Shown here: one piece after another, positions 1 through 64,000 of the stretch
How the letters are laid out: each line of letters opens with the position of its first letter
Position numbering within the stretch: the stretch's first letter is position 1
Translations under genes and position numbers: made by a program
Notes under the pieces: model-generated
Databases searched by the model: none
Told to the model about the DNA's origin: nothing
The model's input: only the letters and a program-made list of their open reading frames with translations
Assembly (NCBI RefSeq): GCF_000143845.1
Contig: NC_014363.1
Location: 1,659,186 to 1,723,185, forward strand
DNA length: 64,000 nt
Reading direction: 5' to 3'
Source: Olsenella uli DSM 7084
GTDB lineage: Bacteria > Actinomycetota > Coriobacteriia > Coriobacteriales > Atopobiaceae

Positions 1-593
1 ACCAGGTTCGCGAAGGCATGGTCTATCTCGGCCTTGGTGAAGGCGGAGTAGCGTGCACGGCTGACCGGCACGTCAGGGGCGACCTGACGCATCTGGCGCA
101 GGGCGTCCGAGCCGATGAGCTCGCCCTCGCGGTCGAAGTCCGTGCCGATCACGATGGAGTCCGCCTTCTTGGCGAGGTTCTTGAGGGCGCGGATGATGCC
201 CCTCTCGGCAGGGAGCTTCTCTATGGGGGCCCAGACCAGGTACGGGAGGCTGGGTACCTTCCAGCCCTTGATGTCGATGCCGTCCTTGAGGAAGGGCTTG
301 CGCTTGCTCTCGTAGGGCGGGCGGAGGAGGGTGTCGGGGATCTGTGCCGGGAGGACCTCCCCCCCCTCGCTTACCGCGAACCATCCCTCCCGCTTGCTGT
401 AATGGAGCTCGGAGGGGAAGTCCGGTGCCATGATGTGGCCGCGCAGACCGATGGTGACCCACTCCTCGCCCTCGCGCGTGAAGCGATAGACGGGCGTGTC
501 GTAGACCTTGTCGGCCTTGGGCTTGCCAACCGTCGACAGCAGACGCGCAATCTGCTGGGCGGCGTCGTTCTTCTCTGTGACGACGAGCTTCAA
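1..593 (-). CDS. topA: DNA topoisomerase I, archaeal-like type IA (3' end outside window)
   Basis: Type IA topoisomerase that relaxes negative supercoils through a 5'-phosphotyrosine intermediate. Only the first ~198 residues are present and the gene runs off the left edge. The N-terminus MKLVVTEKND opens a TOPRIM domain, and the acidic TOPRIM motif TDFDREGELIG lies at about residues 151-161. That form resembles archaeal TopA more than the ATDPDREGEA form of most bacterial TopA. I chose a TTG start at 593 because an AGGGG Shine-Dalgarno sits 7 nt upstream and the family begins at this residue; in-frame GTG codons further upstream have no such site. The gene is separated from tatC by about 205 bp and probably has its own promoter. 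The catalytic tyrosine is outside the window. Confidence 0.8.
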   Translation of the reverse strand, partial: MKLVVTEKNDAAQQIARLLSTVGKPKADKVYDTPVYRFTREGEEWVTIGLRGHIMAPDFPSELHYSKREGWFAVSEGGEVLPAQIPDTLLRPPYESKRKPFLKDGIDIKGWKVPSLPYLVWAPIEKLPAERGIIRALKNLAKKADSIVIGTDFDREGELIGSDALRQMRQVAPDVPVSRARYSAFTKAEIDHAFANL

Positions 594-798
594 GCTGGGA
601 CCCCTGATCTCTTGGCGGCTTGCCAACGGGTGCTGGCCGGTGGTGCGGATGCGCTGGCACGGACACGCCGATGGCACGCCTCGCACGGCGCACGACAAGG
701 CCTGATGCACGCCACGACGCCTTTGCCTGCGGCGAACACTTTATACCCTATTGGGTGGACGTGGCGCCACCCGGATGTGGCGGGCATGCGCCGCACGC

Positions 799-1611
799 CT
801 ACTGCTTGGAGAGGTCCTCCTCGTACTTCTCCTCCTCGTGGCGCTCGTAGTCCTCGCGCGTCCACTTGAGGGACGCCTTGCCGTCGCGGGCGATGAGGAT
901 GTAGCGCGCCACGGCGAGGGCAACCTCGTAGAGCGCGATGAGCGCCGCGAACATGAGGATCATCGTGACGGGCGAGGCGTCCGGCGTGACGACGCCCGAG
1001 AGGATCATGAGCCCCACGTAGACGTAGCGCCACTGTTCGCGGAAGACCTTGTACGGGACGATGTGGAGGATCGAGAGGTAGAAGATCACGAGCGGCAGCT
1101 GGAACGCGACGCCGAAGCCGATCTCGAGCAGCATCATGATGTTGAGGTAGTCCTCCGCGTCGGCGATGACCGCGGCGAACTCCGTCGACTGGTCGATCAT
1201 CCAGCCCACGGCCGCGTTCTGGATCACGAGGTAGCAGAAGAGCATGCCGAGGAGGAACAGGATGACCATGGCGGCGACCGTGGGCACCACCCAGCGACGC
1301 TCCCTCTCGGTCAGGGCGGGCAGGAAGAAGCCCATGATCTCCCAGATGACGATGGGTGCCGCAATGATGAGGCCGAAGAACAGGGCCACCTTGAAGCGGA
1401 TGGTGAAGCCTCCCAGGACCGTGAGGACCGTGAGCGAGCTGCCCTCGGGGAGGGCGCTGCGGATGGGGTCGATCATGATGTCGATCAAGGTCGGCGTGGC
1501 AGCGTAGACCACGATGGCGGTGACCAGGACCGAGACGACGACGATGGTGAGGCGTCTCCTGAGCTCACCGAGGTGATCCATCAGGGGCATGCGTGCGGGT
1601 CCGATGGGCAT
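799..1611 (-). CDS. tatC: Sec-independent translocase subunit TatC
   Basis: Polytopic receptor subunit of the twin-arginine translocase, which moves folded proteins bearing RR signal peptides across the membrane. The 270-residue protein begins with the conserved cytoplasmic MDHLGELRRRL motif and has about six hydrophobic segments. It contains the typical periplasmic loop with FFLPALTERERRW and ends in a charged cytoplasmic tail. The start lies 2 nt after the upstream tatA/B stop, with a GGAGGAG ribosome site inside the end of that gene, so the two are translationally linked. It is the last gene of a TPR-STAS-tatA-tatC operon. Likely clients in this window are binding proteins with RR signal peptides (see 41063 and 49797). 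Confidence 0.95.
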   Translation of the reverse strand: MPIGPARMPLMDHLGELRRRLTIVVVSVLVTAIVVYAATPTLIDIMIDPIRSALPEGSSLTVLTVLGGFTIRFKVALFFGLIIAAPIVIWEIMGFFLPALTERERRWVVPTVAAMVILFLLGMLFCYLVIQNAAVGWMIDQSTEFAAVIADAEDYLNIMMLLEIGFGVAFQLPLVIFYLSILHIVPYKVFREQWRYVYVGLMILSGVVTPDASPVTMILMFAALIALYEVALAVARYILIARDGKASLKWTREDYERHEEEKYEEDLSKQ

Positions 1612-1613
1612 CT

Positions 1614-2306
1614 CTACTCCTCCCCCATGGCGCTGGCGTCGGCGGTGGGGTCTGCGGCCTCACCGGGACTCGGGTCCGCAGGGGCCTCCACGGCCTCCCC
1701 GCGGACCGGCCGCATGGCGTAGAGGGCGGCGGCGCTGATGTCGGGCCTGGCCTCCTTGGCGATCCCGGGGGACGAGGGCCCGGTGGCCGCAGCGGGAACA
1801 CGGCCGTCGCCGCCTGTGCCGACGGGGGCGTCCGTGCTGGCAGGAGCGTCCGAACCAGCGGGGTCGGCAACCGCCTCGGCATCCGGCCCGGCACCCGTCG
1901 CGCCCCCGCCGACCGCAGAGGCACCAGAGGCCTTGGCAGACCCCTCGCCCTTGCGTGCCTCGCGCTCCTTGCGCTCCCTCTCGAGACGCGAGCGACGCTC
2001 CGCGAAGGTCTCGGTCGTGCGCTCGCGGTGCGCCCCGTCGCCGTCCAGATCGCTGTCCTCGTCGAACGCCGCGCTCTTCTCTGCAGCGCGCCTCCTTGCG
2101 TCCCCGGAGAGCGGCTCGCTCATGGCCTTGTTGAGCGGGTCCATGACCTCGCTCTGCACGACCTCGGTAAAGCCCTCCTGTGCCTCGCGGAACTGCCTGA
2201 GGGCACGACCTATCGTACGGCCCATGCCGGGAAGCTTGTCCGGGCCGAAGAGCATGAAGCCGAAGACCAGGATGATGACGAACTCTGTCTCACCGATGCC
2301 AAACAC
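1614..2306 (-). CDS. Twin-arginine translocase TatA/TatB family protein
   Basis: Single-span pore or receptor subunit of the Tat system. The N-terminus has the short hydrophobic helix (GETEFVIILVFGFMLFGPDKLP), the FGPDKLP hinge and an amphipathic helix (RTIGRALRQFREAQ), as in TatA/TatB. The glutamate in the membrane helix and the 230-residue length with a long acidic, Ala/Pro-rich tail look more TatB-like. Since no other subunit is present, it may serve as both A and B. The start is GTG at 2306, preceded by AGGAGGTG. The tail from about residue 90 is low-complexity and probably disordered. It lies 2 nt upstream of tatC. Confidence 0.88.
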   Translation of the reverse strand: MFGIGETEFVIILVFGFMLFGPDKLPGMGRTIGRALRQFREAQEGFTEVVQSEVMDPLNKAMSEPLSGDARRRAAEKSAAFDEDSDLDGDGAHRERTTETFAERRSRLERERKEREARKGEGSAKASGASAVGGGATGAGPDAEAVADPAGSDAPASTDAPVGTGGDGRVPAAATGPSSPGIAKEARPDISAAALYAMRPVRGEAVEAPADPSPGEAADPTADASAMGEE

Positions 2307-2347
2307 GCGGTTGCACCTCCTGCTGTGCGTGTGATGTACGAGGGGGG

Positions 2348-2659
2348 CTAGTCCCCTATCCCAAGCTCGCCGCTCACGCCAAGCATGTCGAGGACGCGGG
2401 CAACGTTGCGCTGGGGGTTGAGGACGGCGAGGTCCGCACCCGCCTCGTCGGCGCGATGGGCGGCGCCCACGAGAACGCCGATGCCCGTGGAGTCGATGTA
2501 GGGGACCCCCGCAAGGTCGACGCGCACGGTCGATGCGCCCGTCGCAAGCGCTGTGTCAAGCTCGCTGCGCAGCTCGGCGGCATTGGAGACGTCGACCTCG
2601 CCCGTGACCGTCACAAGACGCTCTGATGCGGGCCCGGTGGTGGTGATGGAGAGTGCCAT
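2348..2659 (-). CDS. STAS-domain anti-sigma factor antagonist-like protein
   Basis: Small 103-residue STAS protein of the SpoIIAA/RsbV type. The phospho-acceptor loop is DSTGIGVLVGA (about residues 58-68), within the typical core (VTVTGEVDVSNAAELRSELD; VRVDLAGVPYIDSTG). Such proteins bind and sequester anti-sigma kinases when the loop serine is unphosphorylated. No anti-sigma kinase or sigma factor lies nearby, so the partner must be encoded elsewhere. The ATG at 2659 is 16 nt after the TPR gene stop, and tatA follows 41 nt after its own stop. This places a signalling protein inside a Tat operon. Family assignment is firm; the partner is unknown. Confidence 0.88.
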   Translation of the reverse strand: MALSITTTGPASERLVTVTGEVDVSNAAELRSELDTALATGASTVRVDLAGVPYIDSTGIGVLVGAAHRADEAGADLAVLNPQRNVARVLDMLGVSGELGIGD

Positions 2660-2675
2660 GGTCTTGTTCCTGTTC

Positions 2676-3650
2676 CTAGAGGGTGGTACCGGATGCGTTG
2701 GCCAACGCGTCGGACAGGCCGGCGGCCGTGCCGTCGGCCGCAGGGCCAGCGCTTGTGGACGAGGTCGAGGACGCGGAGTTCTGCGCCACGTTGAGGGCTG
2801 CCAGGCGTGTCTCGGCGAAGGACTTGGCGCCGTACTCGTCGTCGGGGTCGGTCTCTGTCGCCTTGCCGTAGGCGCTCCTCGCGGCATCGGCGTCACGCGA
2901 GGACTCGTACAGAAGGCCCAGGTTGGCCCAAGCGGGACCGTAGTCTGCGGCACTCCCCTGCGTGAGCTCCTCGAGCGCCGTCTTGGCGGCATCGGCGTCA
3001 CCCGAGTAGTACTGGCAGAGCGCGCGGTCGACCCGCACGGCGTTGGAGTCGTTGAGGGCGAGGTAGCGGTCGAAGTAGCCGATGGCCCTGGCATAGAGGT
3101 CGTTTGCGTGGCTCTTGTCGGCATCGGTGGCCGACGAGCGGGACACGGAGTATGCCCAGCTCATGCAGCTGTCGCCCAGGTTCAGAAGCGTCGCCAGGTT
3201 GTCGGGGTCCCCCTCGAGCCTGGACTCGAGCGAGGCGATGGCGGCGGAGTACTTGGCGTCGGCCGCCTCTACGCCAGACTTCGTCTCGCTTGACGAGGAG
3301 GCGGCATCCGACGAGGCGGGAGACCCCTCTGAAGTCGAGTCGTCAGTGCCATCCGTGGACTGCTCCTGGACGGACGAAGACGACTTGTTGGCGAAGATGG
3401 ATGCGAGCGAGGGCAGCATCATGGAGAGGGCCATGATGACCGCGAACGCGACGACCACGATCTCCATGGTGCGCCTCTTGCGAGCTCTCCGGGCCTCGGC
3501 GGGCGCCGGCTTGGGCTTGGAGGGACCCTTGGGGGAGGCTCCCTTGCCGGCACGCCCCTTGGCAGCGGGGCCGCCGCCGTCCATGGGGGCGACCCGCGCG
3601 CGGGCGAGACGCTTGTTCTGCCTTGACGAGCTCGAGCCGTTCTGTGCCAT
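2676..3650 (-). CDS. Membrane-anchored TPR protein
   Basis: A 324-residue protein with a basic, low-complexity cytoplasmic N-terminus (about residues 1-58, rich in K, R, P and A). One hydrophobic segment follows (about 62-86, MEIVVVAFAVIMALSMMLP), then a Ser/Thr/Asp-rich linker, and then three or four tetratricopeptide repeats such as YARAIGYFDRYLALN and GPAWANLGLLYESSRDADAARSAYGKA. TPRs are protein-protein scaffolds, and the topology suggests an extracytoplasmic repeat domain. It is the first gene of an operon with the STAS protein, tatA/B and tatC, so a role in envelope assembly or export is plausible. The exact function is not known. Confidence 0.75.
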   Translation of the reverse strand: MAQNGSSSSRQNKRLARARVAPMDGGGPAAKGRAGKGASPKGPSKPKPAPAEARRARKRRTMEIVVVAFAVIMALSMMLPSLASIFANKSSSSVQEQSTDGTDDSTSEGSPASSDAASSSSETKSGVEAADAKYSAAIASLESRLEGDPDNLATLLNLGDSCMSWAYSVSRSSATDADKSHANDLYARAIGYFDRYLALNDSNAVRVDRALCQYYSGDADAAKTALEELTQGSAADYGPAWANLGLLYESSRDADAARSAYGKATETDPDDEYGAKSFAETRLAALNVAQNSASSTSSTSAGPAADGTAAGLSDALANASGTTL

Positions 3651-3844
3651 TGCGTGCAGACCTTTCGTGGAGTCGCGCCGCGAGGGCGCGGGAGGCGCGT
3701 CGGTGCCGACGGATGTCGGGGCGCATGGTTGCCCATTCTACCGAAACAGCCCCACACCCGCCGTGCCCCACCAAAACCGTCACACGGCCGGCCAGGGAGG
3801 GAGAGCGTGGCCGCAAGCCCTGGGCTCAGGTCCTTCCCAGACGA

Positions 3845-5131
3845 CTAGCGGCGGGAGGCGCGCTCGAGGCGGGCGGAGACGAGCTTCACCGCGACCACGA
3901 AGACGTCCAGTGCCCGCCCGAGGTCCTCGAGCGAAGGGTAGGTGGGGGCGATACGGATGTTGGTGTCGCGCGGATCGTGCCCATAGGGCCAGGTGGCGCC
4001 TGCAGGCGTAAGCTTGACGCCCAGTTCGGCCATGAGCGAGACGACCTTGCGGGCCGACCCCTCGGGCCCGTCGAACGAGACGAAGTAACCGCCGTGGGGA
4101 TGGCTCCAGCTCGCGATGCCAAGCGCCCCCAGACCCTCCGTGAGCTTGCTCTCGACGAGCGCGAAGCGAGGCGCCACGATTGCGGCGTGCTTGGCCATGT
4201 GGGCCTTCACGCCATCCAGGTCCCTGAGGAAGCGCACGTGGGCAAGCTGGGAGAACTTCTCGGAGCTGACGCGTTCGACCGCAAAGGCCTGGCGGATGGC
4301 AGCCATGTCTGACGGGCTGGCCGTCACGAAGGCGATGCCCGAGCTGGGGAAGGTCACCTTTGCGGTGGATCCGAACTCGTAGACGAGGTCGGACGCGCCC
4401 GCCTCGGCAAGGGCCTCGAATATGTCGAGGAGCCGATCGTCACCTTCGGCGAAGGAGTGGACCGCGTAGGCGTTGTCCCAGTAGATGCGGAAGTCCGGAG
4501 CGGCAGGCCTCAGGGACGCGAAGCGGCGGACGACGGCGTCCGAGTAGGTGATGCCCGTGGGGTTGGCGTACTTGGGGACGCACCAGATGCCCTTGACGGC
4601 AGGATCGCTCTCGACCAGGCGCTGGACCACCTCCATGTCGGGACCGTCGTTCTTCATGGGAACGGGCACGTTCTTGATGCCAAGGTGGGCCGTCACGGCA
4701 AAGTGCCGGTCGTAACCTGGTGCGGGGCACAGCCACTTGACCTCCCCCTGTCGGCAGAAGGGCTTGTTTCCCGCCACGCCGTTCGTGAAGGCGTGGGTTA
4801 CGAGGTCGTGCATGAGGTTGAGGCTCGACGACCCGGCGACCACGACGTTGGCGGCGTCGACGCCAAGGATCCTTGCGGCAAGGGCACGCGCGGAGGGCAG
4901 CCCCTCGGGGGTGCCGTAGTTGTCGACGATCGCATCGCCGTCCGTGAGGTCGGATGAGGAGCAGATGAGGTCGAGCATCGGCCGCGAGAGCGCGGTCTGC
5001 TCCGCAGAGGGCTTACCGCGGGCCATGTCAAGCGAGAGATGCTGCTCGCGCAGGCCGTCAGCCTCGCGCTCCAGCGTTGCGATGAGGGCGTCGAGCTCGT
5101 CGGTGGGCAGGCCCTGGTATACGTTGGGCAT
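3845..5131 (-). CDS. aspT: Aspartate aminotransferase, class 1c (MocR-like fold type I)
   Basis: PLP-dependent aminotransferase, probably interconverting aspartate and 2-oxoglutarate with oxaloacetate and glutamate. The 428-residue protein has the features of the actinobacterial AspAT subgroup 1c (Pfam Aminotran_MocR). These are LSLDMARGKPS near the N-terminus, VVVAGSSSLNLMHD for phosphate binding, CVPKYANPTGITYS, DFRIYWDNAYAVH for ring binding, and the Schiff-base lysine in FGSTAKVTFPSSG. I chose ATG 5131, preceded by GGGAGGAGA; the in-frame upstream extension is not conserved-looking and has no ribosome site. It lacks a DNA-binding domain, so it is an enzyme and not a MocR regulator. It diverges from the small gene at 5277. 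Confidence 0.85.
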   Translation of the reverse strand: MPNVYQGLPTDELDALIATLEREADGLREQHLSLDMARGKPSAEQTALSRPMLDLICSSSDLTDGDAIVDNYGTPEGLPSARALAARILGVDAANVVVAGSSSLNLMHDLVTHAFTNGVAGNKPFCRQGEVKWLCPAPGYDRHFAVTAHLGIKNVPVPMKNDGPDMEVVQRLVESDPAVKGIWCVPKYANPTGITYSDAVVRRFASLRPAAPDFRIYWDNAYAVHSFAEGDDRLLDIFEALAEAGASDLVYEFGSTAKVTFPSSGIAFVTASPSDMAAIRQAFAVERVSSEKFSQLAHVRFLRDLDGVKAHMAKHAAIVAPRFALVESKLTEGLGALGIASWSHPHGGYFVSFDGPEGSARKVVSLMAELGVKLTPAGATWPYGHDPRDTNIRIAPTYPSLEDLGRALDVFVVAVKLVSARLERASRR

Positions 5132-5263
5132 AGTTTCTCCTCCCGGGGAGTCGCTGTCAGGCCGAGCCAGGCTAGGCAGCTTCGAGTATATCGCCACGGC
5201 GGCATCCACCCCTCCCCAGAAACCAGGTGGCAGGGCGCGGGCGACGGCGACGCGGCTGCAAGG

Positions 5264-5279
5264 TATGATATGTCCCATG
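5264..5279 (+). promoter_or_regulatory. -10 element of a probable leaderless transcript
   Basis: A TATGAT hexamer at 5264-5269 is followed after 7 nt by the ATG at 5277. That places the expected transcription start at or next to the start codon. No Shine-Dalgarno lies between them. Leaderless mRNAs are common in high-GC Gram-positives, so this is a good candidate. No clear -35 is visible. Confidence 0.5.
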
Positions 5280-5699
5280 GATAGCCACAAGGACACCCAC
5301 GGACCCGCCAACCAGCCCTCGGAGGAGTACGGCTACCTGCAGCGCCTGGTGGACGAACTCTTCTGCGACGACCCCCAGGGCACCATCACCAAGCTGGACG
5401 CCCTCATGCGCGTCGAGATGGACGACCCCGGCGAGGACCTGCGCGAGGTCATCGACCTCCTGCCGGGCGGCGGCAGCTACACCCGGCAGCGCCTCTGCGA
5501 CCAGATGAACTCCATCGTCACGGCGCACGGCTGGGCCTGTGCCTACGGAACCGTCGAACAGGGAGGGCGGCCCCTCTCGTCCGCCTCCGCCCGCCCGTCC
5601 CTTGCTTGGCCGGCGCCTAGTCCCCCTCGCCTGGCGCAGGGGCGTCACCCCGCGCGGGGCGACCCGCAGCGTTGCCACCCGACGCGCCGTGCGAGGTGA
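5277..5699 (+). CDS. Small conserved-looking protein of unknown function
   Basis: 140 codons from ATG 5277. Residues 16-93 (YGYLQRLVDELFCDDPQG, then a segment with LDALMRVEMDDPGEDLREVIDLLPGG and TRQRLCDQMNSIVTAHGWAC) read like a compact, mostly helical acidic domain with normal codon use. From about residue 95 the product becomes Pro/Arg/Ser-rich. Its last 83 nt lie antisense to the 3' end of nhaA, so the tail may be spurious or the result of a frameshift. I recognise no family. The gene appears to be transcribed as a leaderless mRNA and diverges from the aminotransferase gene. Confidence applies to the first ~95 codons. Confidence 0.55.
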   Translation: MDSHKDTHGPANQPSEEYGYLQRLVDELFCDDPQGTITKLDALMRVEMDDPGEDLREVIDLLPGGGSYTRQRLCDQMNSIVTAHGWACAYGTVEQGGRPLSSASARPSLAWPAPSPPRLAQGRHPARGDPQRCHPTRRAR

Positions 5700-7134
5700 G
5701 GGCGTCATGGACGCGGACGAACAGGATGCCCAGCACCCCCGCCGCAAACGACCCCAAAAGGATGGCGCACTTGGCGGCCACGACCTCGAAGGGGTTGGGA
5801 AACGCCAGGCCGGCGATCAGGATTGACATCGTGAAGCCCATGCCGCCCATGATGCCCACGGCAACGACCTGATCCCAGCTGACATGTCGGGGCAGGCGAG
5901 CAAAGCCGACCCGCACGAGCAGCAGTGTGACCAGGATGATGCCCAGGGGCTTTCCCACCACGGCCCCCAGGAAGACGCCCTGGGTCACGCGGTCGGCGGC
6001 CAGGGCGGCAAAGTCCGCCCCCATCAGACGGACCTGCGCGTTCACGAACGCGAACAGCGGCAGGATGACGAAGTTGACCCAGGACGATATGAGGCGCTCC
6101 ACGCGCTGGAGCGGCGGTGTCACATGATGTAGGATGTGTTCGACGCGCTCGGCGGAGGCCGTGAAGTCATGCTGGCCCAGGACGTGGGCCTCGTCGTCGT
6201 AGTCATCGTCGAGCGAGCGGGCCTGTGAGCTGAGCCAATCCCGAAGGTGCGAGAGACGCACATCCGAGCGAGCGGGCAGGAAGAAGGCCAGGATGACACC
6301 CGCGAGCGTGGCATGGATGCCCGAGTTGTACATGCAAACCCACAGCACGAGACCGGCGAATAGGTAGGGCTTGGACGAGAAGACGTGGGCACGGGCGAGA
6401 AGGGCGAGCACCACGACGAGCAGAAGCGATGCGGCGCACCAGGCGACGTCGGGGCTCTGCCCATAGAAGAGGGCGAGCACCACGATCGCCAGGATGTCAT
6501 CTGCGATGGCAAGCGTCTGGAAGAACACCTTGGTCTCGGACGCGACGCGGTTGCCCAGGAGCGACATGACGCCCAGGGCGAAGGCGATGTCGGTGGCGAT
6601 GGGGATGGCCCAGCCGTGGACGTTGCCCGCGGGGAGGTTGAGGGCCAGGTAGATGAAGGCCGGAACGCATACGCCGCCGACGGCCGCGAGCATGGGCAGG
6701 GCCGCCTGGCGGGGGCGACGGAGCTGGCCGACGGTCATCTCGTACTTGAGCTCGATGCCCACCAGCAGGAAGAATATCGCCATCAGGAAGTCGTTCACGA
6801 ACGACTCGACCGACATCGAGGCCGCCAGGGGGCCGACCGTGACGCCCAGCGGCGTCTCGATGGCCTCGTGCACCACCTCGTACGCCGGCGAGTTTGCCAC
6901 GATCACGGCGAGGAGGGCCGCGGCGACCATGACCGCGGCGGCGATCGTCCCATTCGACGTGACCTTCTGCAGCGCCGAGCGATGCGCGATGCGACGGGTC
7001 ACGGCGGGCTCCCGAATGATGGTGACCCTGCGGTTCGGTCTGCCGCCCGTACCGGCTGCGCCCTCGGGTGCGCCACCGATATCGCCTGTGGCCACCGTGA
7101 CCGTATGTGCCATGTGCTTCTTGTCGTCCGTCAT
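5617..7134 (-). CDS. nhaA: Na+/H+ antiporter NhaA
   Basis: Electrogenic antiporter exporting Na+ in exchange for protons, active at alkaline pH or high sodium. The 505-residue protein has about twelve membrane segments. The family's key acids are visible: IATDIAFALGVMSLLG and the paired Asp in LAIADDILAIVVLALFY (E. coli D163/D164 equivalents). LVGIELKYE and MGGMGFTMSILIAGLAF are also typical. A long acidic and His-containing cytoplasmic loop (LDDDYDDEAHVLGQHD) and an Ala/Gly/Pro-rich C-terminal tail make it longer than E. coli NhaA. I chose ATG 7134 with AGGAGAAGG upstream rather than the longer frame from 7200. Its end overlaps the small convergent gene by 83 bp. Confidence 0.93.
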   Translation of the reverse strand: MTDDKKHMAHTVTVATGDIGGAPEGAAGTGGRPNRRVTIIREPAVTRRIAHRSALQKVTSNGTIAAAVMVAAALLAVIVANSPAYEVVHEAIETPLGVTVGPLAASMSVESFVNDFLMAIFFLLVGIELKYEMTVGQLRRPRQAALPMLAAVGGVCVPAFIYLALNLPAGNVHGWAIPIATDIAFALGVMSLLGNRVASETKVFFQTLAIADDILAIVVLALFYGQSPDVAWCAASLLLVVVLALLARAHVFSSKPYLFAGLVLWVCMYNSGIHATLAGVILAFFLPARSDVRLSHLRDWLSSQARSLDDDYDDEAHVLGQHDFTASAERVEHILHHVTPPLQRVERLISSWVNFVILPLFAFVNAQVRLMGADFAALAADRVTQGVFLGAVVGKPLGIILVTLLLVRVGFARLPRHVSWDQVVAVGIMGGMGFTMSILIAGLAFPNPFEVVAAKCAILLGSFAAGVLGILFVRVHDALTSHGASGGNAAGRPARGDAPAPGEGD

Positions 7135-7247
7135 ATCGTGCCTTCTCCTGGGTTGCCTGTCCCAAGAGCATATGGCGAACGGAAGTCCCTCCCCCCACAC
7201 CGCCTGCCGAAAACAGGGCGATTACAAGAGCCCTCCGCAAGGCGGGG

Positions 7248-8192
7248 CTACCGGTCGCTGGCGACGAGGATGGGGGCGACGATTTGCTTCTTGCGCGACA
7301 TGACGCCCGGCATCCACGCGCCCTCGGGCGCGTCGCTGATGCCGAGCGCCCTCTCGGGCAGCGACACGCTTCCGCAGAGCAGCACCTGGCTCCCCTCCCG
7401 CACGACGTCGGTCACCACGAGGACCAGGGTCTCGCAGTCGTTCTCGCGGCGGTAGTCGTCCATGGCGATGCGCAGGGCACGGACGTCCTCGAGAACGACG
7501 TCCTTGTTTATGGTCTCGTGCTTGCAGATGACGACGCGCCGCCCCTCGATCTCGAAGGCCTTTACGTCACCGGCGACCACCTCGCGCGGCGAGGGGTGGG
7601 CGTCGGCACGCTCGAGGAAGATGCCCATGCCAAACTCCATAGGGTCAACGCCGAGCTCCCGCGAGATGTCCGCCACTATCCTCCGGTCATGGTCGGTCGT
7701 GGTGGGGCTCTTCAGCATGATCGTATCGGTCATGATTGCCGAGAGCATGAGGCAGAGCTGTGCCGAAGTGGGCTCGATGCCAAGCGTGCCGAACAGGTGG
7801 TAGATAATCGAGCAGGTGGAGCCCCAGGGTAGCGCGACAAAGTATGTGGGAGCCGGAGTGGAGAAGCCAGCGATGCGGTGATGGTCCACGACGCCGACGA
7901 TGTCGGCGCCACGCAGGCCGCGTACCGACTGGATCTCCTCGTTATGATCGACCAGGATGACCTTCTGGCGCTCCCCCGTCACGGATGCGCCTGGCACCTC
8001 GTCGAGGAGAGCCGGTTCGGGGATGTCCCACGCGTCGAGGATGGAGGCACTCTCGCTGGGGATGTCGCCCAGGCGATACGGCAGGTAGAGGTTGCCGTCC
8101 CCACGGGCATTCAGAAGCTGAGACAGGACGACGGCGGAGAGGATCGCGTCGTTGTCCGGATGAGTGTGACCAAAGACGTAGACCGTGCTCAA
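7248..8192 (-). CDS. ppaC: Manganese-dependent inorganic pyrophosphatase (family II)
   Basis: Hydrolyses cytosolic pyrophosphate to two phosphates. This DHH-superfamily enzyme shows FGHTHPDNDAI at the N-terminus, VDHNE, VDHHR (the DHH signature) and SAIMTDTIMLKSPTTT. The C-terminal DHHA2 domain ends in a basic SRKKQIVAPIL substrate-binding segment. The 314-residue length matches the short family without CBS domains. I chose TTG 8192 because GAGGAG precedes it at 6 nt and the protein then starts at the conserved STVYVFGH; the upstream ATG extension has no family counterpart. It is probably transcribed alone or from the DUF1836 side, whose stop lies 98 nt upstream. Confidence 0.92.
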   Translation of the reverse strand: MSTVYVFGHTHPDNDAILSAVVLSQLLNARGDGNLYLPYRLGDIPSESASILDAWDIPEPALLDEVPGASVTGERQKVILVDHNEEIQSVRGLRGADIVGVVDHHRIAGFSTPAPTYFVALPWGSTCSIIYHLFGTLGIEPTSAQLCLMLSAIMTDTIMLKSPTTTDHDRRIVADISRELGVDPMEFGMGIFLERADAHPSPREVVAGDVKAFEIEGRRVVICKHETINKDVVLEDVRALRIAMDDYRRENDCETLVLVVTDVVREGSQVLLCGSVSLPERALGISDAPEGAWMPGVMSRKKQIVAPILVASDR

Positions 8193-8290
8193 GGAGACTC
8201 CTCGTGACGGGGGCAGGACATGGCACGAAGGCCGACGCGCCCCATCTTGACACAGGGCCCACGTTCCCCTCGCATGCAAACGGTGGACGA

Positions 8291-8908
8291 TCAGCCTAGG
8301 CGGCGCGACTGGAGCTCGAGCACATGGTCTACATAGACCTTGCTGGCCAGCAACCTGATGCCCGTGGTGAGCAGCCTGCTGACACCATCGTCCACCTCGA
8401 CCCCCTGGACGTCGTAGACCCTCATGGGCACGGGGTCCCCCCGACCTTCCGGGCCATCCGAGAACTCCCGTGCGATGGCGACCTCGAAGGCGGACACCAG
8501 GTCGTTGTATGCGCGAAGCAGGTCGACCTGGGCGTTGTCGACGACAGACAGGAGGTCGGCGACCTGGGCGATGGAGAGGGAGCGTTTGAGGGAACAGACG
8601 AAGAGCAGGTACGCGACGTGGCGCGGGGAGTAACGCTTGCGCTCCGGGGCCGGAACGAGCCCCTGCTTCACGTAGTTGTTGACCATGGAGCCGGTCAGGA
8701 GCTTCTCCCCCTCAAGCGGAATGAACGACAGCTCGTCGGCAACCAGCGCAAGCACCTGGTCGAGATAGAGGTCGATGCGGGGGAGCTCCTCGAAGCGCGA
8801 TATGTGGACCCTGGACATGCTCAGGGAGAGCTCCTGATAGGCAGCCGCGAAGTCAAAGGGGGCATCCTTCTCTGCCACATCCTTGCCGACGTCCCTCCTG
8901 GCACCCAT
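8291..8908 (-). CDS. DUF1836 (MerR-like) DNA-binding protein
   Basis: A 205-residue protein of the DUF1836 family. Visible family traits are ELPRIDLYLDQVLALV, LLTGSMVNNYVKQGLVPAPERKRYSPRHVAYLLFVCSLK (a MerR-like winged helix) and LSIAQVADLL. These proteins are presumed transcription regulators. It is divergently arranged with degV across a 165-bp AT-rich gap containing palindromes, the usual arrangement for a regulator controlling itself and its neighbour. I chose ATG 8908 because a GGGGGG tract lies 8 nt upstream; a GTG two codons earlier is possible. The ligand and target are unknown. Confidence 0.8.
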   Translation of the reverse strand: MGARRDVGKDVAEKDAPFDFAAAYQELSLSMSRVHISRFEELPRIDLYLDQVLALVADELSFIPLEGEKLLTGSMVNNYVKQGLVPAPERKRYSPRHVAYLLFVCSLKRSLSIAQVADLLSVVDNAQVDLLRAYNDLVSAFEVAIAREFSDGPEGRGDPVPMRVYDVQGVEVDDGVSRLLTTGIRLLASKVYVDHVLELQSRRLG

Positions 8909-8976
8909 GCCCACACCCCCCGGCAGCCATCACATCCGTTCGCGTCCAACTTTGTTGTTACTGTAGTCCATATCAC

Positions 8977-9003
8977 CTAGTATTCAAAACTAGATTAATC
9001 TAG
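8977..9003. promoter_or_regulatory. Palindromic operator candidate between DUF1836 gene and degV
   Basis: The perfect 14-bp palindrome CTAGATTAATCTAG occupies 8990-9003. A CTAG half at 8978-8981 also pairs with the CTAG at 8990-8993, giving two overlapping dyads. The block is AT-rich against a GC-rich background and lies 71 bp upstream of the degV start, so it is well placed to bind the divergent DUF1836 regulator. No protein-DNA evidence is available from sequence alone. Confidence 0.45.
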
Positions 9004-9073
9004 GGACGGGGTAACGCAAGTACGGTCGAGGGGGCGGCTGCGCCCAAACAGCCACCTGCCAAACGGAGGAGCC

Positions 9074-9940
9074 ATGAACAGCCAGCGCATCGCCATCATC
9101 ACCGACTCGGGAACCGACACCGCAGAATGCCTCATCCGCGAGCACGACGTGCGCGTGGTGCCACTGCGCATCATCTACTCGGACGGCACCACCTACCAGA
9201 GCGGCGTCGACATCACGCCGTCCGAGGTCGTCGCCCGCTTCGCGCAGGAGATACCGACCACGTCCCTGCCCTCGCCCGAGCAGATTCGCGCCACCTTGGA
9301 GCAGGCGCGCGCCGACGGCTACGAGAGGGCCGTGATAATCACCATCTCGAGCGGGCTCTCGGCCACCAACCAGACCGCGCAGCTCGTCGCCGCGCAGATG
9401 GAGGGCTTCCCCACCATCGTGGTCGACACAAAGTCCATAGGCATGGTCGGCGGCATGGTCGTGGCGCGCGCGGTCGAGATGGTCGAGGCAGGCGTCCCGT
9501 TTGAGGAGCTCGCCGGACGGCTGGAGCGCAGCTCCCGCGACTCGGACATCTACTTTGGCGTGAAGTCGCTCGAATACCTGTACAAAGGCGGTCGCATCGG
9601 CGGACACATCTACCGCATCGGCAGCGTCCTCAACATCAAGCCCATCCTGACCTGCAATGACGAGGGGCGCTACGTCATGGCACGCAAGGCGCGTGGCTGG
9701 GACCGCGCGCTCGATGCCATGGTCGGGCTGGCGGTGAGGTCGGCAGGCCGCTTCGAGCGGGTCCGCCTGTCCGTCTGCTGCTCGGACGCCACAAACGTGC
9801 ACATGCGGCAGCTGGCGGACCGCCTGCACGCGGAGGTTCCCTCGACGATCGTCAGCATGCTCGAGAGCGACATCTCGGCGGACCTCCTGGTCCACACCGG
9901 CCCCGACCTGGTGGGCATCGGCATCCAGCGAGCCGAGTAG
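9074..9940 (+). CDS. DegV family fatty-acid-binding protein
   Basis: A 288-residue DegV-fold protein. Members bind a fatty acid and, in Firmicutes, act as the FakB subunit that presents fatty acids to FakA kinase. Visible signatures are IAIITDSGTDT, VVPLRIIYSDGTTYQSGVDI, TTSLPSPEQI, ISSGLSATNQTAQL and VDTKSIGMVGGM. The C-terminal part has LEYLYKGGRIGG and NIKPILTCNDEG. ATG 9074 has GGAGGAG about 3-9 nt upstream. It diverges from the DUF1836 regulator. No fakA-like kinase gene is in the window, so a FakB role is inference. A weak GCCCC-TGC-GGGGC hairpin directly follows the stop. Confidence 0.9.
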   Translation: MNSQRIAIITDSGTDTAECLIREHDVRVVPLRIIYSDGTTYQSGVDITPSEVVARFAQEIPTTSLPSPEQIRATLEQARADGYERAVIITISSGLSATNQTAQLVAAQMEGFPTIVVDTKSIGMVGGMVVARAVEMVEAGVPFEELAGRLERSSRDSDIYFGVKSLEYLYKGGRIGGHIYRIGSVLNIKPILTCNDEGRYVMARKARGWDRALDAMVGLAVRSAGRFERVRLSVCCSDATNVHMRQLADRLHAEVPSTIVSMLESDISADLLVHTGPDLVGIGIQRAE

Positions 9941-10037
9941 CCCCTGCGGGGCCAAGGGCGGGCGGGGAGCCTCGAGGACCGGCCGAAGCCATCGGGACCG
10001 AGGCAGCAGGGCTGCGGGATCGTGGACCGCAGGATCG

Positions 10038-10529
10038 CTACCCCCTGGCGGGGTAGCTCATGTGGGCCTCGTCCATGCGCCGGAGCGTGGATTCGAGGTA
10101 GCGCCTGGCGTGCCATCTCGCCATTCCCAGGTTCTGGTCCAGGTAGTTGCCGCACTCGTCAGGCTTGGCGCCCGGGACCTCCCCCTCGAAGTCGCGGATG
10201 AACTCGAACATGCGCGTGACGAGGCCGATCACGTCATGCGAGCCATACTCTCCAAAAAGCAGCAGGTAGTTGCCTGTGCGACAACCCATCGGCCCAAAGT
10301 AGACCACACGGCTCGCCCACTCGGGGTCGTTGCGCAGGAACGTGGCGCCCAGGTGCTCGATGGTATGGAGCTCGGCGGTGTTCATGACCGGCTCGCGGTT
10401 GGGCGCGCACATGCGCAGGTCGAAGGTGGTTACGGCCGCTCCCGTCGCGGGGTCCTTGTCCACACGACTTACGTAGACGCCGGGTTCGAGCCTGAGGTGG
10501 TCGATCGTGAAGCTCGCTATCTTCTCCAT
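10038..10529 (-). CDS. luxS: S-ribosylhomocysteine lyase
   Basis: Cleaves S-ribosylhomocysteine to homocysteine and DPD, the AI-2 precursor, in the activated methyl cycle. The 163-residue protein has the iron/zinc site H55-x3-H59 (HTIEH) with C126 in DECGNYL, and the catalytic cysteine C83 in [11 protein letters not shown] chose ATG 10529 with GGAAGGAC upstream; the in-frame extension to 10712 is not part of the family. It diverges from mtnA across 142 bp with mirror-image -10 elements. The substrate would come from SAH hydrolysis by the nucleosidase at 14081-14776. A GCTACCCC/GGGGTAGC dyad overlaps the stop codon and may aid termination. Confidence 0.95.
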
Positions 10530-10580
10530 TGCGTGTCCTTCCGACGCTGCGACGCACACGCCGCCGCTGATGATCCCCCA

Positions 10581-10635
10581 GATTGTAGCGTCTGTCCGAT
10601 ACGTCGCCCCACCGGATGAAGTCGGTCCTACAATC
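10581..10635. promoter_or_regulatory. Mirror-image -10 elements for luxS and mtnA
   Basis: GATTGTAG at 10581-10588 and CTACAATC at 10628-10635 are exact inverted copies. Read in the luxS and mtnA directions each contains TACAAT, a good -10 hexamer. The predicted leaders would be about 45 nt (luxS) and 30 nt (mtnA). The -35 regions are poor, which suggests activator dependence or simply weak promoters. Confidence 0.4.
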
Positions 10636-10671
10636 GAACTCGTTGACCTACGTTCAAGGAGTGGAGGCGAC

Positions 10672-11802
10672 ATGGCCCAACCCGAAGGTGACGTGGCGCA
10701 TTCAGGAGGCATGGCTCAGTCCGAAGGTCCGACCCGTCGCGCCGGCGTCACGGACGCGGGCGCAGTCGAGCTGGCGGATGGCGACGGCGCGGTCGTGATC
10801 ATCGACCAGACGCTTCTGCCCAACAGGCTGGAGCACGTTGCGTTGACCACGCCACGGCAGATGTACGACGCCATCTACCACCTTAAGGTGCGCGGTGCCC
10901 CGGCGATCGGCGTCTGCGCGGGCTACTGCTACTATGTGCTCGCCCGTCAGGAGGCCGAGAGGGGTGCGGGGCCGTCCTCGTTCGCGAATGCCATGGCGGC
11001 CCATCGCGACTACCTCGGCTCCTCTCGCCCGACGGCAGTCAACCTCTCGTGGGCGCTCAACCGCATGCACGCCACGGTCCAGGCGCATCCCCAGCTGGCG
11101 CCAAGCGAGGTCGTAGTTCTTCTCCGACAGGAATGCGTGGCGATCCACCGGGAGCAGCTGGCGATGAGCGAGGCCATCAGTGCGTACGGCGCAAGCCTCC
11201 TGAAGGATGGCGACGGCGTGCTGACCCACTGCAACGCCGGCCCGCTGGCGTGCTTGGGCTATGGCACCGGTCAGGGGCCGCTGTTCTTTGCCCATGACCA
11301 CGGCAAGCGGCTGCGCGTGTTTGCCGACGAGACGCGCCCGCTGCTGCAGGGCGCCCGCCTGACCAGCTACGAGCTGTCGCACGCAGGCATCGACGTGACG
11401 TTGATCTGCGATGACATGGCCTCGATCGTGATGAGGAACGGCTGGGTGCAGGCGTGCATGGTGGGCTGCGACCGCGTTGCCATGAACGGCGACGTGGCCA
11501 ACAAGATCGGGACCTCGGGCGTGGCCATCCTGGCCAAGCACTACGGCATCCCGTTCTACGTGCTGGGGCCCACCTCGACCATCGACCGCCGGTGTCCCAC
11601 AGGTGACGACATCAAGATCGAGGAACGCGACCCCGAAGAAATCAAGACGATGTTTTACCTTGAGCCCAAGGCGTTGCCACAGGTCAAGTGCTACAACCCG
11701 GCCTTTGACGTAACCGACCACGACTTGATCGCCGCCATCGTAACCGAGCGGGGCGTCTGTCGCCCACCGTACGCGCAAAGCCTGGCCGCGCTGTTCAAGT
11801 GA
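10672..11802 (+). CDS. mtnA: S-methyl-5-thioribose-1-phosphate isomerase
   Basis: Aldose-ketose isomerase of the eIF2B-alpha-like family, converting methylthioribose-1-phosphate to methylthioribulose-1-phosphate. The 376-residue protein contains [28 protein letters not shown], the catalytic-cysteine segment [15 protein letters not shown], and the catalytic aspartate in [19 protein letters not shown] chose ATG 10672, preceded by AGGAGTGGAGG. A second ATG at 10711 is also preceded by a GGAGG, and the intervening leader contains an imperfect MAQPEG/MAQSEG repeat. It is followed 68 nt later by deoD. No mtnB, mtnC, mtnD or mtnK is present, so the full methionine salvage pathway is not encoded here. 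A related role on 5-deoxyribose-1-phosphate is possible. Confidence 0.88.
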
Positions 11803-11870
11803 GACCGCACCCTCGGCGTGCCCGCACCATTCAGGCGGACAGCCCCATCAAAGAGGAGGAGAGAGGGATC

Positions 11871-12599
11871 ATGTCGCAGTTCGAGACCGTATCCGCCTGC
11901 ATCCGTTGCGACAAGGAGGACATCGCCAAGGTGGTCCTGATGCCGGGTGACCCGCTGCGCGCCAAGTTCATCGCAGAGAATTTCCTTGAGGGGCCCACCC
12001 TCTTCAACGATGTGCGCAACATGCTGGGCTACACCGGCAGCTACAAGGGCAAGCGTGTGAGCGTCATGGGCAGCGGCATGGGCATCCCCAGCATGTGCCT
12101 GTACGCACACGAGCTGTACACCCAGCTGGGCGTGGACGCCATCATCCGCGTGGGGTCCACGGGTGGCCTGGCCGACGGCGTCCATGCGCGCGACGTGGTG
12201 ATCGCCATGAGCGCAGCCACCAACAGCAGCATCGCGGAGCTCTACGACTCGCCCGTCAAGCTGGCCCCCACGGCGGACTTCGAGATGCTGCGCGGCGCCG
12301 TGACCTCGGCAGAGGAGCTGGGCGTTGGCTACAAGGTAGGCCAGGTGGTGAGTTCCGACGTGTTCTATAACCCCCGTCCCGACGCCGCCCGACGCTACCG
12401 CGACCTGGGACTGCTGTGTGTGGAGATGGAGACCGCCGGCCTCTACATCGAGGCACAAGCCTCACGCAAGAAGGCCATCAGCATCCTGACCGTGTCCGAC
12501 ACCTTCTTCACGGGAGAGTCGCTCTCCGCCGAGGAGCGCGAGCAGTCCTTCACCGACATGATGAGGGTCTCGCTCGAGACCGCGTGGAGGACGATCTAG
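11871..12599 (+). CDS. deoD: Purine-nucleoside phosphorylase, DeoD type
   Basis: Phosphorolyses purine (deoxy)nucleosides to the free base and (deoxy)ribose-1-phosphate. The 242-residue length and motifs match hexameric DeoD: VVLMPGDPLRAKFIAENFL, GSGMGIPSMCLYAHEL, IIRVGSTGGL, VEMETAGLY and SDTFFTGESLSAEERE. ATG 11871 follows GGAGGAGAGAGG. It lies downstream of mtnA in the same direction. That pairing may link sugar-1-phosphates from nucleoside phosphorolysis to an isomerase, although classical DeoD enzymes do not use MTA well. Two short hairpins without U-tracts follow the stop. Confidence 0.92.
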   Translation: MSQFETVSACIRCDKEDIAKVVLMPGDPLRAKFIAENFLEGPTLFNDVRNMLGYTGSYKGKRVSVMGSGMGIPSMCLYAHELYTQLGVDAIIRVGSTGGLADGVHARDVVIAMSAATNSSIAELYDSPVKLAPTADFEMLRGAVTSAEELGVGYKVGQVVSSDVFYNPRPDAARRYRDLGLLCVEMETAGLYIEAQASRKKAISILTVSDTFFTGESLSAEEREQSFTDMMRVSLETAWRTI

Positions 12600-12970
12600 C
12601 ACGGCCTGCCAGACGCGGTGAGCAATGCACCCAGCGAGCCTAGGGTCCCCACAGGACCCAAAGGCACCATGGGGCCTAAGAGGCCTAACGCTCCGCTTGG
12701 CTCCGACCAGCGTCCGACTTCAGATAACCGCTTACAGCCCGACGACCACGCGCCCTACGATGTGTGCGCAGCGCTCCCGCGCCCCAACTGCCGTGGGGCT
12801 CCCGCGCCCCGCGCCGCGGCAAAAGGCCGGATGGAGCTACGCATGGGGTCCTGCAGCTTGTCTCACGCTGTTGTTGTATGCCGTGGCGCCTGGCGGACAC
12901 CCCCAGTCCCGACCCATTCCGAAGGCCGGAGTAGCCACGAATGGCGGCGTCTCTTGTGTCGATGTCGACC
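12600..12970. other. Convergent intergenic region with a GC-rich repeat
   Basis: I see no credible gene in these 371 bp between the convergent deoD and idi. Just after deoD are two small stem-loops (GGGTCC/GGACCC at 12643-12659, and GGCCT/AGGCC about 20 bp on), perhaps a terminator without a U-tract. At about 12806-12833 is one copy of a GC-rich motif (CCGCGCCGCGGCAAAAGGC followed by YGGATG) that recurs next to the inverted-repeat element at 21.1 kb. Confidence 0.5.
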
Positions 12971-13504
12971 CTACCAGCGCACGGCCTGGGCGGCAAAGGC
13001 GATAGGGAGCACGCCCGGCAGCCAGGCCGTGAAGGTTTCGGGTCGTTTGCGCACGTCGCGCGCGACGTGGGCGGCGTCCACCCAGCGGGCGTCCATCGCC
13101 TCGGTGGGGTCGAGTGAGAGCGGACCCGCATAGTCGCCCACGAAAATGTGATCGTACTCGTACTCGACGATGCCGTTGTCGAAGGTGGCGCGGTAGCAGT
13201 AGTGGCCCGCCTCGCGGCACGTGACGCCCGAGATGCCCAACTCCTCGTACAGACGGCGAGCGACAGCCTCGTCCAGCCCTTCCCCTACGCGAGGATGTGA
13301 GCAGCAGGAGTTCGTCCACAGGCCGCCCGAGTGGTACTTGCAGAGCGACCTCTGCGTCATAAGCACCTTGTTACCATCAAAGAGGAAGACAGAGAAGGCC
13401 CGGTGGAGCAAGCCCTTCTGATGGCAGGGGAGCTTCTCGCAGAAGCCAAGCTCGCGATCGGCGAGGTCGACCAGAACCAGCCGACCGGAGGAGTCATCGA
13501 CCAT
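12971..13504 (-). CDS. idi: Isopentenyl-diphosphate delta-isomerase, type I
   Basis: Interconverts isopentenyl and dimethylallyl diphosphate (IPP and DMAPP). This 177-residue Nudix-fold protein carries GLLHRAFSVFLFDG, the active-site cysteine segment LWTNSCCSHPR, ARRLYEELGI and YEYDHIFVGDY. I chose ATG 13504, with GGGGGAGG about 9 nt upstream. This start overlaps the end of the upstream LpdD-like gene by 11 nt, so the two are translationally coupled. It is the last gene of the leftward run that includes ubiX and ubiD. Because UbiX needs a dimethylallyl donor to make prenylated FMN, I infer that this Idi helps supply it, in addition to general isoprenoid synthesis. Confidence 0.93.
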   Translation of the reverse strand: MVDDSSGRLVLVDLADRELGFCEKLPCHQKGLLHRAFSVFLFDGNKVLMTQRSLCKYHSGGLWTNSCCSHPRVGEGLDEAVARRLYEELGISGVTCREAGHYCYRATFDNGIVEYEYDHIFVGDYAGPLSLDPTEAMDARWVDAAHVARDVRKRPETFTAWLPGVLPIAFAAQAVRW

Positions 13505-13979
13505 CGAAGACCGCCTCCCCCGCGGCATGATGCGCCGCTTCCCCTGGAGCGGACGCCTCGTCGGAACCCTTGTTGGAAGCAGGCTCCTGACCAGTCCCGT
13601 CGAGGCCCAGTTCCTCGAGAAGCCCATCCACGGCCGCGTCGATGCTGTGCCCCAGCCTTTCGAGCTCCTCCGGCGTGGCATCGTCGACATGGATGCCGCA
13701 CGAGACGCATGCGGGTTGCCCCGTTACGATTGCGAGCCGACGCGCCACGGTCTTCGCGGCCTCGGCGTCCTTGTGCCCCGGCACCGTCATGGTCCACAGA
13801 TCCGCCCGCGAGAGTTGCCTTCCGTGCAACTTGGGACCAGGGGCGGCCAGGGCGCAACCTCCCACGTGCGGCAGCGTGCCGCCATACAGGAAGCACGAGA
13901 TGCCCTGGCCATCGGTGCTCGTTGCCTCCAGGGTCACGGCGAAGCGACCCTCTCCAGCGACCACGAGTCTGTGATGCAT
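13494..13979 (-). CDS. LpdD-like prenylated-flavin chaperone candidate
   Basis: A 161-residue protein. Its pattern matches what I recall of LpdD, a protein of the gallate decarboxylase system now annotated as a prenylated-flavin chaperone. The traits are GG at 33-34 then PHVGG at 37-41, GHKD at 68-71 followed by an alanine-rich helix, CGIHVDDAT at 94-102, and a terminal helix IDAAVDGLLEEL. The last 30 residues are low-complexity. ATG 13979 follows GGGAGGAAGG. The 11-nt overlap with idi and the co-directional ubiX/ubiD genes support a role in delivering prFMN to the decarboxylase. Identity rests on motif recall, not on an alignment. Alternative: an unrelated small hypothetical protein. Confidence 0.55.
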   Translation of the reverse strand: MHHRLVVAGEGRFAVTLEATSTDGQGISCFLYGGTLPHVGGCALAAPGPKLHGRQLSRADLWTMTVPGHKDAEAAKTVARRLAIVTGQPACVSCGIHVDDATPEELERLGHSIDAAVDGLLEELGLDGTGQEPASNKGSDEASAPGEAAHHAAGEAVFDGR

Positions 13980-14080
13980 GCCCTTCCTCCCTCACCTTCT
14001 CAATGACCCTGCGGAGGGCATCGGACAAGGAGCGCCTGTGTGCCCCGCGACGAAGGGGGGTGCGCCAGAAATCCCCCTCC

Positions 14081-14776
14081 CTACAGGTGGGCCACCATGT
14101 ACTCGACGATCTTCGCGCAGTGCTCGGCGGCAGCAGCCTCGAAGGTCGGATACTCCATCTGGGACGAGCCGTCCGCCTTGTCGCTGATGGCGCGCACGAC
14201 CACGAACGGCACATGGTTCATCCAGGCCGCCTGGGCGATGGAGGCGCCCTCCATCTCGGCGCAGCTTGCACCAAAGGTGTCGCGGATTCTCCTCTTCTCG
14301 CCCTGCGAGCGCACGAACTGGTCGCCCGAGGCCACGCGCCCTTCGACGCAGGCGATCTCCGGCGCCACGGCCGCAACGGCGTCCACGGCCGCCTTGCGCA
14401 ACCGCTCGTCAGCCGGGAAGTATGTGGTTCCCAGCCCGGGGACCTCGCCCGGGGCGTAGCCCAGGTTCGTCACGTCCACGTCGTGGTGCACGGCGTCGGC
14501 CGAGACGAGCACGTCACCGATGTCCAGCCGGTTGTCGAGCGAGCCGGCCACACCCGTGTTGACCACGGCCTCCACTCCAAAGAGGTCGACGAGGACCTGC
14601 ACGCAGACCGCTGCGTCGACCTTGCCCACGCCGCACTTCACGATGACCGCCGGCGTACCGCCGATGGCTCCCTCGCAGAAGGTCGACCCCGCGACGACCG
14701 AGACGCTGAGGTCCTCGAGGCGGTCCTTGAGGCGGGCGACCTCGACGTCCATGGCGCCGATGATTCCGATCTTCAT
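14081..14776 (-). CDS. mtnN: 5'-methylthioadenosine/S-adenosylhomocysteine nucleosidase
   Basis: Removes adenine from MTA, SAH and 5'-deoxyadenosine. The 231-residue protein starts MKIGIIGAMDVEVARLKD and has GVGKVDAAV, NTGVAGSLD and VSADAVHHDVDVTN. The catalytic residues lie in CAEMEGASIAQAAW and VRAISDKAD. I chose ATG 14776, with AGGAG upstream; the longer in-frame extension overlaps lysR. It lies 25 nt after the LysR gene and 101 nt before the LpdD-like gene, inside the decarboxylase cluster. Its SAH product feeds LuxS (10038-10529). Why it sits between prFMN genes is not clear; it may simply be a transcriptional passenger. Confidence 0.95.
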   Translation of the reverse strand: MKIGIIGAMDVEVARLKDRLEDLSVSVVAGSTFCEGAIGGTPAVIVKCGVGKVDAAVCVQVLVDLFGVEAVVNTGVAGSLDNRLDIGDVLVSADAVHHDVDVTNLGYAPGEVPGLGTTYFPADERLRKAAVDAVAAVAPEIACVEGRVASGDQFVRSQGEKRRIRDTFGASCAEMEGASIAQAAWMNHVPFVVVRAISDKADGSSQMEYPTFEAAAAEHCAKIVEYMVAHL

Positions 14777-14801
14777 ACTTCTGATCTCCTGTCCGATCCT
14801 G

Positions 14802-15716
14802 TCAGTCCAAGAGATTATAGGAAAGGCTCCCCATCCTCCCCAAGTTGTCATGGACTCCCTGCATGAAATCCTGCATGAGTTGGCTGGGCTGGACGTCGCC
14901 CGCCCACACGAAGCCCACCGTTGTGAAGAGCTGCTCCTTGAAGGGTACGGTTACGAGAACGGCCGAGAGGTAGCTCTCGACCATCCGCTTTGGCGAGACG
15001 GTGATTCCCAGCCCGTTCTGCACGGCCCTCAGCAGGACGCGATGGCGTGATGCATGGAGCGGGGCGTTGGGGCAGAAGCCCACCTTTGCGCATTCGGTCA
15101 CGAAGCGCTGCGTGATGTCCGACTTGCTCTCCAAGAGGATGAAGCGCTCGTTGCGCAGCGCGCCCAGGGGAATGCTCCTCTTCCTCGCAAGGGGATGGTC
15201 TGTCGTGCAGACCACGACAAGTTCGTCAGCAATCAGAGACTTGATGCTCCAGCGTCCTCTGTCAAGCAGATCGGTACGAATGAGCGCCAGATCGAGCTGA
15301 CAGCTCTCCAGCCTCTTGAAGAGGTCCCTTTGGCTACGTACGATGAACTCGATCTGGACGGTGGGATGGTCTGCCCAGTACTGGCCGAGCGCGTCCTCGA
15401 CCCCATAGTCCTCGGAGAGGGGAAGCGAGCCGAAGCGCAGCGTCTTCACCGCATTCTCCGAATAGTCGCTCAGACGGTTCTTGGCCTCTTGGTAGTCGAG
15501 CACGGTCTTACGCGCATAGGCGTAGAAGTCCCAGCCGGCCTGGGTGAGTTCCACGCCACTGCGTGTCTTGGAGAAGAGGGTGACGCCCAGCTCGTCCTCG
15601 AGCTTCGACATCTGCTTGGAGAGGGCGGACTGCGATATGAAGAGCTCGTTGGCGGCGTCAATCATCCTGCCCGTGGATGCCACAACGAGGAAGGCCCTCA
15701 TCTGGTCAAAATCCAT
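14802..15716 (-). CDS. LysR-type transcriptional regulator of the decarboxylase cluster
   Basis: A 304-residue LysR-family protein. The N-terminal winged helix is MDFDQMRAFLVVASTGRMIDAANELFISQSALSKQMSKLEDELGVTLF (written here across its helices), followed by a linker helix and a periplasmic-binding-like effector domain from about residue 90. It lies 12 nt downstream of ubiX, in the same direction as the decarboxylase genes, not divergently as is usual for this family. By analogy with LysR regulators of phenolic-acid decarboxylase loci, the inducer is probably the aromatic acid substrate. A T-N11-A dyad upstream of ubiD (19851-19865) is a candidate binding site. Confidence 0.9.
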   Translation of the reverse strand: MDFDQMRAFLVVASTGRMIDAANELFISQSALSKQMSKLEDELGVTLFSKTRSGVELTQAGWDFYAYARKTVLDYQEAKNRLSDYSENAVKTLRFGSLPLSEDYGVEDALGQYWADHPTVQIEFIVRSQRDLFKRLESCQLDLALIRTDLLDRGRWSIKSLIADELVVVCTTDHPLARKRSIPLGALRNERFILLESKSDITQRFVTECAKVGFCPNAPLHASRHRVLLRAVQNGLGITVSPKRMVESYLSAVLVTVPFKEQLFTTVGFVWAGDVQPSQLMQDFMQGVHDNLGRMGSLSYNLLD

Positions 15717-15728
15717 GGGTCCCCCTCC

Positions 15729-16313
15729 CTACTCCCCATGTGCCTCGGGACCTTCCCAACCGTGGAACTCGCTCGGCTCTATTCCCAGCTGCCGCATGAC
15801 CTTGCCCACCACATGGGTGAGCTCGTCGTCGATGGCCATCGGTCCGTTGTAGAAGGTGAGCATCGGTGGGACGATTGTACAGCCCAGTTCGCTTGCAGAA
15901 AGCATGTTGCGCAGGTGCACTCGCCCCAAGGGCATCTCGCGTGGGACGAGCACGACACGCCGTCCTTCCTTGAGGCACACGTCGGCCGCACGGGAGATGA
16001 GGTTGTCGGCATAGCCGTTCGCGACGGCCGAGAGCGTCTTCATCGAGCACGGGCAGATGACCATGCCGTGGGTGACGAAGGAGCCGCTCGAAATCGTGGC
16101 GGCCAAGTCATGGTCATCGTGGACGACGCTCGCGAGCTTCGTGAGGGACTCTAACGGCAGGTCGGTCTCTAGCTCCCACATCCTTCTTGTCCCGTCGCTC
16201 ACCACGAGGTGCGTCTCGACGTCCTCGTGCCGGCTGAGCTCACGCATGAGAGACAACGCGAGCATCGAGCCAGAGGCCCCGCTCACGCCCACGATCAGCC
16301 TCTTTTTGGTCAT
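15729..16313 (-). CDS. ubiX: UbiX/BsdB flavin prenyltransferase
   Basis: Attaches a dimethylallyl unit to reduced FMN, making the prenylated FMN that UbiD-type decarboxylases require. The 194-residue flavoprotein shows LIVGVSGASGSMLALSLM (the FMN-binding loop), the central segment VICPCSMKTLSAVANGYADNL, VLVPREMPLGRVHLRNML and IVPPMLTFYNGP. ATG 16313 is preceded by a GGGAGGTGAGGAC stretch. It is 90 nt downstream of the DASS transporter and 12 nt upstream of lysR. In Bacillus, E. coli O157 and Streptomyces the homologue forms the B component of hydroxyarylic acid decarboxylase loci (bsdBCD, ecdBCD, vdcBCD). Confidence 0.95.
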   Translation of the reverse strand: MTKKRLIVGVSGASGSMLALSLMRELSRHEDVETHLVVSDGTRRMWELETDLPLESLTKLASVVHDDHDLAATISSGSFVTHGMVICPCSMKTLSAVANGYADNLISRAADVCLKEGRRVVLVPREMPLGRVHLRNMLSASELGCTIVPPMLTFYNGPMAIDDELTHVVGKVMRQLGIEPSEFHGWEGPEAHGE

Positions 16314-16403
16314 CTGTCCTCACCTCCCTCTCGAACGACCACCCACGCGACCGGACGCAACGCCTTGCGATCTGCCACGTCCGGTACGCAGGGGCGAAAT
16401 CTC

Positions 16404-17909
16404 CTACAGAAGACCAAGCAGCATGAGCCAGGGAACCATCACACCCACGCAGACTACGAAGACCACGGCGATGAGCGGCACGCCCAGACGGAGCGTCTCC
16501 CTCTGCGTATACATGCCGGTGTCGGGACTTGCTCCCACTAGGGTGTTGAGATGCTGGAACGGGAACATGTAGTGCGCGGCGACGGCCGTGTAGCAGATCA
16601 GCGTCCAAGCGATCGCGGCACCCTGGGTGACGTCCCCGCCCACGGTGAAGGTGAGGATGGCCGGCACGGCCACTCCCATCACGGCAATGACGGAACCCAA
16701 TAGCATGTGGATGATGATGGAGAGGGCGGCAACCATGAGCGCCAACACAAAAACGTTGCTCGGGACCGCACTCGGAAAGATGGTGTCGGCAATCCAGGAG
16801 TTCATGCCGGTGAGACCGCCAACCTTGCCGATGGCCATGGCTGCCGTCAGGAAGATGAGCACATGCACGGGTACGGCAGACCAATCCTTTGCACTCACCA
16901 CGTCGCCTATGGCTGGGAACGACATTAGCATGCCGACGATGAAGGTGACCCAGGCGATGTCGACATGGTGAAGTGAGTCGGTCATCCACAGAGCGATGGC
17001 GATGACCAGCCAGACGGCGGTCTTCTTCTCAAGCTTGGTCATGGGACCGGCCTGCTCTATCCTCTCCCTGATTTGGTCCTTGTTGACCGTATAGGTCTTG
17101 GTAGGCTTGAAGAGGACCAGGAAGAGCAGCATCGTGATGACAGTCATGATGATCGAGGGTAGCCCCATGTAGACGAACCAATCGAGGAAGGTCGCCCCGC
17201 CGAAGTACGAGGCGGCGAGCGGATTGATCACGGCGTCGCCCGTGATGAAGATCAACGAGGCCGGGACCGAGGCAGCAAAGACGGAGAAGCCAATCTTGAC
17301 GGCATCCTCATGCACGATGTGCGAACTCTCGATCACGATGCTCATGACCGCCATGATCAAAAAGGCACGTGGCCAGGGATGCGGGATGAGCAGAGAAAGG
17401 ATCGCGGTGAGCACGAACGAGCCGATGATGATGCTGCGGAAGTCGGTGACGAAGCGCAGCATGTAGTTGTACGCGATGCGTTCCCCAAGCCCCGAGGTCT
17501 TGACGGCGTTGGCGATGAGATAGGCGCCAATGACCAGCCACATCGTGCCGCCTGTCCAGGAATAGAAGACGCTTGCGGGCGCCTCGACACCCATGACCAC
17601 GAGAAGTGCCAGGTAGAGGCCTGCGGTATAGCCGTTTTGCGCAACTCCTGTGGCCCAGAGGACCACCGTCATGAGCGAAAGCGCCAGACATGACTTCGCA
17701 GTCGGGACGCCAAAGAGATCCACGACGGTATAGTCCTGCCCCCTCACCAGCCCTGATCCCAAGGAAGCCACGTCGCCTATCTGCACGGTCTGCCCCACCA
17801 CGCCAAGACCCGGGATGGGCAGGAGGTACAGAAGGAGAAATACGATGATGCCCGCAACCAGACCGATTTGGCGCTTGCCAAATCCCCTTTTGACCGCTTG
17901 CTCTGTCAC
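16404..17909 (-). CDS. DASS/SLC13-family anion transporter
   Basis: A 501-residue polytopic membrane protein with about twelve hydrophobic segments. It shows the divalent-anion:sodium symporter pattern of two repeats with hairpin regions, for example PASVFYSWTGGTMWLVIGAYLIANA in the first half and MLLGSVIAVMGVAVPAILTF in the second. ATG 17909 has AAAGGAGAG upstream. It lies between the small BsdD subunit and ubiX. Uptake of the aromatic carboxylate that the UbiD enzyme decarboxylates, or exchange with the product, is the simplest reading. An AT-rich stretch with TACAAT just upstream of the ribosome site may be an internal promoter. Confidence 0.82.
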   Translation of the reverse strand: MTEQAVKRGFGKRQIGLVAGIIVFLLLYLLPIPGLGVVGQTVQIGDVASLGSGLVRGQDYTVVDLFGVPTAKSCLALSLMTVVLWATGVAQNGYTAGLYLALLVVMGVEAPASVFYSWTGGTMWLVIGAYLIANAVKTSGLGERIAYNYMLRFVTDFRSIIIGSFVLTAILSLLIPHPWPRAFLIMAVMSIVIESSHIVHEDAVKIGFSVFAASVPASLIFITGDAVINPLAASYFGGATFLDWFVYMGLPSIIMTVITMLLFLVLFKPTKTYTVNKDQIRERIEQAGPMTKLEKKTAVWLVIAIALWMTDSLHHVDIAWVTFIVGMLMSFPAIGDVVSAKDWSAVPVHVLIFLTAAMAIGKVGGLTGMNSWIADTIFPSAVPSNVFVLALMVAALSIIIHMLLGSVIAVMGVAVPAILTFTVGGDVTQGAAIAWTLICYTAVAAHYMFPFQHLNTLVGASPDTGMYTQRETLRLGVPLIAVVFVVCVGVMVPWLMLLGLL

Positions 17910-18036
17910 GGCGTCTCTCCTTTATCAATTATTGTATTTTTTGAACGAGATGGATCATGACGGGAACCCTCCTCGGCAGCACCCCAAGGGACACATGGGC
18001 CCAGACGCACGGCTCGGCGAGCGTACGGACCCCTCC

Positions 18037-18243
18037 CTAGGCCTCCAGTGGAGGAACGGCAGGAATCACCTGGAGATTCTTGATCTGCTCGGGCGTGAGC
18101 TTGAAGACGTCGTCCACATGGGGCGTCTCGGTCGAACGCCAGCTGTAGTAGCAGCGGTCGCATTCGTAAACCTCCCAAGCGCCGGGAATCGGGGACTTGG
18201 CGATGGTCGAGATGTGGTCACATTCGCAACGCGGGCACTTCAT
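18037..18243 (-). CDS. BsdD/VdcD-type small subunit of hydroxyarylic acid decarboxylase
   Basis: A 68-residue zinc-ribbon-like protein matching the D component of non-oxidative hydroxyarylic acid decarboxylases. It has CPRC near the N-terminus, then KSPIPGAWEVYECDRCYYSW with a second Cys pair (C28, C31), and ends with the family's VIPAVPP-like tail. The subunit is needed for full activity of BsdC in Bacillus, but its mechanism is unclear. It starts 27 nt after the ubiD stop and is certainly co-transcribed with it. Its presence separates this cluster from the ubiquinone UbiD/UbiX pair and from ferulate decarboxylases. Confidence 0.88.
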   Translation of the reverse strand: MKCPRCECDHISTIAKSPIPGAWEVYECDRCYYSWRSTETPHVDDVFKLTPEQIKNLQVIPAVPPLEA

Positions 18244-18270
18244 GATGGGTTCCTCCCTCAGAATGCTCTC

Positions 18271-19725
18271 TTACTCGTTGTTCTTTGACATGAGATCGGC
18301 GATGATCGTTGCGTACTCCTCGGACTTCGCGGGGTCCTTGAGCAGCTCCACGGTGCGCGGCAGCGGCTCGGGATCCACGGGTATGGTTGCATCGATGATG
18401 AGCTTGGCCGTCATGCCGGGAGTCTCCTCAGAGGGATTGAGAGGCATGCCCGCGCAGTTCTGGATGACCTTGACGTCCTTGTCGGGACGGACGCGCGTGG
18501 AGAGGGCCCACATAACCTGGTTGAGGTCGAAAGGGTCCACGTAGCCATCGACGAGGATGACGTTGTGGCAGTAGGGCATGGCATGGGGCGTGGAGAGAAG
18601 CTTGAATGCGGCGCCCATCGCATGACCGCCATAGCGAGGCTTGATGGAGACGATCTCAGTGAAGCCGTGGGTGTACATGGCGTTGACGGCGACGACCTCG
18701 GGGAAGCCCTCCCCATGAAGCTGCTTGTAGATGGGCACCGAGGTGTTGAGGGCCATCAGGTAGTCTATCTCGGTCCAGGGCATGCCCAGGTAGATGTTCT
18801 CGAAGATCGGGCTTGTGCGATAGGTCACATGCGTGATGACACCCTCGCACTGGGCGCGACAGCCAGAGTAGGATCCGGGGAACTCGCCGAAGGGGCCCTC
18901 GCAGGTCCTTACGCGAGGATCGATATAGCCCTCGAGGATAACCTCGGAACCGGCCGGAACGTACAGGTGGTCGTACAGGTCAGACTTCACAATGTCACAG
19001 GGGACGCCGCCGTTGAGGGCGCCGACGAACTCGTACTCGTTCTGGTCATAGCCGATCGGGGTCGAGGCCATGAAGGTGATGAGCGGGGCGTTGCCCAGCG
19101 CAATGGCGAAGGGGAAGCGCTCGTTCTTGGCCTCTGCGGCACGCAACTGCTTAGCGATGTCGTGCATGGCCAGGCACTGCATGCCGATGCGATTGGGCCC
19201 CTTCACCTGGATGCGATACGTGCCGACGTTCATCTTGTCGAAGTTGCCGGGGTCGTCGGGATCGGCCGTGACCGTCGCGGGCTTGCCGATGAACATGCCG
19301 CCGTCCTGCTCGTTGATGCGGTAGAGGGGCAGCAGGTCGAACAGGTTGACCTCATCACCGTCGAGGGAGTTCTCCTTGCAGGGCGCATCCTCCCGCTTGA
19401 CGACGTTGGGCTTCACGGGATACAGGTCCCAGCGACGGTTGAGCTCGAGGAACTGCTCCTTGGTGGTGGCCGTCTTCGGCATGCCCATCATAAGGGCATG
19501 GTTGGCCCAGGAGCCGTGGACGTTGGTGACCACCGGGTGACCAGGGCCGTAGCCCTTGATGTTGTCGAACATCACGGCAGGGCCGTTGGTCATGCGGCTG
19601 GCGGCACGACCGGCGGAACCGATGTCCGGCTCGGGAAGCACCTCGTCGGTGATGCGGACGAGCTGGCCCTCCTTCTCGAGGGTCTTGAGGAAGCCACGAA
19701 GATCCTGGTAAGCCTTTTGCGCCAT
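18271..19725 (-). CDS. UbiD-family hydroxyarylic acid decarboxylase (BsdC/EcdC/VdcC type)
   Basis: prFMN-dependent decarboxylase of phenolic acids such as 4-hydroxybenzoate, vanillate or protocatechuate. The 484-residue protein follows BsdC/EcdC closely: AYQDLRGFLKTLEKEGQL, ALMMGMPKT, LFDLLPLYRINEQDGG, NVGTYRIQVKG and NIYLGMPWTEIDYL. The catalytic Arg-Glu-Glu triad of the family is visible as R171, E276 and E281 (in CEGPFGEFPGSYSG). I chose ATG 19725 behind GGAAGAGG; the upstream extension lacks family residues. It is the first gene of a run with the D subunit, DASS transporter and ubiX. The exact substrate cannot be told from sequence. The gallate decarboxylase LpdC is more distant than BsdC. 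Confidence 0.93.
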   Translation of the reverse strand: MAQKAYQDLRGFLKTLEKEGQLVRITDEVLPEPDIGSAGRAASRMTNGPAVMFDNIKGYGPGHPVVTNVHGSWANHALMMGMPKTATTKEQFLELNRRWDLYPVKPNVVKREDAPCKENSLDGDEVNLFDLLPLYRINEQDGGMFIGKPATVTADPDDPGNFDKMNVGTYRIQVKGPNRIGMQCLAMHDIAKQLRAAEAKNERFPFAIALGNAPLITFMASTPIGYDQNEYEFVGALNGGVPCDIVKSDLYDHLYVPAGSEVILEGYIDPRVRTCEGPFGEFPGSYSGCRAQCEGVITHVTYRTSPIFENIYLGMPWTEIDYLMALNTSVPIYKQLHGEGFPEVVAVNAMYTHGFTEIVSIKPRYGGHAMGAAFKLLSTPHAMPYCHNVILVDGYVDPFDLNQVMWALSTRVRPDKDVKVIQNCAGMPLNPSEETPGMTAKLIIDATIPVDPEPLPRTVELLKDPAKSEEYATIIADLMSKNNE

Positions 19726-20105
19726 CTGACCTCTTCCTTTCTCCTGGCCTTGCGGACAGCTACAGTCTCGCAAGCAGGGAAAGCCGTCACTTGACGCACG
19801 GTGAAGGTTTGCTTCCCCGAATGGAATAACGCAGGATGCTTCTCGATTTCATTCCTAAATGGAATGGGGTCTTTCCACACCGGCGTCATGCGCGCAGCCG
19901 GTGCCCTCGGGCGAGTCCCCCACACAGGGCATCTCATCCGGTGTCGCGTCCACGAGCATCATGTACAAACTTGAAGAGCGACCGTGAATCGGGCCCGTGC
20001 GATAGGTGCACCGATCATGATCGCCTGGGCGAAGCGGCCGTCCAGCCCCAGCAGGCCGATGTCGTTCCCACACCCGCCCTTGCCGCACAAAGTCACGATG
20101 TCGAG
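19726..20105. other. Control region upstream of ubiD
   Basis: These 380 bp separate ubiD from the mscS 3' end. They hold an AT-richer block at about 19815-19866 with GGAAT-type repeats, including the dyad described separately. Further upstream (19930-20090, minus strand) are two short overlapping Cys-containing reading frames (one with LCGKGGCGNDIGLLGLDGR) that I cannot assign; they may be a decayed small gene. No clear -35/-10 pair is visible. Confidence 0.4.
19851..19865. promoter_or_regulatory. LysR-type T-N11-A box upstream of ubiD
   Basis: ATTCC-TAAAT-GGAAT is a perfect 15-bp dyad containing the T-N11-A core of LysR binding sites. It is centred about 133 bp upstream of the ubiD start codon. 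A related half-site (GGAAT within ATGGAATAAC) lies about 30 bp nearer the gene, as expected for the recognition plus activation half-sites of a LysR tetramer. Confidence 0.5.
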
Positions 20106-20942
20106 TTACCTATGCGCAAGCCAGGGCCTCCCCTGCAGTACCCGCGCCACGGCATCCCTCGCCGCAGAGAAGCCTGCGTCATCGGTCACGTGGACCCATA
20201 CGGCTCCGTGCGTGCCATAGCTATCGAAGTCAGAGAAGAGCACGCTCACGGGGTAGGCCGGGTCGCGCAACTCCCCCAGCGCCTCCGTGGCGAGCCGAAC
20301 GACCTCCTCGCTCACCTGCGCAAGATCCGCCTCGGCGTCCACTGTGAACTCCACTGCACACGATCCCCTGGTCGCTGGCCCCTTACGCGTGAACGCGGAC
20401 TTGTTAAGCACGCTGTTCGGAATCACGTGGACGTTGCCGTTGCGGTCCTCGACGGTCGTGCTCCGCCAGTTGACGTCGGTCACGAAGCCCTCGAATCCGC
20501 TGACCACCACGTAATCGCCGGGCTGCACCACGTGCCCCATCATGAGTCCCAGGCCACCGATCACGTTCGAAATCGTATCCTGCAGACCCAGCGAGATCAC
20601 GACGGAGGTCACGCCCAAGGCGGTCACGAACGCGGTCGGCTGCACGCCAAACACCGGCTCGAGCACCGCCAGCAGCGCAAACGACCAGATGATCGCACGA
20701 AGGATGTTGATGTAGATCGACGCCGACGGCACGTTGGACGAATCCAGCGCCTTGCTCGCCAGACGCACCAACACACGCTGCACCACCAGCGCTAGGGCGA
20801 TGACAACGCCAAGGAAAACGAGCTTCCCCGGCAACCCACTTGCGCCAATCGCCCCAACGTTGCCGCCTGCGGCGGCATCCCCCAGGGCGACCTCCACGGT
20901 CGCCGCAGAAAAAAGACCAGATATAGGAACATAAGATGCCAT
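20106..20942 (-). CDS. MscS-family small-conductance mechanosensitive channel
   Basis: A 278-residue channel that releases solutes on hypo-osmotic shock. After a hydrophobic N-terminus come two to three membrane helices and the pore-lining segment with FVTALGVTSVVISLGLQDTISNVIGG (shown in two parts by the Ala/Gly pattern). A beta-domain follows (GDYVVVSGFEGFVTDVNWRSTTVEDRNG, NVHVIPNSVL), then an alpha/beta C-terminal domain. I chose ATG 20942 with GGGGAG upstream; the longer frame from 21182 would extend into the repeat region. It may be transcribed from within or beyond the inverted-repeat element at 21137-21370, so that element could control it. Confidence 0.9.
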   Translation of the reverse strand: MASYVPISGLFSAATVEVALGDAAAGGNVGAIGASGLPGKLVFLGVVIALALVVQRVLVRLASKALDSSNVPSASIYINILRAIIWSFALLAVLEPVFGVQPTAFVTALGVTSVVISLGLQDTISNVIGGLGLMMGHVVQPGDYVVVSGFEGFVTDVNWRSTTVEDRNGNVHVIPNSVLNKSAFTRKGPATRGSCAVEFTVDAEADLAQVSEEVVRLATEALGELRDPAYPVSVLFSDFDSYGTHGAVWVHVTDDAGFSAARDAVARVLQGRPWLAHR

Positions 20943-21081
20943 ACCACTCCCCAACTGCCGCGGCACTCCACCTTCCGGGCCATCCGGAACGCCGCCTGCC
21001 CTCAGCCTGGTCGGCTTGGCGCCCAGTTTAGACCACCCCCCATAGATGCACCATATGGGTGACCCGAGAGGCCGTTCGCAA

Positions 21082-21141
21082 CCGCGCCCCGCGCCGCGGC
21101 AGACCGCGCCCATATCCCGCGCCGCGGCAAAAGGCTGGATG
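21082..21141. repeat. Two copies of a GC-rich short repeat
   Basis: CCCCGCGCCGCGGCA at about 21087-21101 and CCCGCGCCGCGGCAAAAGGC at about 21116-21135 are near-identical. The second copy runs to GGATG, the first bases of the left arm of the inverted repeat. A third copy, also followed by GGATG, lies at about 12806-12833. All copies are intergenic. Confidence 0.6.
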
Positions 21142-21370
21142 TAACAAAATCGGGGGTTATGTGTGGTTCGGAGCGTATCCACGCCCGAGGAGCGCCTCCC
21201 CGTCGCGGGGTGCGGGAGTGCTGTATTTTTTGATCACATCACCTGCCAGGCGTTTTACGTGGTGCGCCGCTCCGGGAGCGTCACCCGCCCGATCGGTCGC
21301 GCGGACGGGCCGGCCCGTCCCCTCCAGCTGGGCTCCCGAACCACACATAACCCCCGATTTTGTTACATCC
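21137..21370. repeat. 35-bp perfect inverted repeats flanking 164 bp (possible invertible or mobile element)
   Basis: The arms at 21137-21171 and 21336-21370 are exact reverse complements over 35 bp, beginning GGATGTAACAAAATC on the left. The 164-bp interior contains no gene. It holds a palindrome (GACGGGCCGGCCCGTC) and an AT-rich patch (GTATTTTTTGATCAC). The element lies downstream of pcrA and upstream of mscS, both leftward genes. I see no target-site duplication. Candidate explanations are an invertible promoter (inverton), a small MITE, or a very long-looped terminator for pcrA. No recombinase gene is nearby. Confidence 0.75.
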
Positions 21371-21392
21371 GGGTCCTGGGCGCCCCCTATCC

Positions 21393-24032
21393 CTACCCCT
21401 CGATCTTGACGATGGGCGCAAAGCCCTTCATGAGCTTCTTGGTCTTCCCGGTGCGGCTGAAGAAGACCTCGATGGTGTCGCCCGAGGCGCTCTTCACCAC
21501 GCCCGGGCCGAAGGTCTTGTGCGAGACGTGGTCGCCAGGCGCAAACGCCTCTGCCGCCTTGGCGCGATCGCGACGGATGGGGGTGCTCGCGCCGGCAACG
21601 CGCTCGTCCGCACGACCCGCACGGGCACCGCTGCCGAAGCTGCCACCCGAAGCCCCTCCAAACAGGTCGGCGAAGCTGCCCTCGCGCCTAGGCGCCCGCG
21701 GGCTGCCACCCGTGGAGCGCGTGCGCGAGCCAAAGACGTTGCCGCCGTAGACCTCGGAGCCGCGGCCGCTGCCAAAGGTCCCGTGGCGGTCGCCGCGCTT
21801 CTCCCAGCCCACGCCGCTGAAGCCCGACGAGCCAACGCCGATGGCGTTGACGTCCTCCTCGGGGATCTCGTTCACGAAGCGGCTGCGCGGATTGGCCTGG
21901 ACCGAGCCGAACACGCGACGCGTCGCCGCGTAGGTCAGGTAGAGCTTGCGCTCGGCGCGGGTGATGGCGACGTAGGCCAGGCGGCGCTCCTCCTCCACGG
22001 ATGAGGGCTCGTCCTCGTGGCCACGATGCGGGAAGATGCCCTCCTCCATACCTGCGACGAAGACCACGGGGAACTCGAGGCCCTTCGCCGCGTGCACGGT
22101 CATCATCGTGATGGCGCTGGTCTGTCCGCTCAGGGCGTCCAGGTCCGAGCGCAGGGCGAGCCACTCCATGAACGCAGGCAGCTTCTCCGCTGCCACGTCG
22201 GGCAGGGCTCCCCCCGAACCCGGCGTGCCGGCCGCCGTCGCGGGAACGCCCGCGCCTGCGGCGTGGGCGCCCACAGGGGCGACCGAGGCCGGGCCCAACG
22301 CGGCGGCATCGTCCAGGGCACCCGCCGCACGGAGCTGACGCAGGCTCTCGAGCGTCTCGGCCGCGTCGTCGTGCGTCTCGTCGAACTCCTGGGCCACGCT
22401 CAGGAACTCTCGGATGTTCTCGATGCGGCCGTCCGCCTCCACACTCTTCTCAGCCTCGAGCGCCCGCACCAGGCCCGCACGGTCCACGATGGCCTCCACC
22501 ACGTCCGCCAGCTCGCCCCCGAAGTGACGCGCCGCCTCGATCGTGGACGTGAAGTCACCAAGCGCCCCCCTGACCCTGGCGGAGAGCAGCCCCGTCTCGG
22601 CCACGCAGGCCTGGGCGGCCGAGAAGACGGAGATGCCGTACTCGGCGGCATAGGCCTGGACCTTGCGGATGGACGTGGTCCCGATGCCGCGACGCGGAGT
22701 GTTGATGACGCGCAGGACGCTCACGTCGTCATCGGGATTCACGACGGCCTTGAGGTAGGCCGTGACGTCACGGATCTCAGCGCGGTCGAAGAAGCGCGTG
22801 CCACCCACGATCTTGTAGGGGACGCCCGCGCGCAGGAACATGTCCTCGAGGATGCGGGACTGCGCATTGGTGCGGTAGAAGACGGCGATGTCATCGTAGG
22901 AGGTGCCGCCGTCGTGCAGCTTCTCTATCTCAGAGCCTATCCAGCGCCCCTCGTCGCGCTCGTCCGCAGCCTGGAAGAGCTCGACCCTCTCGCCGTCGCC
23001 ACGATCCGTGAACAGGCGCTTCTCCTCGCGGCGGGCATTGTTGCGCACGACGGCGTTCGCGGCGTTCAGGATGTGGCCGAAGGAGCGGTAGTTCTGCTCG
23101 AGCTTGACGACCACGGCGTCGGGGTAGTCCTTGCGAAAGCTCAGGATGTTGGCGATGTCCGCGCCACGCCAGCTGTAGATGGACTGGTCGTCGTCGCCGA
23201 CGACCATGAGGTTCTGGTGCTTCTTGGCCAGGAGGTTGGTGATGGCGTACTGGACGCCGTTGGTGTCCTGGTACTCGTCCACGCTGATCTGGCGGAAGCG
23301 CTCCTGGTAGCCGTCGAGCACCTCGGGGTGCTTGGAGAGCAGATCGAAGGCCTTGACCAGGAGGTCGTCGAAGTCCATCGCGTTCGCACGCGCCAGACGA
23401 CCCTCGAGGCTGTGATAGACGCGGGCGGCGGCGCGGTCCAGAGGCGTCTGGGCGTGGGCCTGCATCTCCTCGGGACCGACGAGGGCGTTCTTTGCGGCCG
23501 AGATCCTGGCGCGGATGGACTGCAGGGGGCACTGCTTGGGATCTATGTCGAGGTCAGCCATGATGGACTTTACCAGGCGCCGCGAGTCGTCGTCGTCGTA
23601 GATGGTGAAGTTGGGCTGGTAGCCCAGAAGCTCGCCGTCCTCGCGCAGCATCCGCACGCACATGGCGTGGAAGGTGCAGACCCACATGCCCCGCGTGCCG
23701 CCGGGAAGGAGCGCCCCCAGGCGCTCGCGCATCTCGGCTGCGGCCTTGTTCGTGAAGGTGATGGCAAGGACCTGCCAGGGTCGCACGCCCTCGTCCGCGA
23801 TCATGTGGGCGATGCGGTACGTCAGCACGCGCGTCTTGCCGGAGCCGGCACCAGCCAGGACCAGGAGCGGGCCATGGGTGGTCTCGGCGGCCTTGCGCTG
23901 TGCGGGGTTCAGCCCCGACAGGTCCACGGTCGCCCGCCGCACCCCAGGAGGAGCGCCAACAGGAGCGAGGCCTGGGTCCCCGGCGGGAGCCGATTCGGTC
24001 GAAAAGAGCGGTTGCTGCTGGTCAAAGGGCAT
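21393..24032 (-). CDS. pcrA: ATP-dependent DNA helicase PcrA/UvrD
   Basis: Superfamily 1A 3'-5' helicase acting in repair and replication restart. The 879-residue protein has LNPAQRKAAETTHGPLLVLAGAGSGKT (Q motif and Walker A), ITFTNKAAAEMRERL (Ia), DEYQDTN (Walker B), VVGDDDQSIYSWRGAD (III), QNYRS (IV), MTVHAAKGLEFPVVFVAGMEEG (V) and VAITRAERKLYLTYA (VI). A divergent Gly/Arg/Ser-rich segment and a C-terminal Tudor-like domain (GDHVSHKTFGPGVV) end it, as in PcrA. ATG 24032 has GAGGAG upstream. A Gly/Ala/Pro-rich insertion (GAHAAGAGVPATAAGTPGSG) sits in domain 2B. The gene is divergent from the cation efflux gene. Confidence 0.95.
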   Translation of the reverse strand: MPFDQQQPLFSTESAPAGDPGLAPVGAPPGVRRATVDLSGLNPAQRKAAETTHGPLLVLAGAGSGKTRVLTYRIAHMIADEGVRPWQVLAITFTNKAAAEMRERLGALLPGGTRGMWVCTFHAMCVRMLREDGELLGYQPNFTIYDDDDSRRLVKSIMADLDIDPKQCPLQSIRARISAAKNALVGPEEMQAHAQTPLDRAAARVYHSLEGRLARANAMDFDDLLVKAFDLLSKHPEVLDGYQERFRQISVDEYQDTNGVQYAITNLLAKKHQNLMVVGDDDQSIYSWRGADIANILSFRKDYPDAVVVKLEQNYRSFGHILNAANAVVRNNARREEKRLFTDRGDGERVELFQAADERDEGRWIGSEIEKLHDGGTSYDDIAVFYRTNAQSRILEDMFLRAGVPYKIVGGTRFFDRAEIRDVTAYLKAVVNPDDDVSVLRVINTPRRGIGTTSIRKVQAYAAEYGISVFSAAQACVAETGLLSARVRGALGDFTSTIEAARHFGGELADVVEAIVDRAGLVRALEAEKSVEADGRIENIREFLSVAQEFDETHDDAAETLESLRQLRAAGALDDAAALGPASVAPVGAHAAGAGVPATAAGTPGSGGALPDVAAEKLPAFMEWLALRSDLDALSGQTSAITMMTVHAAKGLEFPVVFVAGMEEGIFPHRGHEDEPSSVEEERRLAYVAITRAERKLYLTYAATRRVFGSVQANPRSRFVNEIPEEDVNAIGVGSSGFSGVGWEKRGDRHGTFGSGRGSEVYGGNVFGSRTRSTGGSPRAPRREGSFADLFGGASGGSFGSGARAGRADERVAGASTPIRRDRAKAAEAFAPGDHVSHKTFGPGVVKSASGDTIEVFFSRTGKTKKLMKGFAPIVKIEG

Positions 24033-24163
24033 GCATTTCTCCTCTAGCCTCGTGTTCGCACCTCCAAGAGTCTAACGCGAGACGGGTGCTGGCCGGTCGG
24101 ATCACGCCAAACGGGTACACTCTCCACCACTGGCACCACCCCACGCCCAAGGAGGGCCTCCGC

Positions 24164-25339
24164 ATGGTCGACCTGCTCGTCCACCGCTTCATAGAGAACG
24201 CCGACGACACCGCCAATCCCGCCGTCCGCAACGCATACGGCACGCTCGCAAGCACCGTCGGCATCGTCTGCAACGTGCTGCTGTGCGTAGGCAAGGGTGC
24301 GATCGGCCTGTTCGCGGGCTCGGTCTCGATCGTGGCAGACGCCGTGAACAACCTGTCCGACGCCTCGAGCAACGTGGTCAGCCTGCTGGGGTTCCACATG
24401 GCCGGCAGGCCCGCGGACCGCGAGCACCCCTACGGCCACGGACGCTACGAGTACCTGGCAGGCATGGTGGTTGCCGTCCTGGTCCTGGTCATCGGCGTGG
24501 AGCTGGTCCGTTCGTCGGTCGAGAAGCTCGTCGATCCCTCGCCCACCGAGTTCTCCCCTGCCGTCGCCATCGTCCTGGTCGCGTCCATGCTGGTGAAGGC
24601 CTGGATGATGCTGTTCAACCGCACCCTGGGACGGCTCATCGGCTCGGTCACGCTCGAGGCGACGGCCATGGACTCGCGCAACGACGTGATCACGACCGGG
24701 GCGGTCCTCGCCGCTGCGGTGGTCTCGGCGCTGACCGGCGTCGACCTGGACGGCTGGGCGGGCCTGGCGGTGGGCTGCTTCATCCTGTGGAGCGGCTTTG
24801 GCCTGATGAGGGAGACCATCGACCCCCTCCTGGGGCGCACGCCCAGCGACGAGCTTGTGCGGCACATCCATGACACGATCATGGGCTATCCTGGCGTGCT
24901 GGGGACCCATGACCTGATGGTCCACGACTACGGCCCCGGCCGCCAGTTCGCGAGCGCCCACGTGGAGATGGCCGCCGAGGCAAGCCCGCTCGACAGCCAC
25001 GACACGCTCGACAACATCGAGCGGGAGTTCCTCGAGCGGGACGGCATGCACGTCGTCTTGCACTACGATCCCATCGTGACCGACGACCCCCAGGTATGCG
25101 ACCTGCGCAACTGGATTGCCCAGCAGGTCAAGGTCATCGACCCCGAGCTCACGATCCACGACCTGCGCTGCGTGCCCGGGCCCACGCACACCAACGTGAT
25201 CTTTGACTGCGTGCGCCCCCACGGGCTCGCCATGAGCGACGACGAGCTGCGCGGCACCATCAGTGGCCTGGTGAAGTCGAGGCATCCCGGCTACGACTGC
25301 GTCATCACCGTGGACCGGAGCTACATATCCGGTGCCTAG
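24164..25339 (+). CDS. Cation diffusion facilitator family transporter
   Basis: A 391-residue CDF exporter of divalent metals (Zn, Fe, Mn or Co) by proton exchange. The membrane domain has GLFAGSVSIVADAVNNLSDASSNVVSLLG and HPYGHGRYEYLAG, then TLEATAMDSRNDVITTGAVL, which carries the metal-binding Asp residues of helices 2 and 5. The C-terminal domain is extended, with an extra module after about residue 280 ending VITVDRSYIS. ATG 24164 follows AAGGAGGG. A TACACT about 45 nt upstream may be the -10. Metal specificity cannot be told from sequence. Confidence 0.9.
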   Translation: MVDLLVHRFIENADDTANPAVRNAYGTLASTVGIVCNVLLCVGKGAIGLFAGSVSIVADAVNNLSDASSNVVSLLGFHMAGRPADREHPYGHGRYEYLAGMVVAVLVLVIGVELVRSSVEKLVDPSPTEFSPAVAIVLVASMLVKAWMMLFNRTLGRLIGSVTLEATAMDSRNDVITTGAVLAAAVVSALTGVDLDGWAGLAVGCFILWSGFGLMRETIDPLLGRTPSDELVRHIHDTIMGYPGVLGTHDLMVHDYGPGRQFASAHVEMAAEASPLDSHDTLDNIEREFLERDGMHVVLHYDPIVTDDPQVCDLRNWIAQQVKVIDPELTIHDLRCVPGPTHTNVIFDCVRPHGLAMSDDELRGTISGLVKSRHPGYDCVITVDRSYISGA

Positions 25340-26058
25340 GGCTTGCATGGCAGGCAGAGCTCTCGTCGCTGTAACCTTGCCTTGCGTTTGCCGCCCTCGC
25401 GGCAGCCGGCCTCGCCCTGGCCGCGGGCGCCCTCCTGCGCGTGCGCGAGGGGTAGGCGGGCACCTCGCACGTCGTAAGGTCTCCGTGTTGGCGTCGGTGG
25501 CGGGGGAGACGATCGGGAGCGCATTGTCTGAACAGGTAGCGATCCAGGACATGCAAACGGGAGACGTCCAGACCGCACAGGCTCGTTCCAGACGGGTTGG
25601 GAGCGGGAGCACTCGACCCACGGGCTTCCAGAGCTCGTGAAGCGCTTTGCGGTGATGACGGTTGTGTGAGCTCTCCTGGGCCCCTTTACGCCTCGCATCG
25701 GAGGCGCCGCCAAGAATCGGGCCATCGACAAGTGTGGGCCAAAGCTCCTCCTGAAGCCCAGAGATGGCATCGCCAAAGAGCCTTGCCAAGGGATACCGCA
25801 TGACACTACATAGGCGTTAGAGCGGATCGTGTCGGAGGGATCATCCTTCCTGGACCCGAGGCACGATCCGCCGTTGCCGACATGGAATCCGCCCCCTTCT
25901 CGCCTGCGTTGGCAGTGAGGTTGAAGGCCATCGGGCATTCGTAGATGAAGTCCGGGAACGTCGTGGCCCTGGCGGCTGTCCACGGGGGTACCTACGGATG
26001 AGCTGCGTGAGGTCGCGGGCGGCCTTGGGCTGGCTGGCAGTGCCCGATATGGATCTCG
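25340..26058. other. Non-coding or decayed region at the island boundary
   Basis: No intact gene is visible in about 720 bp between the cation efflux gene and the AraC pseudogene. Short open stretches occur on the minus strand (for example one with DFIYECPMAFNLTANAGEKG at about 25.9 kb), broken by stops and frame changes, but I cannot assign them to a family. The segment looks like eroded coding DNA at the edge of an acquired region. Confidence 0.5.
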
Positions 26059-27142
26059 TCACCGGACGATCTCGTCTCGATACCTGCCGGGCGTCACGCC
26101 GACACAACGCTTAAACGCTTTGGTGAAGCTGGCGGCGTCCCCGTAGCCCACCATCTCGCCTATTTCTCTGGTGTTCAGATTCGTATCGGCAAGCAGCTCC
26201 TTCGCAGCGTTCATTCTCACGCCGCGAATATACTTTCCCAAGGGCACGCCCGTCTCGAACTTGAACATCCCGCTCCGACCGCGCGCGCGATTTGCTCGAT
26301 GGTGAAGTCGTCCTGGCGCAGCAGCAGCTCAGCCTGGCTCATGCGTCTCCCCTGCACATAGCGCGTGACCGTCATGCCGTTCACGCACTTGAACGTCTCC
26401 TTGAATTTGGTAGGGCTCATGCAGGCGATGGCGGCGAGCTCGGAGATGCGCAGGTCGACAGAGCAGTGGTCGTCGATGTAACACACCACGTCGTGTATGC
26501 GCTCGCGATCGGCGGCGCTTGCGGCTCCGCCCACATCGGACGTCCGCCTTCTCGAGCGCTCCACGATGAGTCCCATAGCCTCGAGCACCTTGCCTTCGTA
26601 GTGCAACGCGCTGCGTCCCTCGTCGCCCGACCGGGGCCATAGCCTGGAGAGCAGGGCCTTCATCTCAGGGAATTCGTCATCGCGGCCCAGCGAGGCGAAG
26701 GCCTGTGCTACGTTCTGGGATTCCCCTCCATACTCCCGTTCCAGGAACCGTGCCGAAACTCCGATGAAACCTCGATAGAGACGCTCTGCACCGGTATGCT
26801 GCCATGCGCGACGCCCCTCCACGGGCCGCCGATGCTCTGTCCCCATATGCTGTTGGGCTTGAGCTTGCGGTACGGGCTGAACTCCTCGCCGGCGATGGAT
26901 TTGAACCAGGTGACGGTGAGGTAGCTGGGCGGCTTGAAGTCCATGACGTAGTCATCGCGCATGGTGAAGTCATGGATGCTGATGCTCCACGGCGCGTCCT
27001 CGGGAGAGAGGAAGTGGAACCAGCCCCGGCAGTTTCCATCTCGCGAACGATAGGAGCGCCGGAGCGAACCGAACCCCGGTGGCGAAGGCTCCTGCGCGAA
27101 CGACGGCTTCCGCAACGCCTGCTCTTGGAACGGTCGTTTCAT
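26059..27142 (-). pseudogene. Frameshifted AraC-family transcription regulator
   Basis: Three consecutive pieces in different frames add up to one AraC-type regulator. The N-terminal effector part runs from ATG 27142 (WFHFLSPEDAPWSISIHDF; MDFKPPSYLTVTWFKSI). It shifts frame near 26.75 kb into ARFLEREYGG and the helical middle plus first HTH (ISELAAIACMSPTKFKETFK). It shifts again near 26.26 kb into FKFETGVPLGKYIRG and a further HTH (NTREIGEMVGYGDAASFTKAFKR). It is recognisably related to the intact regulator at 27747-28796. At the second shift, residues between VG and GMFK seem to be missing, which suggests a small deletion. Sequencing error could explain one shift but is unlikely for both. 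Confidence 0.8.
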
Positions 27143-27178
27143 GTTCCTGTCCTTTCGTCATGCGACGATGGGACGCAA

Positions 27179-27277
27179 GTTGGCGCGATCCTGGTGGTGA
27201 CGCACGACCTGGAGCTCGTCGCGTGTGCCTGCGACCGGGCGCTGTGCGTGGAAGGCGGGACGGCATCGGTGCACTAG
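27179..27277 (+). pseudogene. C-terminal remnant of an ABC/ECF transporter ATPase
   Basis: About 33 codons read VGAILVVTHDLELVACACDRALCVEGG and then a stop. This is the H-loop histidine (THD) and following strand of an ECF/ABC ATPase C-terminus. Nothing upstream in this frame belongs to such a protein; the preceding DNA is the control region of the AraC pseudogene. It is therefore the leftover end of a deleted transporter gene. Its sequence differs from the end of the intact fused ATPase at 30333-31814. Confidence 0.6.
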
Positions 27278-27619
27278 CGAACGTTGCCAAGATGCAATCG
27301 ATATGCGTAGCGCGCGACGCAGGCGGCCCATTGCCTCTTCCTGCAGGAGGATGCCAGCTCATAGAGGAATCCTCGACTATGGGTGGGGCTTATGGGGCGC
27401 CTTGCCGACGTTTGCTAAAGCCGCTTCATGAAGAAGTGGTCCGTTGCGCTATGCTGACAGTGTGCAGCAATCATATACCACCTGCCAACAGGAACCCGTG
27501 GATAAGAGGCGATGCGAGGCATCGCCCCTCGCGGAGGCGGTGTCTGTGGCATGGTCGTGAATGCCAGGCCAGACGTATCGAAATCGGTATCCGGCAGGAA
27601 GCCTATAAGGGACCCCATC
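27278..27619. other. Decayed intergenic DNA between regulator remnants
   Basis: I see no supported gene here. A minus-strand open stretch (27415-27645, containing FDTSGLAFTTMPQ) could be eroded coding DNA but matches no family I know. The base composition is visibly less GC-rich than the flanking core genes. Confidence 0.4.
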
Positions 27620-27830
27620 TCATTTTGGGCAGGGATCGCAGCCACGGTCTTTCATGCGCCGACACACCAGAGGAGAAGCCCCAAAACGGGTGCGGAACAC
27701 CTTCGCAAGGCGAGGCTGGCTCGCAGGGTCTACGGCGCTTGCGACCTCACCCACCCTCATACTGCCTTCCGTCACGAGCCTTGTGGCATGCCGCATGCGC
27801 AGGTTGCTCTGGTATTCGCTGTGACCGCCA
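27620..27830 (-). pseudogene. AraC HTH fragment out of frame behind the intact AraC gene
   Basis: In the frame next to the 3' end of the intact AraC gene the DNA encodes SNLRMRHATRLVTEGSMR and then VGEVASAV-PASQPRLAKVFRTRFGASP, a complete AraC second-HTH half-domain, followed by a stop at 27620. It overlaps the last ~28 codons of the intact gene. It may be a third HTH cut off by a frameshift or the remnant of a separate regulator gene. Confidence 0.6.
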
Positions 27831-28796
27831 GACACCGTTGCTCCTTCTGAAGTCTGCCGGCGAGAAGCCCTTGCTCCTTCGGAAGGCTTCCGTGAACGCT
27901 CCCGGTTTGTGGTACCCGACCGCCTTGCCGATGCTCGCAATCAGAAGGTCGGTCTCCCTGAGCAGCCGGGCCGCCTCCTCCATCCGTTCCCGTGTGACGT
28001 ATGCGGAAGGAGAAAGCCCCGTCGCTGTTTTGAATAGTCTCTTCAGCTTGGTCTGCCCGATATACAGCTCTGACGCAAGTCGCGCACAAGAGAGGTCTCC
28101 GCTCAGGTTATCAGCGATATAGCTGCTGATATGGCTGATTGCACACGCATCGCCCTGAGACAAGGCCCTGTGTTCTCCGCTTCCGTCTTCCCGGCTTGCG
28201 TATTCCATGACAAGAGCGACGGCCTCTGCGACCACGCCCTCATAGAACAGCTCCGCGGCAATTCCCTTGCCCTGATACGCACGTGCCTTGCGGAGCAGAT
28301 CGACAAGTTCGGGAAGATCGTATTTTCCGTCGACCTTGGCAAAGGCTTTTCGGACATCCTTCACGTTCCCGAACCTGCTTTGCAGGTAATCCCTGTAGTA
28401 GTCAGGAGAAATTGTGATAGACGAGGCCCTCGCGACGGCCCCCTTCGAGAAGTGAGCCTCGTACTCCCCATGCTCGTCTCCGAGATACACCATGATGGCC
28501 CCCGGAACGAGCGCGGCACCCCTCCGTTGCGCCATGCCTCTGACGTCATCGTAGCATCCGAGGCAGATATGCTCGCTGCAGCGGTACCGCATGGTCCCGC
28601 TCTTTGCAAAGCTCATCCTGAACGCATTCACGGCAAAAAGGTTTCCACGGAAGTACGCCCAGTACTCACCGGACCCTATCTCGTTTTCAAACGTGTGCAG
28701 GACGCCTTCAGGGCCATAACCACGGACTCCCTTCAAAGGCTTGAGGCCCCACCCCCGAAACGCCCCGCTGTAGAGATCTGTCTCGATGCTCTTCAT
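27747..28796 (-). CDS. AraC-family regulator of the ECF/ABC transport locus
   Basis: A 349-residue regulator. The N-terminal ~240 residues form an effector-binding region (with SEHICLGCYDDVRG and TISPDYYRDYLQSRFG). The C-terminal AraC DNA-binding domain has two HTH motifs (CARLASELYIGQTKLKRLFK and IASIGKAVGYHKPGAFTEAFRRSKGFSP). I chose ATG 28796 with GGAGGGGAGGG upstream. It is divergent from the S-component gene and probably controls that operon. AraC regulators such as YbtA play this part at siderophore loci with similar ABC pairs, so a metal chelate is a plausible inducer. The final ~28 residues are likely unrelated read-through (see the adjacent HTH fragment). Confidence 0.87.
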   Translation of the reverse strand: MKSIETDLYSGAFRGWGLKPLKGVRGYGPEGVLHTFENEIGSGEYWAYFRGNLFAVNAFRMSFAKSGTMRYRCSEHICLGCYDDVRGMAQRRGAALVPGAIMVYLGDEHGEYEAHFSKGAVARASSITISPDYYRDYLQSRFGNVKDVRKAFAKVDGKYDLPELVDLLRKARAYQGKGIAAELFYEGVVAEAVALVMEYASREDGSGEHRALSQGDACAISHISSYIADNLSGDLSCARLASELYIGQTKLKRLFKTATGLSPSAYVTRERMEEAARLLRETDLLIASIGKAVGYHKPGAFTEAFRRSKGFSPADFRRSNGVWRSQRIPEQPAHAACHKARDGRQYEGG

Positions 28797-29008
28797 CTTC
28801 CCTCCCCTCCGCTTGTCTGGTTCCCGGTCTTCTTCCCCGGTTCGGCACTCTCTTTCCGTATGGGGACGCATCTCGCCAATGCAACGGTCAGTGACCCACC
28901 GTCCGTCCATTATAAGGCAGAGTTTCCTATAGATAACAATTGATCGGGTTGGTCGACGGTCGATCGGTACGCATCGACATGGAGATTCGACCGCAAGGGG
29001 GTCACCTT

Positions 29009-29632
29009 ATGAGAACGGAAGCAGGGCACCCTGTCGACAACAGGTGGACCATGCGCGACGTCCTGACGTTTGTGATATTCAACCTCATCATCATGGTGCT
29101 TATCACCGTGGCGAAGGTGGTCGAGGACATGCTGTTGGCGCCACAAAACACGTTCTTCGTCGGATCGTGGCTGTTTCCGTTGCTTGCAACGCCGTTCTAC
29201 CTCGTCATGGCCGACCGCATCGGCAAGCGCGGCGTACTTGCCGGATCGATCCTCATATTTGGCATCCTCTACACCTTCATGGGCGGACTCTACTGTGCAC
29301 CGGTTGCCCTTGCAGGCGCAGTCATAGGCGAGCTGGCCATGTGGGGCAAGGACTCCTATCACGACATCAGACGCGTCATCGGCGGCTACATCGTGTATTG
29401 GGTGACGTTCGGCTTTTATGGGATCATGCCGTACCTACTGTTTAGGGAAGCCTACATGAAGCAGTTGGGGACCTACTACAATGCCGCCGACATCACCGCG
29501 ATGATCGCCCAATATACCGAACTCCCCTGGATCCTTCTGATGATGGCGCTGTTTGCAGCGGGAACGATCGTGGGCGGCCTCATCGGATCCAAGTTCCTGA
29601 AAAGGCACGTCCGCAAAGCGAAGATCGCATAG
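29009..29632 (+). CDS. MptD/Trep_Strep-family ECF transporter S component
   Basis: A 207-residue membrane protein with six hydrophobic segments (for example VLTFVIFNLIIMVLITVAKV and LLMMALFAAGTIVGGLIGS). It matches the MptD (Trep_Strep) family of substrate-binding S components. These are predicted to capture a small ligand and dock on the EcfT/EcfA module. I chose ATG 29009, behind AGGGGGT; an in-frame TTG at 28940 is less likely. EcfT starts 5 nt after its stop. The substrate is unknown. The family recurs next to IrtAB-like ABC pairs and is often linked to iron or haem uptake. Confidence 0.8.
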   Translation: MRTEAGHPVDNRWTMRDVLTFVIFNLIIMVLITVAKVVEDMLLAPQNTFFVGSWLFPLLATPFYLVMADRIGKRGVLAGSILIFGILYTFMGGLYCAPVALAGAVIGELAMWGKDSYHDIRRVIGGYIVYWVTFGFYGIMPYLLFREAYMKQLGTYYNAADITAMIAQYTELPWILLMMALFAAGTIVGGLIGSKFLKRHVRKAKIA

Positions 29633-29637
29633 ACGCT

Positions 29638-30336
29638 ATGGGAGGGGCGGACATCAAGTGCGGTCTTCTCGGCCTTGACCCAAGGACACATCTGTCATCG
29701 TTCCTTGTTGTGGGAATCGTCTCCATGCTGATAGTGGGCCTCCTCGAGACAGCGCTTTTGCAGGCACTCGCTGCCACTTATCTCGCTGCAAACGGACGGA
29801 CGAGAAGTGCGGCGAAGTCCTGTGTAGGCTTCGCGGCCATATGCGGCCTGAGCTTCCTTCCCCTCCCGGGGCTGTACGGGGTCCTTTTCGTGAGCATGCT
29901 GCACATGATCCCTCCGTTTACGACCGGGTGCGCGTTCTTCTCGCTTTCTCCTTCGGCAATCATGTGCGCACTCGACCGGTGGCATCTCCCGCAAAAGCTC
30001 CTCGTTGGGATCTGCATGATATTCAGATTTGCCTCGATCCTTCCGTTTGAGATGCGCTCAATACTTCGCGGGATCCGCATGCGAGGTATCTTCCCCAGCC
30101 TGCCAGACATCGCAAGGCAACCCGCACTCGCATACGAATGCTTTTACACGCCGCTTGTCATGCGCTCGCTGAGACTCTCAAGCGAGCTCGCCGCATCGGC
30201 CGAACTGCGAGGAATTGATATAGGAGCAGGGCGGACGTCAGTATACCACGTGGGATTCTCCCTGCGCGACGCGGTGTGCGCTGTTGTCGTGGCTGCAGCC
30301 GCGGCAGGCATATACGCGTTGGGGGCGGTCTCGTGA
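29638..30336 (+). CDS. ecfT: ECF transporter transmembrane component EcfT
   Basis: A 232-residue T component that couples the S component to the ATPases. It begins with LLGLDPRTHLSS, typical of EcfT, has four to five membrane segments, and includes a cytoplasmic coupling region with EMRSILRGIRMRGI and SAELRGIDI (the Ala-Arg-Gly-type motifs that contact the ATPases). Its TGA overlaps the GTG start of the ATPase gene by 4 nt, so translation is coupled. It is shorter than many EcfT proteins but appears complete. Confidence 0.88.
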   Translation: MGGADIKCGLLGLDPRTHLSSFLVVGIVSMLIVGLLETALLQALAATYLAANGRTRSAAKSCVGFAAICGLSFLPLPGLYGVLFVSMLHMIPPFTTGCAFFSLSPSAIMCALDRWHLPQKLLVGICMIFRFASILPFEMRSILRGIRMRGIFPSLPDIARQPALAYECFYTPLVMRSLRLSSELAASAELRGIDIGAGRTSVYHVGFSLRDAVCAVVVAAAAAGIYALGAVS

Positions 30337-31814
30337 GTGGACCGGAAGCCGTTGCCTTGAAGAACGCCTCGTTTTGCTACCTCGACGAGTCTGGGCTTTC
30401 GAGCGAGGTGTCAGCTGATAGCAAGGTATCAGCCGGCAGGCGAGAATCTACGGAAAGCTGCGTACAGGAGATCTGTCTCAGCGTTTTGGCCGGCTCATGC
30501 ACCATACTTTGCGGCCGTTCCGGCAACGGAAAAACCACGGTACTGCGTCTCATCGACGGTTTGGCAGGAACCTTCTTCCCCGGCGAGAAGGGCGGTGCGG
30601 TCCTCGTGCGAGGAACGGACGTGTTTGATCTGTCCCCACGCGATCGCACGGAAAGCATAGGCGTGGTCATGCAGGATCCGCGCAGCCAGTTCTTCATGGG
30701 GACGGTAGGCGATGAGATCGCGTTCTCCTTGGAGAATATGGGTACCGATCCCTCGCTCACGGTCAAGCGCGTTCGAGAGGCGGCGTCACTGTGCGGCATC
30801 GAGGATCTTCTTGATGAGAGGCTCACCGAGCTCTCAAGCGGACAGAAGCAACGCGTCGCCCTCGCGACGGCAACGGCATGCCATCCGCAGGTGCTGGTGC
30901 TTGACGAGCCCACCTCGAACCTGGACGCACAGGGGTCTCGGTCGCTCGTCAAGATCCTCGGAGAGCTTAGGAGAAGCGGCGTGGCAATGGTCATCTCCGA
31001 GCATAGGCTCCATCAGTTTTTGCCCGTGGCCAACGAGTTCGTATATCTTCGGGAAGGACGCATAGCCGCTCGGTGGAGCGCCGAGAGGTTCGCGTCTCTT
31101 TCCGAACGCGAAACGGCAAAGTTTGGGCTTCGGCATCCCGACATGAAGTCCGACCCCAAAATCAAACCCTATTCCGCAAAGGACTCGGACGGATGGCGCA
31201 TGGCAGATGTGACCTATCGGTACCCTCCGACAAAACGTGGAATCGATGGCATTACCGCCGAATTTCCATTCGGATCCGTAACGGTCATATGTGGTGAAAA
31301 CGGAACAGGCAAAACTACGCTCGCGAAGGTCCTTGTGGGAGCTGTTCGTGAGCAGGGGGGCATCGTCACCAGGAACGGGAAACGCCTTTCCCGTAAGGAA
31401 CGCCGTCTCCTCAGCTACTTTGTCATGCAGGACGTTGACTACCAGCTCTATGCCAGCTGTGTTGCGGACGAGGTAGTGCTCGGCAGGCATGTAGATGACT
31501 CTCTCAAGGCGCGTGCCCGGGACTCATTGGCGGCTTTCGACCTGACGGACTTGGCCACCCGGCATCCGGCAAGCCTGTCCGGCGGACAGAAGCAGCGCGT
31601 CATACTTGCCGCAGCATATTGCTCGGATGCCGAACTCATCGTGCTCGACGAGCCCACGAGCGGGCTCGATGGGCGCGGGATGCGCGAGGTTGCATGCTGG
31701 TGCCGCAAACTTGCATCCGGGGGAAGGGCCGTTGTGGTCATAACGCACGACGAGCTGTTGGCGCGACTGGCAGGCAACCGCATCGTTGACCTGTCGTCGC
31801 AGAAAAGGGGTTGA
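30333..31814 (+). CDS. Fused dual-domain ECF transporter ATPase
   Basis: A 493-residue protein with two complete ABC ATPase domains in one chain, replacing separate EcfA1 and EcfA2. Domain 1 has Walker A GRSGNGKTT (about residue 61), signature LSSGQKQR and Walker B VLVLDEPTSNLD. Domain 2 (from about 285) has GENGTGKTT, LSGGQKQR and LIVLDEPTSGLD, with the H-loop THDE. The start is GTG 30333, overlapping the ecfT stop. Fused ATPases of this type are known in ECF systems such as YkoD. Domain 1 has an unusual Ser/Arg-rich stretch (SSEVSADSKVSAGRREST) before its A-loop strand. Confidence 0.9.
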   Translation: MSGPEAVALKNASFCYLDESGLSSEVSADSKVSAGRRESTESCVQEICLSVLAGSCTILCGRSGNGKTTVLRLIDGLAGTFFPGEKGGAVLVRGTDVFDLSPRDRTESIGVVMQDPRSQFFMGTVGDEIAFSLENMGTDPSLTVKRVREAASLCGIEDLLDERLTELSSGQKQRVALATATACHPQVLVLDEPTSNLDAQGSRSLVKILGELRRSGVAMVISEHRLHQFLPVANEFVYLREGRIAARWSAERFASLSERETAKFGLRHPDMKSDPKIKPYSAKDSDGWRMADVTYRYPPTKRGIDGITAEFPFGSVTVICGENGTGKTTLAKVLVGAVREQGGIVTRNGKRLSRKERRLLSYFVMQDVDYQLYASCVADEVVLGRHVDDSLKARARDSLAAFDLTDLATRHPASLSGGQKQRVILAAAYCSDAELIVLDEPTSGLDGRGMREVACWCRKLASGGRAVVVITHDELLARLAGNRIVDLSSQKRG

Positions 31815-31821
31815 TATCTCC

Positions 31822-33609
31822 ATGAGCCGCATTACGCCAAAAGACCAAGCGGTACGTCCCAGTGCATTTTCCAAGCTTTTCTATTTCATGCGACCCGACA
31901 GGCATCGAATGCTCTTCTCGCTTCTTCTGGCATGCATAGGCGAGGCGGCGGGCATGGTTCCTTATGTCGTCGTTGCCTTACTTGCCGCGGGATTGGTGGA
32001 AGGGACGATCACACTTGAGTCGGCTGCTCTCCTGTCAGCTGCTGCTGCGGCAGCCCAGATTGCAAAGTTCCTGTTCACTTGGCGCTCTTCCATGATCAGC
32101 CACGGAATCGCCTTCAAGGCCCTGCGCACCATGCGCGAGCAGATGGCGGAGAAGATGGCTCGCGTGCCCATGGGGACCATCGTCGACACGCCGACGGGCG
32201 CATTCAAGAACCGGTTCGTGGACAACGTGAACCAGCTTGAGGACGCCATCGCGCACTTCATGCCCGAGCTTCCAAGCACGGTATTCGCGCCGCTTTTGGC
32301 AATGGTCATCGTGTTCGCCATCAACTGGCGCATGGGGCTTGCCGGGATTGCCACGATCCCCTTATGCATGCTCTTCTATCTTGGCATGATGCGGGACTAT
32401 AAGCCCAAAATGGCCCGCTATATCGCAAGCGAACAGCGGATGAACTCAACGCTGGTAGAGTATGTCAACGGTATCCAGGTGATCAAAGCATTCGGGCGCA
32501 CTGCATCCTCATACGGCTCGTTTTCCGAGGCGGTAGCCGAGTATCACGACTCCACGCTTGCATGGTTTCGCCAAAGCTGGATATGGATGGCGGCGATACG
32601 GGCTATCGTCCCCTGCACGCTGCTCTTCTCGATACCGCTCGGCGTTTGGCTGCTTTCGGTCGGACGGATCGCGTTGCCCGCCTTCATGGTGTGCATCACC
32701 ATCCCATTGGGATTCATCGGAGGAATACTTAAGTTCTCCCAGGCGGCAGGTCAAATCTCACGCATGGATACCTGCCTGAACGTAGTCTGGGACTTTCTGG
32801 GAGAGCCTGAGCTCTCACGGCCGAGTGAGCGCGTAATGCTTGATGGCAAGTCATTCACCTTTGAGAACGTCTCCTTTTCCTATCATGAGGGCACGGAAGT
32901 GTTGCACGATATCAACTTTAAGACGGAGCCCGGGCAGATCACAGCTATCGTAGGACCCAGCGGATCGGGCAAATCAACGGTAGCCAAGCTTATGGCCGGT
33001 TTCTGGGATGTAAGTTCCGGATGCATCTCATTCAGCGGTACCGACGTGCGGGACATTCCCTTCGAGCAGCTTATGGAGCACGTCTCGTATGTGGCACAGG
33101 ACACGTTTCTGTTTGATAGGACCATCGCCGACAACATCCGCATGGGCATGCCGGATGCAACCGATGGAGAGGTCGAGGCTGCTGCACGTGCAGCCGGCGC
33201 TCATGAGTTCATCAGCCGGCTTCCTCAAGGGTATCGCACTCCTGCCGGTGAGGCAGGTGCAAGGCTTTCCGGCGGCGAGCGCCAACGCATCACCATTGCC
33301 CGCGCCATCTTAAAAGATGCCTCCGTCGTCATTCTTGATGAGGCGACCGCCTATGCCGATCCCGAGAACGAAGCTCTGGTAGAGCGGGCCTTGAGCAAGC
33401 TTGTAGCAGGAAAAACACTTGTCACCATCGCCCACCGTCTGTCAACGATCACAGGCGCCGACCAGATCCTCGTGATGGATGCCGGACGCATCGTTGCGCG
33501 CGGACGTCACGGTGAGCTGCTGAAAACCTGTCCTTTGTATGCTCGCATGTGGAAGGAGCATATGAGCTCTACCGTCAACGCAGAAGGGAGGCGCTCATGT
33601 TTGCAATAA
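31822..33609 (+). CDS. ABC transporter half-subunit, IrtA/YbtP-like
   Basis: A 595-residue exporter-fold half-transporter: about six membrane helices (residues ~25-300), then an ATPase with [17 protein letters not shown] and VVILDEATAYADPENE. The DEATxxADPENE form of the D-loop is seen in IrtA and YbtP, which use an exporter fold to import siderophores. I chose ATG 31822, 7 nt after the ATPase stop. The next gene overlaps its 3' end by 13 nt, so the two subunits form a heterodimer. With the MptD-type ECF module it probably makes up one iron-chelate or tetrapyrrole uptake system. Confidence 0.85.
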   Translation: MSRITPKDQAVRPSAFSKLFYFMRPDRHRMLFSLLLACIGEAAGMVPYVVVALLAAGLVEGTITLESAALLSAAAAAAQIAKFLFTWRSSMISHGIAFKALRTMREQMAEKMARVPMGTIVDTPTGAFKNRFVDNVNQLEDAIAHFMPELPSTVFAPLLAMVIVFAINWRMGLAGIATIPLCMLFYLGMMRDYKPKMARYIASEQRMNSTLVEYVNGIQVIKAFGRTASSYGSFSEAVAEYHDSTLAWFRQSWIWMAAIRAIVPCTLLFSIPLGVWLLSVGRIALPAFMVCITIPLGFIGGILKFSQAAGQISRMDTCLNVVWDFLGEPELSRPSERVMLDGKSFTFENVSFSYHEGTEVLHDINFKTEPGQITAIVGPSGSGKSTVAKLMAGFWDVSSGCISFSGTDVRDIPFEQLMEHVSYVAQDTFLFDRTIADNIRMGMPDATDGEVEAAARAAGAHEFISRLPQGYRTPAGEAGARLSGGERQRITIARAILKDASVVILDEATAYADPENEALVERALSKLVAGKTLVTIAHRLSTITGADQILVMDAGRIVARGRHGELLKTCPLYARMWKEHMSSTVNAEGRRSCLQ

Positions 33610-35351
33610 TGAAACGCATCCTTGACCTGGCCGGGAGCTTCTCGCCAACGTCACGACGCAGCCTCATGGCAGGCATGGTCTGCAACGTCATCAAAGCGTT
33701 CTTCATGTCAGGAATGCTCATGGCGGTATGGTGGGCCCTTGAGACGCGAAGCCACCTGAGCGCCGGAGTTGCCCTGCAATGTCTGGGGATCCTCGCCATC
33801 AGCGTAGCGGGTCAGTTTGCCTTCCAATATCTCGTGGACATACAGATGGACGCCGAGGGGTTCCACATCTTCCGTGACCTGCGGCTACGGGTGGGCGACC
33901 GCTTAAAGGGCGCTCCCATGGGCTATTTTTCCGAGCAGCGTCTCTCGGCGATAACCACCACGCTCACTACCACGGTGCACCAACTCGAAGAGTTCATGAC
34001 CATCTGTCTCACGGGACTCTCGGGTGGCGTGGCCATGGCGGTGATCATGAGCTTGTTCTTCCTGCTTCAAGCGCCGCCGGTCGCCTTCATCACCTTTGTC
34101 GGCATTGCCGTAGGCCTCATTGTTTTGGATTGGCTGAGAAGACGCTCGACCGCCGTCACACGGGAGGTCACTGCCGCACAGGAGGAGATGACCGACAAGG
34201 TGATCGAATACGCCCGCGGCATGGCCGTGTTGCGGGCATTCGCGACACCTGACGGGACACTTGCCGCAGCAAAGGCGTCCTTTGAGCGGAAGCGTCAGGC
34301 AGACTACGACCAAGAGCAGGCGGCACAGGGCATCCTCAAGCTCTATGCGCTCGTGTTCAACCTTGCAAGCTGCGGAGTCCTTCTCGCCGCATGCGCACTG
34401 TATCTGACAGGCGCTCTGTCTCTCTCATGGGCGCTCACACTGCTGGTTGCCGCTTTTATGATCTACGGAGAGCTTATCAGCGCGAACAACAGTGCGTTTC
34501 TCACCAAGAAGATCGAAGGAGAGCTTAACCGCATTGACGAGGTATGTTCGGTGCCAAAGCAAGACCTTACGGATGAGACACTCTCGCCCGACGGATTTGC
34601 CCTGGCCATGGAGGATGTCTCATTCGGTTACGGCGACGGCCGTCGTGTCATAGACGGAGTAACGCTCTTTATTCCCGAAGGCTCAACCTGCGCGCTTGTC
34701 GGTCCCAGCGGCTCGGGTAAAACGACGCTGGTGAATCTGCTTGCGCGCTTTTGGGATGTCGAGAAGGGACGCGTCACCATCGGCGGCATCGATGTCCGCG
34801 AGGGAACGGCGGAAAGCCTGCTCGCAAACATATCGATGGTGTTCCAGAGCGTATACCTGTTCAATGATACCGTCGAGAACAACATCCGCTTTGGTCGCCC
34901 CGATGCGCCGCGCGAAGAGGTCATCGCCGCGGCCAAGCGTGCGCGGTGCCATGACTTCATCATGGGACTTCCCGATGGCTACGACACGGTGCTCGAGGAA
35001 GGCGGGGCAAACCTTTCCGGCGGAGAGCGCCAGAGAGTGTCCATTGCACGCGCCATTATGAAGGATGCGCCGATCGTCATCCTTGACGAGGCTACGAGCT
35101 CGGTCGATCCGGAAAACGAGCACCTGCTCATGAAGGCAGTAGCAGAGCTGACACGAGGAAAGACCCTTGTTACCATCGCGCATCGCCTGAACACGGTACG
35201 CGATGCTGACCAGATCCTTGTGATCGACAGCGGGTGCATCGTTCAGCGTGGTACACATGATGAACTGATAAAGAAAGAAGGTATTTACCGACGCTTCATC
35301 GAGATGCGCCGGGAGGCCGCCGGATGGCGTATCGGTGGGACAGATTCATAG
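33597..35351 (+). CDS. ABC transporter half-subunit, IrtB/YbtQ-like
   Basis: A 584-residue partner of the preceding half-transporter. It has an N-terminal six-helix membrane domain (to about residue 310), then GPSGSGKTT, the Q-loop region MVFQSVYLFNDTVENNIRFG, LSGGERQR, IVILDEATSSVDPENE and the H-loop in TIAHRLNTV. ATG 33597, with AAGGGAGG upstream, overlaps the previous gene by 13 nt. Both ATPase domains keep consensus residues, so both sites may be active. It is the last gene of the operon and is convergent with the transglutaminase-like gene. Confidence 0.86.
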   Translation: MFAIMKRILDLAGSFSPTSRRSLMAGMVCNVIKAFFMSGMLMAVWWALETRSHLSAGVALQCLGILAISVAGQFAFQYLVDIQMDAEGFHIFRDLRLRVGDRLKGAPMGYFSEQRLSAITTTLTTTVHQLEEFMTICLTGLSGGVAMAVIMSLFFLLQAPPVAFITFVGIAVGLIVLDWLRRRSTAVTREVTAAQEEMTDKVIEYARGMAVLRAFATPDGTLAAAKASFERKRQADYDQEQAAQGILKLYALVFNLASCGVLLAACALYLTGALSLSWALTLLVAAFMIYGELISANNSAFLTKKIEGELNRIDEVCSVPKQDLTDETLSPDGFALAMEDVSFGYGDGRRVIDGVTLFIPEGSTCALVGPSGSGKTTLVNLLARFWDVEKGRVTIGGIDVREGTAESLLANISMVFQSVYLFNDTVENNIRFGRPDAPREEVIAAAKRARCHDFIMGLPDGYDTVLEEGGANLSGGERQRVSIARAIMKDAPIVILDEATSSVDPENEHLLMKAVAELTRGKTLVTIAHRLNTVRDADQILVIDSGCIVQRGTHDELIKKEGIYRRFIEMRREAAGWRIGGTDS

Positions 35352-35430
35352 GTCGACAGGAATCAGCCACCTCATATGTGGCGTGCAGGATGAACTCCGC
35401 CATCAGTCCGTCGGGCGAGGTCAGAAGCCA

Positions 35431-35484
35431 GTCGGCTGGAAGCTGCAATGCTTTCGCCTTTTCCCATGCGGAGCTCCAGCCGAC
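35431..35484. terminator. Hairpin between the convergent ABC and transglutaminase genes
   Basis: GTCGGCTGG (35431-35439) and CCAGCCGAC (35476-35484) are perfect inverted copies, and the stem continues imperfectly with AGCT on both sides. It lies 79 bp after the ABC gene stop and 10 bp after the transglutaminase stop on the opposite strand. A bidirectional terminator is possible, although no U-tract is present. Confidence 0.35.
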
Positions 35485-35494
35485 GCGTCACCCG

Positions 35495-36202
35495 TCAACG
35501 CCAGCGATTTCGAATTCGTTTGACGTTTCTGTTCATGCAGTGTCTGCCAAAGTGCCTATATGCGAACTTCTTTATTGGTGATAATTCCTGGTGATGCTCG
35601 TTGAGCAGGTCATCCGGACAGTCGTAGACTCCGAAGTCCTGATTGATGCCCTCGCTTTGGATGTAGGTGTCGTTTCTGTCGAAGTCAATCACAGGATGCC
35701 GAAAATCCTCTACCGCGACACCGTAGCCGCAAAACGCACCAGAGCAATCCCCGTTTGTCGACTGCAGTCCCTCAAGGTAAGGCCTATCCAATATGATGGC
35801 CTCCAGTTCGTACCATACGCCCTCAAGGAACACCTCAACCCAGCTATGCAGGACTTCATTTGAAGCGCTGCGATAGACGAGTCCCGTCATTGCGCCTTTC
35901 TGCAAATTCTTATCGATAGTGAATCCGTGCACGCGACAGGGGACGCCACACGCGCGAAGGAGTGCCATGAAAAGGGTGCCTTTCGTGTTGCACTGCCCGT
36001 ATCCGTCCGAAAGTACCCTAGATGCTGGAATGTCGTCATCGATGTTGTATCCGAAAAGAACCTCGTCTCTCACATAGTTATAGATCGCCCTGATCCGTTC
36101 GAATTCCCCCATTTGTTTCCAGCCTCTTCTTTGGAGAAGCCCCTGGATGGAGGGGTCAGAATAATCAAGCATTCGCGTCTCTGCCAGATAGTTCTCCATC
36201 AT
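35495..36202 (-). CDS. Transglutaminase-like cysteine protein
   Basis: A 235-residue protein with the transglutaminase/protease core. The catalytic cysteine is in DGYGQCNTKGTLFMALLRACGVPCRVHG, the histidine in VLHSWVEVFLEGVWYELEA, and an acidic residue follows (IILDRPYLEG). No signal peptide or membrane segment is visible, so it should be cytoplasmic. I chose ATG 36202 with GGAGG 5 nt upstream; a GTG at 36217 would overlap that site. Such proteins are usually cysteine proteases or peptide-modifying enzymes. It faces the ECF/ABC operon tail to tail and shares its base composition, so it may belong to the same acquired segment. Confidence 0.8.
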   Translation of the reverse strand: MMENYLAETRMLDYSDPSIQGLLQRRGWKQMGEFERIRAIYNYVRDEVLFGYNIDDDIPASRVLSDGYGQCNTKGTLFMALLRACGVPCRVHGFTIDKNLQKGAMTGLVYRSASNEVLHSWVEVFLEGVWYELEAIILDRPYLEGLQSTNGDCSGAFCGYGVAVEDFRHPVIDFDRNDTYIQSEGINQDFGVYDCPDDLLNEHHQELSPIKKFAYRHFGRHCMNRNVKRIRNRWR

Positions 36203-36524
36203 TTCGCCTCCACGCACACGAATGCTTGCCAGGGTTTCATCTCTGGTCTCAAATGTACCTCGAAGGCGTGGGGCAGGGGTCTCAGGAAAGTCCCGGGCGG
36301 GATTGTTTTTCCACTAGTTTTGCCTTTCCCTACCTGCTTGGGCCCTTCCCTGCGGCTCGCTTGAACATAACGCTGAGGCTATTCGGGCATGCTGAAGTTA
36401 TTCAGGCGTTTAGATCCCAAATAGGAGCGCCCCGCAACTAGGAGAGCCCCGCGACCGGATGGACACGGTCGCGGGGCCGGGGATCCCACATGCGGGGGGC
36501 GTCGCAACCCCTACGGCTGCTGGC
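36203..36524. other. Intergenic region upstream of the transglutaminase-like gene
   Basis: No gene is visible in these 322 bp. The right-hand 75 bp hold the strong hairpin listed next. The middle (36300-36420) is AT-richer and presumably carries the promoter of the leftward transglutaminase-like gene, but I cannot place a convincing -35/-10 pair. Confidence 0.45.
36446..36477 (-). terminator. Terminator hairpin of the maltodextrin operon
   Basis: GCCCCGCGACCG and CGGTCGCGGGGC form a perfect 12-bp stem with an 8-nt loop, 47 nt beyond the stop of the last gene in the leftward operon. No run of U follows, as is common in high-GC actinobacteria. Confidence 0.6.
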
Positions 36525-37712
<1,188 letters not shown>

Positions 37713-37714
37713 GG

Positions 37715-39202
37715 TTAGCCCGCGCTCCTTCCATACATGCGAGTCATCGAGGCGATGCGCTCGGTGAGCTCTGGCGTAATCTGACCTGGCAGCATCCTCC
37801 ACTGCCAGTTTCCCCCCAGGGTCCCGGGAGTGTTGGTACGTGCATCCGGGCCCAGGCCCAGGAAGTCCTGCATCTGCGTGACGAAGAGCGCCGCGACGCT
37901 CGACATGCCACCGCGGATGAAGCCCCAGTTGAAGCCCTCTTCCTCGTTCAGGCCCAAGTAGCGACGGGCCATGTCCACGTCTGTGGCGTCCGCCTCCTGA
38001 CGCCATCCCATGATGGTCTGGTTGTCATGCGTGCCGACGTAGCACACGCAGTGGGGCTCGAAGCTGTGAGGCAGGAACGCGCTGGTGTCGCGGGAGTCGA
38101 AGGCGAACTCGAGCAGCTTCATGCCCGGGAATCCCGAGTCCGACAGGAGCTGCTCGACCTCAGGGGTGTGATAGCCCAGGTCCTCGGCGATGAAGTGCAG
38201 GCCCTCGAAGCTGTCGGACAGGGTGCCCACGAGCGCCATGCCCGGCCCCTTGACCCAATGGCCCTTCCGAGCGGTCTTCTCGCCGAAGGGCACCGCCCAA
38301 TAGGACTCGAAGCCACGAAAGTGGTCGATGCGGATGACGTCGTAGAGCCGCGCCGCGCCGCCGATCCTGCGGATCCACCAGCCGAAGCCGTCCCTCTCCA
38401 TCGCGTCGTAGTCGTACAGCGGGTTGCCCCAGAGCTGCCCGTCCGCGCTGAAGCTGTCGGGGGGCACGCCCGCGACCTCGATGGGGACGTTCTTCTCGTC
38501 CAGCTGGAACCACTGAGGCTCGGCCCACACGTCGGCAGAGTCCAGTGCGACGTAGATGGGCAGGTCGCCGATGATGCCGACGCCCTTCTCGCGCGCGTAG
38601 GCGCGCAGCGCGTCCCACTGCCTGAAGAACAGGTACTGGACGTAGAGGTTGAAGTCCACCTCGCGGGCAAGCCGGGAGCGATAGGCCGCCAGGGACTGTG
38701 GCCTGCGCAGGCGGATGCCCTCGTCGGGCCAATCGATCCAGGAGGTCATGCCGAAGTGCGCCTTGATGGCCATGAACAGGGCGTAGTCCTCGACCCAGAA
38801 GGCGTTCTCCCGGACGAAGGCCGCGACCTTCTCCCGGTCGCGCCCCCAGCCACGTCCGAACGCCCTGCGCAGGAGGTCGAAGCGGCTCCGGTAGATGAGC
38901 GCGTAGTCGACGGACGCGGGGTCCTCGCCCCAGTCGGGGGCGCTGACCTCGTCCTGCAGGAGCAACCCGTCCTCGACCAGGAGGTCGAGGTCCACGAAGT
39001 AGGGGTTGCCCGCAAAGGCCGAGGGGCTCTGGTAGGGCGAGTCGCCCAGACTCGTGGGGCCGACCGGCAGCATCTGCCACCAGGACTGGCCCGCAGCGGC
39101 GAGGAAGTCGACGAACTCCCTCGCCGCCTTGCCAAGGCTCCCGATCCCATAGGGAGAAGGAAGAGATGAGATCGGGAGGATGATTCCACTCGAACGGTCC
39201 AT
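37715..39202 (-). CDS. malQ: 4-alpha-glucanotransferase
   Basis: GH77 amylomaltase that transfers maltodextrin segments and releases glucose. The 495-residue protein has SLPSPYGIGSLG near the N-terminus, WWQMLPVGPT and SPYQSPSAFAGNPYF. The catalytic nucleophile is in VIRIDHFRGFESYW, the acid/base in FIAEDLGYHTPEV, and the third acid in YVGTHDNQTIMGW. It is the short bacterial form without extra N-terminal modules. It lies 3 nt downstream of the MalG-like permease and 2 nt upstream of msmK, showing that imported maltodextrins are processed in the cytosol. Confidence 0.95.
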   Translation of the reverse strand: MDRSSGIILPISSLPSPYGIGSLGKAAREFVDFLAAAGQSWWQMLPVGPTSLGDSPYQSPSAFAGNPYFVDLDLLVEDGLLLQDEVSAPDWGEDPASVDYALIYRSRFDLLRRAFGRGWGRDREKVAAFVRENAFWVEDYALFMAIKAHFGMTSWIDWPDEGIRLRRPQSLAAYRSRLAREVDFNLYVQYLFFRQWDALRAYAREKGVGIIGDLPIYVALDSADVWAEPQWFQLDEKNVPIEVAGVPPDSFSADGQLWGNPLYDYDAMERDGFGWWIRRIGGAARLYDVIRIDHFRGFESYWAVPFGEKTARKGHWVKGPGMALVGTLSDSFEGLHFIAEDLGYHTPEVEQLLSDSGFPGMKLLEFAFDSRDTSAFLPHSFEPHCVCYVGTHDNQTIMGWRQEADATDVDMARRYLGLNEEEGFNWGFIRGGMSSVAALFVTQMQDFLGLGPDARTNTPGTLGGNWQWRMLPGQITPELTERIASMTRMYGRSAG

Positions 39203-39205
39203 GTC

Positions 39206-40069
39206 CTACCCCTTTACGGCGCCTGCCGCGACACCCTTGATGATGTGCTTCTGGCAGAGCAGATAGAAGACGATGACTGGGACGATGCTGAGCAGGATGA
39301 GGGCCATGGTCGCGCCTAGGTCCACGGTGCCGTAGCTGCCCTTGAGATACTGGATGTGGATGGGGATGGTGCGGTACGCGTTGATGTCGAGCACGAGGTA
39401 GGGCAGGAGGTAGTCGTTCCAGACCCACATGATCTCGAGGATGCCGACCGAGATGAGCGTCGGCTTGAGCATGGGCAGGACCACCAGGAAGAAGGTGCGG
39501 ATGGGACCGCAGCCGTCGATGGAGGCCGCCTCCTCGATCTCGAGGGGGATGGACTTGACGAAGCCGACGAACATGAAGATGGCGAGACCCGCGCCAAAGC
39601 CCAGGTACACGACCGGGATGGTCCACGGCGTGTTGAGCGCCAACGAGTCGGCCGTCTTGGAGAGGGTGAACATGACCATCTGGAACGGGACGACCATCGA
39701 GAAGATGCAGAGGTAGTACACGACCTTGCAGAACTTGGAGTTCACGCGGGCGATGTACCACGCCGCCATGGAGCAGAACAGCAGGATCAAAAACGTGGAC
39801 ACCACGGTGATGAACACGCTGTAGAGCACCGACATGACGAACGGGTAGTTGCCGAAGGTCATGCCGTTGATGAAGTTGGACCAACCGGCGAAGCTCTCCG
39901 ACGTGGGCAGCGAGAACGTCTCGGTCTTGACATAGGTGTTCAGCTTGAACGAGTTGATCACCACGGCCACGACCGGCAGCACGTAGATGACGCAGATGAC
40001 GGCGAGGACGACGGACAGTGTGGTCTTACGGCGCCTCTCGGAGGCGAGGGTCTCCTGCTTCCCGGCCAT
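39206..40069 (-). CDS. Carbohydrate ABC transporter permease (MalG-like)
   Basis: A 287-residue inner-membrane permease with six hydrophobic segments. It shows the EAA coupling loop EIEEAASIDGCGPIRTFFLVVLP, which contacts the ATPase. Its ATG overlaps the TAA of the MalF-like gene (TAATG), so the subunits are translationally coupled. CUT1-family membership and operon position point to maltodextrin import with the binding protein at 41063-42388. Confidence 0.92.
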   Translation of the reverse strand: MAGKQETLASERRRKTTLSVVLAVICVIYVLPVVAVVINSFKLNTYVKTETFSLPTSESFAGWSNFINGMTFGNYPFVMSVLYSVFITVVSTFLILLFCSMAAWYIARVNSKFCKVVYYLCIFSMVVPFQMVMFTLSKTADSLALNTPWTIPVVYLGFGAGLAIFMFVGFVKSIPLEIEEAASIDGCGPIRTFFLVVLPMLKPTLISVGILEIMWVWNDYLLPYLVLDINAYRTIPIHIQYLKGSYGTVDLGATMALILLSIVPVIVFYLLCQKHIIKGVAAGAVKG

Positions 40070-40974
40070 TACTGCTGCACCTCCCTCTTACGGGTGTAGG
40101 CGAGCTGGGCAAGTCCGAGGCCGGCGACCAGGACGAAGAAGATGACCGCCTTCGCCTGGGCGACGCCACGGGTGGCCGCGCCCGTCGTGTAGAACGTGTT
40201 GTAGATGTTGAGCGCCATCATCTCGGTCGTGTTGATGGTGGATCCGTCGGGCTGGATGATGTACGGCAGGCCACCGGTGAGCGCGAGGTTCTGGTCGAAC
40301 AGCTTGAAGCCGTTGGTGAGCGAGAGGAACACGCAGATCGTGATCGAGGGCATCACGTTGGGGATGACGACCTTCGTGAGCGTCTGCCACTTGCTCGCGC
40401 CGTCGATCTTCGCCGCCTCGATCATGTCCTCGGGCACCGCCTGCAGGCCGGCGATGTAGATGATCATCATGTAGCCGATCTGCTGCCAGCACATCAGGAT
40501 GATGAGGCCCCAGTACCCGTAGGTCGTGTCCAGCAGGATCGAGGTGCCGTACGCCTGGAGGATGCCGTCGAAGATCATCGACCAGATGTAACCCAGGACG
40601 ATGCCGCCGATGAGGTTGGGCATGAAGAAGACGGTACGGAAGATGTTCGAGCCCTTGATGCCCTGGGTGAGCACGTATGCCACGGCGAAGGCGATCAGGT
40701 TAATCAGGGCGAGGCTCACGATGGCGGTGCTTGCGGTGTACCAGAACGAGTGCGCGAAGCTCGCGTCGGCGAATGCCGCCGCGTAGTTGTCCAGGCCGAC
40801 CCACGTGGCCTTGGAGACAAGCTTGAAGTTGCAGAACGAGAGGTAGATGCCCTGGAGGAACGGCCATACGAAGCCGATGCAGAACGCCGCGAAGACGGGA
40901 CAGATGAAGATGATGGCCCACTTCTTGATGGAGCTCTGCCGGATGCTTCCCCCCTTGACTTTCTTCTTGCTCAT
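40069..40974 (-). CDS. Carbohydrate ABC transporter permease (MalF-like)
   Basis: A 301-residue CUT1 permease. A basic N-terminus is followed by six membrane segments and the EAA loop MIEAAKIDGASKWQTLTKVVIP. It lacks the long periplasmic loop of E. coli MalF, as expected for Gram-positives. It pairs with the MalG-like permease through a TAATG overlap. The binding-protein gene ends 88 nt upstream. Confidence 0.92.
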   Translation of the reverse strand: MSKKKVKGGSIRQSSIKKWAIIFICPVFAAFCIGFVWPFLQGIYLSFCNFKLVSKATWVGLDNYAAAFADASFAHSFWYTASTAIVSLALINLIAFAVAYVLTQGIKGSNIFRTVFFMPNLIGGIVLGYIWSMIFDGILQAYGTSILLDTTYGYWGLIILMCWQQIGYMMIIYIAGLQAVPEDMIEAAKIDGASKWQTLTKVVIPNVMPSITICVFLSLTNGFKLFDQNLALTGGLPYIIQPDGSTINTTEMMALNIYNTFYTTGAATRGVAQAKAVIFFVLVAGLGLAQLAYTRKREVQQ

Positions 40975-41062
40975 GGGAGACCCCTAACAAGGCTACAAAG
41001 GGGCCGAGCGGGCGCGGGAACCCACCCAGCCCCGACTGACGTGCGGTACGCGTGCCGATGCC

Positions 41063-42388
41063 TTAGACGTTGGCCTTCTGGTAGTTGGAAGCCCAGCCGT
41101 CGACGAAGGCGGTCTTGACCGGCTCCCAGTTGGCGTCGCTCATGTCAGCCGTGTAGGCGTTGAGCGCGGAGACGAGCGCAGCACGGTATTCATTGACGTT
41201 CGGCTGGTAGTTGGTCGCCCAGTCCATCGTGTAGCAGCCGTCCTTCTGGTAGGACACTGCGTCGTTGAGGTAGGGGTTGTCACCCTCGGGGGCGTCGTTG
41301 AAGGGCAGGACGCCGAGCTCGGCGACCATGGACTTGGCGGCCTCGGGGTCGCTGACCAGCCAGAGGGCGAAGTCGAGCGTGGCCTGCTTGTCCTCGTCGG
41401 AGGCGTTGTCGTTGACGGCCCAGCAGTTCTCGGTGCCGCAGTTCAGGCCGGCCTTCTCCTCGCCCTGGACGCCGCAGTAGTACGGGATGCAGGATGTGTT
41501 CTCGACGGCGCCCCCGAGGTCGGCGTAGCCGAAGGAACCAGAGAACATGAAGGCGGCCTTGCCGCTGGCGAACTCGGTCGCAGGGTCGTGCCCGCCCGTG
41601 GCGAGCGTGTTGGGCTCGACGGTGCTGTTGTTGACCGCAAGGTCGAAGAGGTTCTTGTAGTTGGGCAGGTAGGTGCCCTTGATGGTGGCAGGCGCCTTGG
41701 TCCAGGCATCGCCGGCGTCCTTCTCCTCGTAGTAGTACTCGAGGTTGGCGAGGTGGCCGGTGACGCGCCAGGAGGAGGAGTCGTCGAGGTCGGTGGCGAC
41801 GAAGGCGTCGAAGCCGAGGGTCGCGGCGTTCTTGTGGATATCCTCGACGACGGCCTTCAGGGACTCGAAGTCCTTGATGTCGTCCGTGCTGTGGCCGGCC
41901 TTCTTGACGAGGTCGTCGTTGACGCAGATGCCATAGCACTCGTAGCAGTAGCCGGCGGCGACGACCTTGTCGCCATCCTTCAGGTTGTACTCGTCGGTGT
42001 TCTGGGCCTTGACGAGGTCGGTGTCCTTGAGGTCCATGGCGTAGTCGCCCCACTCCTTGACGCCATCCTGGTTGCCGATGACGAAGAGGGTCGGCGCGTC
42101 GGACTTGTCCATCTCGGAGGTGAGGGTCTGCTTGTAGGTGCCGGACGCGGCGGTGACGACCTTGACGGTGACGTTGGGGAACTTCTCCATGTACTTCTTG
42201 CCGAGTGCCTGGGCGGTCTCGTCCAGCTCGGGCTTGAAGTTCAGCCAGTAGACGTTGCCCTTGCGGTCCTCGGGCGCCCTGTCCTTCGACTCGGAGCTGC
42301 CGGAACCGGCGTTGCCGCAGGCGGCAAGACCGGCAACGACGGCGGCAGAGGCGCCGCCCACGAACGACCTACGAGTGATTGCCTTCAT
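41063..42388 (-). CDS. Maltodextrin-type ABC transporter binding lipoprotein with RR signal
   Basis: A 441-residue extracellular solute-binding protein (family 1, MalE-like). The signal peptide is MKAITRRSFVGGASAAVVAG followed by the lipobox LAAC, with lipidation at C24. The TRRSFVG segment fits a twin-arginine motif, so export may use the TatA/C system encoded at 799-2306. The mature protein has the usual two-lobe pattern with many Trp, Asp and Tyr residues near the C-terminus (CYTMDWATNYQPN). ATG 42388 has AAGGAGTG upstream. It follows lacI by 49 nt. Confidence 0.9.
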   Translation of the reverse strand: MKAITRRSFVGGASAAVVAGLAACGNAGSGSSESKDRAPEDRKGNVYWLNFKPELDETAQALGKKYMEKFPNVTVKVVTAASGTYKQTLTSEMDKSDAPTLFVIGNQDGVKEWGDYAMDLKDTDLVKAQNTDEYNLKDGDKVVAAGYCYECYGICVNDDLVKKAGHSTDDIKDFESLKAVVEDIHKNAATLGFDAFVATDLDDSSSWRVTGHLANLEYYYEEKDAGDAWTKAPATIKGTYLPNYKNLFDLAVNNSTVEPNTLATGGHDPATEFASGKAAFMFSGSFGYADLGGAVENTSCIPYYCGVQGEEKAGLNCGTENCWAVNDNASDEDKQATLDFALWLVSDPEAAKSMVAELGVLPFNDAPEGDNPYLNDAVSYQKDGCYTMDWATNYQPNVNEYRAALVSALNAYTADMSDANWEPVKTAFVDGWASNYQKANV

Positions 42389-42437
42389 GTGAGACACTCC
42401 TTCTCTCTCCTCCCCACGCCCTTGGCGCATGGGGAAA

Positions 42438-43451
42438 CTACCTTGCACGTGCGACCGACCCACCCTCGCGCAGCGTGGTCTCGAGCCTGACGTGCTTGCT
42501 GGGAAGCCGCTTGTCCAGCACGTCGACCAGGATCTTGACCGCCTGCTTGCCCAGGGTCTCCTGGGGCTGACAGAGCGTTGTGAGGGTAGGGATGGTGTAA
42601 AGGGTCGTCTCGATGCCATCGATCGCAATGACCGAGATGTCATCGGGAGTCCTGAGGCCCGCATCCGAGGCCGCCTTCATGGCCGCGACGCCCATCAGGT
42701 CGGAGATGGCGAAGATCGCGGTGACGTCGGGGCGGCGTGCGAGCAGCTTGGCCGTCGCCTCGTACGTGGCGGCCATCGAGAAGTCCCCGACCTCGACCAC
42801 GAGGTCGTCATCCAGCTGGATGCCGGCATCGAGCAGCGCCGCGCAGTAGCCCTTGTAGCGGAGCTCGCCGATGGAGTTGCTCGAGGATGAGTCCAGGAGC
42901 ATGGCGACATGGGTGTGGCCGGCCCCGATCAGGGTCGAGGTGGCCTTGAAGGCCTCTGCGGTGTCGTCGATGGAGACGGACGAGTAGTCCGCGCTGTCAA
43001 GGTCGCCAAACTGGTTGTCGAACGAGCAGCACACGAACGGGACGTTGATGCCGGCGACCTCCGCCCGCGTATAGTCGAAGTGACCGCCCAGCAGGACGAC
43101 GCCGCGCAGGCGCTTGGCGCGCACGAACTCGGCGGCGGTCGAGACCTCGTCCTCGTTCGAGGTGATCATCTGGGGAACCAGGGAGTAGCCCTCCTCGGCC
43201 GCCTCGCGGCTGATGGCATCGATGATGGGGGCAAAGAACGCGTTGCCGCGACCACGCACGACCACGCCCAGCGTGGCCGAGGGGGCGCTGACTAGGTCGC
43301 GGGCCGTCTTGTTGGGCACGTAGTGCAGCCGCTCGATGGCCTCGTTGACCATCGAGCGCACGGAATCGCTCACGTCGGGATGGTCGTTCAGGACGCGAGA
43401 GACGGTGCTCACGGAAACGCCGCAGTACTCCGCCACGTCCTTGATGGTCAT
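42438..43451 (-). CDS. LacI-family regulator of the maltodextrin operon
   Basis: A 337-residue LacI/GalR repressor. The N-terminal HTH is MTIKDVAEYCGVSVSTVSRVLN, with the hinge helix LHYVPNKTARDL, then a periplasmic-binding-like sugar-sensing domain and a C-terminal QPQETLGKQAVKILVDVL. It is the first gene of the operon and lies next to two LacI-type operators at 43478-43513. It therefore probably represses itself, the transporter and the divergent GH13 gene until maltose or a maltodextrin is present. Confidence 0.93.
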   Translation of the reverse strand: MTIKDVAEYCGVSVSTVSRVLNDHPDVSDSVRSMVNEAIERLHYVPNKTARDLVSAPSATLGVVVRGRGNAFFAPIIDAISREAAEEGYSLVPQMITSNEDEVSTAAEFVRAKRLRGVVLLGGHFDYTRAEVAGINVPFVCCSFDNQFGDLDSADYSSVSIDDTAEAFKATSTLIGAGHTHVAMLLDSSSSNSIGELRYKGYCAALLDAGIQLDDDLVVEVGDFSMAATYEATAKLLARRPDVTAIFAISDLMGVAAMKAASDAGLRTPDDISVIAIDGIETTLYTIPTLTTLCQPQETLGKQAVKILVDVLDKRLPSKHVRLETTLREGGSVARAR

Positions 43452-43477
43452 GGGCCCGCCTCCCTTCCGTATGCTCG

Positions 43478-43513
43478 GAAACGTTTCTGGTATCGTTACT
43501 GATAACGTTTCCA
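43478..43513. promoter_or_regulatory. Tandem LacI-type operators between lacI and the GH13 gene
   Basis: GAAACGTTTC (43478-43487) is a perfect palindrome with the AACGTT centre of LacI/CcpA-like sites. A second, imperfect copy (GATAACGTTTCC) lies at 43501-43512. The centres are 24 bp apart. On the minus strand, TATAAA just upstream (about 43530) is a good -10 for lacI. Both operators then lie at or just after the transcription start, as expected for repression. Confidence 0.7.
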
Positions 43514-43718
43514 GAACGTATGGAACCTTTATAGCATTTTAGGTTCTCTGTGGCCCGTGGATTGTTTCATATGGGTGTGAGCGTACGATTTTTCGGTATG
43601 AGCGGTAGGCTTTGACTCACGAGCGGTCAATATGGCCGTCTCGGCGAGATACCGACCCATCCGTAAAGCCAACGGCGCGCGCCACACGCGCAATGACACG
43701 CGCACGAAGGAGAGGCCC

Positions 43719-44996
43719 ATGGCAACCGACACCGACCCGCGCCTGCAGAACCAGGTAATCTACTCGGTCTACCTGCGCAACCACACACCCGAGGGCAGCT
43801 TCAGGGCCCTCATCGGCGACCTGCCGCGCATCAGGGGCCTGGGTGTCGACTGGATCTGGCTCATGCCCATCCATCCCATCGGCGAGAGGGACCGCAAGGG
43901 CACGCTGGGGAGCCCCTACGCCAACAGCGACTACCGCGAGGTGAACCCCGAGTACGGCAGCTACGAGGACCTGGCTCTTCTCGTCCGGGCCATCCACGAG
44001 CAGGGCATGCGCTGCATGATCGACGTGGTCTACAACCACACCTCTCCCGACTCGACCCTCTTTGCCCAACATCCGGAGTTCTTCTACCGCAGGCCCGACG
44101 GCAGGCCGGGCAACCGCGTGGGGGACTGGACGGACATCATCGACCTGGACTACGGCAACGCCGAGCTCTGGGACTACCAGGTCGAGGGCCTCGTGCAGTG
44201 GGCGCGGCTGGTGGACGGCTTCCGCTGCGACGTCGCGTCGTTCGTCCCCGTCGACTTCTGGAGGCGCGCGCGTGCCGAGGTGGCCGAGGTCAACCCCGAC
44301 TGCGTGTGGCTGGCCGAGACGGTCCACCGCTCCTTCGGCAGGAAGATGCGCGCACGCGGGGTCTACTGCGTCCGTGACACCGAAGCGTTTTCCGCCTTCG
44401 ACATCGAGTACGCCTACGACGTGCAGGAGGCCTTCGACGGCTACCTGGCAGGCACCATCTCGCTCGCCCATTACCTGGACCTCCTCGACTTCCAGGAGTG
44501 CACCTACCCCGCCGGTTACAACAAGCTGCGCTTCCTTGAGAACCACGACCTGCCGCGCATCGCCGCGCAGGAGGCGCATGGCTGGGACCTCGAGAACCTG
44601 ACTGCCTTCATGTACTTCCTCAAGGGGACGGCCCTGCTCTACGCCGGCCAGGAGGTCGCGGCAACGCATGTGCCGAGCCTCTTCGACAAGGACGTCATCG
44701 ACTGGGGCGCGGGGCGCGACCTCTCCGGCCTGCTGGCCCGCTTGGGTCGCATCAAGCACGACGTCCTGGGTGCGGATGACGTCTTCTCGGGTCGGGCCGC
44801 AGGCGACGTCGCACTGCTCGCGCGCACGAACGCCGACGGACGCAAGCTAGGCGTGTTCAGCCTGCGCGGCAAGCGCGACGAGGTCGAGGTCGACCTCGCG
44901 GACGGCGACTACCGGAACCTCCTGGACGAGAGGGATGTGACCGTGAGCGACGGCAGGCTCTCCTGTGACGGCTCCCCCATCGTCCTTCGAGCATAG
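43719..44996 (+). CDS. GH13 alpha-amylase family enzyme
   Basis: A 425-residue cytoplasmic glycoside hydrolase with no signal peptide. The four GH13 regions are visible: DVVYNHTSPDS (I), GFRCDVASFVP with nucleophile D171 (II), VWLAETVH with acid/base E200 (III), and FLENHDLPR with D277 (IV). A short C-terminal beta domain follows. ATG 43719 has GAAGGAGAGG upstream. Divergence from the maltodextrin operon across shared operators implies that it degrades imported alpha-glucans together with MalQ. The exact specificity (maltogenic amylase-like, alpha-glucosidase or other) is not clear. Confidence 0.9.
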   Translation: MATDTDPRLQNQVIYSVYLRNHTPEGSFRALIGDLPRIRGLGVDWIWLMPIHPIGERDRKGTLGSPYANSDYREVNPEYGSYEDLALLVRAIHEQGMRCMIDVVYNHTSPDSTLFAQHPEFFYRRPDGRPGNRVGDWTDIIDLDYGNAELWDYQVEGLVQWARLVDGFRCDVASFVPVDFWRRARAEVAEVNPDCVWLAETVHRSFGRKMRARGVYCVRDTEAFSAFDIEYAYDVQEAFDGYLAGTISLAHYLDLLDFQECTYPAGYNKLRFLENHDLPRIAAQEAHGWDLENLTAFMYFLKGTALLYAGQEVAATHVPSLFDKDVIDWGAGRDLSGLLARLGRIKHDVLGADDVFSGRAAGDVALLARTNADGRKLGVFSLRGKRDEVEVDLADGDYRNLLDERDVTVSDGRLSCDGSPIVLRA

Positions 44997-45012
44997 GGTC
45001 CTGACGAGGACC
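44997..45012 (+). terminator. Hairpin after the GH13 gene
   Basis: GGTCCT-GACG-AGGACC forms a perfect 6-bp stem directly after the stop codon. No U-tract follows, so termination is possible but unproven. Confidence 0.4.
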
Positions 45013-45188
45013 GACGAGGCCAGTCCGTCAGTTCCGTCGAGCCCTCAGGGCCCATGGGGTCCGCAGGGTTCGTCGAGTCCTCAGCATTCGTTGGAAATCA
45101 AACAGAACGTGCGTGACATACCTGCTTGACTGTCTGTCGAAGGGGAGGCGCCGCCACATGTGGCGACATCCGACGACAGGAGAGGGAC

Positions 45189-46802
45189 ATGGTCGAGGCT
45201 ACGCTCACGCCCGAGAGGGTCCAACAGATGTTCTGCTTCCAGTGCGAGCAGACCGCACGCGGCACGGGTTGCACCGGCAAACAGGGGGTATGCGGCAAAT
45301 CCGCCGAGGTCGCCGGTCTCGAGGACCAACTCACTGGCGCGATGATCGCGCTGTCCCAGGGGATCGTGGCGGGTGCCGCCGCGACTGCCGCGAGCGACCG
45401 GGCCGTCATGCGCGGCCTCTTCACCTGCATCACCAACGTCGACTTTGACCCCGCCTCCGTGCAGGCGGCCATCGACCACGTCCACGCGGTGAAGACCGCC
45501 ATCGCACCTTTTGACACGACGCCCGACTTCGACATGGACGCGCTCTGGAACGAGGGGGACGAGGACGTGCGCTCCCTGAAGTCGCTCGTGCTCTTTGGCA
45601 TCCGCGGCACTGCCGCCTACGCATACCACGCCGCCGCACTCGGGCGCAGCAGCCGCAAGGTCTTCGACTTCTTCTACAAGGCGCTGGCCGCCATCGGTTC
45701 CGACACGGCGGCCGACGACCTTCTCGTCCTGGTGGACGAGGCGGGCGCTGTCAACCTCGACTGCATGGCCATGCTGGACGAGGCCAACACCGGCACCTAC
45801 GGCACCCCCGTTCCCACCATCGTGCCGCTCACCGTGGAGGACGGCCCCTTCATCGTTGTCACCGGACACGACCTCAAGGATCTCGAGGAGCTGCTGGACC
45901 AGACTGACGGCACCGGCGTCAACGTCTACACCCACGGCGAGATGCTGCCCGCCCACGCCTACCCCGAGCTCAAGCGTCACCCACAGCTGAAGGGCAACTT
46001 CGGCACCGCCTGGCAGAACCAGCAGCGCGAGTTTGACAACCTCCCCGCACCCATCCTCTGGACCACCAACTGCCTCATGCCACCCCGCAAGTCCTACGCC
46101 GACCGCGTGTGGACGACCGGCGTGGTCGACTTCCCGGGTTGTGCCCATATTGATGACACCAAGGGAGGTGCCAAGGACTTCTCCGGCGTCATCGACCAGG
46201 CCAAGAGGCTCGGCGGCTATGCCGAGGCCCAAGAGTTCACCGGCATCAACGGCGGCCATGAGGTCACCTGCGGCTTTGGCCACGGCAGCGTGCTTGGTGT
46301 CGCGGACAAGGTCATCGACGCCGTCAAGTCCGGCGAGATCAGGCACATCTTCCTGGTCGGAGGTTGCGACGGCGCCAAGCCCGGCCGCAACTACTACACC
46401 GACTTCGTGAAGGCGACGCCCGCCAACTCCCTCGTCCTCACGCTCGCCTGTGGCAAGTTCCGCTTCAACGACCTTGACCTGGGCACCGTTGTCGGCCTCC
46501 CCCGCATCCTGGACATGGGGCAGTGCAACGACGCCTACTCTGCCATCCAGGTTGCCGTGGCACTCGCCAAGGCCTTCGACTGCAGCGTCAACGAGCTGCC
46601 GCTCTCCATCGTGCTCTCCTGGTACGAGCAGAAGGCCGTCTGCGTCCTGCTCACCTTGCTCCACCTGGGCATCAAGAGCATCAAACTGGGGCCGTCGCTG
46701 CCTGCGTTCGTCTCGCCCGGCGTCTTGGACGTCCTGGTCAAGAGCTACGACATCGCTCCCGCCGGTACCGTCGAGGACGACCTGGCCGGCTGCCTGGCGT
46801 AA
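45189..46802 (+). CDS. hcp: Hydroxylamine reductase (hybrid-cluster protein)
   Basis: Iron-sulfur enzyme with a hybrid [4Fe-2O-2S] cluster, acting on hydroxylamine or nitric oxide under anaerobic conditions. The 537-residue protein begins with the cluster motif CFQCEQTARGTGCTGKQGVCGK, a C-x2-C-x8-C-x6-C spacing. Hybrid-cluster ligands appear in INGGHEVTCGFGHGS, PGCAHIDD, LVGGCDGAKPGRNYY and LACGKFRFN. I chose ATG 45189 with AGGAGAGG upstream. No hcr reductase gene is adjacent. It probably protects against nitrosative stress. The region beyond its stop is repetitive. Confidence 0.94.
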   Translation: MVEATLTPERVQQMFCFQCEQTARGTGCTGKQGVCGKSAEVAGLEDQLTGAMIALSQGIVAGAAATAASDRAVMRGLFTCITNVDFDPASVQAAIDHVHAVKTAIAPFDTTPDFDMDALWNEGDEDVRSLKSLVLFGIRGTAAYAYHAAALGRSSRKVFDFFYKALAAIGSDTAADDLLVLVDEAGAVNLDCMAMLDEANTGTYGTPVPTIVPLTVEDGPFIVVTGHDLKDLEELLDQTDGTGVNVYTHGEMLPAHAYPELKRHPQLKGNFGTAWQNQQREFDNLPAPILWTTNCLMPPRKSYADRVWTTGVVDFPGCAHIDDTKGGAKDFSGVIDQAKRLGGYAEAQEFTGINGGHEVTCGFGHGSVLGVADKVIDAVKSGEIRHIFLVGGCDGAKPGRNYYTDFVKATPANSLVLTLACGKFRFNDLDLGTVVGLPRILDMGQCNDAYSAIQVAVALAKAFDCSVNELPLSIVLSWYEQKAVCVLLTLLHLGIKSIKLGPSLPAFVSPGVLDVLVKSYDIAPAGTVEDDLAGCLA

Positions 46803-46919
46803 CAGCAGGCACACACGGCAGGCACGCGCGGCAGGCGCATGCAGCAGGCACGCGCGGCAGGCATACACGGCAGGCATACACGGCAGGCATACACGGCAGG
46901 CATACACGGCAGGCACGCG
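46803..46919. repeat. Nine tandem copies of a 13-bp repeat
   Basis: Immediately after the hcp stop codon are nine copies of a 13-bp unit, consensus CGGCAGGCATACA; units 5 to 8 are identical and the outer ones vary (CACGCG or CGCATG endings). There are no spacers, so it is not a CRISPR array. The unit is not a multiple of three and no ribosome site precedes it. Low-complexity Cys/Pro-rich frames across it are not credible genes. Slippage is the likely origin. Confidence 0.9.
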
Positions 46920-47007
46920 CACTTGCGACTACGGCAACGAGACTGCAGCAAGGGACAGCGCGGCGCGCAGGGTATAGGTGAGGAGCATGCGAGAGGGGGT
47001 ATGCAGG

Positions 47008-47317
47008 TGGACGGGAGAGCAACTTTTGTGAGTGAAGTCAGAGGTAAAATCACAATAACTCACCACACGTCCGTTTTCGGACGCCCTCTGGATGGTAGAG
47101 GAGCTACTGTGAGTCATCTGGCACGACTACTCACAGAAGTTCCTCTCCCATCCGCCTTTTTCACACCTTGCGGACACGTGGAGAGGTACTGTGAGTCTCG
47201 TCCTGCAAGCCACTCACAATACTTCGTCAGCCGTCCCTAAGACTCTCAAAAATGGATGCGTGGCGAGTTATTGTGAAGCCCCCCGGCATGCGACTCACAA
47301 TAGCTCGCCACACGTCC
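47008..47317. repeat. Array of four long hairpins with an ~82-bp period
   Basis: Four imperfect palindromes start at about 47008, 47090, 47171 and 47254, a spacing of 81-83 bp. Each has TGTGA and TCACA 18-19 bp apart at the top of the stem (47027/47050, 47108/47131, 47190/47214, 47272/47295). Most also keep GGAYG...CRTCC at the base. Units 2 and 4 form stems of about 25 and 23 bp with only two or three mismatches or G-U pairs. Their middle parts differ (AGAGGAGC against GTGGCGAG) while each remains self-complementary. The array lies between the convergent hcp and glnQ genes and contains no coding sequence I can support. Confidence 0.85.
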
Positions 47318-47346
47318 GTAGCGTCCGGAGAGCTGCTGAAATCATC

Positions 47347-47410
47347 GCCACTGCCACTGCCGCCGCTGCCGCTGCCACTGCCGCTGCCGCCGCCACTGCC
47401 GCCGCCGCTG
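47347..47410. repeat. GCC/ACT triplet microsatellite
   Basis: A run of GCC, ACT and GCT triplets in threefold register lies just beyond the glnQ stop. On the minus strand it reads as GGC/AGT/AGC codons, a Gly-Ser-rich stretch in frame with glnQ after its TAA. It is probably a slippage-prone satellite. Read-through of the stop would add a Gly-Ser tail. Confidence 0.8.
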
Positions 47411-47417
47411 ACATTGC

Positions 47418-48197
47418 CTAATGCCCCCTGATGGAGTCCAGGAAGTCGCGAGCACGCTCGGTCTGGGGATGATCGAAGAACTCCTCGGGCGCACCCTCCT
47501 CCATGATGCGGCCATCGGCCATGAACACCACGCGGTCGGCCACGCGGCGGGCGAAGCCCATCTCGTGCGTGACGACGATCATGGTCATCCCCTCGCGCGC
47601 GAGCTCGACCATGACCTCGAGGACCTCGTTGATCATCTCGGGATCGAGCGCCGAGGTGGGCTCGTCGAAGAGCATCGCCTTGGGGTGCATCGCCAACGAG
47701 CGAGCGATGGCCACGCGCTGCTGCTGGCCACCCGAAAGCTGGGCGGGAACCTTCTGCGCCTGCTCGGCGACGCCCACGCGCCGCAGGAGCTCCATCGCCT
47801 CGGCCTTCGCCTGGTCCTTGGGCGTACCCAGGACCTCGATGGGACCCATGGTCACGTTATCCAGGATCGTGCGGTGCGCAAAGAGGTTGAAGGACTGGAA
47901 GACCATGCCCACCTCGGCGCGCATGGCGGCGAGCTCCTTGCCCTCCTGGGGCAGGGGCTGGCCCTCGATCTCGATGCATCCCGAGTCGATGGTCTCCAGA
48001 CGGTTGATGGTGCGTATCATGGTGGACTTGCCCGAGCCGGACGGCCCGATGACCACCAGGACCTCACCCCTGCGGACAGTCAGGTTGACGTCCTTGAGGA
48101 CGTGCAGGTCACCGTAGTGCTTGTTGACGTTTTCAAGACGGACGACGGGCGTTTGACGGACGACGGGCGCTTCGCTGTTCTGCTGCTCAGAGGCCAT
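47418..48197 (-). CDS. Polar amino-acid ABC transporter ATPase (GlnQ-like)
   Basis: A 259-residue PAAT-family ATPase. It has [20 protein letters not shown] (Walker A), the Q-loop [41 protein letters not shown] and [18 protein letters not shown] 48197 lies 19 nt after the stop of the adjacent permease gene. It is the last gene of a four-gene operon with the binding protein and two permeases. Glutamate, aspartate or glutamine is the likely substrate class. Confidence 0.94.
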
Positions 48198-48216
48198 GGT
48201 TCTCCGATCGATGGGA

Positions 48217-49059
48217 CTAGACGGGATTCTCGCTCGAACGCGTGATGATCTTGGTGTCGGTGCGGCGCGCGACCGCGATGGCCGCCTGGTTGATCGCATA
48301 GTTGAGCAGGATGTAAATGATCGCCACGACGAAATAGGTCGAGACGAGCGCGCTGTAGTTGCTGATGAGCACACGTGCGTTCTGGAGCATGTCCGGGTAG
48401 CTGACGACGTAGGCAACCGTGGTGTCCTTGACCACGACGACCAACTGCGAGATCAGCGAGGGGATGACGTAGCGGACGGCCTGGGGGAAGACGATCTTGA
48501 ACATGACCTTCATCCTGCGCATGCCCAGCGAGTACGCGGCTTCGGACTGCCCCTGGGGCACGGCATTGACGCCCGCGCGGAAGACCTCCGCCAGCACGCC
48601 CGAGGCCGCCAGCCCCACGGGCAGCGTGATCATCCAGAACGAGGGCATCCTCACACCGTACTGCGGAACGACCATGAAGAAGAAGTAGATCAGCAGCAGG
48701 CTCGGAACGCCACGGAAGAAGTTGATGACCACACGGCAGAGGCCACCCAGGATGCGACTGCCACTCACGCGTCCCAGCATCAGCACGAAGCCCAAGGCTA
48801 TGGCGATGAGGCCCGCCGTGAGGGAGACCTCCATCGTCCCCAGGAAGCCCTGGAACAGGAAGGCCCAGGTCGTGGGCCTCGCAAAGAAGGCCCAGAACTT
48901 GGGCGCGAGCTGTCCGGTGACGTAGAAGCGCCGGACGACGAGCGCCAGGAGCACCGCAAGGGCAACGGCCGCGGCGACGGTGGCCACAAGGATGCGACGT
49001 CGTGCCTTGGGACCGGGCTCCTCGTAGAGCACGTCCCTGATGGAGGCCTGCGCGCTCAT
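48217..49059 (-). CDS. Polar amino-acid ABC transporter permease
   Basis: A 280-residue permease with an extra N-terminal membrane segment ([19 protein letters not shown]) before the usual PAAT core. The EAA loop is visible ([24 protein letters not shown]). Its ATG overlaps the TGA of the upstream permease gene by 4 nt. The two permeases probably form a heterodimer like GltJ/GltK. Confidence 0.92.
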
Positions 49060-49715
49060 CGGACTATCCTCACTTTCCTGTCCACCGCATTGCCGACGAC
49101 GCCAATGGCGAAGGCCGAGGTCGCATACAGCAGCGCGGAGAGGGCAAAGGGCACGATGCCGCCGACCTCGCGGGTGTTGATGTAGCTCACAAGCCCCGTG
49201 AGCTCGGCAGGATTGAGTGGGACCTGCGAGCCCAGGGCCGTCGTCAGGAGCACCGCCACGAAGAGGTTGGTCATGGGCAGCACCGCAGAGCGCAGGGCCT
49301 GGGGAATGACGACCAGCCTGAGCATCGTGGGAAAGCTCATCCCCAGGGAGCGGGCGGCCTCGATCTGCCCGACGCCGATGGTGTTGATGCCGCTCATGAA
49401 GTTCTCCGACCCAAACGATGACGCCACGAGGACCACGGTGATGATCACGCAGAGGCGGTAGTCCAGGACGACCTTGAGGTTGGGGAGCGCGTAGACCAGG
49501 ATGACCAGCAGCGAGATGCCCGGGATGTTGCGGAAGATCTGCACGTAGAGGTCTCCCGCCATGCGCAGGGGCCTGACGGGCGAGACGCGCATGACGGTAA
49601 CCGCCAGGGCAAGCAGCATGCAACAGGCGAACGAGACGAGCGTCATGGACCAGGTGTTGAGAAAAGCCTGGACGTACAGGTCTCCGTAGCTCGTCAGTAA
49701 CTCCGAGAAGCTCAT
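49056..49715 (-). CDS. Polar amino-acid ABC transporter permease
   Basis: A 219-residue permease with about five membrane segments and the EAA loop QIEAARSLGMSFPTMLRLVVIPQA. I chose ATG 49715 with AAGGAGGGG upstream; the longer frame from 49733 includes this ribosome site. It precedes the second permease with a 4-nt overlap and follows the binding-protein gene by 81 nt, a gap that holds a stable hairpin. Confidence 0.92.
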   Translation of the reverse strand: MSFSELLTSYGDLYVQAFLNTWSMTLVSFACCMLLALAVTVMRVSPVRPLRMAGDLYVQIFRNIPGISLLVILVYALPNLKVVLDYRLCVIITVVLVASSFGSENFMSGINTIGVGQIEAARSLGMSFPTMLRLVVIPQALRSAVLPMTNLFVAVLLTTALGSQVPLNPAELTGLVSYINTREVGGIVPFALSALLYATSAFAIGVVGNAVDRKVRIVR

Positions 49716-49737
49716 GGCCCCTCCTTGCTTCACGCGG

Positions 49738-49773
49738 GGAGGCCCTCGGTGCTCTTGCGCACGGAGGGCCTCC
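49738..49773 (-). terminator. Intercistronic hairpin between binding-protein and permease genes
   Basis: GGAGGCCCTC (49738-49747) and GAGGGCCTCC (49764-49773) make a perfect 10-bp stem with a 16-nt loop, 23 nt after the binding-protein stop. Such attenuators or 3'-stabilising hairpins raise binding-protein mRNA above that of the membrane subunits. Confidence 0.55.
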
Positions 49774-49796
49774 GACTTGGTGACTCCTGGCCGACG

Positions 49797-50768
49797 CTAG
49801 GCCCCGATCGCGGGAGGCTTGGGGACGCTGGCGACGGCGGTGCGGTCACCGATGCAGACCTTCCACAGCTTCCCCCAGGTGCCGTCATCCTCGATGGCCT
49901 TGAGCCACGCGTTGACGAAGGCAACGCCGTCGGAGTCAAGCGGCAACCCGATGCCATAGGCGTCGGTGGGGCCAAAGGCCTCGCCGGCGAGGCGGTACTT
50001 GCCGGGGTTCTTGGCGATGGAGCTCAGCTGCATGGTGACGTCGATGACGTAGGCGTCCACGCGGCCCTGCTCGAGGGCGGTGCGCGCCTCCTCGTCCGTG
50101 GTGAACTCCTGGGTCACGGCCTTGGGCGCAAGCTCGGCGACGATCTGGGGGCCGGTGGAGCCGGACTGGACGGCGACGTTCTTGTCGGCCAGGTCATCGA
50201 CGGAGTTGATGTCACTGTTGGAGGCAGCCACGAGGATGCCCTGCTGGGAGGTGTAGTACGGACCGGCGAAGGAGATGGCCTTCTTGCGGTCGTCCGTGAT
50301 GGAGTAGGTCGCGAAGACCGCGTCCACCTGGTCGTTCTGCAGGACGGACTCACGCGTGGACGAAGTGACCTGCGTGAAGTCGTACTTGGACTCGTCGCCG
50401 AGGATGTAGCGGACGAGCAGCTGCGCAAGGCCGGCATCGAAGCCGCGGAGCTTGCCGTCCGTCTCATCCAGCTGGGCAAAGAGCGTGGAGGTCTGGACGC
50501 CTCCCAAACGGAAGCTGCCGGCATCCTTGATCCTCTTGGCCCACGAGCTGGCCGAGACGGACGCATCGTCGGCAACGGCACCGGCAGCCAGCAGCGCGTC
50601 GAACGCGCTCGCATCGATGGCGCCCGTCTGCGACGACGCGTCGGTGGGCATGGAGTCGGTCGACGCAGCGTCATTGGTGCTGCAGCCTGCGATGCCCAGG
50701 CCGGCAGCGGTCGCGAAGCCCAGGCCGATGACCTGGCGGCGGTCAAGCATGATGTCACTGAGTGCCAT
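49797..50768 (-). CDS. Amino-acid ABC transporter binding lipoprotein
   Basis: A 323-residue family-3 solute-binding protein. The signal peptide has DRRQVIGLGFATAAGLGIAGC, an RR pair followed by a lipobox with the acceptor cysteine, possibly a weak Tat signal. A Ser/Thr/Asp linker precedes the binding domain, which has GKLRGFDAGLAQLLVRYIL, DAVFATYSITDDRKKAISFAGPYY, the segment NVAVQSGSTGPQIVAEL and DAYVIDVTMQL. ATG 50768 has GGGGAGAGG upstream. It is the first gene of the operon. It resembles glutamate/glutamine-binding proteins, but the ligand is inferred. Confidence 0.9.
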   Translation of the reverse strand: MALSDIMLDRRQVIGLGFATAAGLGIAGCSTNDAASTDSMPTDASSQTGAIDASAFDALLAAGAVADDASVSASSWAKRIKDAGSFRLGGVQTSTLFAQLDETDGKLRGFDAGLAQLLVRYILGDESKYDFTQVTSSTRESVLQNDQVDAVFATYSITDDRKKAISFAGPYYTSQQGILVAASNSDINSVDDLADKNVAVQSGSTGPQIVAELAPKAVTQEFTTDEEARTALEQGRVDAYVIDVTMQLSSIAKNPGKYRLAGEAFGPTDAYGIGLPLDSDGVAFVNAWLKAIEDDGTWGKLWKVCIGDRTAVASVPKPPAIGA

Positions 50769-51137
50769 GGTGCACCTCTCCCCTTGGCAGCCCTGCGATG
50801 GGCTGCCCTCGAATCTCCTGCTGGACGGTGTCCCACATCGTAGCCCCACGGCAGACCCAAAAAGCCGTTCATTTGAGACTAGCCCGCTATCGTGAGGGCC
50901 GATGACGGAGAAGGACACGCTGCTCGTCCGATTATGCCCATTCATGCAAGGGCTATACCTGCGGCAACCTACGTGCAACAAACGTGGGGGGCGCACACCC
51001 CGCATGGCCCCGCCACCCCGCGCGCCCGCACGCCCGAGGAGACCAATGCCGCGGTGAGGACTGCGCCGGCCACGTTGCGCCACCCCGCCCGCCCGGGAAG
51101 CGATAGCCCCCTGCCGGGGAACCCAGTGCCCAGACCC
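50769..51137. other. Intergenic region upstream of the amino-acid transporter operon
   Basis: No gene is supported in these 369 bp. The region must contain the promoter of the leftward binding-protein gene, but no strong -35/-10 pair is evident. The right part (50980-51120) is very GC-rich, with short inverted GGGG/CCCC runs that may end uppP transcription. Confidence 0.45.
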
Positions 51138-52091
51138 CTACGCCACGAGCCGCAGGCCGAAGTAGGCGATGGTCGCAATGCCCAGGGCTATGCGGTACCA
51201 GCCGAAGGGCTTGAAGTCATGCCGCCTGATATAGCCCATCAGAAAGCGGATGACCAGCAGGGAGACGAGGAAGGCCACGGCGCATCCCACCAAGAGTACC
51301 GCCGCCTCCTCCATCGTGAAGACGTTGCCCTTGAGGAAGTACTTCGCCAGGCGCAGGGCGCTGGCACCGAACATCACGGGAATGGCCAGGTAGAAGGTAA
51401 ACTCCGCCGCAACGGTACGCGAGCAGCCCAGAAGCAGGCCGCCTATGATCGTGGACCCCGAGCGCGAGGTGCCGGGGACCATGGAGAGCACCTGGAAGCA
51501 GCCGATGCCGATGGCGGTCGGCCAGTCGATGTCCTCGGTGTCCTGGATGCGAGCGTCCCGGTCGGCGGGGGATGCCTTGGCATGGGACCCGTCCCCCTCC
51601 GGGGAGGGCGCCGCGAGGTGCTTGCCGCGAACGGATGGGGACCCCTCCCCCATGGACGAGGCGAGCTCGGCCTTGTGCTCGCGGCGGGTCTCGATGAGGA
51701 TGAAGAGGACGCCATAGGCGATGAGGGCCGCAGCGACCACGAACGGGCTTCCCAGATGCTCCTCCATCCAGTTGTCGAGGGGGATGCCTATGGCGGCGGC
51801 GGGCAGGCAGGCGACGACGATCTTGGCCCAGAGCGCCCAGGTGGAGCGACGCGCGGCTGGCTCCTTGCGTCGCGAGAGGGGATTGAGCTCGCCAAAGAAC
51901 ATGACGCAGACCGCGAGGATGGCCCCCAGCTGGATGACGACGAGGAACATGTCCCAGAAGTCCGTGGAGGAACCGAGCCGCACGAACTCGTTGAGGAGCA
52001 GCATGTGGCCCGTCGATGAGACGGGAAGCCATTCGGTAATACCCTCGACCAGACCAAAGAGCGCCGACTTGAGCAGCTCGATGCTATCCAA
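51138..52091 (-). CDS. uppP: Undecaprenyl-diphosphatase
   Basis: Membrane phosphatase (BacA type) that recycles the undecaprenyl lipid carrier for cell-wall synthesis and confers bacitracin tolerance. The 317-residue protein has both active-site motifs, EGITEWLPVSSTGH near the N-terminus and VPGTSRSGSTI in the second half, with about eight membrane segments. A hydrophilic insertion of about 50 residues (after IETRREHKAELA) lengthens the central loop. I chose TTG 52091, preceded by GAGGGGGAG, which begins the protein at the usual point; an upstream ATG lacks a ribosome site. It is divergent from the UspA gene. Confidence 0.93.
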   Translation of the reverse strand: MDSIELLKSALFGLVEGITEWLPVSSTGHMLLLNEFVRLGSSTDFWDMFLVVIQLGAILAVCVMFFGELNPLSRRKEPAARRSTWALWAKIVVACLPAAAIGIPLDNWMEEHLGSPFVVAAALIAYGVLFILIETRREHKAELASSMGEGSPSVRGKHLAAPSPEGDGSHAKASPADRDARIQDTEDIDWPTAIGIGCFQVLSMVPGTSRSGSTIIGGLLLGCSRTVAAEFTFYLAIPVMFGASALRLAKYFLKGNVFTMEEAAVLLVGCAVAFLVSLLVIRFLMGYIRRHDFKPFGWYRIALGIATIAYFGLRLVA

Positions 52092-52307
52092 AGACTCCCC
52101 CTCATCCCCATCGGGGCAAGACCGATGCCCCGTTTGCGGCGTATCAAGCACAGCCATCATGACAGCGCGCGGACGGCGCCGGGCGACCGACACAAGAGAA
52201 CCACGACCACTCGCCCGACCGCGCGCAGCTGTGGGACTTCCGTGGAGACGTCGTGGGTAGACTGCAGCTAACGTCCAATGGGCCGCACGTTCTGGGAGGT
52301 GTCCGAC

Positions 52308-52757
52308 ATGGTGGATTATCGGGACATGGGATACGACAAGATCTTCGTCTCCCTTGACGGCACGGAGCAGCAGGGGGAGGTTCTCGAAAGGGCCATCATC
52401 CTGGCAGCAAACAACAACGCGGAGCTCTACGTCGGCCACGTGATCGACTCGACTGCCCTGGAGACCGCCGGGACCTACCCCATGGACCTCCTCGAGAGCC
52501 TCGAGAGGGACTTCCGCGGCTCGATCGCCGGGCAGGTGGCCAAGGCCGAGGCGGAGGGCCAGATCAAGAAGGTCGAGGTCACGGTGAAGGCCGGACGCAT
52601 CCGCGAGACCCTGAAGGAGGAGATGATCGACGTCATCGAGCCCGACCTCATCATCTGCGGGGCACGCGGCCTCTCGTCGATCAAGTACGCCCTTCTCGGC
52701 TCGATCTCCACGTTCCTGATCCGCAACGCCAAGTGCGACACGCTGGTCGTGAAGTAG
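52308..52757 (+). CDS. Universal stress protein, UspA family
   Basis: A 149-residue single-domain Usp protein. It begins with YDKIFVSLDGTEQQGEVLERAI and has the nucleotide-site signature GARGLSSIKYALLGSISTFLIRNAKCDTLVVK (spanning the G-2x-G-9x-G-S/T-like pattern), which suggests ATP binding. ATG 52308 follows GGGAGGTG. It is apparently monocistronic. The role is general stress survival; no partner is indicated by neighbours. Confidence 0.88.
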   Translation: MVDYRDMGYDKIFVSLDGTEQQGEVLERAIILAANNNAELYVGHVIDSTALETAGTYPMDLLESLERDFRGSIAGQVAKAEAEGQIKKVEVTVKAGRIRETLKEEMIDVIEPDLIICGARGLSSIKYALLGSISTFLIRNAKCDTLVVK

Positions 52758-52854
52758 GCTTCGGGGCGTAACCCATCGATGGGGCTGGACCTGCAGGCGA
52801 CCTCGGCCGCGACCCCGTCCCACGCACCCGTAGCCCCATGGGCCCGCAGGCACC

Positions 52855-53874
52855 CTACGCCGTCAGGAACACCATCACGACGATCATGACGAAGCCCAGG
52901 AGGTCCGCGGGCGAGAAGGACGTTCCCAGCCAGACCACGGAGCTCACCGTGGCCATGACGGGTTCGGTGGTCGCGAGCATGGAGCCGCGCACGGAGCCCA
53001 CTTCCTTGACGCCCTGCAGGTAGAGGGCATATGCGCCAAAGGTTCCCAGTACGACGGACGCCATGACCAGGGCGACGCCGAAGGCGTCGAGGGCGGGCAT
53101 GTGCTCCCAGGGATGGCAGAGCGCCGACAGGGCGACGCCCGCGAAGAGGAAGGCCAGGCCGTTGACTGCGAAGTTGCCCCAGCGGCCGATCATGCGCACG
53201 GGCTGGATCGCCAGTATCGTGGCGGCGGCGGCACAGGCCAGGCCCCAGAAGAGCCCCATGGGTGGCAGCCGAAGCTCGCCGGGGTTGCCGCCCGTCGCCA
53301 CCAGGTAGGTCCCCACCACCGCCAGCACCAGCCCGACGAGCTCGCGCCTGCGTGGGCGGCGGCGGTTCACGACGCAGACGTAGGCCATGACCAGCACGAC
53401 CTCGAGGCTCTGCAGGACCGTCGCGGTCGCGGAGTTGGTCCAGTCGATGGCCTCGAGGTAGGCGACCTGCGAGAGCAGGATGGAGCCAAGGGCGATGCCC
53501 AGGACCCCCCAAAGCGCATGGTGGTCGTGCAGCAGGCCGTGAAGCCGCCCGGGAGAGGTCACGCGCGCGGCGATCAGAAACAGCCAGCAGGCGGTGAGCT
53601 CGCGTGCGCTGGCGAGCCACAGGGGATCGACGCCATAGGCGTCCATAAGCACCTTGGACACGGTGCCGTTGATGCCCCAGAGCGTACCTCCCAGCAGCGT
53701 GAAAACGATGCCCCTCAACAGCGTCTTGCCATGGGACGTGACCGGACGGGACCCTCCTGACGGCCGGGGGTCGCCCGCCAGGTCCTCGCCTGCCGCGCAG
53801 GCCTCGCCCGCCATGCGGGCCCCATCCGCCACATTCGCTGCGGCCCGCTCGTCCCTCGCGGCACAATTGCTCAC
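52855..53874 (-). CDS. EamA-family (DMT) transporter
   Basis: A drug/metabolite transporter with ten hydrophobic segments and two EamA repeats, starting GIVFTLLGGTLWGINGTVSKVLM and ending VVWLGTSFSPADLLGFVMIVVMVFL. It probably exports an amino acid or other metabolite. The start is uncertain: I give GTG 53874, near the divergent peptidase gene, but an ATG in the Ala-rich leader or a later codon close to RPVTSHGKTLLRG is possible. The first ~45 residues are low-complexity and probably untranslated or disordered. Confidence 0.82.
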   Translation of the reverse strand: MSNCAARDERAAANVADGARMAGEACAAGEDLAGDPRPSGGSRPVTSHGKTLLRGIVFTLLGGTLWGINGTVSKVLMDAYGVDPLWLASARELTACWLFLIAARVTSPGRLHGLLHDHHALWGVLGIALGSILLSQVAYLEAIDWTNSATATVLQSLEVVLVMAYVCVVNRRRPRRRELVGLVLAVVGTYLVATGGNPGELRLPPMGLFWGLACAAAATILAIQPVRMIGRWGNFAVNGLAFLFAGVALSALCHPWEHMPALDAFGVALVMASVVLGTFGAYALYLQGVKEVGSVRGSMLATTEPVMATVSSVVWLGTSFSPADLLGFVMIVVMVFLTA

Positions 53875-54033
53875 GGCATCCCCCGCACGCTCTGGTGATT
53901 GTCTGGCGCATTGCACCTTAGCACCGTCCGTCGCGACAGGGCCACCGAAAGGACAGGTAGAGTGGGGGCTGTCGGAAAGCACACATCACCTCTTGGGGCG
54001 CCACGCCTCGAGACGGCCAGGCTTGGAGCGCGC

Positions 54034-57000
54034 ATGTCAGACAACACCAGCGCAAGGACACCCTTCACCACCTGCGACCCAGCCCTCGCGGCGGGCACAA
54101 GCCACGCAGGCTTCACCGTCACGTCCGCGATGGCGCTCCCCGAGCTGTCGGCGACGGCCTACGTGATGCGCCACGACGCCTCGGGCGCCCGCGCGCTATG
54201 GATCGCCTGCGACGATGACAACAAGTCCTTCTCCATCGCGTTCAAGACCCCTCCCTCGGACTCCACGGGCGTGTTCCACATCCTGGAGCACTCGGTCCTG
54301 TGCGGCAGCGATCGCTTCCCCGTGAAGGAGCCCTTCGTCAGCCTGCTCAAGACCTCCATGCAGACCTTCCTGAACGCGATGACCTTCCCCGACAAGACCA
54401 TGTACCCCGTGGCCTCGACCAACACGCAGGACCTCGAGAACCTCATGGACGTCTACCTGGACGCGGTGCTGCACCCGGCCATCTACCGGCGCCCGCGCAT
54501 CTTCGAGCAGGAGGGCTGGCATCTCGAGCTGGCCGAGAGGGACGGCCCCCTCAGCTACAACGGGGTGGTCTTCAACGAGATGAAGGGTGCGCTGTCGGAC
54601 CCCGACGACGTGATGTTCCAGGCGCTCAGCGCTGCGCTCTTCCCCGACACCGCCTACCGCCACGAGTCGGGCGGCAACCCGCGTGCAATCCCCACCCTCA
54701 GCTACGAGCGCTTCCTTGACGCCCATGCCCGCCACTACACCCTGGCGAACAGCTACACCATCCTCTACGGCAACCTCGACATCGACCGTGAGCTCGCCTT
54801 CATCGCACGGCGCTTCGATGGGGCGACCGAGGGCGGCTGCGGCGCGCCCAACCCCCTCGACGTCCAGGCTCCCGTGCGAGCGCCTCTCGCACGCGTGGAG
54901 ATGGCCACCGCGCCCGAGAACGCCTCCGTCGGCCTTGCCTACGTGGTCGGCCTGGCCACGGACCGGGAACGCGTCCTGGCCACGGACGTCCTGCTGGATG
55001 CCCTCTGCGGCTCCAACGAGTCACCCCTCAAGCGCGCCGTCCTCGACGCGGGCCTGGGCGACGACCTCATCGCCTCCCTGATCGACGGTGAGCTCCAACC
55101 CCAGGCCATGTTCCAGCTCAAGGGAGCCAGGCCCGGCGTGGCGGCACGGTTCCAGCGGCTTGTGGAGGACGTCTGCGGCAGGCTCGTGGCAGACGGGATC
55201 GACCGCACGCGCCTCTCGGCATCGCTCGCCCAGGCCGAGTTCAACCTGCGCGAGGGCGACTGGGGCTCCTGCGGCGATGGCGTCGCCCTCTCCATGCAGG
55301 TCCTCTCGAGCTGGCTCTACGACGACGGCCATCCCGTGGACTACCTGCGCTACCAGGATGCCATCGACCACATGCGCGCGGGCCTGGAGTCCGACTACTT
55401 CGAGGGGCTGCTGCGCGGGCTGATATGCGAGTCCATGCACTGCGCGGCCATCGAGCTGGTGCCCACCACCTCGGGCGCGGCAGACGAGGAGGCCTGCGAA
55501 CTGAGGGATCTCAAGGAGGGGCTCACGGACGCGGAGCTTGACGCGATCATCGCCGAGGTGGGGTGCCTGCGTGCGGAGCAGGAGGCTCCCGACGAGGCCT
55601 CCGACCTGGCCAAGCTGCCACGCCTGGGTGTCGACGACATCGCAGATGCGCCCGAGGAGAGGCCGCTTGCGCAGGTGGAGGCCCCCCTCCCCTGCCTCTA
55701 CCATGACCTGCCGACTCACCGGATCGGCTACGCCTACCACTACTTCGACCTGCGTCGCCTGACCTTCGAGGAGCTGCCCTACGCCGCCGTCCTGGCCGAG
55801 CTCCTCGGCAAGCTCGATACCCGCGCGCATTCCGCCGCCGAGCTCGACACGCTGGTCGAGGAGAACCTCGGCAGCCTGGACTTCTTCTGTGAGACCTACG
55901 GCCGGGACGACGATGCGACCTTCGCCCACCCCGTGCTGGTCGTAGGTGCCAGCGCCCTGTCCGAGCGCATGGCACAGCTGGCCACGATACCCTCCGAGGT
56001 ATGGTCCTCGACGTCCTTCGCGGACGACGACCGCATTCTCGCCGCGCTGACCCAGCGTCGCGTCGCGCTGGAGCAAGGCTTCGCCAACCTGGGACACTCC
56101 TGTGCCTCATCGCGCCTCGCCGCGCACCTCTCGAGTTCGGCCGCAGTGGCGGACCAGATGGGAGGCGTGGGCTTCTACCAGTTCCTGAAGGGGCTTCTCG
56201 CCCACTGGGACGAGCGCAGGGACGCCCTGGCCTCCAAGCTCGCCGAGCTCCAGCGTCGCGTCTTCACGGCGGACGAGGTCACCGTGAGCTTCACCGGCAG
56301 CCATGAGGACCTCGCGCGCTTCTGGGAGGTGGGCGGGACCCTGGGGCTCGCCGCCGTCGACGGGACTTCCGGGGAGGCCTGTGCCCACCGGCTCGAGGCG
56401 CCGCTTCCCTCACCCGCAAACGAGGCGTTCGTCATCCCCTCCAACGTCAGCTTCGTCGTGGCGGGCTCGCCGCGCTCCGCGCTCGACACGGGCAGCATCG
56501 GCGACTGGCAGGTCGCGGCACGTGCCCTCTCCTTCGACTACCTGTGGAACGAGGTCCGCGTGAAGGGTGGGGCCTACGGCGTTGGCTTCCGCCGCACTAC
56601 CCCAGGAAACCTGCAGTTCTGGTCGTATCGCGACCCCAGCGTCGACGCGACCCTCGGGCGCTACCGCACCGCAGCCGCCTGGCTTGCGGGCTGGGCGGGG
56701 ACGCAGGAGGAGCTGGATGGCTACATCGTCTCGGTCATCGCAGCCCACGACGCGCCAGCCAAGCCACGCGCCATCGCCCGCCGACAGGACAGCGAGCACT
56801 TTGGCGCACGGCCTGCCGACTGGCGCGCACAGATCCGTGCGCAGGAGCTTGCCGTGACCGCAGACGGAATCCGTACGCTCGCGAGGCCCTTGGCCGACCG
56901 ACAGGAGGAGCGCCTGGTCTGCGTCTTCGGCCCACGCGAGGCCATCGAGGCGTCCTCCGTGCGCTTCGACAGCATCGTGGACCTGATGGGCAATGCCTAA
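54034..57000 (+). CDS. M16C-family metallopeptidase (presequence-protease type)
   Basis: A 988-residue pitrilysin-clan peptidase that degrades peptides inside a closed chamber. The inverted zinc motif is HILEHSVLCGS (H-x2-E-H), preceded by FKTPPSDSTGVF and followed by PFVSLLKTSMQTFLNAMTFPDKTMYPVAS, the hallmark of the M16C/PreP group. The second zinc-side acid is in FNEMKGALSDPD. The C-terminal half keeps the YGVGFRRTTPG-type segment. No signal peptide is present, so it is cytosolic. ATG 54034 has GGAG upstream. It overlaps the convergent HAD gene by 4 bp. Confidence 0.93.
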   Translation: MSDNTSARTPFTTCDPALAAGTSHAGFTVTSAMALPELSATAYVMRHDASGARALWIACDDDNKSFSIAFKTPPSDSTGVFHILEHSVLCGSDRFPVKEPFVSLLKTSMQTFLNAMTFPDKTMYPVASTNTQDLENLMDVYLDAVLHPAIYRRPRIFEQEGWHLELAERDGPLSYNGVVFNEMKGALSDPDDVMFQALSAALFPDTAYRHESGGNPRAIPTLSYERFLDAHARHYTLANSYTILYGNLDIDRELAFIARRFDGATEGGCGAPNPLDVQAPVRAPLARVEMATAPENASVGLAYVVGLATDRERVLATDVLLDALCGSNESPLKRAVLDAGLGDDLIASLIDGELQPQAMFQLKGARPGVAARFQRLVEDVCGRLVADGIDRTRLSASLAQAEFNLREGDWGSCGDGVALSMQVLSSWLYDDGHPVDYLRYQDAIDHMRAGLESDYFEGLLRGLICESMHCAAIELVPTTSGAADEEACELRDLKEGLTDAELDAIIAEVGCLRAEQEAPDEASDLAKLPRLGVDDIADAPEERPLAQVEAPLPCLYHDLPTHRIGYAYHYFDLRRLTFEELPYAAVLAELLGKLDTRAHSAAELDTLVEENLGSLDFFCETYGRDDDATFAHPVLVVGASALSERMAQLATIPSEVWSSTSFADDDRILAALTQRRVALEQGFANLGHSCASSRLAAHLSSSAAVADQMGGVGFYQFLKGLLAHWDERRDALASKLAELQRRVFTADEVTVSFTGSHEDLARFWEVGGTLGLAAVDGTSGEACAHRLEAPLPSPANEAFVIPSNVSFVVAGSPRSALDTGSIGDWQVAARALSFDYLWNEVRVKGGAYGVGFRRTTPGNLQFWSYRDPSVDATLGRYRTAAAWLAGWAGTQEELDGYIVSVIAAHDAPAKPRAIARRQDSEHFGARPADWRAQIRAQELAVTADGIRTLARPLADRQEERLVCVFGPREAIEASSVRFDSIVDLMGNA

Positions 57001-57788
57001 ATCAGGCCCAGGCGCACGCAGGCGTTGTAGATGCCGTCGTGGTCCACATCGTCAGTCACGTGATCGGCATGGCGCTTGACCAGGTCATAGGCATTGCCCA
57101 TCGCCACCGAGGTGCCACAGACGCCAAACATGCCCAGGTCGTTCTCTCCGTCGCCAAAGCAGATGGTCTCCTCGGGGCGCAGGCCAAAGAGGTCGAACAT
57201 GCGCAGGACACCCAGAGACTTGCCGCCATGCTTGGGCATCACGTCCACGAACTTGTCGGTCCAGCGCGTCACCTTGAGGTCGTCGGTGGCGTCCAGGATC
57301 TGTTGCTCCTCGCCCGGATAGACATAGGCGTTGATCTGGTAGACGTCGCCGTCCAGGGCCCACTGGAGGTCGCCCTCGGGGTAGCTCTGGTTGGCGAAGT
57401 GCTCCATGTCGCGGACGCGGGAGCTGTGGTCGCTGGCGTAGCAGCGCTCCGCCTCCTGGAACAGGGCGGGATAGAGTCCCTGGCGCACCTGTCCCACGAC
57501 GGTCGCCACGTCATGCCCGTTGAGCGGGTTCTTGTAGAGGACCCTCTCCCGCGTGTAGCAGTACTGGCCGTTGATCGTGACGAAGGCGACGAAGCCGCCC
57601 AGGTCAAGCGGCTGCAGCGTGTACTTGGGACGACCGGTCGAGAGAAACGGCATGATGCCGTTCGCGCGCAACCTCCTGAGCGCCTCCTTGGTGGATTCTG
57701 GCTCGCAGTTCTGCTCCAAGCTCACGAGGGTGCCGTCGACGTCAAAGAACGCGGCGCGGATATCCTCGAGCTTCTTCCATGCGGTCAT
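56997..57788 (-). CDS. Cof-type HAD-IIB family phosphatase
   Basis: A 263-residue HAD-superfamily hydrolase with a C2-type cap. Motif I is AAFFDVDGTLVSL (nucleophile DxD), motif II is PFLSTGRP, the conserved Lys is in GGKSLGVLRM, and motif IV is CFGDGENDLGMF. Substrates of this group are usually sugar phosphates or flavin/nucleotide phosphates. I chose ATG 57788, with AAGGAG upstream. It is convergent with the peptidase gene, sharing 4 bp. Confidence 0.9.
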   Translation of the reverse strand: MTAWKKLEDIRAAFFDVDGTLVSLEQNCEPESTKEALRRLRANGIMPFLSTGRPKYTLQPLDLGGFVAFVTINGQYCYTRERVLYKNPLNGHDVATVVGQVRQGLYPALFQEAERCYASDHSSRVRDMEHFANQSYPEGDLQWALDGDVYQINAYVYPGEEQQILDATDDLKVTRWTDKFVDVMPKHGGKSLGVLRMFDLFGLRPEETICFGDGENDLGMFGVCGTSVAMGNAYDLVKRHADHVTDDVDHDGIYNACVRLGLI

Positions 57789-58228
57789 CCTCGGTCTCCT
57801 TAGCTGGCGCGTGACGCGAAGGCTCAGGCAAGCCACCGACGGGCCGCCTCCCGGCACCTCATTCTGCACCACGGCCAACCCGCGCGAGCCTCGGCGCGTA
57901 CGGCACCACCCAATGTGGACAAACCGTTGCCCCGCAGGAGGCACGCCGAAGCACCTCTCGCCCATTTGCCAAAAGTGTTGATACAGAACCAATTTGGTAC
58001 CTGCGCAATGCCTCCCCTCTTAGGAAGTCAAGCGTTATTTCCAACAATATCTAGTATTTTGTTCTCGCATATACCCAACAACTTGTGTCATAGTGTTCTT
58101 GCGCACAAGGTGTGGACCGGCTGGGGACATCCCTTCCGGCAGGCACTGGCGTGCACCACCTTTCCAACGGCACAGCAGTGCAGAGTCAGACAGGGCAGCA
58201 GCGCAGGGCCAAGCAAACGGGAGAAGAC
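57789..58228. other. Promoter region upstream of nrdD
   Basis: No gene is visible in these 440 bp between the divergent HAD and nrdD genes. The segment 57965-58100 is strikingly AT-rich and contains the NrdR boxes listed next. A CATAGT at 58089-58094 could be the -10 of nrdD, leaving an mRNA leader of about 130 nt. Confidence 0.55.
58043..58088 (+). promoter_or_regulatory. Paired NrdR boxes upstream of nrdD
   Basis: AACAATATCTAGTATT (58043-58058) and ACCCAACAACTTGTGT (58073-58088) both fit the 16-bp NrdR consensus, and their starts are 30 bp apart, close to the three-turn spacing usual for this repressor. NrdR represses ribonucleotide reductase genes when dATP is plentiful. The nrdR gene itself is not in the window. 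Confidence 0.75.
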
Positions 58229-60451
58229 ATGAAGATCATCAAGCGCAACGGCTCCGAGGTGCAGTTCGACCTCGAGAAGATCGTGAATGCCATCAACGCC
58301 GCAAACGCCGAGGTGACCGCCGACGAGCGCCTCACCGAGCGCGAGGTGCGCTTCGCCGCCCTGAATGTCGAGGACGCCTGCAAGGCCGCAGGCCACACCG
58401 TCACCGTCGAGGAGATCCAGGACCTCGTCGAGGACCAGATCATGGCGCTCGATCGCTTCGCCGTCGCCCGCAAGTACATCATCTACCGCTATCTGCAGAA
58501 CCAGAAGCGCCACAAGAACACGACCGACGACAAGATCCTCTCGCTGATCGAGTCGAACAACGAGGAGGTCAAGCAGGAGAACTCGAACAAGAACCCCACC
58601 GTGGTGTCCGTCCAGCGCGACTACATGGCCGGCGAGGTCTCCAAGGACCTGGCCATGCGCGAGCTGCTCCCCGCCGACGTGGTCGAGGCGCACAAGGCCG
58701 GCATCATCCACTTCCACGATGCCGACTACTACGCCCAGCACATGCACAACTGCGACCTGGTGAACCTCGAGGACATGCTGCAGAACGGCACCGTCATCTC
58801 CGGCACCATGATCGAGAAGCCCCATAGCTTCTCGACGGCGTGCAACATCGCCACGCAGATCATCGCCCAGGTCGCCTCCACCCAGTACGGAGGGCAGTCC
58901 ATCTCGCTCGCCCATCTCGCGCCCTTCGTCGACGTCTCCCGCAAGAAGATCCGTCGCCAGGTGTACGCGGAGATGGAGGCCATCGGCGCCCGCCCTGGTG
59001 CGGACAAGATCGGCCAGCTGGTCGAGAAGCGCCTGCGCGAGGAGGTGGCCCGCGGCGTCCAGACCATCCAGTACCAGGTCGTGACGCTCATGACCACCAA
59101 CGGCCAGGCGCCGTTCATCACCGTCTTCATGTACCTCAACGAGGCCAAGGACGAGCAGGAGAAGAGCGACCTCGCGCTCTGCATCGAGGAGATGCTCCGT
59201 CAGCGCTATCAGGGCGTCAAGAACGAGGAGGGGGTCTGGATCACCCCCGCCTTCCCCAAGCTGATCTACGTGCTCGAGGATGACAACGTTCACGAGGGGG
59301 ACCCCTACTTCTACCTCACCCGCCTTGCCGCCAAGTGCACCGCCAAGCGCATGGTCCCCGACTACATCTCCGAGAAGAAGATGAGGGAGTACAAGCTCTC
59401 GACCGGCGAGGTCGAGGGCGAGGGCGACGTGTACACCTGCATGGGATGCCGCTCGTTCCTAACCCCCGACCGCTCTGAGGGGGGCTACGGCAACGTGGCC
59501 AACGCCGGCAACTACGTCCCTGGCAAGCCCAAGTACTACGGCCGCTTCAACCAGGGCGTCGTCACCATCAACCTGCCAGACGTCGCGCTTTCCTCAGGGC
59601 AGGACGCAGACAGGTTCTGGCAGATCCTCGACGAGCGTCTCGAGCTCTGCCACAAGGCGCTGCGCTACCGTCACGACCGCCTCTGCGGCACCCTCTCGGA
59701 CGCCGCGCCCATCCTCTGGCAGTACGGGGCACTGGCACGCCTGAGGAAGGGCGAGACCATCGACAGGCTTCTCTACGGAGGCTACTCGACCATCAGCCTG
59801 GGCTACGCCGGCCTCTACGAGTGCGTCAAGTACATGACGGGCAAGAGCCACACCGACGAGGAGGCCAAACCCTTCGCGCTCTCGGTCATGCAGCGCATGA
59901 ACGACAAGTGCGCCGAGTGGAAGGCCGCCGAGGACATAGACTACTCGCTCTACGGGACCCCGCTCGAGTCCACGACCTACAAGTTCTCCAAGTGCCTGCA
60001 GAAGCGCTTCGGCATGGTCAAGGGCATCACGGACCACGGCTACATCACCAACTCCTACCACGTCAACGTCCGTGAGGACATCGACGCCTTCACCAAGCTC
60101 CGCTTCGAGTCCGACTTCCAGCGCCTCTCCCCCGGCGGAGCCATCTCCTACGTCGAGGTCCCCAACATGCAGGACAACCTCGAGGCCGTCGTGCGCGTCA
60201 TGCAGTTCATCTACGACAACATCATGTACGCCGAGCTCAACACCAAGAGCGACTACTGCCAGGTATGCGGCTACGACGGCGAGATCCAGATCGTCGAGGA
60301 TGACGGCAAGCTGGTCTGGGAGTGCCCCAAGTGCCACAACCACGACCAGTCCAAGATGAACGTCGCCCGCAGGACCTGCGGCTACATTGGCACCCAGTTC
60401 TGGAACCAAGGTCGCACGGAGGAGATCAAGGATCGCGTGCTGCACCTCTAA
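58229..60451 (+). CDS. nrdD: Anaerobic ribonucleoside-triphosphate reductase (class III)
   Basis: Glycyl-radical enzyme that makes dNTPs without oxygen. The 740-residue protein has an N-terminal ATP-cone (KIIKRNGSEVQFDLEKIVNAI; ARKYIIYRYLQ) for allosteric control. The catalytic core contains MHNCDL, VTLMTTNGQAPF and CMGCRSFL. A C-terminal zinc site follows (CQVCGYDG, CPKC). The radical glycine is G718 in RRTCGYIGTQFW. ATG 58229 follows GGGAGAAG. nrdG starts 21 nt after its stop. Two NrdR boxes lie upstream. Confidence 0.96.
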   Translation: MKIIKRNGSEVQFDLEKIVNAINAANAEVTADERLTEREVRFAALNVEDACKAAGHTVTVEEIQDLVEDQIMALDRFAVARKYIIYRYLQNQKRHKNTTDDKILSLIESNNEEVKQENSNKNPTVVSVQRDYMAGEVSKDLAMRELLPADVVEAHKAGIIHFHDADYYAQHMHNCDLVNLEDMLQNGTVISGTMIEKPHSFSTACNIATQIIAQVASTQYGGQSISLAHLAPFVDVSRKKIRRQVYAEMEAIGARPGADKIGQLVEKRLREEVARGVQTIQYQVVTLMTTNGQAPFITVFMYLNEAKDEQEKSDLALCIEEMLRQRYQGVKNEEGVWITPAFPKLIYVLEDDNVHEGDPYFYLTRLAAKCTAKRMVPDYISEKKMREYKLSTGEVEGEGDVYTCMGCRSFLTPDRSEGGYGNVANAGNYVPGKPKYYGRFNQGVVTINLPDVALSSGQDADRFWQILDERLELCHKALRYRHDRLCGTLSDAAPILWQYGALARLRKGETIDRLLYGGYSTISLGYAGLYECVKYMTGKSHTDEEAKPFALSVMQRMNDKCAEWKAAEDIDYSLYGTPLESTTYKFSKCLQKRFGMVKGITDHGYITNSYHVNVREDIDAFTKLRFESDFQRLSPGGAISYVEVPNMQDNLEAVVRVMQFIYDNIMYAELNTKSDYCQVCGYDGEIQIVEDDGKLVWECPKCHNHDQSKMNVARRTCGYIGTQFWNQGRTEEIKDRVLHL

Positions 60452-60472
60452 CAGCGTGACCGAAGGCTGACA

Positions 60473-61018
60473 GTGAACTACGCAAGCATCAAATACTGCG
60501 ACATCGCCAACGGGGTCGGGGTGCGCACCTCCCTCTTCGTCTCGGGCTGTCGGCTACGCTGTCCGGGCTGCTTCAACTCCGGAGCCTGGTCCTTCCATGT
60601 GGGGGATCCCTTCACGGTCGAGGTCGAGGACAGGATCCTGGAGTCCCTCTCGCCATCGTACGTGGACGGCCTGTCCGTCCTGGGCGGCGAGCCCACCGAA
60701 CCCGAGAACGCCACCGTGCTGGCACCCTTCCTCGAGAGGGTGCGCGCGGCGTATCCCGCCAAGGACATCTGGCTGTACTCCGGTCGCACGTGGGAGGAGT
60801 TCACGGGGGACGGCGACCATGCCAGCCCTGACATGGATCGCATCCTCGCCACGCTGGACGTCCTGGTGGATGGTCCGTTCGTCCGGGCGGAGTACGACAT
60901 CGGCCTGCGCTTCCGTGGCTCGCGCAACCAGCGCCTCATCGACGTTCCCCGCTCGCTTGCCACGGGCGAGGTCGTCCTTTGGGAGGATGAGGCGGTCTAC
61001 GCGACGCACGGCTGGTAG
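60473..61018 (+). CDS. nrdG: Anaerobic ribonucleotide reductase activating protein
   Basis: Radical-SAM activase that generates the glycyl radical on NrdD. The 181-residue protein has the cluster motif CRLRCPGC (C-x3-C-x2-C) with GVGVRTSLFVSGC before it, and the SAM-binding GGEPTEPEN. The start is GTG 60473, with GAAGG upstream. It is co-transcribed with nrdD. Its reaction yields 5'-deoxyadenosine, which the nucleosidase at 14081 could degrade. Confidence 0.95.
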   Translation: MNYASIKYCDIANGVGVRTSLFVSGCRLRCPGCFNSGAWSFHVGDPFTVEVEDRILESLSPSYVDGLSVLGGEPTEPENATVLAPFLERVRAAYPAKDIWLYSGRTWEEFTGDGDHASPDMDRILATLDVLVDGPFVRAEYDIGLRFRGSRNQRLIDVPRSLATGEVVLWEDEAVYATHGW

Positions 61019-61127
61019 GCGCTGCGGCTGGCGGACCGCGGCGGCTGGCGGACGCCACGGCGAGGGCGGCCCTTGCCGGCGGGCCGCCGGAATCGGTCGT
61101 ATGTGGCGGGCGGGGTCCGCCACGCCG

Positions 61128-62558
61128 TCAGCCCGCCGCGCGCGGGACGCGCAGCGTGAACCGGGAGCCGACGCCCTCGCGCGAGAGCAGTTCGATGGAC
61201 CCGCCGTGGCTGTCGACGATCCACTTGGCGATGGAGAGGCCCAGGCCCGATCCCTGCGTCCCCCGCTCGCGCGCGTTGTCCGCACGGTAGAAGCGCTCGA
61301 ATACGTGGTCGGCGGCACCAGGCGACATGCCGACGCCCTCGTCGGCCACAGAGACCCAGACGCTGCCTCCGCCCCCGCGGTCGTCTCCGATGCCGTGTGT
61401 GTCTGAGCCCACGTCAAACGAGATGGGCGTCCCCGCATCCGAGTACTTGGCCGCATTCTGCACGACGATGCGAACCGCCTGTTTGAGCAGGGCGACATCA
61501 CCCGTGGTCGCGAAGCGCCCGTCATGCGCCAACCCCTCGTCGAACATGAGTCGGTAGGCATGGCCCGCATCGATCATGGCGGACTCCTCCCAGACCTCGA
61601 CGGCGATCCGCGCGAGGTTGGCGGGAGCCTTCCTGAGGGAGTTGCGGCCCGAGTCGCCACGTGCGAGGAACAGGAGCTGCTCGACCAGCTCCTGCATGTG
61701 CTCGCTCTCGACCTTGAGCGCCGAGATGGACTCATCGAGCACGTCACCATCGGACTTCCCCCAACGGTCCAGCATATTCACGTAGCCCTGGATGACGGCG
61801 ATGGGGGTGCGCAGCTCGTGGCTTGCGTCGTTCACGAAGCGCATCTGCTGCAGCTTGGCCTCCTGCATCTGCCGCAGCAGCCTGTTGAGGGCCACCTCGA
61901 TGCTCGCGAGATCCTGGTCGCCCGTGACGACCCGGGGCGACTCGACCGTCGCCCGCTCTATGGCCTGCTCGAGGCTCTCCATCTTGCTGGGATCGATGAC
62001 GCTTGCGTTGCCCAGCTCCTCGGCCCTCAGCGCCAGGTCGTTCAAGGGGGCCATCGAGCGCCTCACGCGCCGCGTGTCATCCAGGCCACCCAGAAGGGAG
62101 AGGGCCTGGGCCACGAGCACCACGACGTAGAGGGGCCAGGCGTCGAGCATGTCGGCACCCAGCGGAAAGCTACGCTCCCCCCCGCTGGGAGACGTAACGA
62201 CGTACGTGACGCCGCGCAGGTCACCTGGGATGGAGGAGGGGCCGCCCACGCGTACCGTGGTGCCCGGCGCAGGGCGATACCAGTCCACGAAGGAGCCCTC
62301 GGGCAGGGCCCGGTTGTAGCCGTGTAGGACCAGGGCAAGGGCCACGGCAAGCAGGACCACGTCGAGGGAGATGAAGCCGACCAGGCGGCGCCACCAGAAG
62401 CCCCAGCTGATGGAGCGCGCAATGGACGAGATCCGCCCACGTCCGTGCAGACCGGGCGAATCACGTCTGCGCAGCTCACGTCCACGTGGCTTGCGACCCT
62501 GGTGATCGGGCTCCCAATGCGCCTGAGCGAGGGACGCATCAGGATTCGCGGACGACAT
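61128..62558 (-). CDS. Sensor histidine kinase, OmpR-partner class
   Basis: A 476-residue membrane kinase. A basic N-terminus is followed by one membrane helix (FISLDVVLLAVALALVLHGYN), a short extracytoplasmic domain (~60 residues), a second helix (WPLYVVVLVAQALSLLGG) and a HAMP-like segment. Then come the H-box FVNDASHELRTPIAVIQGY, the N-box QAVRIVVQNAAKYS, VADEGVGM (G1), FERFYRADNARERGTQGSGLGLSIAKWIV (F and G2 boxes) and VGSRFTLRVP. ATG 62558 lies inside the end of the response regulator gene, so the pair is coupled. The signal is unknown. Confidence 0.93.
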   Translation of the reverse strand: MSSANPDASLAQAHWEPDHQGRKPRGRELRRRDSPGLHGRGRISSIARSISWGFWWRRLVGFISLDVVLLAVALALVLHGYNRALPEGSFVDWYRPAPGTTVRVGGPSSIPGDLRGVTYVVTSPSGGERSFPLGADMLDAWPLYVVVLVAQALSLLGGLDDTRRVRRSMAPLNDLALRAEELGNASVIDPSKMESLEQAIERATVESPRVVTGDQDLASIEVALNRLLRQMQEAKLQQMRFVNDASHELRTPIAVIQGYVNMLDRWGKSDGDVLDESISALKVESEHMQELVEQLLFLARGDSGRNSLRKAPANLARIAVEVWEESAMIDAGHAYRLMFDEGLAHDGRFATTGDVALLKQAVRIVVQNAAKYSDAGTPISFDVGSDTHGIGDDRGGGGSVWVSVADEGVGMSPGAADHVFERFYRADNARERGTQGSGLGLSIAKWIVDSHGGSIELLSREGVGSRFTLRVPRAAG

Positions 62559-63225
62559 ACCCCACCCCACGGACCGTCGTAAGCAGCTTGATGCCAAAGC
62601 GATCGTCGATCTTGGAGCGCAGGTGGGCGATGTGGACGTCGACGTTGTTGGTCTCGCCCACGTACTCGTACCCCAGCGCCTCGCTCGCCAGGCGCGCGCG
62701 GGTGAGGACGACCCCCTTGTGCGCCATGAGGGCGTGCAGGACCTCGAATTCCCTGTTGGTGAGGGCCACTGGCTCACCTTGGACGAGGACCTCGTGACGA
62801 TCTGGGTCGAGCGTGACGCCGCAGGCCGCAAGCGTGGCGGACGACGTCGAAGGCAGCTGGCCCGACTCACGGTGCTTGAGCGTCACGCGGATGCGTGCCA
62901 GGAGCTCCTCGATGGCAAAGGGCTTGGTGATGTAGTCGTCCGCCCCGGCGTCGAGGCCCGCCACCTTGTCCATCACGGCATCGCGTGCGGTCAGCAGGAT
63001 GACCGGGGTGTCCTTCTGACGGCGCAGGCGGCGCAGGACCTCCATGCCGTTGAGCTGCGGCAGCAGCACGTCAAGGAGGACCAGGTCATAGTCGGACGAG
63101 AGGGCCGCCTCCACGCCAGAGCGCCCGTCCGCGGCCTTGTCGACCTCGTAGCCCTCGTGACGGAGCTCGAGCTCGACAAAGCGCGCGATCTTCTCTTCGT
63201 CCTCTACGACCAGGATCCTAGTCAT
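62539..63225 (-). CDS. OmpR/PhoB-family response regulator
   Basis: A 228-residue regulator. The receiver domain has RILVVEDEEKIARFVE, the phospho-Asp in YDLVLLDVLLPQLNG, LTARDAVMDKV and DYITKPFAIEELLARI. The winged-helix domain has ALTNREFEVLHALMAHKGVVLTRARL and TVRGVGYVVRES. ATG 63225 overlaps the upstream DUF4342-type gene by 8 nt, and the kinase overlaps its 3' end by 20 nt. The DNA targets are unknown; the coupled upstream gene suggests envelope sensing. Confidence 0.94.
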   Translation of the reverse strand: MTRILVVEDEEKIARFVELELRHEGYEVDKAADGRSGVEAALSSDYDLVLLDVLLPQLNGMEVLRRLRRQKDTPVILLTARDAVMDKVAGLDAGADDYITKPFAIEELLARIRVTLKHRESGQLPSTSSATLAACGVTLDPDRHEVLVQGEPVALTNREFEVLHALMAHKGVVLTRARLASEALGYEYVGETNNVDVHIAHLRSKIDDRFGIKLLTTVRGVGYVVRES

Positions 63226-63766
63226 TGCCGGTAAGGTCCCTCTTGATCGTCTCGGCGGCATCGGCCGCTTTGTCCATCGCGCCGTTGAGGTCCACGGTCA
63301 CGCTCCTCACCCCCTCGAAACGGTAGCGCAGGCCAAGGAAGAGGCCGATGATGACCAGCCAGATAGTCGCACCCCACAGCAGGATGCCCAAGAGCATGAC
63401 GAGCACGGGGACGGAGAGGACTTGCCTGCCGTTACGCTCGGCCACGAAGCTGGTTTCTACGCTCTTGCGCAGGAGGTCCTTGATGACCCCCATCGCCGAG
63501 TGCACGTGCTCCCAGAAGTCGGTCCGCTTGGCGGATTCCTGGTAGGCCTCCTGGGCTGCGCGCATCTCGTCCGAGACGGGCTGCTGCGCCGTGGAGTTGG
63601 TGGAGCAGTGCGCACTCTGGGTCCTCGCCTTGCCGGAGCGCTCCAACCAGATGATCGCATCCAGCACGTCATCGCCGTTGGCGTCGAGCGCCCCCTTAGC
63701 GTCCTCATAGCTGACGTCGCACTTCTCGCGGATGAGTTCGACCTTCTCGAGTCTTTCCATGGCCAT
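63218..63766 (-). CDS. UBA-like/DUF4342 membrane protein
   Basis: A 182-residue protein. The N-terminus looks like a UBA/TS-N three-helix fold (VELIREKCDVSYEDAKGALDANGDDVLDAIIWLE). A linker precedes the DUF4342-like part (LLRKSVETSFVAERNGRQVLSVPVLVMLLGILLWGATIWLVIIGLFLGLRYRFE, containing the membrane segment). ATG 63766 has GAAGGGAC upstream. Its stop overlaps the response-regulator start by 8 nt, so all three genes are translated together. DUF4342 proteins have no known role; here the protein probably feeds into or is tied to the sensor system. Confidence 0.78.
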   Translation of the reverse strand: MAMERLEKVELIREKCDVSYEDAKGALDANGDDVLDAIIWLERSGKARTQSAHCSTNSTAQQPVSDEMRAAQEAYQESAKRTDFWEHVHSAMGVIKDLLRKSVETSFVAERNGRQVLSVPVLVMLLGILLWGATIWLVIIGLFLGLRYRFEGVRSVTVDLNGAMDKAADAAETIKRDLTGND

Positions 63767-63851
63767 GGGTCCCTTCGGTGCCGCGGGGCGCCCCTCGCCC
63801 CTGTCGCGTCGTATGGTCTCACTCGCAGATTAAGCGCTCCTTGCGCCCGGG

Positions 63852-64000
63852 TTAAGCCTTGCCGGAGTTTGCATGCACGCTCGTGCCCGAGCCGCCCGCA
63901 CCCGAGCCGTCCCTACCCGCACCCCCGAGGGGATTCGCCAGGGCCAACTGGTGCAGGCCCCGCAGCGTGAGCGTGGGGTCGACCGCCACCTCGTGGGACA
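63852..64000 (-). CDS. C-terminal end of an unidentified protein (5' part outside window)
   Basis: The last 48 codons of a leftward gene enter from the right edge: SHEVAVDPTLTLRGLHQLAL, then ANPLGG, a Gly/Ser/Asp-rich tail and a TAA at 63852. The first half looks like normal coding sequence and the tail is probably disordered. It stops 85 nt before the DUF4342-type gene in the same direction. I cannot assign a family from this fragment. Confidence 0.5.
   Translation of the reverse strand, partial: SHEVAVDPTLTLRGLHQLALANPLGGAGRDGSGAGGSGTSVHANSGKA

Follow-up and report, generated by a model that had tools for sequence, protein, structure and literature searches.

The sites read by MatP (matS), Noc and SlmA number a few dozen across one chromosome and are sequence-specific, each set being read by one protein. 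Each such site is a single short palindrome of about 13–20 bp. The ends of Tn7 or Mu carry several sites of ~22 bp or longer per end, spaced for multi-subunit assembly. Dispersed chromosome-organiser sites are covered in two reviews (PMC3116907, PMC4726725). In the repetitive class, PMC3733652 gives REPs as 20–40 bp in length, and PMC2817692 describes BIMEs as acting as protein-binding sites.

Here we describe a set of arrays from the oral bacterium Olsenella uli that share features with all of these. With REP/BIME elements and RAYT-borne REPINs they have in common dispersed intergenic copies, alternating palindromic units, regular spacing and a preference for gene 3′ ends. They differ from REP/BIME in having a unit of 64–65 bp plus a 17-bp linker, arms without covariation, a fixed six-site core with a dyad and far more divergent copies, and in the absence of RAYT from the genome. 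They resemble the MatP, Noc and SlmA sites in their number and in their dispersal over one chromosome, but where those are single palindromes the O. uli sites are 25 bp in length and form helix-phased arrays of six to eight. They also resemble the Tn7 and Mu ends in having several long sites spaced as for multi-subunit assembly; in contrast to those ends they lack near-identical copies and a transposase of the families searched, and their spacers are saturated.

Arrays of a 25-bp site in the O. uli genome

Our window is the whole stretch of 64,000 nucleotides of O. uli DSM 7084 DNA that was analysed. The initial annotation described four TGTGA-N18/19-TCACA units with GGAYG/CRTCC ends and a period of ~82 bp, and this was borne out at 47009–47317, where the unit starts are 81, 82 and 82 bp apart (Table 1). 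Further copies were sought in the same genome, as had been proposed there. The pattern TGTGAN{14,24}TCACA occurs 74 times on each strand, where its reversed control occurs once, and most of the matches fall in runs at intervals of ~82 bp. We find ~27 arrays, of which 22 are full and five have only 2 to 4 recognisable sites. Because these arrays exist, the possibility that the locus has no further copies falls away.

Table 1. Sites and linkers of the array in the window (positions are those of the window)
Feature	Position	Strand	Sequence	Remark
Half-site 1 (optional outer)	47009..47033	+	GGACGGGAGAGCAACTTTTGTGAGT	PWM 35 bits
Half-site 2 (core)	47048..47072	-	GGACGTGTGGTGAGTTATTGTGATT	PWM 30 bits
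Linker A, 17 bp	47073..47089		GTTTTCGGACGCCCTCT	T-tract adjoins site 2
Half-site 3 (core)	47090..47114	+	GGATGGTAGAGGAGCTACTGTGAGT	PWM 33 bits
Half-site 4 (core)	47129..47153	-	GGATGGGAGAGGAACTTCTGTGAGT	PWM 36 bits
Central linker X, 18 bp	47154..47171			Dyad axis; near-random sequence between arrays
Half-site 5 (core)	47172..47196	+	GGACACGTGGAGAGGTACTGTGAGT	PWM 28.5 bits
Half-site 6 (core)	47212..47236	-	GGACGGCTGACGAAGTATTGTGAGT	PWM 36 bits
Linker B, 17 bp	47237..47253		CTAAGACTCTCAAAAAT	Mirrors linker A; A-tract adjoins site 7
Half-site 7 (core)	47254..47278	+	GGATGCGTGGCGAGTTATTGTGAAG	PWM 28 bits
Half-site 8 (optional outer)	47293..47317	-	GGACGTGTGGCGAGCTATTGTGAGT	PWM 35 bits

A weight matrix for the half-unit finds ~166 sites in the genome at ~30 bits each. 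The motif is degenerate and 25 bp in length, GGAYG...TGTGAGT. It begins with GGAYG, continues with S, W, G and R at positions 7–10, A at 13, R at 14 and T and W at 16–17, and ends with TGTGA at 19–23, usually followed by GT. TGTGA is near invariant among the sites, and positions restricted to Y, R, S or W are spread along the whole 25 bp. Successive sites alternate in orientation, with start-to-start spacings of 39–40 bp head to head and 42–43 bp tail to tail. The mean of ~41 bp is four turns of B-DNA. The two arms of a unit are separate instances of this DNA motif, each independent of the other.

All 22 full arrays possess a six-site core of orientation -+-+-+, to which outer sites may be added; site 1 is present in 11 of the 22 and site 8 in about 8. 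The gaps between sites 2 and 3 and between sites 6 and 7 are 42 bp in every full array (22/22). The core spans 205–206 bp in 17 of the arrays, the other 5 having spans of 216–217 bp, and in array L027 one site has moved by 11 bp with the span unchanged. Every departure from the common spacing beyond 1-bp jitter in the full arrays is one of 10–11 bp, corresponding to one helical turn. Some of these departures may share descent (L039 with L042, and L035 with L038), so that the six helical-turn departures would represent perhaps three or four independent events.

The site positions differ in profile beyond what is given by shuffling within arrays (permutation p < 0.001). Of the 15 possible pairings of the six sites, the mirror-image one (2–7, 3–6 and 4–5) has the smallest profile distance, 0.471 against 0.441 ± 0.064 for interchangeable positions. 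When linker B is reverse-complemented it has a consensus in common with linker A (RTTTTTSGRRGCCYY), in which the T-tract adjoins sites 2 and 7. As a whole, the element is symmetric about a dyad.

Between arrays the sites are 67–73% identical, while the loops and linker X are 28–31% identical, close to the 25–27% that composition alone would give. Linkers A and B lie at 43–44%, and no pair of arrays goes beyond about 73% identity. As the sites are conserved while the loops and central linker are near random, we take the sites to be under selection. Functional binding sites look like this, with the sites kept and the spacers drifted, and a decaying mobile family would show the opposite.

A subclass of A+T-rich, mutually alike loops (TGTGAAAA...TTTTCACA) is found at L026:3260–3323, L041:2870–2933, L041:7007–7070 and L044:2767–2830, and a related AGTTTTT-AACT insert occurs in three arrays with a loop longer by 10 bp. 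Two simple repeats flank the array in the window. Between the array and the hcp gene are 8.6 copies of a 13-bp repeat in tandem (GCAGGCACACACG, 46805–46916), and a GCCGCT/GCCACT microsatellite of 6–18 bp (47347–47418) lies between the array and a gene for an amino-acid ABC transporter ATPase.

Comparison of the two arms of a unit

It had been suggested that the middle of the stem differs between units yet stays self-complementary, and that such compensatory change implies selection for structure, as RNA, DNA cruciforms or operators. The first statement, and the second as it bears on RNA or cruciforms, fail on comparison with the whole family. In the window array the mid-stems of units 1 and 3 contain clear mismatches (in unit 1, GGGAGAGCA against GTGTGGTGA), and across the family the arms are statistically independent. 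For 58 units the left arm was compared with the reverse complement of the right arm, and the identity within units was the same as that of arms shuffled among units, being no better over the whole arm or over each part of it. The observed number of identities was 11.45 in 18 positions, with 11.32 expected (p = 0.29).

Analysis of 63 aligned units gave the same result. Within units 76.3% of cells are paired, against 75.7% after shuffling, with 89 of 500 shuffles as high. Pairs with a change on both sides number 14, against 13.6 in the shuffles, and the covariation score of 0.167 (0.155 when shuffled) was reached in 46 of the 500 shuffles. Nor was there any excess of pairing from one unit to the next (R_i with L_i+1, and L_i with R_i+1). 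The region of the window array does fold better than shuffled sequence (z = -8.0), as a region composed of inverted sites will, and the apparent compensation between arms arises because both follow a single degenerate consensus. The lack of covariation is as expected of independent protein sites, and not of a stem. We note as a caution that arrays of inverted protein sites can mimic covarying RNA hairpins when few units are seen.

Genomic placement and the nature of the arrays

We consider, with a probability of about 0.6, that the arrays work as double-stranded DNA, each presenting six to eight 25-bp sites to one putative sequence-specific protein, and that this protein wraps or bridges the chromosome. 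The protein would sit on one face of the helix at every site. Its subunits would be paired, the rigid 42-bp tail-to-tail spacing of sites 2–3 and 6–7 holding them together, so that ~230–310 bp might be wrapped or bridged into a defined nucleoprotein body. We infer the wrapping or bridging from the helical phasing and the symmetry. The site of the putative protein is about five times longer than the initial annotation recognised, and at 25 bp and 30 bits it is rather long to be read by one ordinary helix-turn-helix domain, which counts against this reading. If protein is bound, each array would form a regular nucleoprotein platform with dyad symmetry, its spacing matched to the helical pitch, and the genome would contain ~27 of them.

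The arrays are intergenic, apart from one of the 27 that slightly overlaps the end of a predicted gene. The flanking genes are convergent for 8 arrays, co-directional for 16 and divergent for 3, with orientation taken from a simple codon-usage gene caller, in whose calls some long gaps (L032, L037) may hide missed genes. In 13 of the 16 co-directional cases the array is closer to the 3′ end of the upstream gene than to the next start (p = 0.02), with medians of 132 bp to the 3′ end and 304 bp to the start of the next gene. The initial annotation placed the array at the 3′ ends of convergent genes. As a general rule the convergence does not hold, with 8 of 27 arrays so placed, but the preference for 3′ ends does. 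Along the chromosome the arrays appear to favour mid-arm regions, but the departure from uniformity is only weak (KS p = 0.20, with Kuiper p = 0.01 in a test chosen post hoc).

Pfam analysis of the immediate neighbours revealed no functional theme. They are a mixture that includes EF-G, DnaK, pyruvate kinase, UvrA, transporters and the Leu-, His- and Met-tRNA synthetases. The arrays mostly sit just past the ends of genes and away from their starts, and lack the theme of a regulon, which suggests a role in chromosome organisation, anchoring or insulation rather than in the control of promoters. This is the weakest step in the argument.

RNA, cruciforms and operators had all been offered as explanations in the initial annotation, and it is the last of these, in the sense of a DNA-binding protein using TGTGA-N18-TCACA, that survives our analysis; the compensatory-change argument for the two structural proposals fails. 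In a rival reading the arrays might be the operators of a large regulon, where a transcription factor, possibly as several dimers, represses or activates the neighbouring genes. At least one gene start lies beside 19 of the 27 arrays (16 co-directional and 3 divergent), and GntR/UTRA regulators account for three of the 54 array-flanking genes (at L024, L027 and L034). However, the eight arrays between convergent genes, the position of the co-directional arrays nearer to the 3′ end than to the next start, and the mixed housekeeping character of the neighbours all speak against operators, and we regard this explanation as unlikely.

The arrays could alternatively be a non-autonomous, MITE-like mobile element comprising back-to-back transposase-binding ends. 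This would account for the dispersed intergenic copies with sharp boundaries at the outer sites. The dyad symmetry and subterminal repeats are reminiscent of transposon ends, and common descent could explain the position-specific profiles. Yet no arrays are closely alike, the best being 72% identical over 315 bp, and near-random spacers between conserved sites are the opposite of what decaying copies present. Moreover, the transposase and recombinase families searched (RAYT, PF01797; serine recombinase, PF00239; rve, PF00665) are absent from the genome. A mobile origin of this kind is therefore improbable. Five matches to PF00589 are present in the genome, and by their coordinates none adjoins an array. 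PF01797 was detected in 12 of 30 genomes searched with 0 matches in O. uli itself, so the earlier exclusion of REP elements stands. So does that of CRISPR and tRNA arrays; no Rfam family reaches its gathering threshold, and the repeats are degenerate and alternately inverted, unlike the near-identical direct repeats of CRISPR, the Pfam analysis bearing on cas genes having covered the immediate neighbours of the arrays.

The proximity of the arrays to gene 3′ ends, together with the T-tract after unit 1 and the A-tract before unit 4, would suit transcription terminators or 3′-end stabilisers of the mRNA of flanking genes. The presence of the hairpin-forming outer sites 1 or 8 nevertheless does not track the direction of incoming transcription; the left gene is forward in 6 of 11 arrays with site 1 and in 5 of 11 without it. 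Nothing terminator-like was found in the window array, and terminators have no need of an invariant TGTGA. We attach little weight to this explanation. Structured RNA or DNA cruciforms, with four hairpins selected for pairing, would fit the folding of the window array and the 76% of stem cells that pair, but are rejected by the arm-shuffling tests, in which pairing within units equals that of arms drawn randomly from the family, and are made highly improbable by outer hairpins that are partnerless in most arrays (site 1 missing from 11 of 22 and site 8 from about 14), by spacing that shifts by turns of B-DNA, and by the lack of any Rfam family at gathering score, where the only matches to the palindromes were sub-threshold ones to eukaryotic miRNAs.

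Candidate proteins and occurrence in other genomes

We have sought proteins that might bind the sites. A search with PF02195 found only the origin-proximal ParB in the genome, and there is thus no Noc paralogue. HU/IHF (PF00216) was undetected in O. uli and in 39 relatives of the same family and order, with 9 of 14 control genomes positive. Since those relatives also gave no detection, this absence is not specific to O. uli, and the whole order may lack HU/IHF. No binding protein emerged from the families covered, namely RAYT, serine recombinase, rve integrase, HU/IHF and ParB paralogues. A search for literature on repeats in O. uli found none among the papers covered.

Allowing one mismatch, the half-site pattern gives 82 and 77 matches in O. 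uli and 0–3 in 59 relatives, which is the control level. A longer pattern gives 49 and 54 matches in O. uli and one stray match in 120 other genomes of the family. Scans of GTDB genome contigs and IMG/VR with a pattern for the N18 loop form only, which recovers 24 units in the O. uli genome, did not find the motif, and neither did searches of phages and plasmids; very near genomes may be missing from these collections. The HisRS regions of 80 relatives contain neither the same motif nor a comparable array of alternating ~41-bp sites. The slightly raised scores that were inspected in relatives came from repetitive GC-rich DNA or unrelated palindromes. Among the genomes searched, which included no other species of its genus, the arrays thus appear to be restricted to O. 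uli.

We put forward, tentatively, a species-specific system of chromosome architecture, in which a putative protein with an unusually long, 25-bp recognition sequence would assemble with mirror symmetry, six to eight subunits at a time, on ~27 intergenic platforms and would wrap or bridge them, in an order where HU/IHF is not detectable. If protein is bound at the arrays, they would offer a clean natural setting in which to study how DNA is wrapped or bridged in such a clade, and would bring to light a new protein with long DNA recognition.

Other Atopobiaceae possess different long, REP-like intergenic palindromes of alternating orientation, such as GAGTCTGTASTT. These are located at L104:430–660 (Thermophilibacter gallinarum) and in the regions of L098:11378 and L075:18004. 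Several Atopobiaceae genomes do have RAYT genes.
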